A stretch of 64,000 nt of DNA from Thelonectria olida. Its lineage: Eukaryota > Ascomycota > Sordariomycetes > Hypocreales > Nectriaceae. The stretch is taken from contig JAGPYM010000016.1 of NCBI GenBank assembly GCA_020736575.1, positions 186,001 to 250,000 of the forward strand, given 5' to 3'. Shown here piece by piece: positions 1 to 64,000 of the stretch; the stretch's first letter is position 1, and every line of letters starts with the position of its first letter. Both the position numbers and the translations under genes were made by a program. Under the pieces are notes generated by a model. That model saw nothing but the letters and a program-made list of their open reading frames with translations. It was not told the origin of the DNA and made no database searches.

Positions 1-329
1 TTACTCCGTACCTCTGGCACCACGTCTGCGATGCCTTGGTGACAGTGGGCTGCTACGACGAGTGCCTCAAGATCATCAACGACTACTGGGGTGGCATGGT
101 CCGCGCTGGGGCGGACACGTTCTGGGAGTGCTATGATCCTCAGGATGCTCGGGCGAGTCCGTATGGAGACGTGAGAAACAATAGTTTCTGCCACGCGTGG
201 AGTTGCACGCCAACATATCTCTTGCGTGGCAAGCTGCTTGATGCTGTAAGTGGAAAGGTGACGGGCAAAGTGACTATGGGAGAGCTGGATGAGCAATGGA
301 TCCAACGTAGTGTTGGCCAGAACGAATGA
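1..329 (+). CDS. Six-hairpin glycosidase (GH78 alpha-L-rhamnosidase-like), C-terminal part only
   Basis: This is the 3' end of a gene that begins before the window; the reading frame is open from base 3 to the TGA at 327-329. The 108 visible residues contain the C-terminal part of an (alpha/alpha)6 catalytic barrel: a Trp-His-His helix, a stretch reading YWGGMVRAGADTFWECYDP, then NSFCHAWSCTPTYLLR. In the GH78 and related six-hairpin families this pattern closes the active-site barrel before the C-terminal segment. Enzymes of this kind remove terminal rhamnose or related sugars from plant glycosides and pectin, usually outside the cell, but signal peptide and catalytic acid residues lie outside the window. 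Substrate therefore cannot be stated. No intron is visible in this part. Confidence 0.75.
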   Translation, partial: TPYLWHHVCDALVTVGCYDECLKIINDYWGGMVRAGADTFWECYDPQDARASPYGDVRNNSFCHAWSCTPTYLLRGKLLDAVSGKVTGKVTMGELDEQWIQRSVGQNE

Positions 330-1770
330 ATTGTAATTAAGACATCGACTCATTGATCCCATCTATGCCATTGAGCAACATGTCATACGCGTACCTTGGT
401 TCGTGATGAACCACCCATTGCGCTTCCACATGCAGTTTTGATATCTAGGTAATTAACTAGGCGCCCTTCCCGTGCCCCGATCGATACACAGAGTCACAGA
501 TTAGTGATCCGGCATCTCCATGCTCCTCACCCCGGAGCATGGCCAAATGAGGTTGGTCAGTGGCAACCCATGTCTCACACCAACCCCTCGCAGCATCTGA
601 CCTGACGAACCTGACCCCCAAACACTTGGTCCTCTCGCCAGCACAGTCATGTGTTCTTAGTCCATTTCACCGCTTGGCCTGGTGGCGCATGGTGCCATTT
701 CTCCGAAGGGGAAATTTACGGAGAACTGGCATGACGCCTAAGCTAGCTCCCTTGTTCTATTACCGAGAATTTCGTACCCTCCAAGTTCCAGACTCACCCC
801 TCCCTCAGCTATTAACTGTCCGTAGTCGTTCCGTTTAGGTCTGTTAGCTAGCGGCACAGAGGGCCAAGAGTTGCCAGAAAGGGACGGTTTCTTGCCTCAG
901 CTTGCGCCGTTCCTCCGCAACATATCAACGGAGGCTCTTATATGCATCTTTGGCAGCAATCCATCGACCAAGCTGAACGTTGACCCAGATACAGCTATCT
1001 AATCGCGGGCAATCATCAGCCGATCTACGGAGACAGTTGCCGAATTGAAGAAGTTAATAACCATTCTCCTGAGTCCCGTTCCCGACTCCCTAGGCCCGTC
1101 TCGTAGAGTGAGAGGTCGCCGCTGGAACTCCTTAATTGCATTCCTCGCACACTCTTCCAGCCGCGTCTCCCTCGCCATCTTGAGACATTCCTTCACTTTC
1201 CCCTGCGCCATTCAATTTATCCCCCTTATTTACGCGAAGCGAGCCTCTGCGACAATACTTAAGATCGGCCCTCCCGCGTCCACACGTGGGGATCATTAAG
1301 CTGAAGGGCATACCAGCAAACCACTTAAGACCCCCTTCCCCCTTCAAGCCACAAGATAGACTCACGACCTGTCTCGATTACAGACCCCTATGTAAGGAGT
1401 GTGTGCATCTGGTTGGCCTATTGTAGAGTCCAGGGTGAATGGCAACTCCTGTCTATCCCTCAAACACACTGTAGCGGCCCAGCCACATCCAATCGCCACC
1501 GGGAAATAATGCTTTCTGTCTCAGTTATGTGCTTTACAGACATGATCGTCACCCTTAATTGCGTTCCAGAGGTGGTCAGGAGAAGTTGAATGTCGAGTAT
1601 TTGAAAGGCAAGATGCCGCCACCGAATTTCTTGCCATCCATCACCAGCATCACTCTCAGCTCTGACACTCACAATCCAAGTCGACTTCGACAACGAGTAC
1701 CGCATCCCACACCGGGCGCCTGATAGATCATATCTCCTTTTCCCATCTCACGCCTACCTCACAACCAACC
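330..1770. other. Intergenic spacer, no gene seen
   Basis: About 1.4 kb between two plus-strand genes. Only short overlapping frames without coding character are present. The last 150 bases before 1771 are pyrimidine-rich and are the likely promoter and leader of the wall-protein gene. Confidence 0.6.
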
Positions 1771-2928
1771 ATGCGATCATCATTGGCCCTTCTGGCTCTT
1801 GCAGTCTCCTCTTTCGCCGCCGACCTTGCTCCCAAAGGTAATGCGCCTGACGGATGCAGTGCTTCTTATGACGGCACTTTCGAGGTGACCATTTTCAGTG
1901 GTTCATCATCGTCTAAGCGAGATATTCTCAATGTTAGTCAACACACAACGTGCACACAAATCTTGAACGAGTCATCTAACCTTCGACAGAAGCGAGCATC
2001 ATGCAGCGGAGAGGGCGTCCTGGTCATGACACTCAAAGACGGTGTCCTCAAGGACTCCAAAGACCGCACCGGATACGTTGCCTCCAATTACCAGTTCCAA
2101 TTTGACGATCCTCCTCAAGAGAATGCCGTATACACTAGCGGCTTCTCGGCCTGCTCCAACCAATCGCTGGCTCTGGGGTCGTCGACGGTCTTTTATCAGT
2201 GTCAATCTGGAGACTTTTACAATCTTTACGATCGCCACTGGGCAAGCCAATGCGAGCCTGTCGAGGTTGTCATGATGCCTTGCGGCAGCTCCAGCGGTAA
2301 CAGCGCGAAAAAGGTTGTTGGAAGCATCATCGCCACGACAGTTGTCACGCTCGTTTCTGCCGGCGTCACCACGGAAGTCGAGACAACGATCAATGTCCCC
2401 ATGTGCCAGATTGGCGATGGCCAAGTGCAAGTCCGCACAACGCCCTGCGACGACATGGAACTGCCCATCATCACCGCCGCGCCCGTGAGCCAAGTCTCAG
2501 ACGGCAAGCTCCAGGTGCCCACCGCTCAACCGCCGGCGCTGACGCAGCCCAACAAGGCCGCTGATGCTGGCACTGCTGCTGAACCCCCAGCTGGCACCGC
2601 CGAGGCCGTTACAAATCCTGCTCCCGCCGAGACGAACGGCAGTGGTGTTCTCGTCACTGAGTCTGGCGCCGCCTCGACCGCTGCCACGGCCAAGCCCAAA
2701 ACTATGAGAACCAAGTCGTCCAAGTCCGAATCTGAATCTGGCACTGAGACTGAGGAAGCCACCTCAGCGACAGAGACCGACGAGAGCGCTGATAACACAG
2801 AAGCTGGCAGTGACGCTTCTGAAACGTCAAGCCCTTCCAACAACTCATCGTCGAGGGGCATGGCGCTCACGCCCGGTGCCATCTTTGCACTTATGGTCGG
2901 CGTTACTTGGGCTCTGGTTTCTATTTAA
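1771..2928 (+). CDS. PIR-type covalently linked cell wall protein with GPI signal
   Basis: Exons 1771-1932 and 1990-2928; spliced product 366 residues. The 57-nt intron 1933-1989 (GTTAGT, branch TCTAACC, CGACAG) is phase 0 and stop-free, so the unspliced frame also stays open. Residues 1-17 are a signal peptide. A Kex2-type Lys-Arg pair precedes and a second follows the intron junction. The central domain (SNYQFQFDDPPQ, TSGFSACSNQSLALGSSTVFYQC, SGDFYNLYDRHWASQC) is the conserved Cys domain of Pir/Cis3-like wall proteins. It is followed by two PIR-like motifs, QIGDGQVQ and QVSDGKLQ, whose glutamine is the beta-glucan linkage site in yeast Pir proteins. A Ser/Thr/Glu-rich region leads to a hydrophobic C-terminal tail after SSNNSSSRG, typical of GPI attachment. 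Predicted role: structural wall protein. Having both PIR motifs and a GPI tail is less usual. Confidence 0.85.
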   Translation: MRSSLALLALAVSSFAADLAPKGNAPDGCSASYDGTFEVTIFSGSSSSKRDILNVSQHTTCTQILNESSNLRQKRASCSGEGVLVMTLKDGVLKDSKDRTGYVASNYQFQFDDPPQENAVYTSGFSACSNQSLALGSSTVFYQCQSGDFYNLYDRHWASQCEPVEVVMMPCGSSSGNSAKKVVGSIIATTVVTLVSAGVTTEVETTINVPMCQIGDGQVQVRTTPCDDMELPIITAAPVSQVSDGKLQVPTAQPPALTQPNKAADAGTAAEPPAGTAEAVTNPAPAETNGSGVLVTESGAASTAATAKPKTMRTKSSKSESESGTETEEATSATETDESADNTEAGSDASETSSPSNNSSSRGMALTPGAIFALMVGVTWALVSI

Positions 2929-4058
2929 ACGGACCTCACGGGTTCGGTTTGATCTGAGCTAGAGGCTAGAAACATGACGCGTAATTTACGTCCTGGAGAG
3001 GTCGAATGTTGGGTTGCTTTTTGGTGTAATTAGGTGTTCTGGATTCTAATAGTAAACGAGGACTAAAGGACAGCTTAAAAGAAGAACAAGTAGTGAAAAG
3101 AAGGGTTAATTAAGCATAGAGGCGCAAGCTATAGAAAGGCACGTTTCTCAAGCATTTTATCATTCCCCTGGGCTGCATCTTGGTTAGGAGGCCCTCGCAC
3201 GTTAGGTGCCTGGAGCAGCCTGTAACTGTGAGAAGAGTCTGTAACTCAATTCTCCTACCGGTTTCCCATACGTGCGGTTGAAAACCTCTCCTGGACTAAC
3301 TATAATCAACTCGAATAGTTGCTTTTCAAGACTCTATTGGTAAGGTGGCAGTTAGTAGCGTCACGGCGTACCAAGTTGCAAGTCGGCCTTACCCTAAAGC
3401 TTCCTCCCGAACTCACACATGATTAATACTTAGAACGCACCTTTCATGAAAGAACCTTAGTCAATGTATGTAAGAAAACTTTCATTTAAGGCTCTCTAAT
3501 GTGACTAAAAAACACAAAATCCCTCGAGACGCTCCCAAGAGTCGTAGTCATCACTCAGGGAGGTTCACATTCACCAAGTTGAACGTTTCCACGCACTGCC
3601 AATGACCACCTCAAATCTAATCTCAGCACTACGTTGCCTGCTCCTAAGCTAGCCTATTTATCTTGACAGTTAGAGCACCTTTCTGTTTCACACAGCATCG
3701 ACGTTGAGGTCGCAGCGAATAATTATGGAGGAGTTGCCTGATACGAGGCACCTTGTTCAGACCATAACACAGGCAGTATTGCAGATGCCCAAATGAAGAT
3801 GCCTCGCCATTTATAACAACTGTAAGCCCATTTAGGAATAAATTTACTTTGTTTAGATTTCCATTCGCGAGCCGATCACTTGTTCAATCTTGCGTTTTGG
3901 TTGTTATACATGGTCCGTGCACCATACCATGTTGTCTTTGATGACTAAGTTTCACTCTCGAAATTGAACTCGCTTGCCTCTATGATCCGTCGCGACTCCA
4001 ACCTTGAAAGTCCCAGAACTCGTCCCCATCAAACGACAACAAACAACACACTGACAGA
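2929..4058. other. Intergenic spacer, no gene seen
   Basis: About 1.1 kb downstream of the wall-protein gene. It is relatively AT-rich with scattered stops in all frames. It should hold the 3' UTR of the upstream gene and the promoter of the zinc-finger gene at 4059. Confidence 0.6.
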
Positions 4059-4973
4059 ATGGCCGACTTTTGGAAATCGACGCCCAGTTACTGGTGCAAA
4101 TACTGTTCCTGCTACATCCGCGACACGAAATTCGAGCGTACAAACCATGACGCCTCCAGCAAGCACCAGTATGCCATGAAGCGCTTCTTGCGCAACATCC
4201 ACCGCGAGCACGAGCAACAAGAGCGCGAAAAGAAGGCTGCCCAACGCGAAATCGCCAGAGTCACTGGAATCTCACAGAATGATGCGTCAGGGCCTTCAGC
4301 GTCTTCGTCGACTCCATCTACGGGCGCGCAAAAGGCCAAACCTGCCGCGCCGAGCGAGCAACAATTACAGAAACAAAGAGAGCAGCTCGCGGAAATGGGT
4401 GTGTCGATACCGAGCGAATTTCAACCTGAAATGGCGATACCGGGAGAATGGACAGTGACAAAGATCATCGAGCGGAAGACCGAGGGGCCAAAAACCGAGG
4501 GCGACGGCGAAGAAGACAGGAAGACATCGGTCGAATCAAGAGCAACCGGAACCAGAAAACGCGAAGCCTCTGAGGATCAAAAAGCAGAAGAAGAGGCTGT
4601 GAAGGGCCTGTTCAAGAAACCCAGGCGTTGGGGCAGAGATTCCAGAGCGATGCCTTCAGAGGAAGACAAGGATCTGGATGCGCTGTTGAACGCATCAACG
4701 TTTCAGCCGACCAAGCCGGAGAGCCACGAGGAGAATGCCAAGAAGGAAGAGGACCTAGTGCACGACGATAAGGCCAACATCAAACTCGAGGAGGGTGCTG
4801 CGAATGACGGGCCAAGCGACGACGGGAACACCAAGAAGGAGGATGCGAACGTCAAGACGGAGGTTTCGGAGCAAGAATCGCTCATCAAGCCAGAACCAGA
4901 GGATGGCGGTGACTCGGGGATCACGCCCATCGTTTTCAAGAAACGAAAGCCCAGGGGCATTCGCCAAAAGTAA
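4059..4973 (+). CDS. U1-type zinc-finger protein, WBP4/FBP21-like splicing factor
   Basis: Intronless, 304 residues. The N-terminus MADFWKSTPSYWCKYC starts a U1/matrin-type C2H2 finger with ligands Cys13, Cys16, His30 and His36 (C-x2-C-x13-H-x5-H), followed by a basic helix. This arrangement at the extreme N-terminus is characteristic of WW-domain-binding protein 4 (FBP21), a spliceosome-associated factor. The rest is charged and low-complexity, rich in Lys/Glu with several KxE patterns that resemble sumoylation sites, and ends in PIVFKKRKPRGIRQK, a basic tail like that of WBP4 homologues. I see no WW domain, so the fungal form probably lacks them. Expected location is the nucleus. The start is the first ATG in the frame, directly before the finger. 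Confidence 0.8.
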   Translation: MADFWKSTPSYWCKYCSCYIRDTKFERTNHDASSKHQYAMKRFLRNIHREHEQQEREKKAAQREIARVTGISQNDASGPSASSSTPSTGAQKAKPAAPSEQQLQKQREQLAEMGVSIPSEFQPEMAIPGEWTVTKIIERKTEGPKTEGDGEEDRKTSVESRATGTRKREASEDQKAEEEAVKGLFKKPRRWGRDSRAMPSEEDKDLDALLNASTFQPTKPESHEENAKKEEDLVHDDKANIKLEEGAANDGPSDDGNTKKEDANVKTEVSEQESLIKPEPEDGGDSGITPIVFKKRKPRGIRQK

Positions 4974-5943
4974 GCGAATGGGCTGAAGTCATCCCAAATT
5001 ATCGACGAATATTCCCACGAATGACAACGCCTGACGTTGGAGTTAACTACCGAGGCGCAAGTTGTGCTTATCTCAATCAGCGAGCCCCAAGCAGGTCAAG
5101 CTCAGAACTACCGATGTCGAAACGCGCCCACCTTGTAAGTCTGGAATACAAGCTTTAAAGCATTGTCAACGTGACTGGAATCCCGTCATAGGTGCATTTG
5201 AGTTTGCTTGCGGCTACGAGGACGGATACACACCCCCGGCCACGTCGATGAGATGAGCTCACCAAGTTTAACCATCCATGTATCCATGAACGTAAGCAAC
5301 ATCTCACAGCTTCTGAAACCCTCCCGACACAGGAAGGGTCCTATGGAAATATATTAGCATTCCAAAGCAACAAACCCTCTGATGAAGCGAGCAACGGCTG
5401 GACGATGGGCCAGATGAGTGCATCGGGGGTAAACGGCTTTAAATGCAAATGTCCCTGTTCATAATAAGTGAAGCAATAAAACGAGTTATGTCACTGGATA
5501 AAACGGCACAGAAACCTCGTATCTAAGCAAGCGCAAGCGTAAACCCCCTGTCACTCGGGCAGCTTTTCGCGCCCAAGATTGATCGCGCATCTCAATTTTG
5601 GCGGGGTAAAGACGGATGGATACCCCGACGAACATGAAAATATGTGGGCAGTTTAAGTTATCATTATTCAATCAATTGAGGCTCTTATCTCCATGGCTTT
5701 GTGCCGATAACTCCTGTCGAAGATCTGGTGCAATTGCGTCACTTCGACTCATTTGGCGGAAGCTGGTGTTCGGGTTCCGGCCACTGCCAATGGACTGGAA
5801 GCGATAAAACCTCGGCCGAGTGCCCTCGTTTCAGGTACTTGACCACACTCACACTCGCTCTCCAACTTGTCCAGATCAGACTTCACTTTGCCAGTGACTC
5901 AGTTGCCACCATTGTGACGTGACGTACCTATCCAAAGACCAAA
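4974..5943. other. Intergenic spacer, no gene seen
   Basis: About 1 kb between the zinc-finger gene and the dienelactone hydrolase gene. Short frames only, none with a recognisable product. A TCAGACTTCACTTTGCC-type pyrimidine stretch close to 5944 fits a leader. Confidence 0.55.
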
Positions 5944-6867
5944 ATGGCCTCCAACCCTCCTGGACAGTGCTGCCTTGAAGGCTTTCGCCATGAGTATGAA
6001 TACCCCGCTCCGAGTACGATGAGCGACGTCTGGGGAATCAAGAGAAGAATAAACCACCACGGTAGCTAATTCATTTGCAGAGGCGAACCTCGGGGAGAAA
6101 TGATCAAAATAGCCAACGACTCCATCTCCGCCTACCTTGCAACTCCAGCCGCCGACAAGAATAAGAACGTCGGCATCCTCTACATCGCTGACATTTTCGG
6201 CCTCTGGAACAACAGCAAGCTCCTCGCCGACGAGTTCGCCAAGAATGGCTACACTTGCCTGATCCCCGACCTGTTCAACGGCGACGTGTGTCCCAATCCC
6301 CGGCCTGCCGGATTCGACGTCATGGGCTGGTTTGCTCGTGGCAGCAACGGCGATAACCCGCACACGTCCGAGCAGGTCGATCCCATTGTCGTCAAGGGCA
6401 TTGAGGCGCTCAAGGGTTTGGGGCTTGGCAAGATTGGAGCTGTTGGATACTGCTTCGGTGCCAAGGTGAGTCCAAACCAACCCTCAAGCTACCTTACCTA
6501 CCATCGGTACCTACGGAGATAGCCGGGCACATGCTGATGACTCCAGTACGTCGTCCGCCACTACAAAGATGGCATCCAAGCCGGCTTCCTCGCGCACCCA
6601 TCCTTCGTGACGGAAGAAGAATTTGCGGCCATCGCAGGTCCCATCTCCATCGCCGCCGCCGAGACGGACTCCATCTTCCCGCTGGACAAGCGTGTGGCAT
6701 CGGAGAAGATTCTCAACACGCTGAGCCACGCGTGGCAGATCAACCTGTACTCGGGGACAGAGCACGGGTTCGCAGTTCGTGGTGACATGAGCAAGCGGCA
6801 CTTGAAGTTTGCTAAGGAGCAGGCGTTTAACCAGGCTGTGACGTGGTTTGACGAACATTTGGCTTGA
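5944..6867 (+). CDS. Dienelactone hydrolase family protein
   Basis: Three exons: 5944-5993, 6081-6465, 6547-6867; 251 residues. Introns 5994-6080 (GTATGA..TTTGCAG) and 6466-6546 (GTGAGT..CTCCAG) keep the frame. The product is a single alpha/beta-hydrolase domain of the dienelactone hydrolase family. The nucleophile elbow is GYCFG with Cys141; the other triad members fit Asp186 (AAETDS) and His218 (TEHGF). The N-terminus MASNPPGQCCLEGFRHEGEPRG is typical of fungal cytosolic members related to yeast Aim2. Bacterial relatives open the lactone ring of dienelactone in chloroaromatic degradation; most fungal substrates are unknown. No signal peptide, so cytosolic. The residue set indicates an active hydrolase. 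Confidence 0.88.
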
Positions 6868-7730
6868 GAAGTAGGTAGATGAGAGATGGTATTGGGTTAT
6901 GACTTTGATGAATCGAGGGGATATGATGAACGGGACATGGAATGGAACATGAGGGACATCTAGTCTATTCCATCTGACATAAATTCCTTGAATGAAGAGA
7001 TTCCTGAGCTCGATACCTTACGTATGTGGCATCAGCTTTTCCGAACGACGGACGCTTAATTTTCCCCACCAGTTTCAACTCGTCCGTCCCAACACTACCC
7101 CATGTTCACTACCCGTCAACATCCTGAAGGTGGCTTCTTCTTCAGGGGCACAATTCTGGAACTTAACACAAATGTTGCTATCGTTCGTCAGTGGCCTCAA
7201 ACTCAGGGGCACGGGAGCGACCCAAGGATGATCCATGGGTGTATCATCATGCCTCCGAGTCACGGGCCCCATTGTGCTCCCCGAAGTCATTCACCACCCA
7301 CTGAACGAATGGATGGAAGTCACCCCCACAGAAGGAGTCGCTTAACAAGAAACGTTGCAGCGCCACACCCACTCGGGACCAGCCCTGAAGACTCTCACTC
7401 TCAAGAGGCCCGGTCTTGCTCGTCGGCCGTTCTCCAAACCTGACCTATCAACCATCACCGTCACCGCGCAAAAAATCCTCCATTGGACGAACCTCCGCAA
7501 ACTTGGATCGTTATCGGCCCCTTGCAGATTGACTGCATTGGCATCGACAGACCGACCGACCGACCAGAAGAGAAACACACATACGATACGATTTGCTACT
7601 GCAGGAACAAGACACCAACCCAAGACATCTCCACCTTCTCCTTCGCAGCGTTGAACTGAACCTCCCCAACGGACAATGAGCATCGTCAATCAGTGAATGG
7701 AGTCGCCTCATCGCCTCCTCCGCCTTGGCC
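6868..7730. other. Intergenic spacer and probable leader of the TAPT1-like gene
   Basis: About 0.86 kb. Stops occur in all frames at intervals. A short tetranucleotide run of GACC (four copies) lies at 7550-7565. Nothing else was recognised. Confidence 0.55.
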
Positions 7731-10700
7731 ATGGCTGCCGTCTCCGTCGACACGAGCAAGACTCGACATCCTCCGAATAACCGAGCTCACCTCCCGACTT
7801 CAACGCTCCTCCCGCTCTCTGCTCCTCACCTGCCACCGCCGACATCCTCAACCTCAGAAGATTGCTCGCCCACCGCCGCCCCGACTCTGTCTCCAGTCTG
7901 GGCTGCTCCGTCGGCCACCGCCACCATTCCGTTTCCTCCTCCGCCTCCGCCTGCCGTCTCCTCTGACGAGGACCGTTCCTCCGATGATGGTTCCCACCGC
8001 AGCGCCAGCCCTCGCCGGCCCAAGTCCAACTCGTCGTCCATCTCCGATCCCGCTGTAGAGGACGACACCGCCGACGACGAGTCCGACAACGACGCCGCTG
8101 ACATGCATCACCACCGACGTCACACCGTTGGCGGAAAGGCCAAGCACAGAGAACCCACCGAAAAAGACAAAGACAAAGACAAGAGCGACGGCGGCTTCTC
8201 TGGCAGGGGCAGTCGAAGTAGCACAATCAGCAATGCCACCGTCCACGGCGGCCATGTCCGTCGCCTCTCGGCAACCGAGATGCAACGCCTCACAAACTCT
8301 CCCGAGTCTCTGCCCATTGCTCCTGCGCCGCCCCAGCGTCGATCGATAGACCAGGACTTTGACAGCAGCTTTGCTCGCTTTGCTGACCAGCGCGAGGCCA
8401 TTCGCCAATCCATGTTGCGCCAGCCCGACCTCTTGCGACAGCCCGATTTCTCCCAGCTGCAAGTCAATGCCTTTGCAGCCGAGTCCCGCGGAGGCAGCGC
8501 CTTCTTCGTCGCACGCGATGCCCACCGTCGACCGTCACCAGCTCCTCGAACCGTTTCGACACCACCTACGAATAGAGTTCAAAGTGACGTCTCAACGGCA
8601 AATGCCCCGTCTCCTCGCCGATATTCGTCCTTTCACTCAGCCAACCGCCCTCCCACGCTACACCTCAACCTTGATGGCGTGCCACCAAGTATGCCAAGCC
8701 GCTCTAACCCAGCGACGGCTATCCCGGTGCAGCAAACCGAGTCTGTCCCAAGCCACCGCATCCCATCAACTCTTCCACCCATTATTCCTCTCCCTCCAAT
8801 GTCTCTCCCGACGCATCTCCAGCTCGAACTGGCGGCTCAACGACCTAGTCCTTTGTACATCCACCAGTCTCACGCATACGATATCCCGTACGAATCCAAC
8901 GCCGTAAAGTTTGAACGCCTCAAGAATGCCCTGCTTATACCTCCGCTCCTCGAGCGCACGCTGCACTTTGGCGCCCTGGCCTGTCTGGATGCCTGGCTAC
9001 ACAACTTTACCATTCTTCCTGTACGGTTCTTCTTAGCACTCGCGGTACTTATTCGATGGTGGGCATATGTCGTCGGAAAAGAGATTAAGTTTCTCGTTGA
9101 TTATGTTTGGACCGGCCTTGGACGGCTATGGAAGCGCGGTCGCAGGGGCAGCATACAGGTGCAAGTGGGCGATCTTTCCGACGACGAGAGATCTCGCAGT
9201 GAGAGTCGGCCACGTGGACTTTCGACGGATTCAACAGCTTCAAGGGCCAGCGCCATTGACTCGAGAACGAACGGCAACGCCAACGGCCGCTTAAAACCTC
9301 CGATGCCGCCCCGAGCCCCCAAAGCAGGAGTCTTCAGGCATAGGAGGACCAAGTCAATGCCATCCAGCCTCTCGGCATTCCACAAGGCCGATTTGCTCCA
9401 GGGCGCCGTTATTATCTGCAGTTCCATGGCGCTCATGACCTTGGATGCCAGTCGCATGTATCATTTCATTCGCGCTCAGTCTGCTATCAAGCTGTACGTC
9501 ATCTACAACATCCTTGAGGTTAGTGACCGTCTTCTGTCTGCGTTAGGACAGGATATTCTGGAGTGCTTGTTCAGTACCGAGACGCTCTCTCGCAATGCGT
9601 CAGGTCGATCCAAGGTTTTGATGCCGCTCGGCATGTTTTGTCTGGCTCTGGCGTACTGCTGCCTTCACTCCATCGCTCTCTATTACCAAGTCATTACCCT
9701 CAATGTGGCGGTCAATTCATACTCCAATGCGCTCCTCACTCTTCTCCTGTCCAACCAGTTTGTCGAGATCAAGAGCACTGTATTCAAGCGCTTTGAAAAG
9801 GATAACTTGTTCCAGCTCACCTGTGCCGATATTGTTGAACGTTTCCAGCTGTGGATTATGCTTTTCATCATTGGTATGCGCAACGTCGTCGAGGTTGGTG
9901 GCCTTTCTGTCCCTGGCGCCGGCTCCGAACCTGGATTTGACGAGGCTTCTGGAGCTCTTCCCTTGCATAACCCGTCAATTCTTCCTCACAGTTTCACCGT
10001 CTTGCCCTCGTGGCTCATGTCCGGAGAAGTGCTCTCCCCCTTTCTCATTGTCATCGGCAGTGAGATGCTGGTCGACGCCATCAAGCATGCCTACGTGACC
10101 AAGTTCAACAACATCAAACCGGGCTTTTACAGCCGAATCCTTGACATTTTGTGCAAGGATTACTACACCAACGTAAGTACTCATTGAGAGCGACCTGAAC
10201 ATGTAGACGATGCGCTAACATGTTGCTGCCAGGCCTTCATGACTCCGTCTCTCACTCGACGTCTCGGCCTGGCCGTCATCCCCCTTTCATGTCTCTTCAT
10301 CCGCGCCTCTATCCAAACCTACCACATGCTTCTCTCCACCCACCTCCCCATGCCCCTGCCCGAATCAACGCAAACGTCACTCACCGAAGAATCTGCCGTT
10401 CCCTCCTCTCCGGCCGTCATAGCCGCCCTCAACCGCTTTGACACGCTGATCCGCGACTCCCTCGGCCGCGCAACCTATGGCTACCCTTACGGCTCGCCCC
10501 TTAATTCCCGGCCGTGGTACTCCTGGACCTCGGACGACGTGATCGCGGCCCTCACCATGATCATCGTCTTCTTCATCGCCTTCCTCGTCCTTCTCATTCT
10601 TAAACTCCTCCTCGGCATGGTCCTGCTTAAATACTCGCGCAATCGCTACGCCCGTATGAAACACAAGGAGCACCTCATCCAAACCGCCCAGGCCGATCGC

Positions 10701-10907
10701 GAACAATACGATGTGTTGGGGAGCAAACGCGCCGGCGGCTACGGACACGTAGAAGTCGGCGAGGATCGACAGCGCTGGATTCACGCCGACAAGACGGAAG
10801 GCTTGAAAGGTGGGAAAGGGCCGGGAGCACCGCCGCCGAAGAAGAAACCAGAGGGTGATTACGAACACGTCTTTCGGTACGAAATGGTCGCGAAGCGCAT
10901 ATGGTAA
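7731..10907 (+). CDS. TAPT1/Emp65-family multi-pass ER membrane protein
   Basis: Exons 7731-10172 and 10233-10907; 1038 residues. The 60-nt intron 10173-10232 (GTAAGT, branch GCTAAC, TGCCAG) is phase 0. The start is the first true ATG in the frame. Residues 1 to about 390 are disordered, Ser/Pro/Arg-rich. The membrane region begins near residue 400 with the family signature: a Trp-rich helix (VLIRWWAYVVGKEIKF), then HKADLLQGAVIICSSM, IYNILEVSDRLLSALGQD, and SNQFVEIKSTVFKRFEKDN with a following ADIVERFQLW. These match the TAPT1 family (Pfam Tapt1, formerly DUF747); the yeast relative Emp65 works with the SUN-domain protein Slp1 at the ER in protecting soluble proteins. The second exon adds further membrane spans and a soluble C-terminal tail. 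Function beyond ER membrane location is inference. Confidence 0.85.
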
Positions 10908-11654
10908 CTAACATACAACTTTGGGGCTCAACATACATACCTAGAGTCCTCTGATTATTTCCTAGCTTGCGTGCTTGGGACGGACACGAAAACTCTTGGC
11001 TGGGCCGGGGGAACTGGACCAGACCGGACCGGACGGTTTGGGCACATGCATTTGCTGAACTTTGTACACATGTGCGCGAACACATGCTTCAGGCGTTTTT
11101 GGGGAAGGGAACGGAACAAATCTTTTTTGTTTTCTAGGCGGACACGGGGAGTTTTTGAACTTACTGCCAAGTACATAATACGGTGTCGTGGTAGGCCTCG
11201 TATAACAAACAAAAAAGTAGAACCTCACTATAGCACTATAGGACTATTAATGAAACAAAGACACACAAGTTGATCCCTCTTCACGAGTGATGAGCAATAA
11301 TTGTTAGGTGAAAACAGATTGTGTCAATTCTATTCTCAGATGTCTTCTCAAAACCTGAGAAGATAAGTCGGCAACGCTAAATGATCCCTATTCCGTCCTA
11401 AGCCTGTTGAACTCTTCCATAAATCAGTTCCCTGGCCTCGGGTATTCTAGACAAGACCTCCCACATGGTATATACTCCATCTAGCACATCATCAAAACAT
11501 GTGTGTGCGTGTCTTTGTCATCATATTCATGTCCTCGTGTTCCGTTTCTCTCACGGTCTACGCGAGTCGTAAAGATCCTTTCCCTTTTTCGCCGTGTCAT
11601 GAATTCTCATCGCTCCCTTTTTTGGTTTTTGTTTTTCTTTTCTTCTATTTTGCT
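10908..11654. other. Convergent intergenic region
   Basis: About 0.75 kb between the 3' ends of the TAPT1-like gene (+) and the karyopherin gene (-). Overlapping short frames are present on both strands, with no coding signature. It should hold two 3' UTRs and polyadenylation sites. Confidence 0.6.
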
Positions 11655-14600
11655 TTACTGGACACCAGCCAGCTTCGCCAGGTTGGGTGTGTTGGCAAAG
11701 AGACCAGAATTGGCCTTGTACAGGACCTGGACGGTGCGCTGCAGAATCTGGCGGGTCTCTGGCTCAAGCTGTTCCTCAGGGGGGCTCAGGACCTTCTCGA
11801 AAATGCTGAGGAGCTGAGGAGTGAGTTGCTCGACCGTAGAATTGGAGAGCTCGTAGAGCTTGTAGATGCACTGGAAAATAGGTGCGTTTTCCTCATAATC
11901 TTCGGTCAAAGGCAGGACATTGACGACGGCGGGCAGGGCCTGAGCAACGAAGCCGTTGTCGGGGTTCTTAGTCATCATGCGGCAGACAGCACCGGCAACA
12001 TTGTCAGTCATGCGCATCTCGTTGACAGTCAGGAGAGGCTCAAGCTTCTCCCACAGAAGAGGGTACATAGGCATCGTCTTGGCAGTATCGGCAGAGTTCA
12101 GCACGACCAAACCAATGGCATAAGCAGCATTAGACTTAGTCAGAGGGTCGGGATCGGACAGACGTCGAACGAGAGCCTGGCCAAGGGACTCGGTGTAAGG
12201 GGTAATGGCCTCGCCGGTGTACTTGGTGATCTCGGCAATGGTGCCAACGGCGGTCGAGCGGTGGAGGTCGTCAGTGGAGCTGGCCAGCTTGAGGATGGGC
12301 TTCTCGAAGACCTTCCAGAGCTCGCCGAAGCTCGTGCCGAGAGCAGTAGCAAGAGCAATAACGACATCGAGAGCAGTGTCAATAACGAGCCAGTCGTACT
12401 CGGACGAGCCACCATCGACCTCCTGCTCCTCCTCATCACCGAGATCCATCTGGCAGGGGTGTGATCGGGTAATGAGAAGGGCGATGACTGACACAAGCTT
12501 CTCGACAATGCCTTGCTCGACAACGAGAATGGCGGGACCGCAAGCCTTCAGGGTAGCGGCAACATTGCGGTTGATGTCAGTAACAACGGACCTATTAGAC
12601 AGTTAGCATCGAGTCTCGTAGATATGCAAGATAATCTTCAACAAGAGCAACGCCATGATATCAGAAGTAGATTAAACGCGTTCTCAGCAACCGTCAAGGA
12701 CGTCTGAGTGAGCTGGGTATGTAACGCAAAGGTATTCATCATTTTGGCAACAGAACAGGAAAAAGAAAAGGCTGTCACTAACCGTTCGCAATCCTCAGCC
12801 CATAGGTCGAGAGTGGTCTGAGCCAAGGTTTGGCCGATGGTGATGACGGAGGCATCAGGGGTATATTTGGGAGGAATGCCAGCCTCCCACTTGTTGCCAG
12901 TTTGTTCCTCCCAAAGCTGGAAGACGCGGCTGTAAGTGCGCCAAAGAGTACCGATGGCAGTCTTTCGGCAGCCCTCGTAGGGGTGGTTGGCCAGAGCGGC
13001 AACCTTTTCAACGGTGGGTGCGACGTATTTGGCGAGGCTTTGCTCGTTGCATGAGTTGGTGATGACGTCGCCAAGAACATCAAGAGCGATCTCCTGCTCA
13101 AGAGCAACCGCGGTAACAGCTCCAAGTTCATCCAGGTCCTCAATATCATCCCAGTCGTCGTCACCCTCCTCGTCGATGTCGGTCACGGGGTCCTTGACCT
13201 TGACGCCGTCGGGGAGCTCAATTTCCTCCTCCTTGAGCTTGAGGGAGGCCAAGAGACCCTGGAACACGCCGGGGAGGAACTCTTCGAACTGCTCGTGGTA
13301 AACCTTGGACAAGTTTGACCAGAGAATGAAGCTAGTCTCCTTGAGACGAGGGTTCTCCAGGAAGAGAGCTTCTTCGCTGGCCTTCATGAGGTCCATGACG
13401 TAGGGCTGGAAGGCCTCAGGGCCAACGGCCATTGCAATACGGCCGAGACTGTCGCAGGTAGAGCTTCGGAGCTCCATGGCCTCCTCGCTATCCTTGATGG
13501 TAACGAACTTGCCGAGAGAAGTCATGACATCCTTGAAGAAGGGCTGGAACTCCTTCTCCATGGAAGCAGCAATGGCACCAATGGCGGAAGCAGCAGCAGC
13601 CTTGACGCCAAAGTCCTCGTGGTCGAGGAGACGGACCATGGGGCCAATCAGGTTGGGACCGTACTGAGCCATGATCTTGGTGTCGATGCCATCGCCAAAG
13701 GTGTCAAGAGCACCACACGAGCAGCGGATGATGCTGATGTTCTTCTTGTCTGAGCCGGCGGCGGAGGCAGCCTCGAGGTTCTTGAGGACGGCATTGATGA
13801 TCTGCTCGTGGTGCGAGGCCATCTCGTCGGCCATCTCTTCGGCAAGGTGAATCAGGCCAACAAGCGAGGCATGGCGAACCTGAAGCTCGCTGTCGCAGAT
13901 AAGGTTGATGATGGTGGGCAGTAGGGGTTGGAGCTGGGTGGAGATGAAATCAGGGGCACCCTCAGCAGCGTTACCAAGGGCAAGCATGGCAGCCATACGG
14001 AACTTGGGGTTCTGGTGAGCGGCAAAGACGGGGAACTGCTCGAGAAGAGGGACAATGACTTGGCGAGGAGGTAGCTCGTTGGCAAGGCTGTCAATGAGGC
14101 TGATAGCGGTACGGCCAGGAGACATGTCCTCATCGTCGTCGTCGGAGTCAATCTCGGTGATGATGTGCATAGCCTTAACCATGAGCTCGGCACCCATATC
14201 CTTCATGCCCTGGATCTTCATTCGGCGGTAACGGACGCACTGGATCAGGAAGGCGATGGCTTGGGTTCGGGCATCATCCTCGGCGTTGCTGTTGCCGGCC
14301 AGATCAATCATGAACTGGAGGAGATCTCGCAGGTGGAGGGCCAGGAGAGACGAGTCGTAGGCGATGTAGGAGTGGAAGACCTCAAAGACAATCTTGTAGC
14401 TCTCCTCGTCCTCAGCCTCGACGGTAGCCTTGAGGATGTTGACAAGGCTGGGAATGAAACTCTGCATGACCTGGAGAGCCTGAGGGTCTTCCTCGGGCTC
14501 GATGATCATGAGGATGGCACCAATAGCACGAACGATGTTGATGCGGACATCCTTGCTGTCGGGATCCTCGATGCGGCCCTGGAACAGCTCGAGGAGCTGG

Positions 14601-15217
14601 TGGGTGTGGTCACTGAAGTGGAGGGGATCCTCCTCGAGAATGGCGTAAAGGAGGAACGAGCCAACTTCACGGGCAACGACATTGTCGCTGTTGTTGAGAG
14701 GGAGGAGCTGCTTGAGGAAGTCCTCACCCTCGCCATTCTCGGCGTCGACACTGACGATGCCAGCAACGAGACGGGCCAGGGAGTGACGGACAGAGGTCTG
14801 AGATTCCTTGAGGGTTCCCTCGAGCAGGTGGTTTCGAGCAAGCTGGCGTTGATCCGCGGCGGTCTCAGCCCAGAACTTGGGGACGAGGCGAGCGGCCTGG
14901 ACGGAGGCGAGCTGGCGGACACCACCATCACCGTGGGTGAGGGCAATCTCGACGAGCGCGAGGAGGCACTCGGGCTTGGAGTAGTAGTTCTTCTGGAGTT
15001 CGGCGGTGACGGCCTTGACCTGCTCCGTGTTGGCTGTGAGAGAAGGTCGTCAGCAAAAGAAAATTCTTCTTGATTGGTTTGAAAAGACGCGAGAGGTCAT
15101 TCCTGTCCGAGACCTAAGAGAAGGTACTCGGCGGAAACAAAGCTCACGACAGAGTAAGTAGATCAACTTACGGACTTGACTCCCCTGGAGCAGCTGGGCA
15201 AGCTTTCCCTTGTCCAT
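11655..15217 (-). CDS. PSE1: Karyopherin beta Kap121/Pse1 (importin-5 type)
   Basis: Three exons on the minus strand: 15217-15172, 15033-12783, 12591-11655; 1077 residues, close to the usual 1090. Intron 1 (15171-15034) starts GTAAGT and ends CTCACAG; intron 2 (12782-12592) starts GTTAGT and ends TAATAG. The protein is built of HEAT repeats throughout. Recognisable Kap121 segments include the N-terminal MDKGKLAQLLQGSQV, a central acidic loop rich in Asp/Glu (DEEGDDDWDDIEDLDEL) and the C-terminal VLYKANSGLFANTPNLAKL. Family role: nuclear import receptor for ribosomal proteins, histones and other cargo, regulated by Ran-GTP. It acts in the cytosol and at nuclear pores. The short first coding exon of 46 nt is typical of fungal orthologues. 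Confidence 0.93.
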
Positions 15218-16559
15218 TTTCCTTGTCGGGCTGTGGCAGGCAAACAAAAGGGAGATGAAGGAAAAGAAGGGTTCACGTCCAGAGCGCACGTCTTAAAAAT
15301 TTGTTTTTGGGCGGCCATGGAGAAAAAAAAAAAATTGAGCGACGTTGCCCCGCTTTGCTGGAAATTAGCACCTGTAGCCACTCCATAGACTGCCCAACGG
15401 AAGGGTCCGGCCTATGAGGGAGACCTTGGGCAGGAAGACCGCGGCCAGCGGCAGAAATTTGGTTTGATTGCCCCTCGTGGTTTCCTTGTCTCGCGTCTCT
15501 GCCCCTCTTCGTTGCGCGGGGTTTTTTGTTAGCGGGTCAAAGTAGTGCCGACGGAGCTTTGACGGTTTGCTGCAGCATGTCTTCACCGCCCAGCAAATGA
15601 GAGAGACGGATCCAAACAGGGTGCCAAACCTGACGCTTATCAGACGTGTGTGTGACCATGTGGGGTGGACGGCCTGTAATAAGCTGAGGCGATGACAGTA
15701 AACGGGTGCCTGTGGTACGAAACGTCTGCCTGCTGCCGATATCAAAGGAGCCATGTTGCCCGCAACGGACAGTCGCTAACAGCTGGCCAGTATCAGCTGG
15801 CCAGACGCGACGCTCCGTTATCCAGTCGTCTCCAGTCCATCGTTTTCTGATGTCCTTGACGCTTGGATGCGGTGAAATTGTGGCGAAGCTCAGAGCTGAC
15901 AGAGAGACGGCGCGTTCTCTCCCTGAACATGTCCCTTTTCCCAGATTGTCCAATGACCTGTGGCAGTTGTCTTGCATGCCGTTGCCGTGTGTCAGTTGAG
16001 CAGTGCAATACCAAGTCCTGAATCTTGGCTGGCACCAAACCATGCATGCACACCCCGAACTGGAGTGTAACCCGGAGATCAACATCAGGCAACGTCAGAT
16101 GTCTCCGGGTAACAAATATGGGAAGAATGCTATTTCGGCCTACATGGTCAACTGAGCCCATGTGGAGGTGTTACAGAGCTCTCAGACCCAGGAAATTTGG
16201 TTGAGGTAAGACTTGGAAACCGCAACGGTTCGATAAATGGCTCGTGGCTATCATGTCTGTCCGCCTTTTCTGGCAGAGCTCGTCCAAACTGGTCTTACAA
16301 CAACCAATGCAAGAGCTCGTGTCCGCCGTTCCAGTACACACTCCAAGATAGGGAGGGTCAACAACAGTTTTCGGCCCAGCCAGGACATCAATGTCCCATG
16401 TATCAAGTTTCAACATAAGTCATTCCAATGACGCCTGTCCTTGTTTCTCTTCGATCTGTGGCGCGCTGAGAGCATCTTTTACAGCATCCAGCGCCGCATG
16501 GTATGGTTGTTCGGGGGGTGTGCCTGCACACTTGTGTGTTTAGATAAGACGACTCATCT
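15218..16559. other. Intergenic spacer, no gene seen
   Basis: About 1.3 kb between two minus-strand genes, holding the promoter of the karyopherin gene and the 3' UTR of the LysM gene. Overlapping frames of up to 182 codons on the minus strand have no recognisable features and look like chance. Confidence 0.55.
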
Positions 16560-17102
16560 TTAGACGATAGGATCCGTGGCGTTCGAGGATGATTCCGGAA
16601 GGCAGATCTTAGAATCGGCCTGGAGGGCCTTGCAGTCAAGACCCGTGTTGCTCTTGATGAGGTCATCAACAGTGAGACCATGCTTGTCAGCAATGTCCCA
16701 GCACGAGTCGCCCTGTTGAACTGTGTAGGATGTCAAGCCTTCGGGGCACAAGGGCTCCATCTTCTCGCCCGAGCCTGCACTCCAGCGCAAGAACCAGAAA
16801 AGCAACAACAGCGAGACGCCGATGAGGACGCCAAAGTTGAGCAGTGGCCTCAAATCGTTACGCCAAGACGGCAGGTCGCTGTGGTGGCCGGAGCCGAGGA
16901 ACGGGGTTGTGTGGTCTTCATCGTCGGCATCACCTTCACTGACCTTGGTCAAGTGGCCGTATTGGGATCCGGGAGCGCCCTCCCAGTAGCTGCCGTCAAC
17001 GTCGCGAAAGGTGTAGACCTGCGTGTCAGCGTCGTAGCCGACACGCTCCATGCCCTCGGGGAGGCGCTCCTCGTCAGTGTCGTAGCGAGAGAATCGAGAC
17101 AT
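16560..17102 (-). CDS. LysM-domain single-span membrane protein
   Basis: Intronless, 180 residues. The first good ATG (at 17102) gives MSRFSRYDTDEERLPEGMERVGYD. The N-terminal half is acidic and has a WEGAPGSQYG motif. A hydrophobic helix (LLNFGVLIGVSLLLLFWFL) lies around residues 96-116 and there is no cleavable signal, so a type II membrane protein with the C-terminus outside or in a lumen is likely. The C-terminal part is one LysM domain: YTVQQGDSCWDIADKHGLT, DDLIKSNTGLDCKAL, and a closing ICLPE. LysM domains bind chitin or related N-acetylglucosamine polymers. Unlike secreted LysM effectors, this one is membrane-tethered. A conserved protein of this form is common in Sordariomycetes; its role is not established. 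Confidence 0.8.
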   Translation of the reverse strand: MSRFSRYDTDEERLPEGMERVGYDADTQVYTFRDVDGSYWEGAPGSQYGHLTKVSEGDADDEDHTTPFLGSGHHSDLPSWRNDLRPLLNFGVLIGVSLLLLFWFLRWSAGSGEKMEPLCPEGLTSYTVQQGDSCWDIADKHGLTVDDLIKSNTGLDCKALQADSKICLPESSSNATDPIV

Positions 17103-17744
17103 TTTGATGTTGAGTGTATGATGGAAGTACGGATGCGATTGATGTGTTTGTGTGATTTGAGATGATGAAGAAGTGATGAAAGGAGATGAAATACGAACAG
17201 AGGCGCAGCTTGACGTGAAACAGCTGACAGCTTGGACACCTCGACCAGCACCCATCTGCGTCATGCTGATTAGGTAAGCTGCTTTTGCTATTTTGCTGCC
17301 TGAGAGCCAAACACTGCGCCACCGCCACGATCCCTAATGCAGGTCAAGGTTGGGCGGTGCAATAGTCAATTATACGACCACGGAGATGAAGGAATGTAAT
17401 TCTGCAATCTTGGTTCAAAGGAGGGCGCGCAGTTCTTAGCCACCAAATTCTCGCTGTGCAGCGACACCATCCCCCAGCACCTATACATAAGGTAGACAAT
17501 TGGGGAGAGCAAATGGTTCATTCTAGGGTAACTGTCCTCGGCGTATCGTGTCATACCATAGGGTGGGTATGCATCTCTCGAGAGACGTTCGTCTTTTGCA
17601 CAACATGTCGATCAATACGGTTGATAACGAAAGAGAATGGAAGGTATTAGGTAAGGAGAAAAAAGAATATTTGGACTTCTCATAAACTCATACAAATGAT
17701 CGTGGTATCTCCCCATCCCCGATCACTCACCAGGCCAATCAAAA
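17103..17744. other. Intergenic spacer, no gene seen
   Basis: About 0.64 kb with the promoter of the LysM gene and the 3' UTR of the vWA-RBR gene. No coding frame is supported. Confidence 0.6.
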
Positions 17745-20700
17745 CTACATCATGTCATCCTCGTCCTCGTCCTCGTCCTCATCAACCTCCTCATACAAGC
17801 CCCCGTGAACCCTCGCAAGATGAGGATAAATCCCTTTCTCTCCCGTGTCCTCCCCACACGCATAACACCAATGCGTTCCGCAGGGACACGTAATGTGATC
17901 GCACCCACCGGTCTTCTGCGTCGCCACAGTGCAACTAGGACACTGCTTCATCTTGACGGCCTTTGCTCCAGCGGCAGCCTCGGCTTCAGCTTCGCACTGC
18001 TCGCACTTCCAGTTCGTCACTTCAGCAGGCGCTCCCGCGGCACAAGCCCGCTCGACAAAGGGCTTTGCAAAGCCACATGTGTTGCACCACGCGTACACCC
18101 ACGAGCCGGCTTCCTCGACAGCCTTGCGCAACTCGCCCACTTCCGCAATTCCAAAAGGCGCCACTGTCTTGGGAGCAGGGCGACGCCGGCAGAACGCACA
18201 GGACAGGGCTGCAATGTTGATGATCCGACCGCGTGCGTTAAGTCCGTACCAGTCCTTGATACACCCGTTGCAGATGAGCTGGTGGCATCCGGCGCGGCCA
18301 CACGCGCGACGGAGATCAGCCTTTCGCACGTTGGAGAAGCATAAGCTGCAGAGCCCAGATTCCGTCCTACGAGAGCCGACCCAGTTCTCAAGGGAGGCCA
18401 CGACCTCGGTCTGGTTGCGGACAAGTTTGCCGGCCAGTGTGAGCGTGGCCTTGTCGCTGGCGGGCAGAATCTCGACCTTGTCGGGGAGATGGGCCAAGTC
18501 GCAGTGCGAAGCCGTGTAGAAGAGCGACCGACCGTTGAAAGCGTTTTCGATGGCCCTGTCCTCGTTCTTCAGGAGCCACTCCGACCCATTCTCCTCACGC
18601 AGGCTCTCGGCCGTTGTGTCCTGAGCGATGATGGTGACGACATCGGATGCACACGCTGAACACTCGAACTTGGCGAGGTCGAGATTCTTAGGACGATACT
18701 CCTTGGGCCAGATAACCCGGCTCAGACACTTGGAACACTCGACACAGGGCGCCGGTCCCTTGTCAGACTTGCCATCGCCATGCCGACAGTAGTAGCACTT
18801 GGCACGAACGTTCAGAGCATCGGGGTTGTAGACGACATACTGCGCGCGGCATTCAACGCGGCAGCACTCGACCCAGTACCCGATAGACTTCTCGTTATGG
18901 TCCTTAGAAACATTGTTCTTCATACGCACGCCCGAGTCTTCCGATCTGAGACACACGACGCACTTGCACCACCGCTCCAGGACGCAAAGGCCGCAGATTC
19001 CATTGGCGGCCATGACGGAGACGGAGCGAGGGAACTTGCACTCTCTGCACACCACGACGGGACCCATGGCGACCTTTGTCTTCTCGGGCTTCCAGCCGAC
19101 CTTGGCCTGAAGGGTGGTCTTAAGGTTGAACTCGAGCATCTTGTAGTCGACGAGAGTCTTGAATAGCCGTCGATCTTCGGGCTTCAGGATGAAAGAGTCG
19201 GGAGTTTCGCGCTCGGTGATGCCCTGGGCAACGCGCTTCTCAAAGTCCTTGTCGGCGTCAAGCAGTAGGCCCAAACACCCAACATTCCATGTCTCAGGAA
19301 TCTCGAGCTGGTTCCACCGCTCGCGAAACGCAATCAACTCGCCATCTGCTACGTTTCGAAGAGGAGCAATGCCCATCCGCAAAGCAAGTGCTGCCAGCAC
19401 AGCGGCAGGTCGACTTGTGATCATGGTCCCCGGGAGAACAGCATGGAGCAGGGTCTTCCAGAACTGCTTCTTGTGCTTAGGATCAGCCAAGGCCATGGGG
19501 ATCTGAGGAACATCCTCTACGCTCGCTGCCTTAATGTGCGCAGGCATGTCTTCGGCCTTTTCAACATAGCTCAACCGCGTCAGGACCTTTCCAAGTCGCC
19601 GAAGGATACGGTAGTCGCACGACCTGCCAATCTCGAGGAGTTCGGCTCGAGAAAACTCGTTTATGGGACGGTTCTCACCACCCATCTCCTCTTTATCCTC
19701 ATGACTAGCACTGAAGTCGGCAGTAGGATCGAGGTAGACAAGGGGAAATCTCTCCTGAGCAGGAACCTTTGCAATTTCCGCCTGGATTTCCGCTTTGTAG
19801 TTGTACGACTCCTCAAGCCAAGCCTTCATCCTCGCCTTCTCCGAAGCATCAGCGATGCGATCGACCTGAAAGCCAAACTCGGTAATTAGACCGTCGCGGG
19901 CCTCGTTTGTACGGTCATTACACACGGTTCGCCAGAGCGTACCGAAAATGGGGTTGAGAGACACGAGGGCGACGTTGGTCTTAATGATACTCTGAAGCTG
20001 CTCGACGGCGAGCTTCTTGTAGTTTTCGTCGTCAACGTAGCGCTTAGCGAAGTTCTTGACACTGGGACCGCGAGCCTTGAGGGCGGTGGGCATGTCCTTG
20101 AGCGCAACGGCCTTCAGATCAACGTTGGCGGAGGCCGTCGTCAAGGCAGGGCCGCTGAATCCCTTTGCGAAGTACCGGTTTACAATCTTGCCGTCCTCGT
20201 CCTTGGCCTGTTCGATATCTTCTGTCGTCTTGTACCACTTGAGGTTGCCGACCTTGGTGTTGTCACCCTCGACGGCCTTGCCAGCGCCCATCCATGTGAG
20301 CAACGTACCCAAAGTCAACTGGGAGATGATGGTGGGTGTAACATGGTCGATGCCGAAGTGCACACCGCCCGTCATGGTCGAGAGGTACAAGTAAGGAGTG
20401 TAAGAGCTGACATTGTTGTGGCTCACGAAGCTGAAGACAACGGCTCGCTTGGAGCCGTTCTTGAGTGTCCTAGCAGCCGAGGTCCAGTCAACGAAGCTGG
20501 GACCACAGCCGCCAAACGAGTCGGCCTGGGAAAGGTTCTCCTTCTCCTTGGTGTAGTTCTGGCCTCCCGTCGCCTCGAAGTGAGGAGGAGCATCAGTGTA
20601 GAGCAGAACAATGGTCGTCGCATCTTCTCTCATGTTCTCGTAGGCTCTCGCAAGACCTGTCTTGGTGGCCTCGGGCCAATCTCCGCCATAATCGGGCCTG

Positions 20701-20972
20701 ATGCCACTCGCCATGCGCAGGACTTTCTCCTGGTCGACAATGTCAGGCCCAGTGGCGTCCCCCGAGGGAGAACACCAACCTGACCAGTCGGTGAGGCTGC
20801 CGCCGCAATAATCGCGGTATGTGATGACGCCGATGCGCTCGAAGCAGGCGGTTAACGAGGAGAGGCTGATGATTTCTGGAAGGGACTTGTTGAGGGAGGT
20901 GACGAAGGCGCCCATGGAGCCTGTGGCGTCGAGGACGACCATGAGATCGTGAGGGCCCCTGGTCGTCGCCAT
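17745..20972 (-). CDS. von Willebrand A domain fused to RBR-type (RING-IBR-RING2) E3 ligase-like tail
   Basis: One uninterrupted 3.2-kb frame, 1075 residues, starting at the ATG of MATTRGPHDLMVV. Residues about 8-230 are a vWA domain: a beta strand into DATGSMGAF (a MIDAS-like variant with Asp and Ser), then later YTDAPPHF. The middle has no recognised fold. From about residue 630 there are many CxxC pairs. The last 200 residues contain a RING-like Cys cluster (CSLCFSN, then CGRAGCHQLICNGC) and a canonical RING2: CPSC-x9-C-DHITCPCGTHWCYACG. The Cys after x9 (about residue 1024) is where RBR ligases hold the ubiquitin thioester. The middle IBR is divergent. The acidic tail ends DEDEDEDEDDMM. 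I infer a ubiquitin ligase with a vWA protein- or metal-binding head; the target is unknown. Confidence 0.75.
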   Translation of the reverse strand: MATTRGPHDLMVVLDATGSMGAFVTSLNKSLPEIISLSSLTACFERIGVITYRDYCGGSLTDWSGWCSPSGDATGPDIVDQEKVLRMASGIRPDYGGDWPEATKTGLARAYENMREDATTIVLLYTDAPPHFEATGGQNYTKEKENLSQADSFGGCGPSFVDWTSAARTLKNGSKRAVVFSFVSHNNVSSYTPYLYLSTMTGGVHFGIDHVTPTIISQLTLGTLLTWMGAGKAVEGDNTKVGNLKWYKTTEDIEQAKDEDGKIVNRYFAKGFSGPALTTASANVDLKAVALKDMPTALKARGPSVKNFAKRYVDDENYKKLAVEQLQSIIKTNVALVSLNPIFGTLWRTVCNDRTNEARDGLITEFGFQVDRIADASEKARMKAWLEESYNYKAEIQAEIAKVPAQERFPLVYLDPTADFSASHEDKEEMGGENRPINEFSRAELLEIGRSCDYRILRRLGKVLTRLSYVEKAEDMPAHIKAASVEDVPQIPMALADPKHKKQFWKTLLHAVLPGTMITSRPAAVLAALALRMGIAPLRNVADGELIAFRERWNQLEIPETWNVGCLGLLLDADKDFEKRVAQGITERETPDSFILKPEDRRLFKTLVDYKMLEFNLKTTLQAKVGWKPEKTKVAMGPVVVCRECKFPRSVSVMAANGICGLCVLERWCKCVVCLRSEDSGVRMKNNVSKDHNEKSIGYWVECCRVECRAQYVVYNPDALNVRAKCYYCRHGDGKSDKGPAPCVECSKCLSRVIWPKEYRPKNLDLAKFECSACASDVVTIIAQDTTAESLREENGSEWLLKNEDRAIENAFNGRSLFYTASHCDLAHLPDKVEILPASDKATLTLAGKLVRNQTEVVASLENWVGSRRTESGLCSLCFSNVRKADLRRACGRAGCHQLICNGCIKDWYGLNARGRIINIAALSCAFCRRRPAPKTVAPFGIAEVGELRKAVEEAGSWVYAWCNTCGFAKPFVERACAAGAPAEVTNWKCEQCEAEAEAAAGAKAVKMKQCPSCTVATQKTGGCDHITCPCGTHWCYACGEDTGEKGIYPHLARVHGGLYEEVDEDEDEDEDDMM

Positions 20973-22985
20973 GATGGGCAATGCTGTAAGTTTTGTGTGG
21001 TGATGGTGGGAGAAGGCGTGTAGCTTGTAAGTGGTCGACCCTCTCTCTGTTGTCAAGTCTCAATCCCAAGTACCTTAGCCTTCACCCTGTAGATGAATGG
21101 ACCGTGTAGCCGAATATGACATTGAGAGAATGAATGAAAGAGCAGGAGCAGTGTGGTCCTTTATAGATGGGAAGAAGGCACATCACCACAGCCTGCTAGT
21201 TCCTTTCCCGACGTGACTCAGGCCGTTTGAAGCTGACCGAGTGAGTCGACCAACACCCGTAGGCCAAAGACACTCTCCGACCGCACTCGGATCCTTGTAA
21301 TCCAGGCATTACTCTCACTGATTCACCTCAAGAAGGCCAATGGGCGCACACCAGGCGCAAAAGATCTTTCGACGCGGATATGACGATATGGAGTGGAGGG
21401 GAAAGATGGCAGGGAGCCCAGGCCCCCTCAACTTCGAATTAGCGCCCGGCCCCAAGCCACCCGACCAAGTTCCATCCGTGCTGATTTCCAGTGGCCTTCC
21501 CCCCACTGTAGCGCTAAGCCCCCCTGGACGACACAGCCACGGGCCCCGGACGGCGGGTCCCGTCCACAGGGCTGATTGATGGGCAGATCTGGAGAGGCCT
21601 CAGTTCCATTGTCTCGATGAAGCTATTCAAAGAAGAGTGAATTAGTCAATTTGAACAGATGCCCTGGTTTTGAAAGAAAAAAAATACACATTGTTTCTAT
21701 TGTTCATGGGTTTTATCATCTTATACACTCAGGGATAGAGCAGCCCCCTTGTCGATCCTGGCTTACTCCTCCAAACCCTCACACCACTCCTAGGCTGTCA
21801 TGACTCCTCCGGCATCCTCATTCCGATGAACGGAGTTTAATACAACCTTCTTCATGTGGCGAGATGGGCATTTTAAACCCAGTCAAGGCTCTATATTCAA
21901 TCCAGAATCTATCCAGATATCCTGGGAAAATTCATTGACGACTTAGACTTGGCACTATTCTCTGCTCATGCCATCATCCACAAACTGGGCGGATCTTGGA
22001 ACACGTTATTGAGCTTACACAGCAATTGGTTGTTGGTTCTTATCAACATCTCACCCTCCGCTAGGTGGCATGAATGATACGAGTCAAGTGTTTGCTTGGT
22101 GTCATCTCACGGCCTGTAGAATGCGATCTAATACAAGTGCCAGTGTCTCACATCTTGACTCCAACCTCAGCATGACTTCGAGAGCACGAGCGAGGTTCCT
22201 CCTTCAAGCAAGGGATTGCGCGAGTTCTTTCCGTCCTTTTCATGCCGACACGCACCATTAGCTGGCCTCATGTATCTTCCTCAATTCCCATCGCCCGTGT
22301 CTCTGTAGACCGTTGGGGACTATTTACGACAGCCAGGCTGACTTCATATCGACGATAATCCACTCGCGCTTGTACCGGCCCTTGCTTATAAGAATGCATT
22401 TGCCATGGCTGCTCCCTTGATCGGGAAGTCTTGAGACTGTCTTTCTACTACTTCTAGTTGAATCTATGACTTGTTGACTCCTCAATGATATTCCAACTCT
22501 TTTCACGCACCAAACTTGTCTCCGGTCGTCTCTTCCATAAAAACGACTCGATCATGCACAAACCATGTCGACTACGTAGACTCTTTCCCCGCTCCGTGCC
22601 AAGTCATCATCGGGCATCTTCGTTCCGTTCGTTCTATGATCATTGCTCAGCTTCTGCTGTGTTATTAATACGATCTTGATTCCATCCATTCAACCAATAT
22701 TAATAAGCCCGTGCTCTGCTGCGTTACTAAGACATCAACATCAAAGCATTCCCCCTCACTTTATAGTCTCAGCCAAGTTCCAAAACCTCCTCTCCTCCCT
22801 TCTCTCTTCCTTTACTTCTGAATCAAATTTGAATCATTGGCCCCTCGTGTCGCTTCCCACTGGGCTTTCCTTCTCTTCCCGCATTTCTAGGTCTTCAAAA
22901 CAACTGCAAATGCAAAAGAAAAAGTAAACACCACTCCTCCCAACTCTCCCAACTCACTCAACTCTTCCAAAGTCAACTCGCCCTC
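20973..22985. other. Divergent intergenic region between vWA-RBR and NAT genes
   Basis: About 2.0 kb. Both flanking genes point outward, so it holds two promoters. The part next to 22986 is strongly pyrimidine-rich (CTCC and TTCC runs from about 22780), as expected of a leader. No gene or RNA was recognised. Confidence 0.6.
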
Positions 22986-24068
22986 ATGCAGTCGCCGTCG
23001 AGCAAATCTTTCTCGGACACTGATTCGAACCATACAACCTCCTCTAAACGTTCAGACACAAGCGACGCAAGTATGAGACGTCCCGTTCGTCCCAAGTATC
23101 GTCGCTCGCAGATCGAGCCGTACTTGACGCGCATCAGGGTCCCCATTCACGAACGCCCCGACATTGGCGTCGAGCATCTTTCACCTCGCAAGCAGCTCGA
23201 GATCCTCACATTGCTCACAAAGTGCCACTTGTGCAACGTGCCTTTTGAGAACTTGAGCCTGCATTACTCGTGGCATCGTGTCATCGAGATCGACCCTCAG
23301 GTCCTCTACAGTAAGATTATCGAGTCATCTGGGCGAGGCGGCTACTGCATGGAGAATAACACGCTCTTCAACACACTCCTGGTGACACTCGGCTTCGACG
23401 TCTACATGGCCGGATCCAGGGTATACCAGGCGAATCACGCCAAATATGGCGGTTTCGACCACTGCGTCAACATTGTCACCATTGGAGAGGAGCAGTACTT
23501 GGTCGACGTCGGCTTCGGCGCCAACGGGCCCATCCAGCCTCTCCGAATGGACCCCTACTCCAAGGAAGGCCGCAGGCACATCGGGGACAGGCAAGTCCGC
23601 CTCCGCTTCGACACGATCCCGCAAGGCGTCAACCGCCGGGGTAAGTACTGGATCTACGAAACGTCCGATACCGACTCGGAATGGCAACCCGTATATTGCT
23701 TCACCGACCTCGAGTTCCTCCCTGAAGACATCCGCATCATGAACCTAGCGCCGTCAACGCTGCCAACAAGTATGTTTCGGAGAAACGTCATCTGCGCACG
23801 CTTCACCACCATAAACGACTTCAAAGTATCGTACGGCAACCTCGAAGTGTTGACGCGGTGGGACGCCGACGATGAGGACATCAACGGCATGTTGATCCTG
23901 AACGGCAAGACGCTCAAGCTACGTGCCGAGGGGAGAATTGTGTTCGAGACGGAGTTTCAGAATGAGCATGATCGTGTCAAGGCGCTGAGCAAGTACTTCG
24001 ATATTAGGCTCTCTGAGGCAGACAGACATGCGATCCGGGGATGTGGAACTGAGATTGCTCCCAACTGA
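22986..24068 (+). CDS. Arylamine N-acetyltransferase (NAT)
   Basis: Intronless, 360 residues. The fold is that of the NAT family, which moves an acyl group from acetyl- or malonyl-CoA to arylamines and hydrazines. The catalytic triad is visible: Cys121 in RGGYC, His159 in FDHCVN and Asp174 in VDVGFG. An ENLSLHY motif precedes it, as in family members (FENL). In Fusarium, paralogues of this family detoxify plant benzoxazolinones (the FDB2/NAT1 type uses malonyl-CoA), but this copy cannot be assigned to that group by eye. Residues 1-40 are a Ser/Thr-rich extension before the conserved EPYLTRI start of the domain. Cytosolic. Confidence 0.92.
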   Translation: MQSPSSKSFSDTDSNHTTSSKRSDTSDASMRRPVRPKYRRSQIEPYLTRIRVPIHERPDIGVEHLSPRKQLEILTLLTKCHLCNVPFENLSLHYSWHRVIEIDPQVLYSKIIESSGRGGYCMENNTLFNTLLVTLGFDVYMAGSRVYQANHAKYGGFDHCVNIVTIGEEQYLVDVGFGANGPIQPLRMDPYSKEGRRHIGDRQVRLRFDTIPQGVNRRGKYWIYETSDTDSEWQPVYCFTDLEFLPEDIRIMNLAPSTLPTSMFRRNVICARFTTINDFKVSYGNLEVLTRWDADDEDINGMLILNGKTLKLRAEGRIVFETEFQNEHDRVKALSKYFDIRLSEADRHAIRGCGTEIAPN

Positions 24069-24614
24069 AGACTGGATGGTTACGAAGATGTCTTTTGACA
24101 ATGCCATTTACATGCATGTGGACTATGTTTTATTTACTGTCGGGTCGGATATCTGTTGGCGGTTGCGTGTGAGAGCTGACAGGCTTTGTCCTGTGCCAGT
24201 TGCATTTAGTCCTGCTTCACACCTCGTCTTGATAATTGCTACAACCCACAATGGTACCTAATACATATTAGAGGTTCTCATTTTACTCTTGCGATAGAGT
24301 TGTATTCGTCTCATACATAATTATCCGCCAAGCCAACATCTCCGGGTATTAGCTCATATCCCTGCAGAGCAGACCTGGCAATCATGCAACATGGGTAAAG
24401 TCTCACGAGCATTTGCGAGGGTGGGGTGCCTCGGTTGATCAGAGCATTTCGTTTTCTATTATTTTTGGACTACACGTGTCGAATTGATGTAATAGGTGAC
24501 TGAGGGTTGGCTGAAGTTTCATCAAGTTCATTATCGACGACCTACCTAGTTGCCAATATAGCGAGAAGATACCTAGTCTTCAGGTACAGACATCTCACAT
24601 TGCTGGCATCCATT
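24069..24614. other. Intergenic spacer, no gene seen
   Basis: About 0.55 kb between two plus-strand genes. No coding frame or RNA was recognised. Confidence 0.6.
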
Positions 24615-25621
24615 ATGAGCAATATTTCCTCCTTCGACCAAGATTCTCGGGTCACGCAACTCGACTCTGCTGCATTTTCCGCTTCGCTCACCAAGAGCTT
24701 TTGTGTCGGGAATGGTACGTAACTCGCCGTACTCGCATCCTATACTCCTGTTCTGATCATTCAAACGTTACAGTTCCTAATGGCGGTTACGTCGCCTCCA
24801 TATTCCTCAGGGTCGCAAGCGCGTACCTGAGTCCTCGCAAACAACCCGACCCCATAGCCGCCCATTGGCAGTTCCTCATCGCTACGCACGCGGGACCCGC
24901 CATCCTGATCGTCGAAGATGCGAAGCCTGGACGCGGAACGTCGGTCCTCCACGTCACGCTGTATCAAGGCGAGCTTCTAGACCAGAGCCCTTGGGTGTCT
25001 TCAAAGACCAAGAAGCGAGCTGTGGCGTACATCACGAGTACGTCGCTTGAGCGCGAGAAAGGCGTTACTCTATCAACTGGATTCGTACTCAAAGACGGCC
25101 CTCCGTCGGTCGACTTAGAGAAGCTGGCTCATGGCACCGAAACGGATTGGGAGCGGTTGTACATGCCCATCTTCGACTACGTTCCCATGCTGGAAAAGCT
25201 CGAATACTACGTCCCAAAGGCCTGTCGGTACCGCCCAGCGACGTATGACTTCTGGCTCCGATCTGCCAACGGCGAGCCCTTTACAAACGCCTCGCTAGGG
25301 TGGGTATGCGACCAGGGACCCCCGCTAATCGTCGAGTCCTTCCGGCCGTTAAGTCCTGATGCAAAGATACCCGAGGGAGGGTTTGCTCACGACAAAATAT
25401 TCTGGTATCCCACCGTGACGATGAGCTTAGACGTCAAGAAAGCGCTGCCAGCTGAAGGGGAGGAGTGGCTTAGGTTGAGGGTGTCGGCCAAGGTTCTGAG
25501 GAATGGGAGGTATGATGCTGAAGTGATTGTGTTTGACGTGAAGGGAGATATTGTGGCGTTGAGCAACCATGTTGCGCTGGCTGTGGATATTGAGAGGAAC
25601 TACTCAAAGGGGAAGTTGTGA
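24615..25621 (+). CDS. Thioesterase-like superfamily (acyl-CoA thioesterase, double hotdog) protein
   Basis: Exons 24615-24714 and 24774-25621; 315 residues. The 59-nt intron 24715-24773 (GTACGT..GTTACAG) splits a Val codon. The protein has two hotdog-like halves of the 4HBT_3 acyl-CoA thioesterase type: N-terminal VPNGGYVASIFLRVAS with HWQFLIATHAGPAILIVED, and C-terminal YDFWLRSANGEPFTNASLGWVCDQGPP followed by PTVTMSLDVKK. These mark fungal thioesterase-family proteins of uncertain substrate. The likely reaction is hydrolysis of an acyl-CoA in the cytosol or peroxisome. No peroxisomal SKL tail is present (the protein ends KGKL). Confidence 0.8.
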
Positions 25622-28600
25622 ATGTGAGGCTTACGGATGTAGATGTGGCTCTTGGATATTTCGGGCATGGCAAGCGTTGTCCTAATTAAGCCACCTGTCT
25701 TGAGCTATGGTGTCGATCGGTGAGCCAGTAGATGAGCCAGCCCGATGGAGATGCGGCTTGGATGAGGCAAGCGATGGAGGATGCCATCACCTTGGCATGT
25801 ACCCTAGACAAACACTCGGTTTGGAGGCTCAACATCTGCAGTGTTGGTCTTGTTCAAATCCTCACGTTTGTCAAGAGCAAACTTCCGCCTCGGCAAACTA
25901 GGCTTGAACAAACAAACAACGCCATCCGAGGTGACGTTGTCCAACGAGGCTTGTGGTTGTACAGTTTCCGTCAGCTAGTTCCCAAGCCATCCGGTCAGGT
26001 GTTCACTGCCTTGCTGCCCTAAAGTGCCTGGCCTCCGAGTAATGTCTCTCAGCCATGCCTTGGGAGTGTTCACCGAGGGGTCGGGTACGCTTTTTAGGAT
26101 GTGGAGACGGTGGAACAGCTGGAATGGGAAGTGATGGACCTCACAAAGAGGGTAAGCATGTGGCGGATGCAGTTGGTTGATCGGTGTCATGAAAGGAACC
26201 AAGACATTGAGTTAAAACGTACGAGCAGCAATCCGGCTTCGAATAAAGTTAGGCACAGGACGCGGCCCTAGGACTTACCAGATCGGCCGCAGCCGAGGCC
26301 AAGTCTTAAGACCGGGGTGGCCATCGGAGACCAGTTGCCATTAGGAGGGGAGTTGGTGATGACCCGGGCCGGGAATGTGACCCGATTTTGAGGGGGGAAG
26401 TTGACGAGTTGGCGGGGAAGAGCAAGAGCTCAGACATTTTATCGGGGTGTGGTTGGCAGCGTTAAATACCTCGATGCCCCGTATGATAGGGATAACGTAT
26501 GGTGATTGTCATGGTTAATGCTGAAACTCGATAATGGTCATTCCCAAGAGTTCATCAACTTCCGACGCCGGGAGGTGGGGGGCCAATCGGCATTGCCCTT
26601 CGCGGCCGATTCGCGGACCGGAGCCGGGGCCGCCGGGTGCGGCAAGAGTGGGGGAGATGGAGAAGAATGGTAGGAGCGGGAGTAGGAGACTGGCCGCGCA
26701 CGCATGCCCCAGGCGGAAAAAAGTAGAGATTCGGGAGAAATACCGAGAAATGATCGTCGGAGAATCACGGCGCCGGAGACAACCGTCAGCAGCAGATGAT
26801 GCAGGTGAGACGTTTGAATAGACATTGAGGGGGTGGTGTTTTTGCCGGGTTCGAGGCGGAAATAGGGAGTAAGGCCTGTGTTCCCAAGTTCCCCAGACTC
26901 CGAAGACGAAGGCGGGAGGCTCGGAGAATGGTCTCGGCAGAAAGACCAATTCGCGGTTTGAGCCCCTGATTTATTGTCATGAGTTTCGGTCACGGTCATG
27001 AGCCTCAAACAAACGACATGGGCCAACATCGGGTGCAAGCTGGGACTGACATCCGATGGAATCATGACATGTTGGTGACAACCTGGTGCCGCGTCTTTGG
27101 TGGGCTGCCTGACGCGATTCGATTTTGTCTGGGGAGACTGAAGGTAGGGATATCCTCGAACATTGCCCCATTATGTGTTGCCCTTATGCAGACACTATAA
27201 CCAAGCTTTGAGGAACGAGTCAGGACCTATGCGTGCTGAGGAGGAATAATCAAGGAAGAAAAAGACTTTGCCCTCCCTTGCTGTCATGTCTAATGGCGCC
27301 CGTGGAACCTGGCCAAACTGGTCAGTTCCACCTCTCAAACGAGGGGAAATTCTTGATGACGGGCAGTGACGCGAGATCAGTGACCAGGATGACATCGGAT
27401 GCACGATGCAGAGAATCACGACCAGCAAAGAAAGGGCCAGCAAAACCGCAGGAAAAAACAGGCCATTTGTACGTGGGCGACGAGACTTGGTTGAGACAAG
27501 TTGTGAAGTCAATCATGACATGTCTCAACCTGTTTAATTGCTTTTTGCTCCTTCCATGCCATGTCAATAGCTGTCCTTCCGAACCTTCTCCCGGGCAGTT
27601 GGCAGGATCACGCACCAGGCATGGAAGGCAGGCGCGGCTCGGCAGAACCCTAAGGCGTGGCCCACTGTGGGAAGGGCCTTGATCAAGTCTTGCTGCTGTA
27701 ACGGCAGGACCGACCATTGAACCCGTCGGTACGGAATAAGGGCAACGCTACGTACCATTTCCAGTTTGCAACAATGCTCGGCCAATCATGGCCCTCCTCA
27801 ACGGTCAACCACCAATCAACAGCTGTCGATGCCTGAAAAAACGGCACTCCCTGCATCGCGCTCCCCTTGCCTCTTGAGGTCTTGTCCCGGATTTCAACTA
27901 CTGACCAGTCGCCGTCCCCGATTCCACTGCCAGTGCCACCAACCGCCAACCACGACCACCAACCACCAACCAACAAAGCGGAAGGGAAGGGGCAGCCACC
28001 CTCGGCGACGCCCTCCTCCCCCCAAAGTGTCCCCAAGACCTAAAAAAAAAATCGAGTGGCCAAGTCTAGAAGCCCAGGCCATCCCGGAAGGAAGCCACAA
28101 CCTGCACCAGTGCCAGAGCCATTGTCAGCGAGTGTCACATCCTCATCCATCGCCCATCGTCCATCCACTTTCCTCTTCCGCATCCGCCATTCCGCCTCCA
28201 CAAACCCACTCCCGTTCTCCCAAGAGTCTCCTTCACCCTCCCAACCCGGACTCTGGCTCTTCTTTGGACCTCGGATTCGGCAGAGCTTCCTTTCTTCATA
28301 CACCAGCCCTTCAACTGCTTCTTTACACTTCACTCCTGCTGTCGAGTGACGGGGAGTAGAGGACTCGACTTCGAAACCCTTGGCCTGCCTCCGGCCCGGC
28401 CCCGAACGCTCGCTTGGTCGACATCACGCCTCTTGTGGTCAACACCACGCATCACATCCATCGATCGATCTCGACTGCATGTCAAGCCTGTCACTTTGTC
28501 GTGGCTAGACTTCCCTCTCAATCCGAGAAGTGGTGGATATTTTTGTCTTTTGTTTTGCATCAACTACCGCGTCGTGTGCTTCTCTTCCCTCCCAAGTTCA

Positions 28601-28880
28601 AAGGCGCCCCTGTCCTTTCGTCACCCGTCAGCTTGCCTCGTCGCCTTGCCTGTCTTTGGCAAACACAACCAGCCCGAACTCGATCCTCACGTGGAACCAC
28701 CGTGTTGGTTGGACATAACCATTCCGAGTTTCCCTCGACTTTCCACGACCTTTCAAACCCCTCGAACCGACATACTCCTCACATAGTCTCGCGTTTTCGA
28801 CGTCGGTCGTCCTCGGACAGTACGTCGCATCTATCTGAGGATATATAACTACACTCGTGCCAGTCACGAGTCAGGGAGCC
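25622..28880. other. Long gene-free tract upstream of the Cdc4-like gene
   Basis: About 3.3 kb without a supported gene. Bases 26250-26700 are purine/GC-rich. Bases 27800-28850 are strongly pyrimidine-rich (CCACC, CTTCC and TCCTC runs) and are the likely promoter and long leader of the gene at 28881. Frames of up to 197 codons occur on both strands but overlap each other and are compositionally driven. Confidence 0.5.
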
Positions 28881-31800
28881 ATGTCGCCCTCACCGGCTGA
28901 ACAGGCCGTTGAGCTTAGGCAGCCCAGGCCGTCCCAAACCCTCTCGGTCAATATTTCCGAGGGTGCCCAGAACCGCTCTCGACGCTTCCAACTCGAAGTG
29001 AGTGAGTGTGTTGAGACGAAGACTGTCACCACCACTACTCGCCTCACCCGCAAGTTCCCTCATGTCTTCGTCCGCGATCCCATCCCTCTTGAGAACCTCG
29101 ACACCAAGGAGTATCCCCTTGCAATGAAGCCCACACCTCCTGAGCTCATTCAGTTCTCCTACAACCTCCCAGAACATAACCATGGCGACAACGAGGAGCA
29201 AGAGGAAGGTGAATCCTCCAGCAAACAGGTTAGTATTTCATCCCCGTTCAACCCTGCGATGTTATCACCAAGCAATCCAACGGTTAAGGCAGTAACCATG
29301 ACACTTACTCACGAGTCCTACAGAAGAGACCAACTGGCAACAGATGTACTCCTAATCCTGTCAAGTCCGAGTCTCGCTCAGAAACTCCGATACTCAGCAA
29401 GATCCCCCGTCAGCCATCCCGATCTCCTTCCGAAGCCTACCCTCGTCATGCCCGCCAAACTCGCGCAAGCCCTATCGATTCCCTAGATGCCGCGGCACCT
29501 ACTTCAAATCCTTCACGAAGATCTGTTCGATCCTCCCAACTGACCGCAGTTTCGGACAAACTGCGTCGTTCTGCATTTGGGAGCAATAGCCGCCGTGAAA
29601 CTGGTGAGAGATCCACCAGAGCGTCGTCTGGTTTCCTCGCAACTCCAGATACATCCGAGGTTACGATTGCACTTGCCGCGCGGTCCTCTCGCCGCAGATC
29701 GGCAAACTCGGACCGTTTACAACAATCCCCCGAACCTCCATCCTCTACTCAGGACGCCGCGAATTTTGAAGCAAGCAGCCCGGTCGAGAGCGATTCACAC
29801 ACAGTCTTCAGCAGCAATGTGGCTACCCCACCAATAACCGATGCGGATGCGGAGCCCTTTGCAGATGTTGACGACGCCCTGCGGGCCTTCCATTCTAGAC
29901 CCACCATCGATGTCGTTACCGCTCAGGATGCCAGTCTTCCTAGTCCCAGATTGTCTCCTACTTTGGCTGCTGCCCAGTTGCACTTGGCCGACAACGACGA
30001 GGATGAAGGCCAAGAGAGTTTTCAAACCGCCACTACTGACCCAGCTACCTGGGCCGACGAGTCCCAGTTGACCGAGGAGGGTGATTCGATGGCTCTGGTT
30101 CGACATGGTCATGATGACTCTCGTGCCCTAGCCCGTGCCGGCTCGGCTGATTCTCAACCCTTTGTCGTCGATACCCAGACTCTATTGGAGGCCTTCGATT
30201 CCATGAAGACGGAAATGAAGACGTTTATGATGTACCAGTTCCTTCGCCGCTGCCCTCGACCTACTCTTCGCGTGGTTGCCGACGCTGTGAATCCGGCCTT
30301 GAAGTGCGACTTCCTGCAGCAGCTACCCCTCGAGCTTAGCTATCATGCCCTGTCATATCTGGACCATCGTGACCTGTGCAGGGCCGCTCGAGTGTCCAAG
30401 CATTGGCGAAATATCGTTGACCGCAACGAGACAGGCTGGAAAGAGTTGTTCGATCGTGATGGATACACTCTCCCCCCTGGCGAGTTGAACAAGGCCATTG
30501 TTCAGGGCTGGGGCTGGCAGGATCCTGTTGGTGCCATGGGATATGAAAAGGACTTGAGCATGAAGACTCGCCTTACGTCGTCAGAACAGGAACTCACCCG
30601 AACTCTCCGAACCGACTCCACCCAGAAGTCACGCACCTCGAAGCGGAAGAGAGCCCTCAATACCTACACACAAACCGAGAGATCGAAGCGTCGGGCTAGT
30701 GCTCAGGAGGCCGCCTCTCGCGAGGAAAAGAACCAGGTTGAAACCAAGCAGCACAAGTCAGAAGGTCCCTTGTCGGCAGCTAATGCCGCCGTCCTTGCTG
30801 TGCCAGATCCTCATTTGGGTCTGTCCACCTTGCGCCAGTTGCATCTCTACAAGTCACTCTACCGCCGACACCATATGATCCGCCAGAGTTGGACGAGCGG
30901 CGAGGTCAAGCCTGGACACGTCGCCTTTGCCGCCCATCCCCGTCACGTTATTACTTGTCTCCAGTTCGACGAGGACAAGATCATTACCGGCAGCGATGAC
31001 ACCCTCATCCATATTTATGATACCAAGACCGGCAAGCTCCGAAAGAAGCTTGAAGGCCACGAGGGAGGTGTGTGGGCGCTGCAGTACGAGGGCAACATGC
31101 TGGTCTCTGGTTCAACTGATCGGTCCGTCCGGGTTTGGGATATCGAGCGAGGATTATGCCAGCAGGTATTTTACGGACATACTAGTACCGTCCGTTGCCT
31201 CCAGATCCTCATGCCGACTGAGACCGGGAAGGATACGTATGGCCAGGCCATTATGCAACCGGAGAAGCCGCTCATAATCACTGGGTCTCGAGACAGCCAG
31301 CTCCGAGTGTGGAGGCTCCCGGAGGTGGGTTCTCGAAGATACATCCAGACTGGACCCCCGGCACATGAGTCAGATTGTCCCTACTTTATCAGGGTTCTAT
31401 CCGGGCATACACACTCGGTCCGGGCCATCTCGGCATATGGGGATACCTTGGTGAGCGGATCGTACGACAGCACGGTCCGTGTCTGGCGGATCAGCACCGG
31501 GGAGTCACTCCACGTGCTCCACGGACACACTCAGAAGGTTTACTCCGTGGTCCTTGACCATGAGCGCAACCGTTGCATCTCTGGATCTATGGATTCTTTG
31601 GTCAAGATCTGGGACCTCGCAACTGGAGCTTGCCTACACACCTTGGAAGGTCACAGCCTCCTTGTCGGTCTCCTGGATCTCCGTGATGAGCGACTTGTCT
31701 CAGCAGCAGCGGATTCTACCCTGCGTATCTGGGATCCTGAGACTGGTAAATGCAGGAATACACTGATGGCACACACGGGAGCAATCACTTGTTTCCAACA

Positions 31801-32137
31801 TGATGGGCGAAAGGTTATTAGCGGCAGTGAGAAGACGGTCAAGATGTGGGATGTCAGAACTGGCGAATGCGTGCAGGACTTGTTGAACGACTTGAGCGGC
31901 GTGTGGCAGGTCAAGTTTGACGAGAGAAGATGCGTTGCTGCTGTTCAGCGCGACTCGCTCACATACGTCGAGGTAAGCGATCTATGCATTAACGAAGGTT
32001 GTTGACTATGTGCTAATGCGGCTTTTCAGATTCTCGACTTTGGAGCGGTCCGAGATGGAAGACCCCCAGAGGAGCTGGGCAAGCGAATTCTACTCAACGA
32101 GCCCGAGGTGCGGGCGATGATTGAAGAGGAGGCTTAG
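28881..32137 (+). CDS. F-box/WD-repeat protein, Cdc4-like SCF substrate receptor
   Basis: Exons 28881-29228, 29324-31972, 32030-32137; 1034 residues. Introns 29229-29323 (GTTAGT..CTACAG) and 31973-32029 (GTAAGC..TTTCAG) are both phase 0. The first 430 residues are disordered and Ser/Arg-rich. An F-box lies near 447-495 (LPLELSYHALSYLDHRDLC, then SKHWRNIVD), followed by a basic linker. From about 650 there are 7-8 WD repeats (GSDDTLIHIYD, GSTDRSVRVWD, GSRDSQLRVW, GSYDSTVRVW, GSMDSLVKIWD, AAADSTLRIWD, SEKTVKMWD). The MIRQSWTSG segment just before the propeller fits Cdc4/Fwd1 rather than the Met30/SconB type. Cdc4 recruits phosphorylated proteins (Sic1-like CDK inhibitors, transcription factors) to SCF for ubiquitination in the nucleus. 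Confidence 0.9.
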
Positions 32138-33175
32138 GAAATCTCTCCGTAACGGAAAGAAGTAGCATTGATGCACTCACGACTTTGTTCGCCGACACAA
32201 GTTTGACGGCATAATGAGGCGGCTTTTGGCGTTGGTCTCGCATACACTCACACAACACACATTGGAGGTGACAAGCATGGATAGGACAGGCATGGCATGG
32301 CACGGAACGGAACGGAACGGAAACGGCGTTGGTGGATTGGCAAATGGGATATACCTATTACTTTGACGACCTCTTTTGTTACATGACGTCTTTTGGGGAG
32401 GACAATCGCATTCACAGTGAAGCTAGGTAGAGGAAGAGGCTTTTACTATACATATATGCATGTTAAGGATAGGCCAGAAAACGAAGAAAAATAGGGCCTG
32501 ATATGAAGAGAACAAAATTACCGAGGAAAATGGGGTTTGAGAGAGGGTGGAACATTTGCTTCTGGTAGTCAATGGATGTATATCTTCTCATGTTGACTGC
32601 TCTATGATACCTACAAGGCATCCATTGTCGAGTGCTGATCCTTGCCGGCGGTTCCGTCTGGATCCATGCTCGATGTGCTGGCGAGGCATTTCCTCATTGC
32701 TTTCGAGTCCGGACAAGTCATCCAAGTGCTGTTGGAAAACGACCGACGAGTTTCAGATCTAGACTGGGATCTGATTGTAATAGACTGTTATCTTATCAAG
32801 AGATGTTCTCGTTGCCTCTAGATACTAAGTAGGACCTAGGCTTGTCTATTTGGTCTCATTCATCATCGTCGTTTACACGCATGATCCACTCGCCTGGTGA
32901 GAAAGCCCACACCGAAACGAGAGGATCAGCGCACAACGACAGGGTCCAGTCCGATGCCAAGACGGAGCTGAAGTTGGAAGAGCAGGGGATTTGTTTCGAA
33001 GGGAAAAGCGATGAGGTCAGTGGGCAAGGGAGGGAAGCAGACTTATTACCATGTTATAACCCCACGCTTTTATGAGGCGTGAGGTGCATTTTGACAGAAG
33101 CTACGTTTGTTTTTTTCCAGTATTATTCCCGTTTGTTGGCCTGATCTTTGACGGACTGACTGTGTTGGGAGGGAC
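32138..33175. other. Intergenic spacer with short ACGGA repeat
   Basis: About 1.0 kb. It holds a short pentanucleotide run (GGAAC, nearly four copies) at 32303-32321. No gene was recognised. A TTTTTTTCCAG tract shortly before 33176 could be a splice acceptor of a leader intron, but this cannot be shown. Confidence 0.55.
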
Positions 33176-35938
33176 ATGGGTCGGTTTAGCAGTTTGATGT
33201 CCAAGGCGGGAGAGATTGTGCAGCAGGCAAATCAGGAGTATCAACGAGCAAAGCAGGAGCAGCAGCAACAACAACAACAGCAGCATGAACAATATGGACA
33301 GCATACACAGTACAATAACCGACAAACATATGGCACTCAATGTGGGCAACCTCAACAACAACAGCCTTATTCCCCTCAACAACCAACGACCCCATCATCA
33401 TCAGCCTCAACTCCTTCGCAATGGCAGCAACAGCAACACCCCCCTCCTCCCTACCACCCCCCTCAACCTCGCTACACACCCGCCATAGCAGACCAGGCGT
33501 TGGCGCAAGCAAAAGAGGAACAGCGAGCCGCCCTCCAACAAGCAGACCAACACCTCGCCCAGCTTCGCCAGCAGCTCGAAGCCGAACGAGCAGCCGCGCA
33601 ACAACAAGCCGCGGCGGACAGACGACTCGCCGAGACGTTGGCTGCGCAGTATCGACAGGAAGCGGAGGAGGAACAGCGCAGGGGAGACGAGGAGCTGAAT
33701 CGGTTGCAGGCTGAAGCCGAGGAGGAGAAGAGGAGGGCAGACGAGGTAATGAGGAAGCAGCAGATGCAGCGGATCAACTTAGAGACTCGGCCGCCACCGG
33801 TTCTGCCGCCACGGCCAGCGAGCAGCATTTATTATCCGCCGCCGGTGATGGGAGAGGGTCGACAGCCTGCGTTGCCGCCGAGGCCACTGTCGATGGCGCA
33901 GCCGGGGGTTGTGGTGGGAGCTGGACGGCCGAGGGAGGCTTTGAGTCCTGGGGAACATTCAACGTCTGCGTCCTCGCCTGTGTATCAACAGAACCACTCG
34001 TCCCCTCCTGCGACCCAGCCAGGATACAAACCCTCGACAAACCCATTCCACGAGCAGCCACCTCAAGAACAACAACAAACGTATCTTCCTCCTCCTCCGT
34101 CACAGAACCCTTCTCAACCATACTTTCCTCCACCTCCAACTCAGGCATCACAGCCGACACACCCATACACATCTCCACCGTCATCAACATCCCAACCGCC
34201 CATCCCACCCCCTCGCTCAAGAGCCCCTCCTCCTCCTCCTCAACCTCATCCCTCTGGAGCATCCCCCCTGTCAGAATGTGCATCCGATCCCATCTCTTTC
34301 GACTCGCACTGGTTCTTCCACCCCGACGCGCCCTCGTTCCTCATCTGTCCGCGCTGCTACGTCGGTTACATCTGGGACACGCAATACCGCAACATCTTCA
34401 CCAAGCAGTTCTTCACCGATAAGAAGCCTCGCCGATGTCTCTTCGGATCCCGACGCGTGAAGAACCGTCTTTGGCCTGAAGCTGTATCCTCCGGTAACTT
34501 GGACACTGTTGTTACCTTCTTCAAACACGCTCAAACTCTGGCCGAGTGTCCGCAGGCAAGCGTGATAGAGGGCGAGACGTGGTACACCAGCCCCGAGATT
34601 CCAGGCATGACCATGTGCAAAGCGTGCTTCGAGTTTAGTCTCGCTGGGACGGCCGTTGCATCGCACTTTCAACTCGAAACGGTACCGGGCGGTGCCTTTT
34701 GCGACTCGAGTGCGTGGCATGTCCGGCGCCTGCATGAGGAGCATGTCAACGCCAGCAATGAGAACTGGATCGCCTTTTCCGAGGGCGTCAAGCTTCGCAT
34801 CCAACTCCCCGCTTGCCCAAAGCAAACAGCCGTCAACGCCAACAGTCGCGCGTGGTACAAAGCGAAACACGGCCCTGCAGCGCTTCAAGTGTGCGTTGCT
34901 TGCTACTACGATTACTTCCACGGAACGCCCAACGAGACCATGTTGGAGCAAGTCGCAGGCGGCAACTTCGATACCATGTGCGTCATGGGCCATCTCAACA
35001 TCATCATCCCGACGCAGTATTCCGTGGAGAAGAAGAACTACGACGTCTTCTGGACAGCCATCGAAGGGATCGACAAGCAGCCGTTCTGTGACGCAAAGGG
35101 CATCAAGGGCGCCACGTGGTATACGCTTCCCAACGACGCCCCGGGCTTTGGCGTGTGCGGAGGGTGCTACGCCGGTATTGTGCAAGTCCTCGGCGGAACG
35201 AAATTCTTCGTGCCCAAGAAGGGCATGTCCAAGCACGAGACGTATCTGTGCAACTTCAACCTCAACCACTCCAAGGCTCCCAGGTACTTGGCCCTGTACT
35301 CGGAAAGTCTTCTCAAAGGCGACTGGAAGCCACTCGGGGACTTTGCCATGAGGTTCGGCACCGTCCCGCCGTGTCAAGGGAGCAAACTCGTCAAATCGGC
35401 CGGCAGGAGGTTCTGGGGATGGGGCGTGGCTGCTATTTGCGAAGAGTGCTATCTCACATTCGCCCAGGGAACTGCTCTCGAAAACCGCTTCTTCCTCAAG
35501 GGCGAAGCCGATGCCGAAGGCAAGGAGCGCATGTGCGACCTCTTCTCGCCGCGCATGCGAGCGCTCTACACGAACGCGTGCCAAACGGGTGACCTCGAAG
35601 GGTTTCTCGCACAGGGCGAACAGCGACACCAGGTCTGGGTGCAGACGATTGCCGTGTGCGAACAGATACTCAACCAGCAGAAGCTTGCGGCCATGCAGGC
35701 TAATATGCTGGGCATGCAGGGGACCTTTTACAAGAATATGGGGGGCATGGTGGACGCGACGCAGGGGCATAGCTACACGGTGGGAAATGCGTATGGTGGC
35801 TATGGACACGCGAACGAGTGGATGTTGCAGGGGCATGTGTATGATAGACAGGCGGCGGAGGCGTCGACGGGAGTGATGAATGGAGGGAGTGTGATGCAGG
35901 TTGCCATGTTGGAGAGAAGGTGGAAGGACGTTGAGTGA
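33176..35938 (+). CDS. Q/P-rich protein with five repeated aromatic-CxxC[YF] modules, function unknown
   Basis: Intronless, 920 residues, not recognised as a named family. Residues 1-60 contain a poly-Gln stretch coded by mixed CAG/CAA. About 100-200 is a Gln/Glu/Ala-rich coiled coil (QLRQQLEAERAAAQQQ and similar). About 200-370 is proline-rich with PPxPPR-like motifs that could bind SH3 or WW domains. The C-terminal 500 residues carry a repeated unit, an aromatic pair, about 10 residues, then CxxC plus Tyr/Phe: PSFLICPRCYVGYI, GMTMCKACFEF, ALQVCVACYYDYF, GFGVCGGCYAGI, AAICEECYLTF. These look like paired zinc-ligand half sites repeated five times. No signal peptide or membrane span was seen. 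Proline and coiled-coil parts suggest a cytoplasmic scaffold (inference). Confidence 0.7.
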   Translation: MGRFSSLMSKAGEIVQQANQEYQRAKQEQQQQQQQQHEQYGQHTQYNNRQTYGTQCGQPQQQQPYSPQQPTTPSSSASTPSQWQQQQHPPPPYHPPQPRYTPAIADQALAQAKEEQRAALQQADQHLAQLRQQLEAERAAAQQQAAADRRLAETLAAQYRQEAEEEQRRGDEELNRLQAEAEEEKRRADEVMRKQQMQRINLETRPPPVLPPRPASSIYYPPPVMGEGRQPALPPRPLSMAQPGVVVGAGRPREALSPGEHSTSASSPVYQQNHSSPPATQPGYKPSTNPFHEQPPQEQQQTYLPPPPSQNPSQPYFPPPPTQASQPTHPYTSPPSSTSQPPIPPPRSRAPPPPPQPHPSGASPLSECASDPISFDSHWFFHPDAPSFLICPRCYVGYIWDTQYRNIFTKQFFTDKKPRRCLFGSRRVKNRLWPEAVSSGNLDTVVTFFKHAQTLAECPQASVIEGETWYTSPEIPGMTMCKACFEFSLAGTAVASHFQLETVPGGAFCDSSAWHVRRLHEEHVNASNENWIAFSEGVKLRIQLPACPKQTAVNANSRAWYKAKHGPAALQVCVACYYDYFHGTPNETMLEQVAGGNFDTMCVMGHLNIIIPTQYSVEKKNYDVFWTAIEGIDKQPFCDAKGIKGATWYTLPNDAPGFGVCGGCYAGIVQVLGGTKFFVPKKGMSKHETYLCNFNLNHSKAPRYLALYSESLLKGDWKPLGDFAMRFGTVPPCQGSKLVKSAGRRFWGWGVAAICEECYLTFAQGTALENRFFLKGEADAEGKERMCDLFSPRMRALYTNACQTGDLEGFLAQGEQRHQVWVQTIAVCEQILNQQKLAAMQANMLGMQGTFYKNMGGMVDATQGHSYTVGNAYGGYGHANEWMLQGHVYDRQAAEASTGVMNGGSVMQVAMLERRWKDVE

Positions 35939-36089
35939 TATATGAGGATAGGATTGAGGATAGGATAGGGGTTGGCTTTTCTCAAGTGCACCGTTTCACA
36001 TTCATGCGATGTTGTCATGGCAGACGTGTTGATAGATTCGTCATGGCACTTTATATCCCATCCCCCCTTTTTAATATCTTGAACAGTGC

Positions 36090-37922
36090 CTAGAACACCA
36101 GCTCCCACACGTCCAACGTCGACATGGTAACCCTCACGCCCATCCACTGCGCCGCCTTTCCTAGAATCAAGTAGCGTCCGTCAGGGCTGAACGTGGCTGC
36201 CGTCACATAGCCGCTCTCAAACTTGATCGTGTATAAAACCTTTCCAGAGTACAAATCGCTGATGTCCGCTCCGTCCTCGGTTCGGCAACACAGGAAGCGA
36301 CAGTCTTGTGAAACCGCAAGCGGCCATCCCTCTCGCGTGCGGCGCGACGAGAGCGCGTACGACTCGAGAGCCGCCGTCGTGTAGTTCCAGTGATAGACCG
36401 TGTCGCCCCAGATGCTCACGACAATGGCATTGTCGGGCGTCACGCCCAGGAACGACGGCTTCTTCCACGTGTCCAGGTCCAGCTTGGCGATGGACTTGGC
36501 CGTCGCGGGGCTCGTCAGGCGGATGGTGCCGTCGCGCGACTGCGAGACCAGGGCGTTGCCGTCGGGCGTGAAGACGGCGTGGGTGACCTGGTCGGCGTGG
36601 CAGGCCAGGATGGTGGCCTTGTACAGCACGGCGCCGGCCTTGACATCGATGAGGGCGATGCGGTTGCGCGCGCTGCCGACGGCGAGCCACTGGCCGTCGC
36701 GGGAGAAGCAGAAGGGCTTTGCGCCGGGCCAGCGCATCTGCTGGATGCGGCGGCCATTGATATAATCGCCCAGGTAGACGCTGGGCTTGCGGAAGTTGAC
36801 GCCGTCGTGGTTCAGGGCGTTGAGCTCCTTGGGCTCCTCCTCGATGAGGTAGGCCCAGGTGCGGCCGTTCTGGCAGAAGAGCATGTTGACGCCGTGCTGG
36901 TTGGACAGGACCGAGACCTGGTTGGCCTGGGTGTCGTAGAAGCGCGTAGGGGGGTCCATGGTCGACACGGCAATGGTGGGCTGGTTGTTGCGGGTGAGGA
37001 AGGCGACCTCGACGACTTCGTGGTTGGAGAGCTCCTTCTTGGCGAGGTGCTTGAGGCTGATGAATAGGGGGGTTGGGTTTGTGATGCCGATGGCGTGGTA
37101 GTCGGGGATGGCCTCTGAGTGGAGGGAGGAGACGGTCGTTCTGCCGGATGTAAGTTTCACGCCTCCTTGCATATGCAGCAACTAGAAAGTCAGGACATAT
37201 ATAGTCTCGGAACTCACCCAGGGACTGCCGTGGACAAGGAGTGGTCAGCCGACGTCTGCTCCATGTACTCTTGCAAGGCGTCGATAAACTCGACGAGGAC
37301 GTTGAGCTGCGCCTGCACGCGGAAGTCGTCGTTTTCAGCATCTTCCATCAAGCGGCCTCGCAGATTCTGCGCTTCTCGGAGAATCTGCGAGTCGCTGTAT
37401 GCTGGAAGGTCGTTTTCGCCCGACGATGGCTGGAAGTTGATGGCGCTGGTTTGCTTGTTAGTTGAGACATGACCAACACCAGCATATTCCCCCTTCTCAC
37501 AATAATAGAAGATCCAGCCCCAGGTTCATCGCAATCCTCGAGTTCTCAGCCAACCTCCCCATGGGCAGCAGCCTCTCCGCCGTGTGCTCAAGCCAGGCAT
37601 TCCCCCTCTCGGCCGTCTCTCCGTCCCCGTCTAGAGCCTCGTCCATTTCCTCGACCATGTGGCCTGCGCCCTCGACAACCTTCCGCAGCGACCCCGACAA
37701 CTTGTCAGGTAGCGTCACCGTGCCGTCCTCCAAGCTCTCGGCGTTGTGGCTCAGCAGTCGTGCCACCATCTGGATCTCTGACAACTCCCGGGACAGCACG
37801 GTGAGGTCCAGTCGCGCAACGGGATACGCGACAACAAACTCGCGAAGAGCATCGCTCGGGTCTGTGACGGACTCTTGCAGGGCTGCGCTGAGGGCGCCGA
37901 GGGTCAAGTCTTGTCCGGTCAT
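36090..37922 (-). CDS. WD40-like beta-propeller protein with helical N-terminal domain
   Basis: Three exons on minus: 37922-37501, 37445-37218, 37140-36090; 566 residues. Intron 1 (37500-37446, GTGAGA, branch CTAAC, AACCAG) is secure. For intron 2 I chose the acceptor at 37141 because the nearer TTTCTAG acceptor would break the frame; the donor GTGAGT at 37217 is good. The first 220 residues are helical (DPSDALREFVVAYPVARLDL, SRELSEIQMVARLL, a later ENSRIAMNLGLDLL), resembling the N-terminal helical domain of fungal STAND-type and related proteins, though this is weak. The C-terminal 330 residues have WD-like blades (FSRDGQWLAVGSARNRIALIDV, FTPDGNALVSQSRDGTIRLT, FSPDGRYLILG). No NACHT or NB-ARC motor is present between them. 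Role unknown; probably a protein-interaction scaffold. Confidence 0.65.
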
Positions 37923-40900
37923 GATGTCTGTTTGGGCGCTGTGGTTTTGGGTGGAGAGATGAAGTGTCGCTGACGCGGACGTGTTTGTTTTATGAGCGGT
38001 GAATAAAATGGCACCAACTGGTCATGAACAGCAAAGTATTCGTATAATGCAACGAGTTCACTCAAGGACGCGGCACATTCAACATGTTTACGGCGAGAAA
38101 AGAAGACAAGAGCAAGAGTGTTGGGCTTGTCGCGTGCTTTCTCCAAAAAAAAGATGAGGCTGCGAGATTTGGCACGGACTGCAACGGTGAACGTCACTCA
38201 ACGGCCGGCGATCGGCGGGAGAAGAATCCGTCCGGCTTGGTCGGAGACGATGGCAGGGCAAGGAGAGATGCTGGAGGATTACGACGCTGCATACACAGAG
38301 AGGAGAGCAGAAAGCTACGAACGAGAGGGGTTTTACTAGGAGGAGGACTTGGAGGGTGGAGTGGAGGCTTGGCTGCCGTACTTGGCTGGACGGCATCTCG
38401 TGAGAGTTGGACGACGGAGGTTTGCCTTTGGTCAAGAGGAGGAGGCTATGATTTGCTGGAGATATTGGTTGACTTAATATAGGGCGAGTCAACTGCCATT
38501 GTGATTCCATCCTCAGAGGCAGGATGCCCTCTTAAAACATCGCTGGCATTCGTTTATGTGAGAGAAGACATATATCTAGATATATCGCATCTTCGGGTGA
38601 ATTTGTATGCCAAGCCCGAAGCCGGACAGACACCTATTCAAATATTAAGTTCTGTCATTTCTATTTCTCAACGACAGCCTTGGTCCAGCCGTGATGGAGT
38701 CGGCGGGGTTGTAAAATCTGGGGGAGAAAAGAGAGAGGCAAAGAGCGAGAGGGTCTGGGTCGTGGTGAAGGCGTTGAAGACTGAATTGCGGGGGCTGCGG
38801 ATATAGACGCGGCAATTAGGAAGTAGTTAACCAAGAGATAGATGCCAAGGACGAAGCAGAGGCAGCAGTGACGATGGGCAAGGTCGAGAAATTCGCTCAA
38901 TGTTATGCGTTGATGGAGGCAGATGACATGAAAGAATAGCGTCTGGTGAACTGGCATGCTCTCAGCATGCATCCCTTCATCATCTCCGTCTCACAAACGG
39001 TGAGCGATATTCCAAGCCCAAAACGGTTCCATCCTGGGCCATGTCCGTTTGCGGCGTCGGGGATTCGTTCCGCTAATCCTGGATCCCTCATCATCATGGC
39101 CGCTGATCCTGATCCCGATTCCCTGGATCAGACCATGCAGGGGACGCCATGTGTCTAGCTCTGGTGCTTTGGCTTCTTTATCGGAGGCGGAAAAGGGGAG
39201 GGACGATGACACAGTCAGACGAGCTCAGGTCGAAGGAAAGGGACGGCCGGCGATAATAATAGTAGGGAAGCTCATGCTGGGCCTTGCTGCACTGTACAGC
39301 CCGTCGTGTCGGCGACATCGTACCTACATACATGCTCGTATGGAGCACACGACGATGAGTGGCATTAATCTGGCATTGTACAGCACATGCTGGCCTCCTC
39401 TCCGATGGCCGGTTCTCCCTCAAGGCACAGACATCGTAAGACGCACTCACAGCTCAGCGAATGGAAAGCTTGGGCTTTTTGCTGGGGGCTGTAACTCGTT
39501 CGGCGAGGGCGCCCACTCACTGATGATGTGTCGTCGTGTCTATCGCCATTGGTGTTTGCCTGTGGGTTCCAGGTGTTGTCTTCTCCGGGAGGCCGGGACT
39601 GCGAATCACGGACAAGTCGGGGAAGAAAGGGCATTGCCACTGTGATAACGAGGCTTTTTCTCATGGGAAACGAAGTGCACCAGTCCGGAGGGACCCGAGA
39701 AGAATGAAGCCGTCGTCATTGGACTATCGTGAGGGAAACAACTGGGGACGCTTGGAGATTTCCATTGTGCGACAGGAACAGCTGGAGGACGAGACTGTGC
39801 CACACACATTACGTGGGGAGAGAAATGGAAGCTACTACGCCACATTCTTTTCTCCAAGTGACGAGTGCTTTCAGGTGAGATGGTGAGGCTTGGACGGGCA
39901 TGAGTCCTCCCGCTACCTCTAAGAGTCCAGAGTTAATCCATTGGTGGGAAGACCAGTCTTGTTCTCTCTCGTCTCTCTTTGACGCCCAACGCTGACGCCG
40001 AAACTAAGACGGATGTAACATCTTCAGCAGCCAATATCTGAGACATTTGACCCAATCTTGAGTTGGACGTCAACGCTTTCATCACGGGACTCATTCTCAG
40101 GGCAGGCAGAAAAAGCAAAGGCAAGCAAGGGAGATCGACAGGTCGGGAAGGGTTTGGAGTAGCAGCCCTGACCTGACTGTCACGCCGCGGCGTCTATCCG
40201 TCTCATGCCGTCCAACCTCTTCGTCCCGTCGAATAAATGCTCGAGGCTGCGAAGCGCTGTCCCCTTCCTAGTAGTTCTAACGCCTCGCAGATCTTCTGTC
40301 CTATCCGTAATCGATTTACACGGAACGGAAGCACAGGAAGGAAAGACAAAAAAGCCAAGGCGGCAAATGCCCAGCCCCGTCTTTCTTTTGATAGGACCCC
40401 AGCTGTACCACATGTCACGTCCTCAATCGCTCGCCCTAGCGTCTCTCTCTCTCTTCCCAAAGTGTAATGGAGACGCTGTGTCACTGTCATCTTGGCCCTG
40501 GAACGACATGTAACTCGCCCCTTTCAGGAGGTGTGAAGGGGCCTCAATCCCTGCCCAGTTTGACTTGCGCTGTACAACCACACGAGCAGCAAAAGTGCGA
40601 AAGTAAAGTGCAAAATGGCTGCAGCACACGCACACAGAGGCGGGGAGAAAACCTGTGAGATGGATGACGAGCCAGAATCGGGTGTGAGGGAGCCCGGGGA
40701 CATCCCTGCCATCTTTAGACAGTGGACACACCCTTTGGCCTGGCACGGCGCTATCACTGCACAGGCGCCTGACGAGGGGGCGGACGGCGGACCAATCGGT
40801 ATCGAGACCATTGGCAGGAAGTGAGAACTTTGGGTGACAAGTGATCGGCGACGATGGGGGAAGAGATTGATGGTGTGAGACGGGTCGATGTGGTGAGACC

Positions 40901-42537
40901 ATTTTGGCGCTGCATCTGGCCAGACGAGCGAGGACACGGGCTGTACGGCAGTCTTTGGGTGAATACGGAAGAATTCAGGAATAGTCCTTTCGTAGGCAAA
41001 GGTCTCATACAAACAAACACGACAACGGCTGCAATTATTGATGCCGCTGTGATGCAACCATGCCATGCCCATGCCCATGCCGTCCATGCACCCACATCAA
41101 ACCACCAGAGAACCAAGATTTTCGCCCTGTTTCCAAGGGACACAAAGATGCTACTCTATTCACCAATGGACAGCACTTCCTGCATCGGCGAGCATCATCG
41201 TGCATTGCGACATCGTCACGAAACCCTCTTTTCAGCTCGTCACATCGGGCACCTCAAGCACACTCTTCAGCTGGAGCGGGGGGGACAAACAAATCAAAGA
41301 GATTGATTTGACTCTGCATCTGCATTTACATTGCATTTTGCATTTGTACCTGACCCCTACGCCTGGTTCCTTGGCCGAGGTACCCAACACCAAGCCAAGA
41401 GATATAGACAATATCCAGCAGATATATCCCGTGGTGGCTGATAGACAGCCCAAGAATACCTACACGCCCCTTCCTATCATTCCCATCCTCATCTCTCCTT
41501 TAAATTCATCTCGCTCTTGCAACTGAGACTCGCTTCCTCACTGTAATTATTTCCGGGATAGTCCCTGAACAGTCTCCATCCTCCCTTTTCTCACCGACAA
41601 CTTGACCGTCCACCGCCGTTTCTTTTTCCCTCGGTTATCAAGACACCGCCAGAAGACGGGAGCTGGACAAAGGCCCATTGCATCTCCATTCATCGTCCCG
41701 GGGAAGCCATTCCAGCTGTTCCAGTGGACCCAGTCCCATCTCCCCCAGCCAGCGAGGCCCAAGCCAGAGCCAACCTGAGACGCCACCTCAAGGGACTAAA
41801 ACAAGAAGCTGCCACTCCCGCGCCTCAGACGAACTAGGGCATCACCGAGTGGTCGAAAGGTACTTTGGATTGGCCCAGCCCTGCTGCGTTAGCACAAGTA
41901 CATCTCCGGGAGGCCTGTACACTCGGACGATTCCTTCCTCACTCCCATTCCAGGTGGCCTCCAGCGGGCCTCCAAGTCCATACACTAAAAGACGGCGGCG
42001 TCTCGCCCGTTCTTCAGAGGGCTCCTGCCATCTTTACAGGGCATTCAGCCATTCACGGCCCATTAACCACCCATCCCAACCTGGCAACTGGGTACCCTTC
42101 GCACCTGCCTTGGGTAAAAATTGATAAACCCGACCTCCTGCTCCTGCCTTCCTGTCTCACTCCCTCTGCTCCTTCCCCACCCCGACTCTTCCTTTTTTTT
42201 TTCTCCACCCCCGTCCAACCAACCTCATCCGCCATCATCCCACTCCCACGGTGGGCGTGGGCTTCTGGCTTCAGTCCCTTCTCAAAAAGAGGGCCCAACC
42301 TTTGCCCAAGGGTTACCTGGGCTTAACAGGGACAACATCAGAAGCGCGTGAACGCGAGTCACAGAGAGAGCTGGTCTCCTATTATACCCCGTCGTCGTCG
42401 TTTTTATACCCAGCTCCAGCTCGTCGTTCTTCCCTTGCGCCGTCGTCCTCAGACTCCTCGCACCTCCTCACCGCCAAGCTTTGACGAGATAAAGAGGAGA
42501 GCTCGCAAAGCTCCCCTCGCCCTCTCACTCGCCCGTC
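37923..42537. other. 4.6-kb tract without a supported gene
   Basis: This is the longest gene-free stretch apart from the decayed tract further on. Frames of up to 198 codons exist on both strands but overlap in opposite directions and show no domain or splice logic. A 69-codon ATG frame at 40615-40824 has a good start context (AAAATGGC) but no other support. Bases 41050-41095 and 41300-41350 contain short GCAT/CCATGC repeats. Bases 41560-42530 are pyrimidine-rich and should be the leader region of the gene at 42538. Confidence 0.5.
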
Positions 42538-44234
42538 ATGGCTCTCGAGCAGACAATCACCATTGTCAACAACTCCGGCAAGATCATCAAGACCGTACGT
42601 ACCCCGCCCAAGTCCCTTTGAACTCCCATTCTATGTACTAACCTGCTCGTCTTACACAGGGAAAACAACTCTTCTCCATCTTCAAGGAAGCACAAGGCAA
42701 CTACAAGGACAAGAAGAATGAAATCAAGGCTGAGCGCAACCTCTCGCGCTCCCAGACTTTTGACCAATCCCGCGCCATCCCCGAACCGCCGAAACAGAGC
42801 AACGACCCCTACCAGTACTACTACGAGTATGACCGCGGACGACCTCCACGAACTGCACGACCCTACGACACTGGCAGCGATCGCGGTTCCCACCGCAGTC
42901 GGAGATCACGCAGTGTTGCTTCGCACCGCCAAGACACTCGCGACTTTGATGTGAGGAGCCAGCATGCTCTTACCGAAGCCAACATGAAGACCTTGAGCCA
43001 GGTCTCGGGCGCTCCCCCCAGCCGGCCACCTCCTGCTCAACGCGCCTACACTCACGGATATGCCGAGAGCATCCCCATGGACCTCGCCATGTCCAGGGGC
43101 ATGCCTCCCCACGAAATGCGCAGCCAGCGAGCTATGTCTGTTCGCGACCCCGGCATCATGGTTAACCGATCTATGTCGGCTACGGATTTGGTCGAGAGGA
43201 GGAAGCCGCACAAGGAAATCGACATGGACCTAGCTTACGGAAGCATCCCCCCCGATCTGGAGTTTCGTACCGACCTGGACCCCAAGAATTCGGACGAGAG
43301 AGAAGCTACTAGCCTGATTCATCGTGTGGAAGGACTTCTCGACGAGGCCAAGTGCATGCACCATTCTGCTACTACTACCATGACCAACCTCCAAAAGGAC
43401 CCTGATAAGGCCGCCGCCGTTGCCCTTTCCCTAGCCGAGCTCTCCAACCTGGTCAAGAAGACATCACCTGCCTTCCTCACCCTGATGAAGTCCGCTTCCC
43501 CCGCTGTCTTTCACCTGCTTGCGTCTCCCCATTTCCTTATCGGATCCAGCATTGCCGTCGGCGTTACTGTTGTTTGCTTTGGAGGATGGAAGATTGTCAA
43601 GAGGGTCAAGGAGCAACAGGCCGCACGCGAGGCGTTGGCCTATGAGAGCGTGCCCATGGACCGCCCCGCCCCGATGAGGACCCAGAGCGAGTACAACCGG
43701 GGTATGGAGTACAACGGTGTTGATGAGGCTCTCATCATCGATGATGACCTGAGCTCCATCGACACATGGAGGAGAGGCATTGTGCCATTTGGCGAGGACG
43801 AGAGTGCCGATATGGAGCTCATTACTCCCATGGCCGACCGTGTTACCAAGGAGATGTATGACAAGGACGATTTTGATACCAAGTCCCGCCGAAGCACCCG
43901 AACGAGCAGGACACACGACAGTCACAGAAGCCACAGGACCGAGAGGAGCGACAGGACCCACCGCAGCCACAGGAGCCGCGACGAAAGAGACAGGGACTCT
44001 GACCGCCGGAGCCGACGAGCGGAGAGCGACGCCGGCAGTGAGCGGAGCAGCCGTAGCGATCGCACTCACCGCAGCAAGAGAAAGGACAAAGTCGAGATGA
44101 AGGCCATCGAGGACGGTCGAAGCCGCCGTGGTGATGATGATACGCAGCTGGTTCTTCGACCGAAGTCTCACCGACAGAGCAGCAACATGCTCAAGGCCTT
44201 GTTCAAGCCCAAGAAGGAGATGGTTTTCGCCTAG
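42538..44234 (+). CDS. Basic Ser/Arg-rich protein with one membrane span, function unknown
   Basis: Exons 42538-42594 and 42660-44234; 543 residues. The 65-nt intron 42595-42659 (GTACGT, branch ACTAAC, ACACAG) is phase 0. The short first exon gives MALEQTITIVNNSGKIIKT, and exon 2 continues GKQLFSIFKEAQGNYKDKK. Residues 40-130 are Arg/Ser/Tyr-rich. A hydrophobic helix (HFLIGSSIAVGVTVVCFGGW) lies near 309-329, followed by a basic KIVKRVKEQQ stretch. The C-terminal 130 residues are dense in Arg, Ser, Asp and His (RS/RD dipeptides) and end LKALFKPKKEMVFA. I do not recognise the family; it resembles conserved hypothetical proteins of filamentous ascomycetes. The single membrane span suggests a membrane-anchored protein with a charged cytoplasmic tail. 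Confidence 0.75.
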
Positions 44235-45200
44235 AGCGAGCTAGGCTATGATGATTTTGGAGTTTTATTTTTTGTTTTCTTGTTAGAAAAGGGCCATTCA
44301 TGTTGGTCTAGACGGACAGACACAATGGGCATGCATGTTTTAAGGAGTCTACAGCGGTTCAATGGTTTGATTGACGAAAGAGACTCTGTCCTCATCAGGA
44401 ATGTTTATGGGAGGAGCTTATTTACTTGACGTACATATCTACAGTCAGGATGATGGATGGGATTACGGGCCACTTTACTCTGCATTTCGGCTTGCACGGA
44501 TGCATACCTTGGGGATTGGATATCACTCACTACTATTTAGTATTCACCCGTATACAATGAATCATGGGAAGCACGAGATTGCGTGTTTCTGGACAATCTG
44601 TAACGATTTCTCGCTTTATTCACGAATGGATTCTCTTGACGCTTCGTTTCTTTTCGGTTCAGGGAACTTGGGCAAACACCAATGTCTCATGCAGGCTTTG
44701 CACAGCGGGACTGCCAAAACAGCTTGATGACGGGTGAGACGGTTTGATGCTTGCTCTCTGACGGCTGCCGGCACACGCATACGCTTACGATGGGAACATT
44801 ACACACATGGTCGGACGTTTCGGACAATTGCCTGCATTTGGCGATGCGGGCTGATTGGCAACTCTCATATTGCCTTGATGTGTACCTGCTGGATTCTGAT
44901 TGATTCCGCGTTACTCACTTCGTCTATCGTTAACCCCGCTTCAGTTCCGATGGCAAGTTGCTCTGCCTGATAACCGGCTTGCTATTGGCTTACTTGCTGT
45001 GGTTTGATGGCCAGGGACATCCGAAGTACGAAGTAAAAGCAAACCCCCTCCTCATTGTGATGTAAGTCTATGACTACAAATACCCAAAATATCTCTCACT
45101 CGTTGTCCCTCTCAAAGCGGTGCTCGCGTTCCATCTTTTCCGCTTCGTCCTCTTTATATATACTGTGATTATATACTCTTTCTCCCACGACTGATATTCA
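44235..45200. other. Spacer downstream of the basic membrane-protein gene
   Basis: About 1 kb. Only short frames occur. The end (45140-45200) has TATATATAC elements and a pyrimidine tract immediately before the splice-like GTAAGT at 45201, which may be the old promoter and leader of the decayed gene that follows. Confidence 0.45.
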
Positions 45201-47508
45201 GTAAGTCTCGATTCTCCATTCAAGACCCATGTTCTAATAAGGTTCAGCTGTTTTCAGAGACTCATCGACAATAAGTCTGCCGGCTGCGCGCTGGATGTGG
45301 AAAGTCGCACACGGTGTGCCGTTGAGATCACTCCACCTGCACCTAAGTAGGGGCAGTATCTACGACGAACTCTTTGCTGCGCTGTATTCTCCCAAGCGGA
45401 AGCGTTCCGTTGCCGATCTGGGTATTGTCCAGGCGCCGAAGACACCGCAGGCACGCGGAAACTCCGGTGTTCGAAAGCAGTTCTTGTCCGAGGCTGTTAT
45501 CGTCAACTCATAGCCGTCGTCTGTGTCCTCGTCTTCCCCTCGCGCGCCGCCGGCTCCTCAAATTCCAGACAAGAAGTAAGTTACCGAACTATCCTTGTAG
45601 AGGATATAAATGAGCTTTTGGCGAATGGATTAACTGTAAAGCTTACAGTAGATAGGCAAAACCGTTACTGTACCGCATGCCCTCTGAATTTCGATCAGAA
45701 GAAACCAATATTCTAGACCAGACTTGCACTACATTATCCCGCTGCCTTGTTGGGCAGTTCTTTGGTGAATTCAGCTATTACGGCTGCTTTCTGTCCAAGG
45801 CCACCTGCTCCAGTGCGTTGATAGAGACCAGACAACAGTGCACCATTGCTGGCGGTCGGAAGTCTGGACATGTTCGTGTCTTCGTCTCCATTTTGTGAAG
45901 ATATCGCTAACCTTTGTTCAATCTCAGAGGCCGTCTATCCGTAACCCCGTTGGATATTATCTTTTCCCTTCGTCCTCGCTCTCAGTGCTACACGCCCCCA
46001 CCTTGCAGTTGAAGACTCCCAAGGTACCGACAAACCATCGCCTTTACTTCGCAAGAACACATGAGACACAATCATATATAAGAACATGCCCCTTACCTAT
46101 ACTATACGCAGATCCGGCCAGGTCGTTGTCGTTACGAGACGTCATGGATGCGAGACGCAACGAATCCCGGCGATGTGACTGGAGCGCCCGATGCCGACGA
46201 AGAGATTGCCAAGTTCGGACGCCCCGATATCGACATATCCGTGGAAATCATTGCTCCAGAAATGATGGACAGAAAGTGCGTTGGTCTTTTCACCAGAAAC
46301 CAACCGGTCCGTTACCCTCCATGCATCAAGCTACCACAGCAACAAACCGCAGTCGCTTACCCAGGAATTGCTGCTGCTAACGTCGAAGTTGGCTACAACA
46401 AATGACTGACAGGTTTCGTTAAGGTTATGCTTCAGGGGGGTCCTCAAAAGAATAAGGCCAAGAATCTCGCGTCCTGCCTCAAAAGCTCACCGCCAAGAAT
46501 CGTCAGAGTTGCGCCCTGGGTCGATGGGCGACCAACCATTGCCCGGTCTGTCACAGTATTCGACTCCATTCAAGCACTCACTGCAGTTCCTGGTTTGTCG
46601 ACATTCTATCCGACAGCCCGCCCTCCTACACTACCATCGTTCTTCTCCCTCGTCCTCATTGCATTTCCAGCAGCCTCAGTCTTCGGTCCTCGCCTCTGCA
46701 CCTGCGCCCTCGCTCTCACGCCTGCTGAAGATGGACTCTGGCTCCTTACAACGACACGCATCTCGCATGCCTACAGAGATCTAATTGGAGATCCTTGAGG
46801 CTATCATCACGACCCCGGCGGTGATTGCAGACGACCAGGCGAGGATATTAATGACCCTATGGCACCGTCCTTTCACGCGCTCACGCTGCCTTCCTCAGTG
46901 CAACAGCCACGCTGCTCAACCAGCTGCAGCCGTGATCTCTAGGCACCAACTTCAGCGGTCCAGCAAAGAGACCGAAGGACTTCATGAGCGCATCCAGGGA
47001 GCTTCGCAAGCAATTTGTCTTCAGGGGGGGGCAGTCGCGTACCTCTTCGGCAAGTTAAACTACAAAATGAGTTGTAAATCTACAAGTAACGGCATCAACA
47101 ATAGATTTCCCCGCCATTGAACACGGATCCCCGGTTTATATACCCTCCGACTCCCTAGCCAGAGTGCGATTCGCTTTCCAAACTCCCGGGCTGCGCCATG
47201 CCATTTGCAAGAAAGACGATGAAGCCAAGCCTTATAACTGTCACACTAGACGACAGAAGTATCTTTGCTTGAACACTGGCATCATGTTCACCTGCAAGGC
47301 AACGTAAGTTCTCCTCGATCGACCACGACAGCTTGTTACACAAACTAATACCGTGTTATTTAGATACGAAGAGTCGATTGACTCTCCCAAAAGAAGAGGG
47401 CGCACGAGTGCATCCTGTATAAGCGAGCAGGCAGACAGAGCGGCCGGGAATTTCGTTCAGCAAGAGTGTTTCCGGCTAATCTTGAGGCAATACAGATCCG
47501 GAGAATGA
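45201..47508 (+). pseudogene. Decayed multi-exon gene with F-box-like segment
   Basis: No intact gene is present, but coding remnants joined by good introns are. Intron 45201-45257 (GTAAGT, TTCTAAT, TTTTCAG) leads to a frame reading YDELFAALYSPKRKRSVAD. This frame continues across intron 45576-45648 (GTAAGT, ATTAAC, TTACAG) into PLLYRMPSEFRSEETN. It is broken by TAG at 45511-45513 and at 45653-45655. A second frame (about 46437-47120) is broken only by TAA at 46782-46784, inside an F-box-like MPTEI-stop-LEILEAII. A last pair of exons, ending at 47303 and starting at 47364, is joined by a perfect intron (GTAAGT, ACTAATACC, TTTAG) and ends at TGA 47506-47508. Each of these three stops could come from CAG or CAA by C-to-T change, as repeat-induced point mutation or plain decay would give. 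Cys motifs such as RKCVGLFTRNQPVRYPPC recur. Boundaries are approximate. Confidence 0.45.
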
Positions 47509-48987
47509 TGTGTTACAAGACCACCCTCCCAACGAAGCCCGTCACACGTCTAGGGGCTGAGAACAATCACAACACGCGACGGCTGATGCAGGCAGACCTA
47601 TTCCCTGAAGGATATATATAACGAGTTAAATTTCGGCATCAGCCCATCGAACGACCGCGCTGCCTCCTTTGCTGAAGAGTCGGGGACTCGGAGAAAGGGC
47701 TTGCTTGGGCCTTGCAGAGTTCTAGAGACCAAGTAGGTTGCCTGTCAGCGAAACCGGTGCCGGAGGCTTTGGGTCTCTATTCTATCATAGCCCATTTCGA
47801 ATCACAGACTCCATTGGGAAGATGAGCCGATAAATGCACACTCTCCAGAGTATATGGTTCCGTAGGTTAGCTCTAAGTGCATCTGCTTGTTTCGTTCCAC
47901 TGTTACTGATCGAATCTTTCTTTCCGCAGACATGTCTGCCTTGGCGATGATAAGGGTCCCGGAGACCAGTATTTCGCAGGGGAGCACCGATCCAATGCTA
48001 TCCAACAAGCCGGATTTCCCAAGCCGTTTACCGACAACAGTTAAGACGACGATCCGATAGCGGAGGCCCCGACGATGATGCCAATATGTGTGGTACCACT
48101 ACTTCACCACTAATGTGATAATTATTAGGATAATTTCAACAAAAATGCACATAAATTTTCAACCGTCGAGATACACAGTTAAAAAGGGGGACTCGATGAA
48201 TGAAGAAAAATGTCGTAATCGTCCCCATGTCGTCACTCAATCGACGTCTTGAAATACAGAAGCGAAAAGTGTCCGCGCTTCCGGCCGTCCGCGTCAATGG
48301 CGGCTCTGTTCAATCGGCGACCCAGGGAAAAGACTGTTTTCCCCTGGTTTAGATGCCGGTCGATGCGGTGAATTGCAAACCAGGGGAGGGGCCCAATTGG
48401 ACAAGGGGAAAGGGAACACTTAAACATCGGTGAGCAAGGGAGAGAAGAGGAAACTATGGGAGGCAAGAAGCCGTGGGGGGTGGATGGATATGAGAGCACG
48501 TTGTTTGCTTTTTCCTTCTTCTTTGAGAAGCGTCTGTTTGTTACCTAGATAAATGTTCGGTTCTACTTTTCAATTCTCAATTGCACAGTTCAATCCTCAT
48601 TCCTCTTACTAAGAGCTGGCTTGCTGTGACGCCTTATCAACTCATCCTTTGGCTGGCGGCACTCGGAGGTCACAGCGCGCGTGTCGGGGACGGGAACAAG
48701 CATCCAAGACCTGTACGCAACACAGGAAGAGAAAGAGGCGCACATGTTAGTTTTGTTTCTGCGCCGTGTCTGACCTTGACCGAGTCCAATCTTGTCCCTC
48801 GATTATTTCTTCAAGACTTTCTTCTTTCATTTATCTTTCCTAGAATCTTCACCATTTATTTTCCTAGTATTCTGCCCTCGTATCTCAGAGGCGTCACCAT
48901 CCAGATGTTGGCCAACAACTACGAACAGCCACAAGGGGCATGCTCGGGATGCGCCAAAATTCGAGAGGCGGAAAAGACTGAACAAAA
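47509..48987. other. Gene-free tract after the decayed gene
   Basis: About 1.5 kb. Around 47880-48060 a splice-like acceptor (TTTCTTTCCGCAG, ending at 47930) is followed by a short open stretch with Gly/Asp-rich coding character (CLGDDKGPGDQYF in one frame), stopping soon after; it may be another fragment of decayed coding sequence. Bases 48100-48200 are AT-rich. Nothing else was recognised. Confidence 0.35.
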
Positions 48988-49279
48988 TGGGGTCAAAGCA
49001 ATACGTGAGTGTATATGTTTCTTCCAATCTTCTTACCAATGTGTCCTCTTCCTCTAGAGATATCTCACCGGTTCCCTCGGTGGACTCGTGGCGTTTCTGT
49101 GCCGTGTCTCAACTCTCGTGACTCACCTTACTCTCCTTCTCATTGGCGCTTTTATTCTTGGTCAAGTGCCAGGTGTCAACTTTCGAGCAGTCTTCATTAT
49201 ACTTTTCGTTACGTCTTTGTCAGCTGAGCCACTGAGATGCCACTGGGGATTTCCCTATCTTACATGGACTTGGCCATGA
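48988..49279 (+). CDS. Possible small hydrophobic protein (79 residues), uncertain
   Basis: A tentative two-exon model: 48988-49005 and 49058-49279. The 52-nt intron 49006-49057 begins GTGAGT and ends CCTCTAG with a CTTACC branch-like site. The product begins MGSKQYRYLTGSLGGLVAF and has one or two hydrophobic stretches (VTHLTLLLIGAFILG, FRAVFIILFVTSLS). The intron improves an otherwise short frame, but there is no recognised family, and the sequence could equally be part of the leader of the peptidase gene at 49865. Confidence 0.25.
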
Positions 49280-49864
49280 TATTGCCAAGTACACTTGTAC
49301 TTCCCCCAACTCAACTGAGGCTAGTGCCTGTTGGTGTGTGGCTAGTGCACGACAAGGCTGAACATTCAAGCTCCTCACTGTGGCGCTTGCACCTCCAAAA
49401 CGGCAAGGCTGAGAAATAGCACCAAACCTCACCCCTACATTGCATCCCTGAATTGACGACAATGGCGCCGTATTTTGCCAAAATGACATAATTTGGTTGA
49501 CGCACTGAAACACATCTCTTTCGTCAATGCATTTTGACCCTGAATGATTTTTTTTCCACTGGCAGAAAAGGGAGAAGAAAAAAGACCCAGCGCCTCTTGA
49601 TATCGCGTCATCGGCCAAGCTGGCCGCAGTTCCCACCCCCCGGCCTCGGCGCACTTGGTCTGGACCTCTGCCTTGGGCTCCCTCAACACCACATCATAAC
49701 TGCTAATTGTCACCGCATTTCGTTTTCTGCCACTGCGGTAGGAACTGTATGTTCTCCTTGTTTTGTGTTTCTTTCTTAGTCGGCTCTTCTCGCTCAATTT
49801 CCATCCTTCATCCACTCCCTTTGTATCCTATGCTAACCACCACCTCCCTACAGCCCCCGTCGCC
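49280..49864. other. Promoter and leader region of the Dug2-like gene
   Basis: About 0.6 kb. The stretch 49760-49864 is CT-rich. No separate gene is supported. Confidence 0.55.
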
Positions 49865-52623
49865 ATGATGCCTTCGCGAACAGTCTCACCGATACTGTCA
49901 CCGCCCGCGCCCTCCTCCCCTGTTCTCGCCGCTCTCGAGGTCGAAGATGACTCGGCCATGAACCCCGATCTCGTCCATAGCCTCAATCACGCAAGCACCG
50001 TCCTCGCCCTCGCCGTGAGCCCGCAGCACGAGACCATCTACGCCGGAACCCAGGACGGAGAGATTGTCGCTTGGTCTCTCGACACGTTTCACCAAGTCCA
50101 TCGCATACAAGCTCATAAGCGCAGCGTCCTTTCGCTCTCCTTTTCGCCCGACTATTCCCTCCTCTTCTCCAGCGCAGGCGACCCTATCATTAACGTCTGG
50201 GATCCAAAGACCCTGACCCGTCTTTACGAAATCTACGGCTCTTACGACGTCGGCGATATATTCTGCACCGCCTACAGCCCTCAATACGAGACGCTCTACA
50301 TCGGTGCCCAGAACGCCAGCATCCAGTGGGTCAATCTGAAAGATGCCTCTGCCCGCGTGTCTTCCGACTCGCAGCAACATCCCGACCGCCGCAACCACCG
50401 CTTCTTCGACTCCAAAGCGGTCGGCGGCGCAAGCACCCCGCGACGCAACGATGATCGATGGGGTTTGATTCCCAAGGCCCAGACCGTGCTGGAGATGCAC
50501 TCTGGGTCCACGCGCAACTTTGCCCACTACGGTTACATCTACAGCATGCTCGTGGCCAAAAGTCCGACTGTCGAAGTGGACGCCGATGAGGATGTTTTGG
50601 TCTCGGGCGCTGGCGATGGGACCATCAAGGTATGGAGTTTGGGACATCCCAGCGAGGATGATGACAATGCTGGGAGTATCCAGGAGATTATGACTCTTGG
50701 AGTCGACGATGCCGAATCTGTTCTTTCCTTGACGCTGGATGGCTCGTTTTTGTATGCCGGAAAGCTTGATGGCATTGTCGAGCTTTGGGATCTGGACACA
50801 GCACAGAGACTGCGAGTCATCAAGGCTCATGATTGCGACATTATGTCAGTTCAGATGGGTTGGGGTTACCTATGGGCTGGTGCGAGCAACGGCTGGGCGA
50901 GCGTAAGTATTGACTCGCTACCACTTCTCACAAGATCCTCTTGCTAACACGAGACCAGAAATACAGCACAGCCCACTACGGGAAGTACAAGCACGCTTCC
51001 TCGGGCAATGTGACGCAAAAGTACCAGTGCCTATCACGATGGCAAGCTCACCAGGGCAAGATCCTAGCCTCGGCTGCCACCACCTACAAGGACAAGCAGT
51101 ACTACATCACCGGCTCCAACGACGACAACATTTCCATCTGGACCATCAAAGAGGACGCATGCGCCAAAAAGGATGCGGCCCAAGACTCGGAGAACCTGCT
51201 ACTCTCGACACTCAGAGATTTCATCTCGTACAAGACAATTTCTTCGCGGCCCGAGTTTTCTGAGGATTGCCGCAAGGGCGCAACGTTTCTAGGAGCCTTG
51301 TTCAAGCGACTTGGTGGTCATGTTGAGATGCTCAGCACCGAGAAGCCTCACAACCCAGTCGTGTACGCCAAGTTCTCGGCCAAGAAGGAAGCGTCAGAGA
51401 CACGAAAGCGCATTCTCTTCTACGGGCATTATGATGTTGTCGCTGCCGACGGGAAGAAGGGCAACTGGACATCGGACCCCTTTTCCATGCATGGAACTAA
51501 TGGTTACCTCTACGGTCGAGGAGTCAGTGACAACAAGGGTCCCATCATTGCGGCATTGTACGCTGTTACAGACCTGATGCAGGCCCAAAAGTTGGAGAAC
51601 GACATCATCTTCCTGATAGAGGGAGAGGAAGAGTTTGGATCGTTGGGTTTTGAGGAGGCGGTCAAGAAGAACAAGCAGCTCATCGGCGACGTGGACTACA
51701 TTTTGCTGGCCAACAGTTACTGGTTGGACGACGAAGTGCCGTGTCTTACGTATGGTCTTCGGGGTGTTCTTCACACGACCGTCTGTGTCGACGCGCCTCG
51801 TCCAGACATTCATTCAGGTGTGGATGGTTCGTACATGATGAACGAGCCTCTCTCAGATCTCACCCAGATTCTGTCCAAACTCAAGGGCCCAGGCAACCGG
51901 GTCCAAATTCCCGGCTTCTACGACGGGATTCTCGCCATCACCCCCGAAGAAGAGGCCCGTTACGACGACATTGCCTCCATCCTGATCCGCAACAAGCCCG
52001 AAGCCGGCCCCGAAGACCGCCTAAAGCAATCGCTCATGGCGCGTTGGCGAGAGCCCAACCTGACTCTTCATCGGTACAAGGTCTCGGGTCCCGACGGAAG
52101 CTTGGTCAGCAGCCACGCCAGCTCCCACATCAGCTTCCGTCTCGTGCCAGGGCAGGAAATCGACGCCGTGGTCGAATCGCTGACGGGCTTCTTGCAGACC
52201 GAGTTTGGGCTGCTCGAGTCGCAGAACAGACTGACCATTGCCGTGGACAACAAGGCTGAGCCATGGTTGGGCGATCCTACGAACGCCATTTTCACCACGT
52301 TGGAGGGGGCCATATTGGAGACGTGGGGGGAACGCTTCGAGTCTTCGGCGAGCAGCAGTGCGGCCGAGGAGTCGTCCGAAGATGGTGTATCCGAGAAAAA
52401 GGACTCCGAGGGCAAGGCTCGCAAACCACGCAAGCCCTTGTTCATCCGCGAGGGCGGCTCCATCCCCGCGATTCGGTTCCTAGAGAAGGAGTTTGGCGCT
52501 CCGGCCGCACATCTGCCGTGCGGACTGTCGAGCGACTCGGCGCATTTGGATAATGAGCGGATGTGCTTGATAAATTTGTTGAAGGCGAGGGAGATTTTCG
52601 CAAAGGTGTTTGCTAGATTGTGA
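49865..52623 (+). CDS. DUG2: Dug2-like WD40/M20 metallopeptidase (glutathione degradation)
   Basis: Exons 49865-50902 and 50959-52623; 900 residues (yeast Dug2 is 878). The 56-nt intron 50903-50958 (GTAAGT, branch GCTAAC, ACCAG) is phase 0. The first 400 residues form a WD40 propeller (YAGTQDGEIVAWSLD, FSSAGDPIINVWDP, SGAGDGTIKVWSLG, YAGKLDGIVELWDLD, TGSNDDNISIW). From about 430 it is an M20 di-zinc peptidase: GHYDVVAAD (His503, Asp505), YGRGVSDNKGP (bridging Asp), LIEGEEEFGS (general base and ligand Glu), and HLPCGLSSDSAHLDNERM near the C-terminus. In yeast, Dug2 pairs with the glutamine-amidotransferase-like Dug3, and together with Dug1 they cut glutathione independently of gamma-glutamyl transpeptidase. 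Dug3 is not in this window. Cytosolic. Confidence 0.92.
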
Positions 52624-54332
52624 GAGCGAGCGAGCAAGTATGGTGATGATGATGAATGGTGTATGAGGTGACGAGAAAATGAGGTGTACTGTAAACCAAT
52701 GCAAGAATCGACTCGTGCGAGATTAAAAGATAGAAGATACCCGAATTCCACGGATAAGCTGTAACGCAAGCATGGTTGGTGAAGCATCATCTTCCTCGGA
52801 ACTGTCACATCGTTGTCGAGTTCGAATGTCCTGAGACACTGGATCGATCTAGACCTCGCCCCAGACTGAGCCAGTGTTTGAGTAAGAATGAGGCCTCATA
52901 ACATGCGCCTTGCTACTCCTGGTAAGTGATCAACGTAGATTCTGAATATTCGAATAGCGATCTTCCTACCCGGAAACCGAGGACACTAACTAGATATCGC
53001 TATGATCAAGGCTGAGGTGATGCTATGATCTCATGGATTCCTTTGTCATCACATCTACCCTACAACTGTTCACACTCAAATCGGGGAAAGCGAGTTTGGT
53101 GAGATGGACGCTCCATTCCTGCCTTCCCATTGGGCAGTCGCGCCTGGTAGGGCTATTGCAACCACCCGCAGAACGGCAGCGCACCCGAAAGAGCTCTAAA
53201 ATTAGTGCTCCCCATCCAATCGATTGTTGGTGCTGCGCCGCACTGGGGCTGAGGGGGTTCCTACTTTATGCGGATGCGGCCGACAGAGTGCAGACTTGCC
53301 GTTCAACAACACGATCTGCAGATTGAATGCAGAGTAAAGAAGCGCGTTGATTTCTCGCGTTCGTGTGCGGAATTGAGTGTGGTTGTACGCTCTAAAGAGC
53401 TTCCGTTTCTATGCCTTGGGCGTCGAATTCTACATCCTCAGCGGTCAATCCTGCTTCAGGTTTGCCAACACTGCCATGTGGGTGCTGCAGGTGCTGTTGG
53501 CCGCCTTCCCTCGGGTGGGAACGCACAGTCAGAACTTCGGACGTTATTTCTTACATGCAACCATGTGCCCAGCTGGCAGGTGCATGCCGGCGTTCCTTCC
53601 ATTTTCCCATCCCCAGTCTCGAGGGCATGTTACCGTTGCTGAGCGATCAATGAGAAGGAAGGAGCTCCCGATGGGGTCAAGGGCTTCTTAGGCAGGCACT
53701 AAATCGCTGACGGGAAGGGCAGGAGGCTGTTGGCTGGCGATGGAAGTGGGTGACTTGGCTGGGCCCCAGTTTGCCAGTCTCGTCGAAATTACTGTAAAGG
53801 TCATCGTCATTCTTCTCCAACTTGCCACGATTGTATTTTCGTTTTCCTCTCCTCTCATCTCGTTGCAGATCTCTCATCTTAGAAGTTCTGTCGCGACTCA
53901 ATCGTCACTCGTTAAAACGCCACAACTGATCAGCGTCTTGTCGCTTTCTACTCCGTAGGGGTTGGCGCAAAACTTCCCTCCTCTCCTCCCACAGGATCCC
54001 AGACTATTTTCGGACGTTTTGTCGTTCGAGGCTGGGGTGGCTGAACGTAACTGGAACTAGTGATACTTGTCTAGCTAGTTTCTTGTTCGCGCCTCTTCAC
54101 TCCTGCCCTTTCCTCCTTTGGCCTCTTCTCCCTGGTGACGCCCTCGTTCATCTAAAACCACATTCGTTTCCATCGGTCGCTTCGTCGCAACCATCACCGT
54201 CGCCTTGTTTCCGGCCTTCTTGGAGCAGCGACTTACCTCACAGACCTCGCTGGATCACCAGCTTTCGATTGAAGACGAGAATACAACCCTTCCATTCGTT
54301 TGCCGCCGTCGCAGGCACTTCACCCACTAACC
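52624..54332. other. Intergenic spacer, no gene seen
   Basis: About 1.7 kb. Several overlapping short frames are present on the plus strand at 53270-53690, none with a recognisable product. The final 400 bases are pyrimidine-rich and fit a promoter and leader for the surface-protein gene. Confidence 0.55.
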
Positions 54333-55313
54333 ATGGCGCCCCGATCGGTTTGGTCGACACTCCCATTGCTCCTCCTCCTCGCGCCCGCCCTCGCTATCGA
54401 AAACGACTTTGGCTTCTACCCGAAAAACTCCCAGGACTGTCTCTACCAGTCTGCCAACGACGCAGGATGCACCTCTGGCACCCTGTCCAAGCTCAACACC
54501 TGTCTCTGCGGCAATAATAATGATTTCGTCATCAATACGGCCAAATGCCTCGGAAAGAACGACACGGCTGATGTCGACGAGGTTTACACCAAGATGTCGT
54601 CTGCCTGTAACAACTCTGGCACGCCGCTGAGTGTCACCCAGGAGGAGTTCCAACAAGCGGCAGAGGAAGGCGAGAATGCGTCGAGCAGTACTACGACCGA
54701 GGCGACAACTTCGGCGACAACTTCGGCGACAACTTCAGCGACAACTTCAGCGACAACTTCGGCGACACAGACATCATCAGCTACACAAGAATCAGAATTC
54801 GTGACGACGACATCGGGCGGGAAAACAGTGACTGTAGTGCCCACGCAGACCAACGACAATAAAGACGACGATGACTCGAGCGGCCTTTCCACTGGCGTCA
54901 CGATAGGAATTGGAGTTGGAGCTGCTGCTATTGGAGCTGGCGTCGTCGGTGCAATCATCTTTTTCGTTCTCCGCCGTCGTCGTAGAAAGGGCGAGGAATC
55001 GCACCCTATGCTCCCTAATAGTAACTACAACAACCCCTCGACGTTCCCGCCCACGGACCCCGCTCAAGGCATGGGCTACCAGGACAACAAGCCTCCTGCT
55101 TGGGCTGGAGGTGTGACACCGAGCCCCGATCCTAGTAAGGGCTGGCAAACACCGGTCCCTCAACCATACACCGGCGCATATGTCCCGCCTCACACTGCGG
55201 GAGCTCTACCGACGCAGCCGCAAGTATTTGAGATGGATGGTGGAACGCCGCAACCCGGGACGCAAGGAGGTGCAGTGGAGATGCCGGTACAACAAGGTGG
55301 ATGGCAGCGGTAG
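54333..55313 (+). CDS. Secreted six-Cys domain, single-span surface protein (sensor-like)
   Basis: Intronless, 326 residues; the start is the first real ATG. Residues 1-21 are a signal peptide (MAPRSVWSTLPLLLLLAPALA). A compact six-Cys domain follows (DCLYQSANDAGC, LNTCLCGNNNDFV, AKCLG, SACNNSG); CFEM domains have eight Cys, so this is a smaller relative or a different fold. A Ser/Thr-rich stalk contains five exact or near copies of ATTS, coded by a 12-bp repeat. One membrane helix (GVTIGIGVGAAAIGAGVVGA) ends in a stop-transfer RRRRRK, and the proline-rich cytoplasmic tail lies at about 225-326. This layout (Cys domain, O-glycosylated stalk, one span, short tail) is that of fungal wall-stress sensor-like proteins, but no WSC domain is present. 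Role inferred only from layout. Confidence 0.8.
   Translation: MAPRSVWSTLPLLLLLAPALAIENDFGFYPKNSQDCLYQSANDAGCTSGTLSKLNTCLCGNNNDFVINTAKCLGKNDTADVDEVYTKMSSACNNSGTPLSVTQEEFQQAAEEGENASSSTTTEATTSATTSATTSATTSATTSATQTSSATQESEFVTTTSGGKTVTVVPTQTNDNKDDDDSSGLSTGVTIGIGVGAAAIGAGVVGAIIFFVLRRRRRKGEESHPMLPNSNYNNPSTFPPTDPAQGMGYQDNKPPAWAGGVTPSPDPSKGWQTPVPQPYTGAYVPPHTAGALPTQPQVFEMDGGTPQPGTQGGAVEMPVQQGGWQR
54702..54761 (+). repeat. 12-bp tandem repeat, five copies, in coding sequence
   Basis: Five head-to-tail copies of GCGACAACTTCG, with A for G at the last base in two copies. Each encodes Ala-Thr-Thr-Ser in the stalk of the surface protein. Copy-number change would alter stalk length without shifting the frame. 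Confidence 0.9.
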
Positions 55314-56022
55314 GAGATGCGAGGGACACGCAGCGCAACGCATATTTTCGGGGCGTCGATACGTGATAAAACAAGGGAAACGTGGGTTTGGGCCACGATC
55401 TACTGGCTGGCGTCTTAATGGTTGACTGGGTAGGACGGCGATGGAGGTATTTAGCGACTCATACGGCGAGCGCTGAGGGGAGTTGGTTTCTTTCACGATT
55501 GGTATTTTGGATGTCATCTATGGAGATATATCATATAGAGGACGGTATATCGGGTATGTAGATATGTACTTCCTGTACATTTTACAGGAGCAATAATATT
55601 TGCGTCTTATTAAAGTATTTCTGCATTGGCTCTGGGGTGGACTTTGCGGCGTGCTGGTGGGTGACTTGATATCTTTCTATTAGCTACCTACCTTACCTAT
55701 TGCATCGATGACCGTAGGCAGGTTCCTGAACAGCTGTAATTTTGGTTGGAACCTGTTGTTGTTTGGCTGTGTCCCCATATTGCCTTGTTGGACATTCCTT
55801 AAACATTCCTCCTCGCTTCGCAGATTAAACGAAGCCTCGGCCCTTGTCAATTTGTATTTTCATGTGGTATTTTTTTTTTTATCGGCGTGAGCGGCCGACA
55901 ATGGGGCGTGCCGGTGACCCCTCATCATCCCCCAGTGCCACATTGCTTTTTCTCTGTTTCTCATTCTCGAAGCTGCGGCTTGATCGAAGCGCGAAACCGT
56001 TGACAAGACCAAACCCATCAAG
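55314..56022. other. Intergenic spacer, no gene seen
   Basis: About 0.7 kb between two plus-strand genes, with a poly-T run (about 12) near 55869. No gene was recognised. Confidence 0.6.
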
Positions 56023-57200
56023 ATGACGACGGAGAATAAAACGGTCGTTCTTATTACAGGGTACGTATCTCTCCTCAGGCGGATTTAGCGCCGATGGGGC
56101 GGCACATGCCGGGCTTGGCTGTCCGCGATGCACAAACCGCGTGATGAAGACACCCGCGTGTCAGATTGGGAGGATTGAGAGGTGTGATCGGAGGAGCTGG
56201 GTGATACATTTGCTGATGCTGTTTATAGATGCTCGCCTGGAGGAATCGGCCATGCCCTGGCCCTCGAGTTTCTGAAGAGAGGTTAGGCGGCCCAACTTAA
56301 CTCCAACGCGGCCACGATGAGAAGGATGCTAAACAAGATACAAAAGGCTGCCATGTTATTGTCACGGCCCGAAACATCAGCCTCATCCAGCACATGCAAG
56401 GCCCCAATGTCTCCGTCCTGGAACTCGATGTCACCAAGCCTTCCAGCATTGCGGAGTGCAAGGAGAAGGTGGTTGAGCTGACGGGTGGGAAACTCGACAT
56501 CCTCATCAACAATGCGTAAGTCAAAAGAAAAGGGCTCGGGTCATCCTCGTCGACTGACTCGAATAGTGGACGCACTCATACCATCCCCGCTACTGATATG
56601 GACCTCGACGATACGCGCGCCACCTTTGAAGTTAACGTCTTCGGGCCCATGTCCATGACCAAGTATTTTGCCCCGTTGCTTATCAAGGCTCGCGGGCTCA
56701 TCATCAACATCTCGTCTACTTCGTCTGTGGTCCCTTACCTCTTCGGCTCCATCTACTCGTCCACCAAGGGCGCCATCAACACCTACTCTCGCGCCCTGCG
56801 CATGGAGATGAAGCCCTTTGGCGTCCGTGTCATGGTCGCCATGACGGGCACTGTCCGCTCCAACATTGCAAGCCGCACTCATCGCACCTTGCCCGCAAAC
56901 TCGCTGTACCTGCCTGTCAATGACCTGTTTGAGCGCCGCCTGACGTTTAGCCAAAACAACGCGACCATGTCGACCGAGGTGTATGCTAGCAAGATTGTCA
57001 CGCAAGCGCTCAAGGGCGAGGGACACCTGGGCGGTTGGATTGGTGCGTCGCCGGATTGGTACTGGGCAGGCGGCATGTCGGGGCTCGTGTGGACGCTGAC
57101 TTTGATGCCGGCATGGATGAGCGAAGGGGCTGTGTCCATCTTCTTTAAGATGGGCGCCATGGCGAAGAGGCTCCAGGCGGCCTGGACCAAGAAGGACTGA
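56023..57200 (+). CDS. Short-chain dehydrogenase, Ayr1-like (1-acyl-DHAP reductase type)
   Basis: Four exons: 56023-56060, 56229-56281, 56347-56515, 56567-57200; 297 residues. Introns are 56061-56228, 56282-56346 and 56516-56566, all GT..AG and frame-preserving. Classical SDR motifs are present: cofactor loop TGCSPGGIG at the N-terminus, LDILINNAG, a conserved Asn in FEVNVFG, and the active-site Ser (INISSTSS) and Tyr-x3-Lys (YSSTKG). The spacing and the CSxGGIG loop match the Ayr1 group, NADPH-dependent 1-acyldihydroxyacetone-phosphate reductases of the ER and lipid droplets that feed ether-lipid and phosphatidate synthesis. A hydrophobic C-terminal part (SGLVWTLTLMPAWMS) fits membrane association. 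Exact substrate unproven. Confidence 0.88.
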
Positions 57201-57377
57201 GGGAGCGGCAGATGTGATGATGGTGTATGATATTAATGTACTCCCAAAAGAATGCCGTTTGCACTTTACTCGAATGATATCTATCTATATTGATCTTCCA
57301 AGTCCCACAGAGACTTGACAAGGTATTTTATGTTTCGCCATGCTCGCTCACCTTGAACATGACCTTCAACTCCTTCC

Positions 57378-59485
57378 CTAAGCCCACTTTCCAAGAAGAC
57401 TCATCAGAACCATGCCAGTAACGAGTCCGAACAGAGAAAGAGTCGTAGTTAGAGCATTCGCATCTGTCAACTCGCCGCCGAGCATCCAATCGTGAGCCCA
57501 CATCTCGACGAGACCAACCCAGACCAAAATACCCGCAGACAAGGCATCAAGCGTACCAATAGCAATCAGCGTCGAGGGATCGTTGCCGTTGAACTTCTTC
57601 AAAACACCGATGCCAATAGCCATGCCAATGGGCGTGACGAGTGCGAAGCCGGCGGCAAGGAAGAGCTTCTTGGACAGGGGCACGCTGGACGGCTGGGTTC
57701 GGTCGAACGAGGGCGCGGGCGCGTCGTGGGCGTGCATGTGCGAGTGGTGGGCGTGCGAGAAGGTGGCGCCGTGGCCGAGGGCGGCGATGCGGGTGCCCAG
57801 GGCGATGCCTTCGAACATTTGGTGGAAGATGATGACGATGGCGAGGGTGACGAAGAAGGAGTCGCCGGCGACGACGAGGGTGATGCCGATGACTGCGCTT
57901 GTTAGTAGATACTCATCATGTGGGAACGGAGCAGTGTCGTACGGAGAGAGTGGAAGATGATGCCGGCTTCCATGATGCTAATGTTCGCCAGCTCGGCAGA
58001 CGCGACGGCCTTGGAGGAGGGTTCGACTTCGGCTTCGTCGCTTTCGCTCTTCTTCTTGGCTTGCCAGCGCATGGCGCGCGTGACGAAGAACTCGATGAGG
58101 AACGAGATGAAGAGACCGGCCATGACGATGGCGGCCGTGGTGGCTTCGTACTTGAGCTCGCCGAGGCATTCATTGCCGAACATCATGCTCGCGTGGGTGA
58201 AGAGCTGTTCACGGGTAAGTTGGGATTGTGGAGGAGGGAGGAGGAAGGGAACACACGTGGACAAAGGCAGTGGAGATGATAACTCCGGTGCCGAATTGCT
58301 TGAGGACGGTGAGGAAGAGGTTGGTCTTGACTTGGACAAAGTTGGACATGAGAATTGGCCCAAAGACTCCTGCAACACGAAACATTAGGATGAGTGTTCA
58401 CGAGCATGGGGGAGAGATAAGAACGAACCGATACTACTGGCGACGAGGACGACGAAAAGCATGCCGATGCGGATTGGGATCTTGTAGTCGCGATCGGTGC
58501 GCTCGCACGAGGCAGAAGACTCGGACTCTTCAGAGCTGCCGCCGGTGCAATGTCTACGAAAGACAGGTTAGGCATCAGTTTATCAGGGATAGAATGCAGA
58601 GAAATAACTTACTCGACGCCGGCATGGAAGTGGCAGTGTTCTTCTTGGGGGTCTTCGTCTCCCGACTCAATGTCCTCGGCGGCCATGATGGCGACTTCGT
58701 CGTCGCCGGTCATGCAGTATCTTGTGCGTGTTAGCATTTATGTGGATTGAATATGATATCGATGGTGTGACGGGCGTTGAGGACTTACGTTTCGTCGCCG
58801 TGGCTGTGGCAGCCCGTGAACTGGGCTGGGACATCGCCAGTGGCCGTGATGGTGGTCTGGACGTAGTACTCCGTAGAGTCGGCTGAGCAGTATCTGTTCC
58901 GAGCATGTTAGTTAGAAAATTCAAGGTAGCAACGAAAGAGGTTGGCGTACACGGAGCTAGAGGAAAGGTGACAATCCGTGATGGCTGTGATACTGGACGT
59001 GGACCCGGTCTCTTTAGCCGTCGCCTCGGCCGTGTTGGAGGTGATGCTGGCGTCTGCGTCTACGACTTGGACTTCCCCGCCGCTTGGAGACATGCAGTAT
59101 CTGAAATACAATTAGCATTTGGTGCGAAATAAGGTGTGGATGAAGACTCACGTGTCGGTGCCGTGGTTGTGGCAGTCCGTGTACGAAGACGGCGCCTCAC
59201 CAGTGGCGGTTGCATCGGCAATGATGCGATACTCCGTCTCGCCGTCCATACAGTATCTGCGGCCGTTAGCTATTAGGATACCCCCGGGAAGGATGAAACG
59301 TACTGAACGGTGCCGTGCTCGTGACATCCTGTCAGCGACTCAAAGGCCTCGACTGTGGACGTAGCCGTGGTGTCTGCCCTGGCCACCATGACGGGGCTCA
59401 ACGAGGCCGAAACAAGGCCGAAGAAGAACAGAGCGCTGGCTGCCATGACGGCTGGCCTCCTGCAACTGTGTCTTGCGCAAGGCAT
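57378..59485 (-). CDS. ZIP zinc transporter with five-module Cys/His ectodomain (ZrfC-like)
   Basis: Nine exons on minus: 59485-59304, 59256-59152, 59100-58951, 58893-58789, 58720-58613, 58553-58429, 58369-58257, 58204-57943, 57892-57378; 554 residues. ATG 59446, in frame, is an alternative start at the signal-like MAASALFFFGLVSAS. The ectodomain (to about residue 240) has modules CHEHGTVQYC (54-63), CHNHGTDTYC (89-98), CHLSSSSVYC (139-148), CHSHGDETYC (174-183) and CHFHAGVEHC (210-219). Exons 1-5 each end inside a module. Eight-span ZIP core: IRIGMLFVVLVASS, FIEF-type TM3, EAGIIFHSLLIGITL (TM4) and HQMFEGIALG (TM5). The usual TM3-TM4 loop lacks His; a His cluster (SHAHHSHMHAHD) follows TM5. 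Family role: zinc uptake at the plasma membrane; A. fumigatus ZrfC has N-terminal zinc-binding motifs and serves alkaline, zinc-poor conditions. All splice sites read as GT..AG. Confidence 0.9.
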
Positions 59486-61011
59486 GATTGTGGTGTATAC
59501 GTGTGAGACTGCTTGTCTAAGTAGATTTGTTCTGGATGTGTTTGCGAAGGAATCCGGGCGAGAAAGAGGACGAAGAGCTGGCATGAGCCGAGTATAAACA
59601 GCAAACAAGACTTGACAGGGAGATAAACTCGTCTGGTTGCTCTGAACAACAACGGCTTTGACAGAGCCTCAAGGTTGGTGACGGCAACTCAAAGCCTAAG
59701 AGTCAAAGTCAAACACGACGTCTGAGGTAATCCATACAGCTACTCCTAGGAAAAGGCGAAGGTTCTCGGAGCATAATTAATATCCAAGCACCGACTGGAC
59801 GGCGTGGGTTTCTCTTCACCGGCGTGGGGGCTTGGGGGGAGGGGGATGAGCACAGCGGAGACCCTCGTACGGTTAGACCTTTGCTCTTCAACACATCAAG
59901 GTGCTCGCCTGTCGGGGGCCAGACGGATGCCAAGAGTTGAGTGAGCAAAAGGGCTTGAAGGGTTTGTGGGGCGATGGCAAACGAGGTTCGAGTCCGAGAG
60001 AGAAGAGGAGGAGGAGGGGGAGGTTCGTGTGTGGGTGATGTGACTATTACAACAAAGCAGTAGAAGATCCAGGTCCCAAGAGAGGACGAATTGATGTTGT
60101 TTCTTCTAGGTTCCTTGTACTCTGCGGGTCCCTTTTCCGCTCCTTAGGGCCTCAGGGCACGTCTTTCCTTCCACCAAAGGCACCTTCCATCACATTACTT
60201 CCAGGTTGACTACATACCTAGGTAGGTACCTACCTTACGTAGCAGTTTATGGGTGGCTCCATGGAGGAACCGGTCAAACCTCCAACACGATGGAGGCGTC
60301 TTCACAAGTAAATCGGATTCAGCGGCGTAATTGGTTCGTGGAAACGAACGCCAGCCCAGGATGTGTCAAGGCCGACAGGACGGCGTGGGATCTATAACGA
60401 CTCGGAAGCCCCGATTCGGCCCAACGACGGGGCTCAGTTACGTCGACGACACTACTTGTTCTTGTTCTTGTTTCCTCAGCCGACATCCACTGGCTCCTCA
60501 TGCGTGATCCTTGCTGGCTCGCCCATGCTGACAAGGTTGGCGAGAGAAACCTGAACAGTTGGAGAACCCTGATGGATAGATGGATCACGGCGCCAAGACC
60601 GACTTGGGATAGGTGAACAGACCGGCCCCTCCTTTGTTGGTGCATGGCTTGTTTGCATGGGGTTCGAAGTGAGTCAATTATTTTTTGCAAGGCCTTTATT
60701 CGTTCGGGAGAGAGAGTGTGGTGTGAGGCTATCGGACTATCCAGGTATGCTTATTAGAAGCTTAAACGTCTGAACTGACGATGGGCATTTGGCGTGGGAC
60801 TACTGTACCATGTTATGCATGGGTTATCACTAGAGAGTAAATATTCTATGAGAAACAGAACCCTGAGTAGAAATAATGGTTTGTTCAATTAAAAATAACA
60901 GCATTACTCTGCTGAACGAATACGTAAAAATCCCATAGTCTAGATATCATTGATCATCCTCCCCATGCATGTACACAGTTCTAGTCTAATGATCTAACCA
61001 GACCTTTTCAT
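59486..61011. other. Spacer between ZIP and His-rich protein genes; ZIP promoter
   Basis: About 1.5 kb holding the ZIP promoter (next to 59486) and the 3' UTR of the gene at 61012. It contains a Zap1-like candidate site at 59665-59675, a second CAAGGT at 59897-59902 and a perfect 16-bp palindrome AGGTAGGTACCTACCT at 60220-60235. No gene was recognised. Confidence 0.6.
59665..59675 (-). promoter_or_regulatory. Candidate zinc-response element upstream of the ZIP gene
   Basis: On the minus strand this reads ACCTTGAGGCT, matching 10 of 11 positions of the yeast Zap1 consensus ACCYTNARGGT. It lies about 180-190 bases upstream of the ZIP start. CAAGGT cores in the same orientation also occur at 59897-59902 and, upstream of the His-rich protein gene, at 61871-61876 and 62270-62275. 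A six-base core is common by chance; only the extended match is notable. Confidence 0.35.
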
Positions 61012-61717
61012 CTACAGAGCAAACACGGCAGCCGCAACAAGACCGAGGACAGGGACAATGTCCATGCCGGCAGCGTTGTTAGTGGGTGTCGCGGTGCTCT
61101 CTTCCTCGTCGGTGGGAGTCGCGTTGGCCGTAGGAGTAGAGTCGCTGCCCGCCTCGGTCGCGGTGCGAGCGCCATCGCAGTGCCTATTGAAAAGCCATTA
61201 GTCTCATTAACGAGGAAAATAAAGAGTATGAAACGCACCAGTGGTCGCCGTGAGGCTCGCACCCGTAAGACTCGGTAGGGCTGGCTGCCGCAGACGCAGT
61301 CTCCTCGTCCTCGTGGTCGTGGTCGTGCGTCTCGCTCTCAGCCGTCGTGGTGGCAGCGGCGGCAGAGGAAACGACAGTGGTCAGAGTAGCCCGGGAGCCT
61401 TCACAGTGGTAGTGGTCGCCGTGAGGCTCGCAGCCCCAAGACTCGGTGGGCGAGGCGCCCGCTGAGGCCGTGCCGGCCGAGTGGTCATGCTCGTCCTCGT
61501 CCTCATCCTCGTCGTGGTCGTGAGCCTCGGTGGTAGTGGCAGCGGCCGCGGCTTCGGTGACGGAGGTGCTCAAGGTGGCGCGGAGGCCTTCGCAGTGGTA
61601 GTGGTCGCCATGGGGCTCACAGCCGTAGGATTCGGTGGGAGAAGGACCGGCAGTCTCTGCGGCGAGAGCGGCAGGGAGGAGGCTCAGGAGAGCGACGGCG
61701 AGGGCGGAGGTCTTCAT
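61012..61717 (-). CDS. Secreted GPI-anchored His-rich protein with three C-x2-HG-x4-C modules
   Basis: Exons 61717-61239 and 61183-61012; 216 residues. Intron 61238-61184 (GTGCGT, branch ACTAAT, CAATAG) splits codon 160 after its second base. Residues 1-20 are a signal peptide (MKTSALAVALLSLLPAALAA). Three modules follow: CEPHGDHYHC at 33-42, CEPHGDHYHC at 96-105 and CEPHGDHWHC at 153-162, each in the frame PTES[YW]G-module-[ED]G. The linkers are Ala/Thr-rich and carry acidic His runs (AHDHDEDEDEDEHDH, ETHDHDHEDEE). After the third module comes a Thr/Pro stretch and a hydrophobic tail (MDIVPVLGLVAAAVFAL), a GPI signal. Clustered His, Cys and acidic residues strongly suggest zinc or copper binding at the wall. 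The module also occurs in the ZIP transporter 1.5 kb downstream with the intron at the same spot. Confidence 0.85.
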
Positions 61718-62578
61718 CTTGACTGAGTCGAGGTGGGATAACGAAGGTATCGTAACGAGTGACCGAGGATGATGTTGGCAAGAGGGAGGGAGATGTATCT
61801 AGGCGAGGAGGAAACAGATGGAGCTGTCTTTATAGTACCTACATGCAGTTGAGTTGGCCGACGGCGTGTGCAAGGTAAACGCGGGATGCACAGCTAGTAA
61901 AGCCTCCCGGATTACCTTTTTACGATTAGGGCTCCAGCTGAGGGACGGACAGACTAGCTAACTACATCACAGCTACCCACGTAACTGACTACTTCGTACC
62001 GGGCGTGTGGGATCTGCTCTCGGAGTCCGGGAAGACCCTGGGCGAGGGGCCGGTCTCACCGGTGGGGGGCTCATGATGGAGAACGAAGAGTTCCCCGTTA
62101 GTCGAGCAAGTTAAGCATGCCAAGAAGCATGATTCAACATACCACCGAGAAACGTGGGGATCATTTATGGGACTTTCTATTAGCAATGCTTCGACCGCGT
62201 CCATGCGACAGAGAGAAACAAGTCGAGGCAAAATAGGGCCTGGTCTTGGCATATACTTGGCGTGGCCATCAAGGTCCTCACCTGGAGGGCAGAGGCAATT
62301 ATTCCGCTCACCGAGCGTTGGGAGGAGTTTTCCATTGGACCACAAGGTGGAAATGCGAAAGATGGAGAAACGAGTTGCGATCATGTAAAAGAAAACGAGA
62401 CAACAGCTTGCCAAGAAGTGTCCATCCAGGTTTATTTGCGTTCCTCGTTTGCCTTCCTGATTGTATCCAGCCTATTCGTGGGTAAAGGAGTGGGCTTGTC
62501 AGTTGCTTGAAAAGTGCATCAGACTCAGCCATACTGTTAAATCTGACCAGAGATTCTTCACACCGGCCTGGTGAAGAG
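61718..62578. other. Divergent promoter region
   Basis: About 0.86 kb between the His-rich protein gene (-) and the N2227 gene (+). CAAGGT occurs at 61871-61876 (about 155 bases upstream of the His-rich gene) and at 62270-62275. No gene was recognised. Confidence 0.55.
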
Positions 62579-64000
62579 ATGGCTCTCTCGGTGGTGTGGC
62601 TGATAGTCGTCGCCAGCTTCCTACCCTCACTGTGCGCAGCGACTGAGGCAGACATTGTACCAGTAGCCTCGCCCCAAAACGACCCAGACTTGGCATCAAT
62701 AGCTTTGGATGACAATGCTTTGGTTCGTATTTCTACCTTTTGAGCCTCTGACAACAGTCAACGTTCTTCTGACACAGTACAGACGAATGCACTCAACTTC
62801 CCCATCGAGGTTCACCAAGTTATCACAACTCTGGAGCAAACTTCTGGTCAGCCCAGCACACCTCGCCACATTAAAGAAAAACAGAGGTTGTTAGAGACCT
62901 TTGTCAAACCAAAGGGCACCTTGCCAGCCGGACATCCTAGGCACCGTCTCCTAGATGCCCTTCATGGATTTTCTACCTACCAAGATCGCCAAAAGGCTGA
63001 ACTGGACCGACTAAGGGGTCTGTATAAACATGCTTCCAAGGCCCAGAAGTCGGTAAGCGACATCTCAAAGTGAATCTGTCAAAATGCTTCCTGGCTAATG
63101 ATATGGTAGCTACTAAACCGCGTCGTCCAATACTCAAAGAAGTTTGCTAGAATCGACCATATCTTGGCTAAGAACCAAGAACTTTGCAACCACATTGTGA
63201 AGAGTGCTCTTGAGTTTTATGATATTCCCTCCGAGGAGCTTGACACGCACATCAATGATAGGGAGGCAGCTGGGAAGAGGGGAGACAAGATTGCTGTCTC
63301 CCAAGCACTGAAACATTATGTTCGCGATTGGACAGAAACGGGAATGCACGAGCGTGACAAGCCATTTCGTTGTCTTATAAAAACATTGGAAGATATGTTT
63401 CAAGATCGAAATGTAGACTCAATTCCTGTCAAGATTTTGCTGCCTGGTGCTGGGCTGGGTCGACTTGGGTTTGACATTGCTGCCCTTGGAGGTATGAAGG
63501 CTCGCCACAACACATCGCGGGAGCTGATATTGACGTTGAAATCAGGCTTCAAAGTTACCATCAACGAGTGGTCTATGTACATGAACGTCGCCTACCGATA
63601 TCTCGAGGCCAACCGAGCCCGACACGGCGAATCTGTGTATCCATTTATCGATGGGTGGTCGCATCATGCATCGGAAGCTGACATGCATAGAAAGCTCGTA
63701 TTCCCCGACGTGACCATCAACGCGAGCGCCGTGCTCATGGTCGAAGGCGACTTTACCACGGCCTTTAAAGACCAAGCGGGCAGATACGACGTCGTCCTTA
63801 CATACTTCTTCATCGACACGGCGCGCAACCTCATGACGTACTTTGACACCATCAAAAAGGTGCTCAAGCCCGGCGGTCGCTGGATCAACCTTGGTCCTCT
63901 GCTCTACGGTACGGGGCCGTTTGTGCAGCTCACGCTCGAGGAGATTGTGCTCGTCACCGAGGCGATGGGGTTCGAGTACTTGGATACGGACGCTTCGTGC
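62579..64000 (+). CDS. N2227-domain (carnosine N-methyltransferase-like) protein, 5' part only
   Basis: Exons 62579-62722, 62783-63052, 63110-63491 and 63546 to beyond the window; 417 residues visible. Introns: 62723-62782 (GTTCGT..GTACAG), 63053-63109 (GTAAGC..GGTAG) and 63492-63545 (GTATGA, branch TTGAC, ATCAG). The last is 54 nt and stop-free, so unspliced reading inserts 18 residues between ALG and FKVTINEWS, where the family has none. The core has the SAM-binding LLPGAGLGRLGFDIAALG, the N2227 signature INEWSMYMNVAYRYL and VVLTYFFIDTARN, then LKPGGRWINLGPLLYG. Family members methylate carnosine/anserine-like or other small substrates. The modelled N-terminus (MALSVVWLIVVASFLPSLCAA) looks like a signal peptide, unusual for this family; the true start needs transcript support. 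Confidence 0.85.

What the first reader, a model, noticed from the sequence alone, without database searches (positions are those of the whole stretch)
57378..61717. Same C-x2-HG-x4-C module, cut by the same intron, in a ZIP transporter and its neighbouring GPI wall protein
Seen: the transporter ectodomain has five modules (CHEHGTVQYC, CHNHGTDTYC, CHLSSSSVYC, CHSHGDETYC, CHFHAGVEHC) and the adjacent secreted protein has three (CEPHGDHYHC twice, CEPHGDHWHC). In each of the five ZIP modules, and in the third module of the wall protein, an intron splits the codon two places before the last Cys, after its second base. Shared motif plus identical intron position and phase argue for descent from one module rather than convergence. 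Inference: the wall protein captures zinc and passes it to the transporter.
Basis: partly seen in the sequence, partly recalled or inferred. Interest (0 to 1): 0.88.

Follow-up and report, generated by a model that had tools for sequence, protein, structure and literature searches.

The report
Zinc transporter paired with His-rich wall protein
In this fungus, and in a number of relatives, a zinc transporter with repeated metal-binding modules sits next to a gene for an unstudied histidine-rich wall protein with look-alike modules, which suggests a second kind of fungal zinc-capture locus beside the known Pra1 one.

Summary
In Thelonectria olida the ZIP gene (59485-57378, minus) has five C-x8-C modules, each cut by a phase-2 intron in codon 8. 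The adjacent 216-aa protein (61717-61012, minus) has three CEPHGD-H-[YW]-HC modules; its only intron falls at the same place in the third. The ZIP is a ZrfC/Zrt1-type importer whose modules are partly known: "four zinc-binding motifs" in ZrfC, and CHFHAGVEHC, a published zinc site of Candida Zrt1. The neighbour belongs to an unnamed family (PF28209) on which my searches found no paper.

New here: the two genes are linked in 18 of 22 species where both were listed. The two best ZafA-type zinc-response sites of the 64 kb lie upstream of these two genes. T. olida keeps a Pra1/Aspf2 homologue elsewhere, with no ZIP match on its contig.

Descent of both module sets from one module is not established: residue similarity beyond C/H/C is marginal, and the intron, steady in ZIP modules, shifts by 0-2 bases or lies elsewhere in wall-family relatives.

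Best reading: a Pra1-like zinc capture/receptor gene pair with a wall-anchored, non-Pra1 partner. Zinc binding and transfer are inferred.

The parts
57378..59485 (-). ZIP zinc transporter gene (ZrfC/Zrt1 type), 9 exons, 554 aa; N-terminal ectodomain with five C-x8-C modules, then the membrane domain
   Evidence: gene model; Pfam Zip PF02535 121.6 bits against cut-off 35.1; relatives
59250..59326 (-). ZIP module 1 CHEHGTVQYC, split by intron 59303-59257
   Evidence: intron and phase; module ends counted from it
59094..59174 (-). ZIP module 2 CHNHGTDTYC, split by intron 59151-59101
   Evidence: intron and phase; module ends counted from it
58887..58973 (-). ZIP module 3 CHLSSSSVYC (no second His), split by intron 58950-58894
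   Evidence: intron and phase; module ends counted from it
58714..58811 (-). ZIP module 4 CHSHGDETYC, split by intron 58788-58721
   Evidence: intron and phase; module ends counted from it
58547..58635 (-). ZIP module 5 CHFHAGVEHC, split by intron 58612-58554; same motif as the published Zn site of C. albicans Zrt1
61012..61717 (-). Secreted His-rich wall protein gene, 216 aa, signal peptide and GPI-like tail (both read by eye), PF28209 family
   Evidence: P0001 at 100%, PF28209 precomputed
61592..61621 (-). wall module 1 CEPHGDHYHC (no intron)
   Evidence: position counted from residue numbers
61403..61432 (-). wall module 2 CEPHGDHYHC (no intron)
   Evidence: position counted from residue numbers
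61177..61261 (-). wall module 3 CEPHGDHWHC, split by intron 61238-61184 (phase 2, TG|G)
62265..62279 (+). best ZafA-type zinc-response (ZR) site in the window, GCCATCAAGGTCCTC, 548 bp upstream of the wall gene (also about 314 bp upstream of a divergent CARME gene)
   Evidence: rank 1 (17.4 bits)
60562..60576 (-). second-best ZR-type site, TCCATCAGGGTTCTC, about 1.08 kb upstream of the ZIP gene
   Evidence: rank 2 (14.4 bits)
59892..59906 (+). weaker ZR-type site CACATCAAGGTGCTC, 407 bp upstream of the ZIP gene
   Evidence: rank 20 (10.0 bits)
62031..62045 (-). ZR-type site TCGCCCAGGGTCTTC, 314 bp upstream of the wall gene
   Evidence: rank 7 (12.6 bits)

Best explanation
A zinc-uptake gene pair that works like the PRA1-ZRT1 / aspf2-zrfC locus but with a different extracellular partner. 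The wall protein, secreted and probably GPI-anchored in the wall, carries three hairpin modules (CEPHGD-H-[YW]-HC) joined by His/Asp/Glu-rich linkers, and would concentrate zinc at the cell surface. The ZrfC-type ZIP would take it over on its own extracellular C-H-x-H modules, ending with CHFHAGVEHC next to the membrane domain, and import it. Both genes would be switched on by a Zap1/ZafA factor under zinc shortage. Shown: gene structures, modules, conserved linkage, zinc-response-like sites, ZIP membership. Inferred: GPI anchoring, zinc as the wall protein's ligand, transfer between the proteins. In the predicted models the turn falls at positions 5-6, so the two Cys would face each other across the hairpin, and E2/H4/H7/H9 of the wall module would share one face. 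That would be a His/Glu metal site on a Cys-closed hairpin; no coordinates were measured.
For: Linked ZIPs are spread over several branches of a tree of 50 of the 120 listed ZIPs. Ranks 1 and 2 of the A. fumigatus ZR matrix over both strands of 64 kb lie within 1.2 kb upstream of the two genes; the paralogous ZIP has 4 of its locus's top 6 sites in its promoter, and the Pra1 homologue has two upstream. CHFHAGVEHC is in 114 of 120 listed ZIPs and is a published zinc site of Zrt1. The similar Aspf2 tail CHTHEGGQLHC binds zinc by two thiolates and two imidazoles. ZrfC's N-terminus with its motifs matters for virulence-related zinc uptake (passages of reviews). No ZIP match was listed on the contig of T. 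olida's Pra1 homologue, and Pra1 is reported lost in N. crassa and unlinked in F. graminearum, while the wall family was listed in three other Neurospora species and many Fusarium.
Against: I found no expression, binding or interaction data for the wall protein. Four of 22 species show no linkage, and 7 of the 18 are known only to share a contig. The strongest ZR site is also about 314 bp upstream of the divergent CARME methyltransferase gene. The ZR matrix comes from another order and from part of a table; in the Pra1 locus the best-scoring site lies elsewhere (L027 9247). T. olida still has Pra1, so the wall protein need not replace it. The surveys cover only the best 120 listed of 184 and of 270 hits.
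Confidence: 0.6

Rival explanations
1. The two module sets are unrelated by descent. Both evolved as short disulfide-or-metal hairpins under selection for zinc handling, and the matching intron in the third wall module is a coincidence or a later insertion.
For: Residue similarity beyond C, H and C is marginal: hhalign score 17.1, reached by 4 of 60 column-shuffled controls. Wall-family intron position varies: phase 2, 1 or 0 in codon 8, or codon 4. The Pra1 tail module of T. olida, CHTHDNGDVHC, has its intron before the module, not inside.
Against: Identical length, Cys spacing and predicted turn; exact codon and phase in T. olida, in module 3 of Dactylonectria with a right half of module 1 that also fits (unspliced P0015 against spliced P0003), and in the ORF P0112 of unnamed origin; about 0.005 by simple chance.
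Confidence: 0.5
2. The wall protein is a zinc buffer, store or detoxifier, or a wall scaffold that merely shares regulation with the transporter, and does not hand zinc to it.
For: His/Asp/Glu-rich linkers and GPI-like tail suit a bulk sink; no interaction could be tested. The family is also found in Aspergillus, where zrfC's published neighbour is aspf2.
Against: Conserved linkage to a Zrt1/ZrfC-type importer, with sites of the zinc-shortage type upstream.
Confidence: 0.3
3. The metal is not mainly zinc (copper, nickel or iron), or the modules are purely structural disulfide hairpins.
For: C-x8-C with facing Cys outside the cell may be a disulfide; related peptides also bind Ni and, by its title, a Zrt2 loop binds Cu (listing).
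Against: ZIP family, ZR-type sites, and measured zinc binding of Zrt1 and Aspf2 peptides.
Confidence: 0.12

Closest known systems
PRA1-ZRT1 (ZRT101) locus of Candida albicans / aspf2-zrfC of Aspergillus fumigatus
   Same: An extracellular protein gene beside a Zrt1/ZrfC-type ZIP; zinc-responsive sites upstream; Cys/His motifs on both partners; the transporter carries CHFHAGVEHC (Zrt1)
   Different: The partner here is not Pra1 (no HRXXH match, Pfam scan), is probably GPI-anchored rather than soluble, and is arranged head to tail rather than sharing one upstream region
ZrfC N-terminal zinc-binding motifs (Amich et al. 2010 and 2014, not read; seen through passages of the reviews PMC4343018 and PMC9785309)
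   Same: Long extracellular N-terminus with several putative zinc motifs in a ZIP of the same type
   Different: Five modules here, each cut by a phase-2 intron; the 120 listed relatives carry 2 to 9
PF28209 family (label precomputed by the protein search; no name or description available here)
   Same: The wall protein is a member by that label; CEPHGDHWHC is its commonest module (213 copies in the 120 listed proteins)
   Different: No function found in the searches made; linkage to ZIP genes is new to me

Membership tests
ZIP zinc transporters (PF02535) | Pfam Zip domain above gathering score | tested here: met
   121.6 bits against 35.1
ZIP zinc transporters (PF02535) | ZIP membrane fold | tested here: met
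ZrfC/Zrt1 (zincophore-locus) ZIP subgroup | long extracellular N-terminus with Cys/His motifs ending in CHFHAGVEHC | tested here: met
   present in the window gene model and in 114 of 120 listed relatives
ZrfC/Zrt1 (zincophore-locus) ZIP subgroup | induction by zinc limitation through Zap1/ZafA | tested here: inconclusive
   ZR-type sites upstream; expression not testable
Pra1/Aspf2 zincophore | HRXXH domain (PF13933) | tested here: not met
   no PF13933 match of the wall protein up to E 1; the HRXXH homologue lies on contig C133
Pra1/Aspf2 zincophore | gene linked to a Zrt1/ZrfC-type ZIP | tested here: met
   18 of 22 species
Pra1/Aspf2 zincophore | binds zinc and delivers it to the transporter | not testable with these tools
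   needs purified proteins
PF28209 | match to the Pfam model | tested here: inconclusive
   precomputed label on P0001; the model is not in the local library
GPI-anchored wall proteins | signal peptide plus C-terminal omega site and hydrophobic tail | not tested
   read by eye only; some relatives so named

The most novel reading that the evidence does not exclude
A second, Pra1-independent zinc capture/receptor locus. A wall-anchored protein of family PF28209 and its ZIP receptor share an intron-bearing metal hairpin, copied exon by exon in the receptor and passed to (or from) the neighbouring gene, and this pair takes over zinc scavenging in lineages where Pra1 was lost or unlinked.
Probability: 0.3. 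Interest if true: 0.78.

Novelty: new variant of a known kind. Interest (0 to 1): 0.6.

Why it matters
The papers seen here describe extracellular protein-based zinc capture in fungi mainly for one protein, Pra1/Aspf2, which some fungi have lost or unlinked. A widespread second partner at the same type of transporter could explain how such fungi scavenge zinc, would give an unnamed Pfam family a testable role, and would let the general question of how an extracellular protein hands zinc to a ZIP be tested in a non-pathogen such as Neurospora.

Tried and rejected
Common descent by sequence profile: ZIP-repeat modules (202, from 57 of the 120 listed ZIPs) against wall modules (136, from 47 of the 120 listed wall proteins) gave hhalign score 17.1; 4 of 60 shuffled controls reached it, so this does not support homology. 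For comparison, ZIP repeats against the last ZIP module scored 21.1, and the last ZIP module against the wall 9.4 over 4 columns.

Pra1 as a third carrier of the same intron: its CHTHDNGDVHC lies whole in the last exon with the intron upstream, read by eye, so rejected.

Module-bearing secreted proteins other than ZIPs: the ectodomain-only search returned 21 hits; the named ones were zinc transporters or hypothetical proteins, and no new family emerged. Own-genome searches with the two proteins found these genes, the C144 ZIP and other ZIP-like places that I did not examine.

Fold searches: no PDB match for the wall model (pTM 0.24) and no chain in a sequence-profile search; no PDB sequence match for P0121. 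For the ZIP model, designed beta-propellers at E 0.2-0.3 are noise level; the second look covered essentially the membrane domain, so the ectodomain fold is untested.

Pfam weak matches among 47 wall proteins (VWC2L-like in 14, zf-CRD in 4, ZrgA in 2, Strep_his_triad in 1): the window protein's own best, zf-CRD, is below its cut-off (13.9 against 26.3); not used.

gzbA of A. fumigatus (ZafA-induced) was considered as a possible orthologue; the passages seen do not say what it encodes, so not used.

Literature: the held library has no paper containing HGDHWHC, CEPHGDH or PF28209; in the listings of six other searches I saw no paper on a ZIP-linked GPI protein, but I did not open most of them. 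Most subscription papers are not held.
Full report
WHAT IS THERE. The window is from Thelonectria olida (Nectriaceae): the spliced wall protein matches P0001, B0T10DRAFT_575951, at 100% over its length (lineage). The ZIP gene runs 59485 to 57378 on the minus strand in nine exons. Exons 2 to 5 are 105, 150, 105 and 108 nt, all phase 2 to phase 2, and each boundary falls in codon 8 of a ten-codon C-x8-C module. The wall gene, 61717 to 61012, has one intron, also phase 2 in codon 8, in its third module.

THE ZIP HALF IS A KNOWN KIND. The protein matches Pfam Zip far above cut-off. The ectodomain search gave 270 hits; the 120 listed carry 2 to 9 C-x2-H-x5-C modules, and 114 of 120 have CHFHAGVEHC. 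That decapeptide lies in a peptide described as a zinc site of C. albicans Zrt1, bound by three imidazoles and one thiolate (PMC9780748 and PMC8773511, passages). A. fumigatus ZrfC is described as having four putative zinc-binding motifs in a long extracellular N-terminus that matters for its role in the host (PMC4343018 and PMC9785309, passages). T. olida has a second such ZIP on contig C144 (P0240) with three modules, each cut at the same codon and phase, and the only wall-protein match in the genome is the window gene.

THE WALL PROTEIN IS AN UNNAMED FAMILY. It gave 184 hits; of the 120 listed, 119 carry the label PF28209, and the named ones are Pezizomycotina as far as I recognise them. 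That model is absent from the local Pfam copy. Motif CEPHGDHWHC occurs 213 times in the 120 listed proteins. No paper in the held library contains the motif strings searched or the accession.

THE TWO GENES TRAVEL TOGETHER. I took the species I could find named in both listed hit sets, leaving out Orbilia oligospora because different strains were listed, and counted a species as linked if any listed pair was. Four are not: Humicola hyalothermophila (both on contigs of about 8 kb), Chaetomium fimeti, Madurella fahalii and Parathielavia hyrcaniae (typed). Three linked species also have an unlinked extra copy of one gene (second ZIPs in Chaetomium sp. and C. tenue, a second wall gene in Apiosordaria). 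The Haloplaca partner P0258 is a 195-aa ectodomain-type fragment, not a whole ZIP. By recalled classification the linked set spans Hypocreales, Sordariales, Glomerellales, Phialemonium and a lichen fungus. On a quick tree of 50 of the 120 ZIPs (no support values examined) linked ZIPs sit on several separate branches, so the pairing looks old rather than a local accident.

CO-REGULATION IS PREDICTED. A matrix of 40 published A. fumigatus ZafA sites (those visible in passages of a table in PMC6070888) was scanned over both strands of the window. Rank 1 (62265, GCCATCAAGGTCCTC) is 548 bp upstream of the wall gene, and rank 2 (60562) about 1.08 kb upstream of the ZIP gene. That paper says sites within 1200 bp appear functionally relevant; those two stretches are 3.75% of the window, so both top ranks falling there has probability of about 0.0014 and four of the top seven about 6e-5 (simple, after the fact). 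Against: one of those four (62914) is just inside the limit and lies within the neighbouring CARME gene, ranks 3 to 5 lie elsewhere, and rank 1 is also upstream of that divergent gene (PF07942). The paralogous ZIP has four of its locus's top six sites in its promoter. The Pra1 homologue has two sites upstream, but the best site of its locus lies elsewhere.

RELATION TO PRA1. T. olida has a Pra1/Aspf2 homologue on contig C133; none of the 25 ZIP matches listed is on that contig. Its tail is CHTHDNGDVHC, similar to the Aspf2 tail measured to bind zinc by two thiolates and two imidazoles (PMC9780748, passages). A published survey reports PRA1-ZRT1 synteny in 61 of 87 Pra1-bearing species, with PRA1 lost in N. 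crassa and unlinked in F. graminearum (PMC5751234, passages). The wall family was listed for three other Neurospora species and many Fusarium. This makes the wall protein a candidate alternative partner; it does not show replacement.

DOES ONE MODULE UNDERLIE BOTH? ORFs that look unspliced, mostly from unnamed metagenome sources, show where introns sit. P0015 is identical over 123 residues and over its tail to spliced Dactylonectria P0003, apart from an insert exactly between W and HC of module 3, and it begins with the right half of module 1. Of 36 unnamed ZIP ORFs examined and one named fragment (P0258), the interrupted modules number 10, all broken after residue 8 (P0258). Nine fit a GT donor at phase 2 by the next residue or stop; the first break of P0252 does not. 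Eight orphan right halves begin R-[YFH]-C, as expected for AG|R. Of 19 unnamed wall ORFs, interrupted modules number 10: 3 after residue 8 (P0009 may be a contig end), 4 one base earlier (phase 1), 1 two bases earlier, 2 in codon 4 (phases inferred from residues by eye). Several ZIP ORFs (P0244, P0247, P0249) and many long ones, which may be spliced, have uninterrupted modules. The profile test is marginal. AlphaFold models put a hairpin turn at positions 5-6 in both: wall modules at block pLDDT about 76-85 in a poor overall model, ZIP modules about 83-94, the last one 62-66. I rate descent from one module about even.

MECHANISM. If hairpin register follows the predicted strands, Cys1 and Cys10 face each other while residues 2, 4, 7 and 9 share the opposite face: E, H, H, H in the wall module and H, H plus variable residues in ZIP modules. 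This suggests a Cys-closed hairpin holding zinc on a His/Glu face, with zinc passing from wall to ectodomain to the membrane site. The published peptide work instead has Cys thiolates binding zinc. This paragraph is inference.

VERDICT. The zinc pairing is well supported by linkage and promoter sites; capture and hand-over are untested; the intron argument is weaker than stated. The system looks like a new variant of the fungal zincophore locus.

Noticed in passing
58720-58613 (ZIP exon 5) and P0122, P0172, P0235: Deposited ZIP models of T. olida and two F. oxysporum entries join module 4's left half directly to HC, as if the frame-neutral exon 5 were skipped. Either a shared annotation habit or real exon skipping that would change the number of zinc modules.
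   Followed up: partly
P0145, P0148, P0156, P0160: Some metagenome ZIPs carry 6 to 9 modules whose ends alternate between types, as if a two-module unit had been duplicated.
   Followed up: no
62579-64000 (+): A carnosine N-methyltransferase-like gene (PF07942) starts divergently from the wall gene and shares its upstream region with the best zinc-response-type site.
   Followed up: partly
54300-55313 (+): By eye a secreted single-pass membrane protein with a Cys-rich head, Ser/Thr stalk and cytosolic tail; only sub-threshold Pfam matches (Podoplanin, Psg1).
   Followed up: partly
L023 7735, 7820, 8001, 8047: Four zinc-response-type sites within about 460 bp upstream of the paralogous ZIP on contig C144, one nearly identical to the window's best site.
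   Followed up: partly
P0072 and P0074: Two wall-family ORFs appear to have the third-module intron in the His codon (C|AC) instead of codon 8.
   Followed up: partly
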